Source: a bacterium UBA4637 (GTDB taxonomy: Bacteria; Bacteroidota; Bacteroidia; Bacteroidales; Bacteroidaceae). From it: a stretch of 7,412 nt of DNA. Positions 1 to 7,412 of this stretch are shown here, piece by piece (within the stretch, counting starts at the first letter, position 1; every line of letters starts with the position of its first letter). The notes beneath the pieces were generated by a model. It was given only the letters and a program-made list of their open reading frames with translations. It made no database searches and was not told where the DNA came from. Position numbers and translations under genes: made by a program. The stretch spans positions 1 to 7,412 of the forward strand of contig DHMR01000054.1 in the NCBI GenBank assembly GCA_002405875.1. Direction: 5' to 3'.

Positions 1-1742
1 GGAATAGAAGAATAAGTGGATGGATAATAATACTTAGACTGATTGTAGAGCACCAATCCGCCAATATGATGCAAACCGAAATTGCGATTATAGTTCAAAC
101 TGGTCTCGAAATACCAGTTACGGCCTTTACCAAAGCCCTCACTATATCCCAATTGAGTATCACTACCATTCTTGCGATATTCCACTGTTCCATCAGGTTG
201 CATTACAGGAGTATAATAAGCAGCTGATGCGCCACGCTGCTTAGTAACACTATAACTACTGTTATAAGAGCCTTTCAACTTGAATGACAATCCTTTGGTT
301 ATCATATCGAGCTTTTGGTTCAACACAACATCGGCATTCAGTGTATTGGTATTCTTTGACATATATCCCTTGCCATAATAAGAGTCAAGACCTGTTGCTC
401 CCAAGAACGGCATATTGTCACAATCATTATAATCAGTACCAGCCTTTAAGAACTTACCATTGATGACACCTGGACTAGAGAATGGAGTTGCCCAATACAA
501 CTTACGGAACAACTGATTGTTATCCTCACCTGAGTAAGGAGTGTTCTTTGTATCCACACGACCACCGAGATTTACGCTAATCGTTGTGGTCTTGGTAACA
601 TTAAAGTCTAAGTTCGCACGATAGTTGAATCGCTGATACTTAAAATTGAAGTCGTATGGCAAAGACTGCTGTTTGAAGAGACCATCCTGTGTAAAGGCAC
701 CTACAGACACGAAGTAGCGCATACGGTCTGTACCACCAGAAATATTCACATTGTGCTGTGTCTGGATGGCATGGTTCTTGAAGCAATAATCTATCCAATC
801 TGTATCAGGGAAACGAAGAGGATCGGAATGATCCTTAAATTTCTGAAGAATCTGATCAGAAAATGGAGCAGCTGCCGCACCATCGTTCAACTTCTGCATA
901 TTATAATAGGTGGCATACTCATAAGCATTAGCCAATTCGACAGTTTGAGTTGGTACGATAACACTCATAGAGGTTGTAGCCGAAATCTTTGCCTTTCCTT
1001 CCTTACCACGCTTGGTAGTAACGAGGATAACACCATTGGCACCACGCACACCAAATACGGCTGTAGCCGAAGCATCCTTCAACACGGTTATGCTCTCGAT
1101 TTCGCTAGGGTCGATATCGTTGAAGTCTCGCTCCACACCATCCACCTGAATCAAAGGGGCTGAATTGTTGGTGGTAGCCTGACCACGTACCAAGATAGTT
1201 GCCGCATCAGCTCCTGGCTCACCAGAATACTGTACGGAAGAAAGACCTGGAACAACACCAGAAAGCATGTTGTTGATGGAACCGGTTGGAACCTTCGTCA
1301 ACTCGCTACCATTGATGTTAGAGATGGCACCTGTCACGGTTACCTTCTTCTGTACACCATAAGCAACCACCTGTACATCTTTTAATACTTGAGAATCATC
1401 CTCAAGTACTACATTGATGGCACCACGAGACACTTTCACAGTCTTTGGCTTGCAACCAACATAGGTTACCTGCAAACTCTGACCACTCTTGGCATTCAAG
1501 CTGAATTTACCATCGAAGTCGGTAACTGTTGCAATTTTAGTACCAACAACTCGGACTGTTGCACCAATGATAGGCTCACCATTCGTGTCCTTTACCACTC
1601 CTTCCACCTGGCCATTCTGCTGCACAGCCTGTATACTGTTCTGTACAGCCAACAACTCCTGTGGCAACAATGTCAACCCTGCTGACATTGCCATCATGAA
1701 AAATAGACTTCGTGACGAAGTTTTTAGATTTACATTTTTCAT
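1..1742 (-). CDS. SusC-like TonB-dependent outer membrane transporter (N-terminal ~580 residues, 3' end outside window)
   Basis: Outer-membrane porin that imports glycan oligosaccharides with a SusD lipoprotein lid, energised by TonB. I translated the minus strand from the ATG at 1742-1740; it stays open to the window edge, giving about 580 codons of a family that is usually about 1000-1100 residues. Residues 1 to ~33 look like a signal peptide (basic MKNVNLK, then a hydrophobic stretch). Residues ~45-115 form the CarboxypepD_reg-like beta-sandwich typical of SusC (VEGVVKDTNGEPIIGATV). A TonB-box-like stretch DVQVVAYG lies at ~122-129, followed by the plug domain (~133-246), which carries the family signature LKDASATAVFGVRGANG at 221-237. 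The barrel begins after ~255, and the last visible residues (KYYYPSTYSSIP) match a conserved barrel stretch. It lies 138 bp downstream of the GH16 gene on the same strand and has its own promoter-like site. No susD is visible; one would be expected beyond base 1. The ligand cannot be read from this part. Confidence 0.95.
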   Translation of the reverse strand, partial: MKNVNLKTSSRSLFFMMAMSAGLTLLPQELLAVQNSIQAVQQNGQVEGVVKDTNGEPIIGATVRVVGTKIATVTDFDGKFSLNAKSGQSLQVTYVGCKPKTVKVSRGAINVVLEDDSQVLKDVQVVAYGVQKKVTVTGAISNINGSELTKVPTGSINNMLSGVVPGLSSVQYSGEPGADAATILVRGQATTNNSAPLIQVDGVERDFNDIDPSEIESITVLKDASATAVFGVRGANGVILVTTKRGKEGKAKISATTSMSVIVPTQTVELANAYEYATYYNMQKLNDGAAAAPFSDQILQKFKDHSDPLRFPDTDWIDYCFKNHAIQTQHNVNISGGTDRMRYFVSVGAFTQDGLFKQQSLPYDFNFKYQRFNYRANLDFNVTKTTTISVNLGGRVDTKNTPYSGEDNNQLFRKLYWATPFSSPGVINGKFLKAGTDYNDCDNMPFLGATGLDSYYGKGYMSKNTNTLNADVVLNQKLDMITKGLSFKLKGSYNSSYSVTKQRGASAAYYTPVMQPDGTVEYRKNGSDTQLGYSEGFGKGRNWYFETSLNYNRNFGLHHIGGLVLYNQSKYYYPSTYSSI

Positions 1743-1787
1743 TTAGTTGTATTTTATCAGTTAGTTATTATTTCTAAAATTCTGTTG

Positions 1788-1816
1788 CAAAATTCGTATT
1801 TTTTTGTAATTTACAA
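1788..1816 (-). promoter_or_regulatory. Putative susC promoter (Bacteroidota type)
   Basis: On the minus strand, GAATTTTG (1795-1788) matches the Bacteroidota -7 consensus TAnnTTTG at all but its first base. A TTG at 1816-1814 lies 18 nt upstream, about where the -33 element belongs. The 5' leader to the susC ATG would be roughly 40 nt. Both elements are imperfect, which fits a promoter needing an activator. The match is by eye only. Confidence 0.45.
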
Positions 1817-1843
1817 GGGAACTATTAGACAAAACAAGGAAAC
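1813..1843 (-). promoter_or_regulatory. Putative operator: tandem GTTYCCTTGT pair upstream of susC
   Basis: Two near-identical 10-mers read on the minus strand, GTTTCCTTGT (1843-1834) and GTTCCCTTGT (1822-1813), differ at one base and repeat with a 21-bp period, about two helical turns. The proximal copy ends exactly 17 nt before the -7 box, so it covers the -33 region. AraC-family activators bind direct half-sites with this period (araI1/araI2 of AraC is the known example), and the adjacent HTCS ends in an AraC-type domain. A weaker pair with the same geometry sits in front of the GH16 gene. Assignment to the HTCS is inference. Confidence 0.45.
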
Positions 1844-1880
1844 ATTTCGCTCATTTTATCAGTTTTTAGTCTGCATTTGC

Positions 1881-2708
1881 TTAATTTTTCTTATAAACAC
1901 GGACATAATCTATGTCATAGCACACAGGCAATGAACTCATATCCACCTCTCCGCCATTATCTCCTCCCATGGCAAGATTGAGCAAAATGTATTGAGGTGT
2001 CCGAAATGGACTCTTATAATCGCCTAATTTCTGATTGCGAGTATCATCGACATTCACCTTATTCAATAGTTCATCATCTAGATAGATACTTATTTCTTTC
2101 TCATCCCAGTCCATACGCCAAACATGAAATTTGTCGCAGAAATAAGGATCTTTCTCCAAGAAATGAGAATAAGGGATAGCCTGAGACTTCCAAGCCGCAT
2201 TCCATCGCTGATTAGTACCATACGCAAAGTTTGCCAAGATATGAGGAATCCCTTGCTTGTGATAAAACTCCATCACGTCTATCTCACCACCAGATGGCCA
2301 CTCCCAAGTGCTGCCAAGCAACCAAATTGCCGGCCATGCGCCTTTACTATAAGGTATTCTAGCTCGAACCTCCATCCTGCCATAGAGAAACTCAAACTTT
2401 CCTCGGGTATTGATACTCGAAGAGGTACATTCTAGCTTTTTGCCTTCAACTATTCTGCTACCATCTTCAGGACGTGCAGTGATAGTAAGGATGCCATCGT
2501 GTATTCGTGCATTGTCTTTTTGATAATACTGCCACTCATGATTTCGCTTGTAACCTTCCTCAAACTGCCATTTCGTGGTATCGGGGGTATCACCATGGTC
2601 GAATTCATCATTCCATACCAAGTGATACCCCTCCACTACCTGTGCTTGAAGATTTTGGAGCGAAGCCAAACTTAACAAACCTAATAAACCTAAAATTTTA
2701 TATCTCAT
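1881..2708 (-). CDS. Secreted glycoside hydrolase family 16 beta-glucanase (laminarinase/mixed-linkage glucanase type)
   Basis: A 275-residue single-domain GH16 enzyme, a retaining endo-hydrolase of beta-glucans. Residues 1-22 are a signal peptide ending in LQA before Q23. There is no lipobox cysteine, so a soluble periplasmic or secreted protein is more likely than a surface lipoprotein. The catalytic motif GEIDVMEF gives E142 as nucleophile, D144 as helper and E147 as acid/base. The extra residue (ExDxxE, beta-bulge form) is typical of laminarinase-like GH16 and differs from the ExDxE of Bacillus lichenases. Other family landmarks are LVWNDEFD (30-37), AWPAIWLLG (124-132), FHVWRMDWD (194-202), YILLNLAMGGD (240-250) and the terminal DYVRVY (267-272). 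The length is normal for a catalytic domain without a carbohydrate-binding module. It is transcribed divergently from the HTCS and lies upstream of susC, so it is probably part of the same induced unit. The likely substrate is beta-1,3- or beta-1,3-1,4-glucan; other GH16 specificities such as agarans or carrageenans fit the motif less well but are not excluded. Confidence 0.93.
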   Translation of the reverse strand: MRYKILGLLGLLSLASLQNLQAQVVEGYHLVWNDEFDHGDTPDTTKWQFEEGYKRNHEWQYYQKDNARIHDGILTITARPEDGSRIVEGKKLECTSSSINTRGKFEFLYGRMEVRARIPYSKGAWPAIWLLGSTWEWPSGGEIDVMEFYHKQGIPHILANFAYGTNQRWNAAWKSQAIPYSHFLEKDPYFCDKFHVWRMDWDEKEISIYLDDELLNKVNVDDTRNQKLGDYKSPFRTPQYILLNLAMGGDNGGEVDMSSLPVCYDIDYVRVYKKN

Positions 2709-2747
2709 AAGTTAGAAACATTTAATATCATTAGTTGTTGTCGAGTG

Positions 2748-2755
2748 CAAAATTA
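2748..2755 (-). promoter_or_regulatory. Putative GH16 gene promoter, -7 box
   Basis: TAATTTTG on the minus strand (2755-2748) fits the Bacteroidota -7 consensus TAnnTTTG completely. It is followed by CA, as in the other two promoter-like sites of the window. The box ends 39 nt before the GH16 ATG. I see no good -33 TTTG at the usual spacing: a TTG lies 14 nt upstream and a TTTTTG about 23 nt upstream. This suggests dependence on an activator. Confidence 0.55.
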
Positions 2756-2772
2756 TAACGATTTGTGTCCAA

Positions 2773-2803
2773 CATAGGCAAAAATAAAGGTTTTCGGGGG
2801 AAC
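2773..2803 (-). promoter_or_regulatory. Putative operator: degenerate TTnCC pair upstream of the GH16 gene
   Basis: On the minus strand, GTTCCCCCGA (2803-2794) and TTTGCCTATG (2782-2773) share the core TTnCC and lie 21 bp apart. The proximal element ends 17 nt before the -7 box. Period and distance are both identical to the stronger GTTYCCTTGT pair in front of susC. The sequence match is weak beyond the five-base core, so the call rests on shared geometry. Confidence 0.35.
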
Positions 2804-2850
2804 AATTCGTTAAAAAGTACATATTTAAATGATTTTTCCCTTTTTATGTT

Positions 2851-2858
2851 TATCTTTG
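2851..2858 (+). promoter_or_regulatory. Putative HTCS gene promoter, -7 box
   Basis: TATCTTTG is an exact match to the Bacteroidota -7 consensus TAnnTTTG, and the ATG chosen for the sensor gene lies 39 nt downstream. The region about 20 nt upstream is AT-rich without a clear TTTG. No TTnCC pair sits at the distance seen in the two divergent promoters, which fits constitutive low-level expression of the sensor. The box also argues against translation from the upstream in-frame ATG at 2829, which would lie before the transcription start. Confidence 0.55.
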
Positions 2859-2897
2859 CATCTGCATTTTCGAATTGACCAACTTGAATATATAAGC

Positions 2898-3416
2898 ATG
2901 AAGAATCTCTACAGATATATCCTTATCGTTTTTGCATGCCTCGCCACAACAGCGAAGGCACAGGATTTTCCTTATCGTTATCTTCCACCCATCACCATTG
3001 CACCTACAGAAGAGGCGAACTGCATGTTCTTCGACAAAGAAGGAATGATGTGGGTAGGCACCAACGCAGGTGTGAAATCCTATGATGGTTATCAAGTGAA
3101 GACCTATAGGGCAAGTGCCTACCAACCTGGCATTCTGCCTAACAACACGATACGTTCCATAGCAGAAGACCATAACAACAACTTATGGCTAGGTACCCGA
3201 AACGGACTGGTAAGAATGAATAAACGCACTGGCGAATTCAAGACCTATTTCATGCCAGAAGAATCACAACGTATCATCTACATGCTTTTCGTAAGTAAAG
3301 ACGGTACGCTTTGGATAGGAACAGATGGAGGCCTCTCCATTTTCAATGCTAAGACGGAAACATTCTATACCTATAATAGCAAGAACAGCTGTCTTATAGA
3401 TGAATGGGGGGGGTAA
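2898..3416 (+). CDS. HTCS sensor/regulator, N-terminal fragment (signal peptide and first propeller blades), cut off by a frameshift
   Basis: This 172-residue fragment starts at the ATG at 2898, chosen because MKNLYRYILIVFACLATTAKAQ is a good signal peptide (cleavage after AKA, residue 21) and because the promoter box lies at 2851-2858. An in-frame ATG at 2829 would place 23 unlikely residues before the signal. After export the fragment carries three Reg_prop beta-propeller repeats: MMWVGTNAGVKSYDG (~50-64), NLWLGTRNGLVRM (~95-107) and TLWIGTDGGLSIF (~137-149). Reading then enters the run of eight G and stops at TAA 3414-3416. Removing one G joins this frame to the 3400-7035 frame as ...DEWGG-KNPMYNYS..., giving a 1378-residue HTCS of normal length. 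Alone, the fragment would be a useless partial propeller exported to the periplasm. The alternatives are phase variation, a sequencing or assembly error, and a true pseudogene. Confidence 0.85.
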   Translation: MKNLYRYILIVFACLATTAKAQDFPYRYLPPITIAPTEEANCMFFDKEGMMWVGTNAGVKSYDGYQVKTYRASAYQPGILPNNTIRSIAEDHNNNLWLGTRNGLVRMNKRTGEFKTYFMPEESQRIIYMLFVSKDGTLWIGTDGGLSIFNAKTETFYTYNSKNSCLIDEWGG

Positions 3417-6400
3417 AAATCCAATGTACAATTATAGCGTGAAAGCCATCGTGGAAGACGTGAACGGCGATTTGATAATAGGAACATGGGCAGCAGGTCT
3501 CTTGCGCTTACATCGAGGAACCCACACCTTCTATCGTTATCCCAAACTCAACGCCACCAACTCGGCCTACTCTCTTTATCTTGACAATCGTCAACGCCTG
3601 TGGATTGGCACTTGGGGCTACGGTATCATCAGAATGGATAATCCTCAAAACATCAGGCATCCTAAGATACACCAATATCCATACACTACCAGCCATTTCG
3701 ACACCTACTATAAGATTGTACATGACCCTGTGACCAAGTGTCTCTGGGCATGTACACGAGAAGGCGTGTGCTATCTTGACGAAGATACGCCAAACTCAGA
3801 ATGGAAAAGCTACACTAACATTGGGGGCAACTGGCTCAACTTCAACAATGACATCGCCACAGACGGCTATGGCAACATTTGGCTATGCACCCAAAACAAT
3901 GGCATATTGCAAGTAAACACCCAACCATCGGCATTCAAGCTATGGGAACTGGACACCAGCCACACTCGTCTCACCATTAACTACATATACTCCATTTTCA
4001 CTACAGATGGAGAAAACTTTTGGCTAGGACTGAACCCATACGGCATCGCCCTATACAACAGGAGGACAGGCAGCACCCTATTCAATCAAGAGATTCCCGG
4101 GTTTGCCGACATTCCTGCAAGAGTGCTAACTACTAGTATATCAAGCATAACCCGAAGAAGCAACGGGGAAACCTGGTTTGCCACCAATAGTTATGGAGTC
4201 ATCGTAAAGCCTGTGGGGAAACCAGCCTACCAGCTTAAACACGAAACCCACCCAACGGTTATCAAAGAAGACTTTGTTAACACTACCTTTGAGTCAAGAG
4301 ACAAGACGATGTGGATTGGGCATCGTAACGGTCTGAGTACCATAGATGCCAACAACCATAGCTCAATCATCACATTGAAGGAAGGCAAGCAAGACTACAG
4401 CAACTGCGACATCCGCCATATCTCACAAGACAAAGAAGGCAACATCTGGCTTGCCACCGACAACGAAGGCATCATTCGTGTATCTGGCAACCCTCTAAAC
4501 AACAAGGCTTTGAGATACAAGCAATACAACCCAACGCACCACAATTTCTCAATAAACGATGCTACTGCCTGTATGGAGGATTACGAGGGCAGACTCTGGG
4601 CTATCTCCAATAGTGGTGGTCTCTTTTTATATAATAAGGAGAACGACAGCTTTGAACCGAAAAATCGGGAATACCACTTGCCTGGCGACCGAGTCCACGC
4701 CATCACGGAAGATGATTTAGGAGGTCTTTGGCTCACCACCGACTACGCTCTCGTCCACATCATCATGGAGAAGAACAACGACAAGCCACAAGACATCAGC
4801 TACTTTACAAGTGAAGACGGACTCGGCGACGTGCTTTTCTCTCCCAACACAACATGTAAACATGGCAAAGAGATTTTCTTCGGAAGCCGCACTAGCATCT
4901 TCTCTTTTATACCTTCTCAGGAATCAGGAAAGAGCAAGAAGAAAAGATCCAACCTAGTGATTACAGATGTGATTGTGGACGACCAGCCTTTCTCGCAACT
5001 CGACTCAGCCGACAAAGAAGACATATCGAAAGAAATGCCCAACTATACACGTCAGCTCACGATACCTGCCAAAGTGAAGAAATTCGTCGTAGAGTTCGCT
5101 CTTCTCACCTACGGCAACACTGAGAAAAACGTATATGCCTACATGTTGGAAGGATATGATGACGATTGGCAATACTGCAATGGGGGAATACACAAAGCCT
5201 CTTTCCAAAACCTGCCTTCTGGCAACTACACTTTGCGTATCAAGGCGAATGACGGCTACGGGCATTGGCAGGATTTACCCTACACCATCACCATCAAGGT
5301 CTTGCCGCCATGGTATGCCTCCCGCACCTTCTATATGCTCTACATTCTAATGTTCATAGGCGGAATCTTTGCCACTGCCAGATGGTACAAAGACCATCTG
5401 AAGACGAAGAACAGCTTGCAGATGGGCGTTATCCTCACCAACATCACCCACGAGCTGCTCACGCCGCTCACAGTCATATCCGCCACCATCTACAAGCTCA
5501 AGGAGATGGCACCACAATACGAGGGAGACTACCAAGTGATGGACAGCAACATCAGCCGCACCACCCGACTCCTGCGACAAATTCTGGAAGTGAGAAAGTC
5601 GCAGGCAGGACAACTGCGACTGCTCGTAAGTAAAAACGACATAATTTCTTTTGTGGAGAAAGCCGTAGAAAACATACGTCCGATGGCTGAACACCAGCGC
5701 ATCACATTGAGCCTCGAAAAGCCAACAAGAGGGGATGGACAGGCTTGGTTCGACAACGACAAACTAGACAAAATTCTCTACAACTTGCTCTCCAACGCCA
5801 TCAAATATAATAAAGCTGGAGGCAAGATTGACGTGAAGCTCAGCCTCAACAAGGAGCAAGCCGTCATCAGCATCGCAGACAACGGCATCGGCATGTCGAA
5901 AGACAAGCTAAAACATCTCTACACCCGCTTCTTCGATGGCGACTACCGCAAGCAAAAGCAACCAGGCACAGGCATCGGTCTTTCCTTGACCCACGACCTC
6001 GTGAAACTGCACCGTGGCAACATCCTCTGTGAGAGCACCGAGGGAGAAGGTACTACATTCATCGTAACCATCCCCGTCAAGAAGAGTTCTTACGCCCCAC
6101 AAGAGATAGACCAATCGGGCAAGAGCAAAGCTGTGGATTTAGAGGTTATCCAATCTACAGCACCAACAAACAAGCTTGTGCCACTAGAAGATGAGAAGGA
6201 GAAAACGAATCTCACTCCTTTACACCAGAGCATCTTCATCAGGAAGAACGTGAGCAAGATTCTAGTGGTGGAAGACAACGAAGAACTCTTGGCGCTGATG
6301 CTGCAAGTATTAAGCAAGAACTATCATGTGTTTACCGCCAAGAACGGCAAGCAAGCCTTGAACGTCATCATGAAGGAGCAACTCGACCTTGTAGTGAGCG

Positions 6401-7035
6401 ACGTGATGATGCCTGTGATGGACGGCATCGAACTGACCCAGCGAATCAAGGGCGACAAGAGCTTCTGGCAGTTGCCTGTCATCCTGCTCACCGCCAAGAA
6501 CAAGGACGAGGACAAGACCGATGCTTACAGCATCGGGGCGGATGCCTACATCACCAAGCCATTCAAGTTTGAGGAACTGGAGGTTCGCATCAACGCCCTG
6601 CTCGCAAACCGAAAGCGCATCATAGAGAAGATTGAAAACGAAGTGTCGCTCTCCACCAACACAAGAGACGAAAACGATGTGGATGCACACCTCAGCAACC
6701 CGGACCAAGCATTCATCACTCGTGCCACTGAGATGGTGATGCAGCATCTCGACGACTCGGAGTACAACCGCAAGTCGTTTGCCAAGGATATGGCGATGGG
6801 TGAATCTACCCTATATAATAAGGTGAAAGCAACCACTGGGCAGACGGTAGTAGAATTTATCACCGCCATCCGAATGAAGGAAGCCCAGCGCATGATGCAA
6901 GCGGACCCTAACATATTGATAAGCGAAGTGGCGACGAGAGTAGGCTTCAACACACCGAAGTATTTCTCGAAGTGCTTCAAGAAGGAATTCGGAATTTATC
7001 CTAGGGAATATGCAGAAAAGCTAAAGAACTCTTGA
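3400..7035 (+). CDS. HTCS sensor/regulator, main part: propellers, Y_Y_Y, transmembrane segment, histidine kinase, receiver, AraC-type DNA-binding domain
   Basis: Hybrid two-component regulator of PULs that senses glycan oligosaccharides in the periplasm and activates transcription. Residues here count from the ATG at 3400; add 167 for the repaired protein. About eleven more Reg_prop blades occupy 1 to ~510 (e.g. RLWIGTWGYGIIRM, NIWLATDNEGIIRV), so the total of about 14 fits two seven-bladed propellers. The Y_Y_Y domain is at ~553-637, and a single transmembrane helix at ~643-663. The DHp domain has phospho-acceptor H684 in THELLTPLT. The ATPase domain (~778-895) has N799, the G1 box DNGIGM (D827) and GTGIGL (from G856). 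The receiver (~953-1070) has E958/D959, phospho-acceptor D1001 in VVSDVMMP and K1053. The AraC-type HTH runs from ~1106 to the end. All catalytic residues are intact, so only the poly-G frame break disables it. The ATG at 3400 lies within the upstream reading frame, and this fragment alone has no signal peptide, so independent function as a sensor is unlikely. Divergent from GH16-susC, its probable targets. Confidence 0.93.
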   Translation: MNGGGKNPMYNYSVKAIVEDVNGDLIIGTWAAGLLRLHRGTHTFYRYPKLNATNSAYSLYLDNRQRLWIGTWGYGIIRMDNPQNIRHPKIHQYPYTTSHFDTYYKIVHDPVTKCLWACTREGVCYLDEDTPNSEWKSYTNIGGNWLNFNNDIATDGYGNIWLCTQNNGILQVNTQPSAFKLWELDTSHTRLTINYIYSIFTTDGENFWLGLNPYGIALYNRRTGSTLFNQEIPGFADIPARVLTTSISSITRRSNGETWFATNSYGVIVKPVGKPAYQLKHETHPTVIKEDFVNTTFESRDKTMWIGHRNGLSTIDANNHSSIITLKEGKQDYSNCDIRHISQDKEGNIWLATDNEGIIRVSGNPLNNKALRYKQYNPTHHNFSINDATACMEDYEGRLWAISNSGGLFLYNKENDSFEPKNREYHLPGDRVHAITEDDLGGLWLTTDYALVHIIMEKNNDKPQDISYFTSEDGLGDVLFSPNTTCKHGKEIFFGSRTSIFSFIPSQESGKSKKKRSNLVITDVIVDDQPFSQLDSADKEDISKEMPNYTRQLTIPAKVKKFVVEFALLTYGNTEKNVYAYMLEGYDDDWQYCNGGIHKASFQNLPSGNYTLRIKANDGYGHWQDLPYTITIKVLPPWYASRTFYMLYILMFIGGIFATARWYKDHLKTKNSLQMGVILTNITHELLTPLTVISATIYKLKEMAPQYEGDYQVMDSNISRTTRLLRQILEVRKSQAGQLRLLVSKNDIISFVEKAVENIRPMAEHQRITLSLEKPTRGDGQAWFDNDKLDKILYNLLSNAIKYNKAGGKIDVKLSLNKEQAVISIADNGIGMSKDKLKHLYTRFFDGDYRKQKQPGTGIGLSLTHDLVKLHRGNILCESTEGEGTTFIVTIPVKKSSYAPQEIDQSGKSKAVDLEVIQSTAPTNKLVPLEDEKEKTNLTPLHQSIFIRKNVSKILVVEDNEELLALMLQVLSKNYHVFTAKNGKQALNVIMKEQLDLVVSDVMMPVMDGIELTQRIKGDKSFWQLPVILLTAKNKDEDKTDAYSIGADAYITKPFKFEELEVRINALLANRKRIIEKIENEVSLSTNTRDENDVDAHLSNPDQAFITRATEMVMQHLDDSEYNRKSFAKDMAMGESTLYNKVKATTGQTVVEFITAIRMKEAQRMMQADPNILISEVATRVGFNTPKYFSKCFKKEFGIYPREYAEKLKNS
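3406..3413 (+). repeat. Run of eight G at the HTCS frame break
   Basis: Eight consecutive G follow TGAAT at 3401-3405 and precede TAAAAATCC. Read from 2898, the frame is TGG GGG GGG TAA. With seven G it becomes TGG GGG GGT AAA and continues into the 3400-7035 frame without another stop. The run lies in the linker between propeller blades 3 and 4, where two glycines are tolerable. G runs of this length are known slippage sites in bacterial phase-variable genes and also known sites of sequencing error. Confidence 0.9.
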
Positions 7036-7049
7036 ACGAAAAACTAAAG

Positions 7050-7297
7050 TTTCTCTTTTCTATTACACACTACACCCAACAGTATGTAAACCACTAACAG
7101 ACAGGTTGTTAAACGAGTGTAGTGTCGTAACCAACACTGCACCCACACTACACCACATTACACCTGTCGTTTTCATACAAGGGTGTAATGTAGTGTAGTG
7201 TGGGTGTAATGTCCGCGAGCACACTACACCCTTCTAAACCATCTATGGTTCAACATGTTACGTATGGCAGGGTGTAGTGGGTAATAGAAAACAGAAA
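7050..7297. repeat. 248-bp nested palindrome built from ACAYTACACC units
   Basis: Three sets of arms nest around one centre. Outer: 7050-7077 pairs with 7270-7297 (28 bp, two mismatches). Middle: 7115-7125 pairs with 7221-7231 (nine perfect central pairs). Inner: 7134-7164 pairs with 7182-7212 (31 positions, about three mismatches, one G-T), leaving a ~17-nt loop. Between outer and middle arms, 7082-7089 can also pair with 7258-7265, two of the pairs being G-T. About nine copies of a 10-mer make up the arms: ACACTACACC or ACATTACACC on the plus strand at 7067, 7145, 7155 and 7221, and reverse-complement forms at 7117, 7182, 7192, 7203 and 7271. The element begins 14 bp after the HTCS stop. 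It could be a MITE-like or REP-like element, a structured RNA, a transcription stop or a protein-binding array. I see no clear target-site duplication. Confidence 0.8.
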
Positions 7298-7337
7298 TGG
7301 AAGGAACTGGAAAAGAAGGATTCCCAAACGAAGCCTA

Positions 7338-7412
7338 TTAAAAATTCTGTCGGGCTTCTTCCAAATCCTGCCTCACGACATTCCGTTTTCTGCCATTCCC
7401 GGGCAGTTTACT
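7338..7412 (-). CDS. Possible C-terminal end of an unidentified minus-strand gene entering from the right
   Basis: From the right edge, the minus strand reads 24 open codons (beginning SKLPGNGRKRNV, ending EEARQNF) to a TAA at 7340-7338. The stretch is hydrophilic and charged, as many protein C-termini are. The evidence is weak: two plus-strand frames are also open across most of this stretch, and no family can be recognised. If real, the gene converges on the HTCS gene with the palindrome between them. The rest of 7298-7412 shows only a short imperfect hairpin (GAAGCC at 7330-7335 with GGCTTC at 7353-7358, flanked by AGGATT/AATCCT). Confidence 0.25.
   Translation of the reverse strand, partial: SKLPGNGRKRNVVRQDLEEARQNF

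Follow-up and report, generated by a model that had tools for sequence, protein, structure and literature searches.

Is the run of eight G that interrupts the gene of a hybrid two-component regulator (HTCS) in this member of the Bacteroidaceae a dedicated genetic switch, an occasional slip of one base, or a miscount in the consensus sequence? The window, by which we mean the whole stretch of 7,412 nucleotides analysed, places this regulator next to genes of polysaccharide utilization. On the minus strand lie a SusC/TonB-type receptor gene (3..1742), cut by the window edge and carrying plug and carboxypeptidase-regulatory-like domains in Pfam, and a GH16 (glycoside hydrolase family 16) gene (1881..2708), identified from its open reading frame and Pfam. 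Both are divergent from the HTCS, which is on the plus strand, and such neighbors are the genomic context expected of an HTCS. The top solved relatives of the GH16 protein are laminarinases and endo-1,3-beta-glucanases. No SusD gene was seen within the 7,412-base window. PMC11784079 describes how S. copri DSM18205 has an HTCS gene, itself not upregulated, next to its locus for mixed-linkage beta-glucan, which carries a GH5_4 endo-glucanase where B. ovatus has a GH16 enzyme. Rfam gave zero matches in the window at gathering score. On the 3' side of the HTCS, at 7050-7297, we noted nested, long imperfect inverted repeats (40-nucleotide arms around 56-nucleotide arms, 79-83% complementary), with repeats of CACACTACACCC.

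The frame that opens at ATG 2898 closes at a TAA (3414-3416) abutting a run of exactly eight G (3406..3413, plus strand). The resulting N piece (2898..3416, plus strand) is 172 residues long and holds the first propeller repeats, one of which was matched by Pfam; its N terminus reads as signal-like. Past the break, 1,204 codons remain open in a second frame, to position 7035. This C piece (3417..7035, plus strand; its mechanical ORF begins at ATG 3400) contains the rest of the propeller, with repeats matched by Pfam, followed on the same strand by Pfam domains Y_Y_Y (5110..5304), HisKA (5431..5610; with 26.2 bits, 0.7 bits under the cut-off of 26.9), HATPase_c (5752..6081), a Response_reg receiver (6259..6591) and the AraC-type DNA-binding domain HTH_18 (6781..7017). 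We took ATG 2898 as the start of the HTCS because relatives begin there; the mechanical ORF and the intact protein P0001, described below, begin 69 bases upstream, at 2829. As in contingency genes, the G8 is a coding homopolymer whose length sets the frame. It is also the sole run of at least six G, C or A in the window, the other run of this length being an intergenic T7 (1799-1805).

Do the two pieces belong to one gene? The intact protein P0001 (1,401 aa, from ENA) reads through the junction as DEWGGKNPMYNYS and continues across it as LIDEWGGKNPMYNYSVKAIVEDV. It is identical to the window over 172 of 172 residues of the N piece and shares 1,201 of the 1,205 residues after the junction, with 4 differences. 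Since P0001 spans both pieces near-identically, these are parts of a single gene, and the full HTCS domain series that Pfam finds distributed over the two pieces appears in the precomputed domains of P0001 within a single chain. From the P0001 protein we infer, simply, that the intact allele has seven G. No second disabling change was found in the 1,204 codons after the break. The preliminary description, which had seen in this locus a G8 splitting an otherwise intact HTCS unlike a decaying pseudogene, is thus borne out on both counts: the stop directly follows the run, the C-piece domains are open in the other frame, and a near-identical intact allele exists.

The broken form appears to be scarce. 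P0001 heads a protein cluster of 67 member sequences (the full-length form was read for P0001 itself), so that the states observed are one OFF sequence, the window, beside a 67-member intact cluster. No N-terminal half-protein of the window's species occurs among the 75 matches of the N-piece search, where the best alignment of at least 80 aa is P0137, with 89.5% identity over 95 aa, and the rest reach at most 83.3%. Nor does a C-terminal half-protein of the species occur among the best 120 of the 2,466 C-piece matches, in which the next protein listed after P0001 is 77% identical. Fragments are kept apart from full-length clusters in this database: P0130 is a separate entry while 99.3% identical to P0054, and P0046, a C piece from a sister lineage, forms its own cluster even though it matches P0051 with 95.9% identity and has 88% of that protein's length. 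Half-proteins of the window's species therefore seem absent, although gene calling and the choice of database bear on this absence, and the window's own proteins are also missing from the matches listed. Treating the 67 members as independent draws, one would have expected, with 95% probability, to see an OFF share of more than about 4.4%.

Is the tract itself conserved? The motif WGG is found within the first 260 residues in 0 of the 119 other relatives listed (74-77% identical), so the tract is lineage-specific and is not kept in related lineages as a contingency tract would be. At this site the alignment of the sensor propeller is variable, and the common forms among relatives are LIDENGHKQK, LIDENGSRKKMP and LIDVDGSKNRIT. 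The homologue in the related genome G396 has no long run there; P0046 and P0122 had given us the idea of a poly-A run at this site in the sister lineage, which we rejected since G396 reads AGCAGAAAGAAAATG. In the window's genes, GGG accounts for 15 of 159 glycine codons, and a W-G-G with one GGG codon can therefore arise by chance. DNA matches to the HTCS were obtained in 15 of 399 genomes of a family sample and 46 of 398 genomes of a genus sample; those covering most of the query came only from G396 (74%), G439 (66%) and, more weakly, G470 (63%, query 123-1944). A further 299 genomes, apparently from the same draw, gave no new matching genome, and viral contigs held no relative of either gene searched. 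Species-representative genomes (50 loci) were tried as close relatives and set aside: they are no help on the tract because matches over most of the query are at most 28% identical, higher values being confined to short matches.

The sequence beyond the break does not look decayed. Between the window and G396, the dN/dS ratio is 0.03 for the N piece and 0.07 for the remaining sensor, where dS is saturated and these values are therefore a rough sign of constraint only, and 0.16 from the kinase onward. The RNA flanking the tract folds no better than shuffled sequences (z = 1.0; 167 of 200 shuffles at least as stable). Neither a conserved slippery site nor a stimulating structure, the marks of a programmed frameshift, is present.

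Two explanations of the window stand out, a rare slip allele and a consensus error. We favor the former, at about even probability: the window would carry a rare OFF form of an HTCS for polysaccharide utilization, produced by a one-base slip, infrequent in the species and, in principle, able to revert. In the usual gene, the residues W-G-G-K would lie in the variable stretch of the sensor propeller, their codons forming a short G run. This strain would have gained one G, most likely by strand slippage during replication. The stop after residue 172 would then leave no kinase, receiver or DNA-binding part behind the signal peptide and, from what is known of HTCS biology, the GH16/SusC locus would probably not be induced. 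The same slippage can run backwards, and mixed populations are therefore possible. That the two states are maintained as a dedicated switch is possible but unproven.

The strongest competitor, which we regard as distinctly less probable than the slip allele though still a serious contender, is an assembly or base-calling error, whereby the genome would have the intact tract and the eighth G would be a miscount. No homopolymer in the window is longer than the one that contains the indel, every other gene is in frame, as is the remainder of the HTCS, and the intact form is the only other form seen. In the same database, several truncated relatives have, in our interpretation, frame changes at scattered points of the gene or adapter-like tails, so artefacts do occur in assembly-derived proteins; the terminal peptides of two of them, P0123 and P0127, resemble translated sequencing adapters, which we take to be such an artefact. 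Against an error, a G8 in a short-read consensus is usually right, and among the four G5 runs of the window the three within genes (2583, 3823 and 5182) leave the frames unbroken.

A dedicated poly-G contingency switch, in which slippage would toggle the HTCS and its locus in a subpopulation, is in our opinion unlikely. It would fit with the occurrence of both states in near-identical genes, with the position of the tract in a variable stretch, where an extra glycine should be tolerated, and with the finding, presented below, that related genomes carry an apparently poly-G-switched regulator family and other splits at G/C runs. It is at odds with the lack of any other truncated copy among the matches listed, against the 67-member intact cluster, and with a tract missing in 119 of 119 other relatives listed. 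The idea of a phase-variable regulator put forward in the preliminary description thus survives in part: the gene is otherwise intact and has a near-identical intact allele, but a populated ON/OFF switch is not supported by the clusters, the half-protein searches and the relatives. In contrast, the membrane/AraC regulator family described next does have populated truncated clusters, P0199 (544 members) and P0196 (64 members).

This family (L145:755-1934; L154, minus strand; L191:248-1382, minus strand; proteins P0196-P0315) couples a membrane-like protein to an AraC HTH, and a G8 splits three copies of it from two genomes. In L191, from G396, the G8 split is at the same place as in the L145 homologue with different flanks, while a third homologue, L192 from G442, is an intact single frame of 394 aa without a G run. 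A protein search with the N piece of the family gave 5,397 matches out of 7,999 scored candidates, and we read the endings of the 120 matches listed. Most frequent are the YGGA or YGGV forms expected for 7 G (57 of 120). The GGGTFC ending expected for 8 G is found in 4 of 120, namely P0199 (544 members), P0198 (20 members, with three more residues) and two clusters of 1. Three more, P0196 (64 members), P0289 (19) and P0295 (11), read GGGHFLLNSR or GGGQFLLNSR, expected for 9 G, and 6 of 120 read GGGA, expected for 10 G. The remainder comprises CGGAKEKP or CVGGAKEKP forms (9 of 120), proteins with no readable run, mostly of NQRSGEKK types (37 of 120), and 4 others. The states 7, 8 and 9 G occur within one background, ENDALVGTKYRY, and 7, 8 and 10 G within another, ESYALARTKYRY, all tract lengths being deduced from protein. 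Endings of this kind are what a poly-G switch should produce, and the family seems to be a genuinely phase-variable regulator. How far its C piece is constrained is uncertain: comparing L145 with L191 gives a dN/dS of 0.08 at saturated dS, and the two G439 paralogues, differing tails included, give 1.6. One family member, P0239, has the source name Prevotella sp. The host of the window is probably a Prevotella/Segatella-like bacterium.

How common are such tracts in related genomes? At least one G8 is present in 59 of 60 sampled genomes of the related genus to which G396 belongs. We surveyed 100 regions from 13 genomes, chosen around G8 runs and containing 114 G/C runs of at least 8 (the survey leaves out all of G450, most of G426, contig-edge runs of G388 and G396 and a few single runs of G406, G422 and G431; the run on contig C18 of G396 was read separately as L191). 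Twenty-nine of these runs lie in frame inside long open frames and 5 split two long frames; L154, a paralogue of L145, is also split and was missed by the survey thresholds. By the same thresholds, splits are found at 0 of 13 G7, 1 of 24 G6 and 5 of 149 G5 runs, and at 0 of 48 A/T runs of at least 8, 2 of 77 A7 and 4 of 306 A6 runs. Long G/C runs split genes uncommonly (5 of 114), and not at a clearly higher rate than G5 runs, which also weighs against a dedicated switch in the window. Taken alone, these counts do not set long G runs apart, and the evidence for our side finding is therefore how the membrane/AraC proteins end.

The splits, read by eye and with Pfam, are diverse. L145 and L154 join a membrane-like protein to an AraC HTH, as does L236, split at a C9. 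L202 is an acyltransferase 3 with both halves matching PF01757; in L222, a G9/C9-type run separates a protein kinase domain from BspA-type repeats; and in L238 a G9 lies inside a signal-like start, with no Pfam match after the run. L188, considered as another split gene, was rejected and reads as two abutting genes. The region of L201 and L202 (G406:C107:6500-40000) bears eight separate runs of G8 or longer on one strand over about 30 kb, one of them splitting the acyltransferase-3 gene, and is a possible surface-variation locus. A 22-G run inside a contig of a related genome (G450:C40:68299-68320) is either a very long tract or an artefact.

Are other HTCS genes split in this way? Five related genomes contain 31 HTCS matches at E 1e-40 or better among the matches listed, of which 24 have frames of at least 1,260 aa (one with an internal TAA), 5 have frames of 928-973 aa and 2 are shorter. 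No G-run split was found in the loci of 30 of these 31 matches, taking the matched C-terminal part and its flanks and hence part of the sensor regions, and this again argues against a dedicated switch. The two odd loci, L243 and L267, with a short frame or a stop, were read frame by frame and rejected as G-run splits.

That this strain has lost the regulator for good is very improbable: the coding part is cut and the ability to use the substrate may be gone, yet 1,204 codons show no second disabling change, and any loss would therefore be recent. Programmed recoding, in which +1 slippage of the ribosome at the stop or transcriptional slippage on the G8 would yield a full-length protein, as envisaged in the preliminary description, is the least credible reading, since the frame does stay open past the stop but the intact allele P0001 needs no recoding, no relative listed keeps the run, and no stable RNA structure lies nearby.

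Could the HTCS nonetheless be one of several poly-G/poly-C-switched genes in a Prevotella-like clade, where slippage, beside inversion, would set glycan and surface programmes? We consider this wider view doubtful for the HTCS, while slippage at the level of the clade is suggested by the membrane/AraC endings for 7, 8 and 9 G and for 7, 8 and 10 G. If the tract really changes length in populations of living cells, a single base would govern the response of a gut-type bacterium to beta-glucan-like food, and surveys that label such genes as pseudogenes would misread a reversible state. Related genomes seem to use G runs in regulators, which makes the switch idea testable. In titles and the beginnings of abstracts of the papers listed, mostly from non-subscription literature, we recognised no description of poly-G switching in Prevotella, Segatella copri or Bacteroidales/Bacteroidetes. 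As far as their accessible text goes, PMC11388281 (where the slippage term belongs to a Gardnerella reference), PMC12413058, PMC12632263 and PMC2831843 proved irrelevant to tract slippage.

In its domains, the window's gene resembles the propeller-type HTCS of Bacteroidota (solved sensor 4a2l), which likewise combine Reg_prop, Y_Y_Y, kinase, receiver and AraC HTH in one chain and have a SusC-type receptor and a glycoside hydrolase as neighbors; it differs from them by the break after residue 172. With the invertase-driven variation of Bacteroides, presented as inversion-based in the accessible portion of PMC11868660, a text in which Prevotella does not appear, it would share population heterogeneity of glycan-related surface functions, whereas the means is DNA inversion there and homopolymer length here. 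In the membrane/AraC family (L145, L154 and L191) a G8 likewise parts a regulator from its DNA-binding part, with four tract states in near-identical proteins against two for the window's HTCS. The nearest precedent, judging from the part of PMC1891110 available, is bvgS of Bordetella pertussis, in which a C6 tract gives the full-length protein and C7 a truncated one, both lengths being found in one culture. In both cases a single added base in a short homopolymer of the coding sequence truncates a sensor kinase regulator, which silences the targets in the case of bvgS and presumably in that of the window; the Bordetella case is a culture of mixed tract lengths, whereas ours is one OFF sequence, with the intact allele elsewhere, in a glycan regulator of Bacteroidota.
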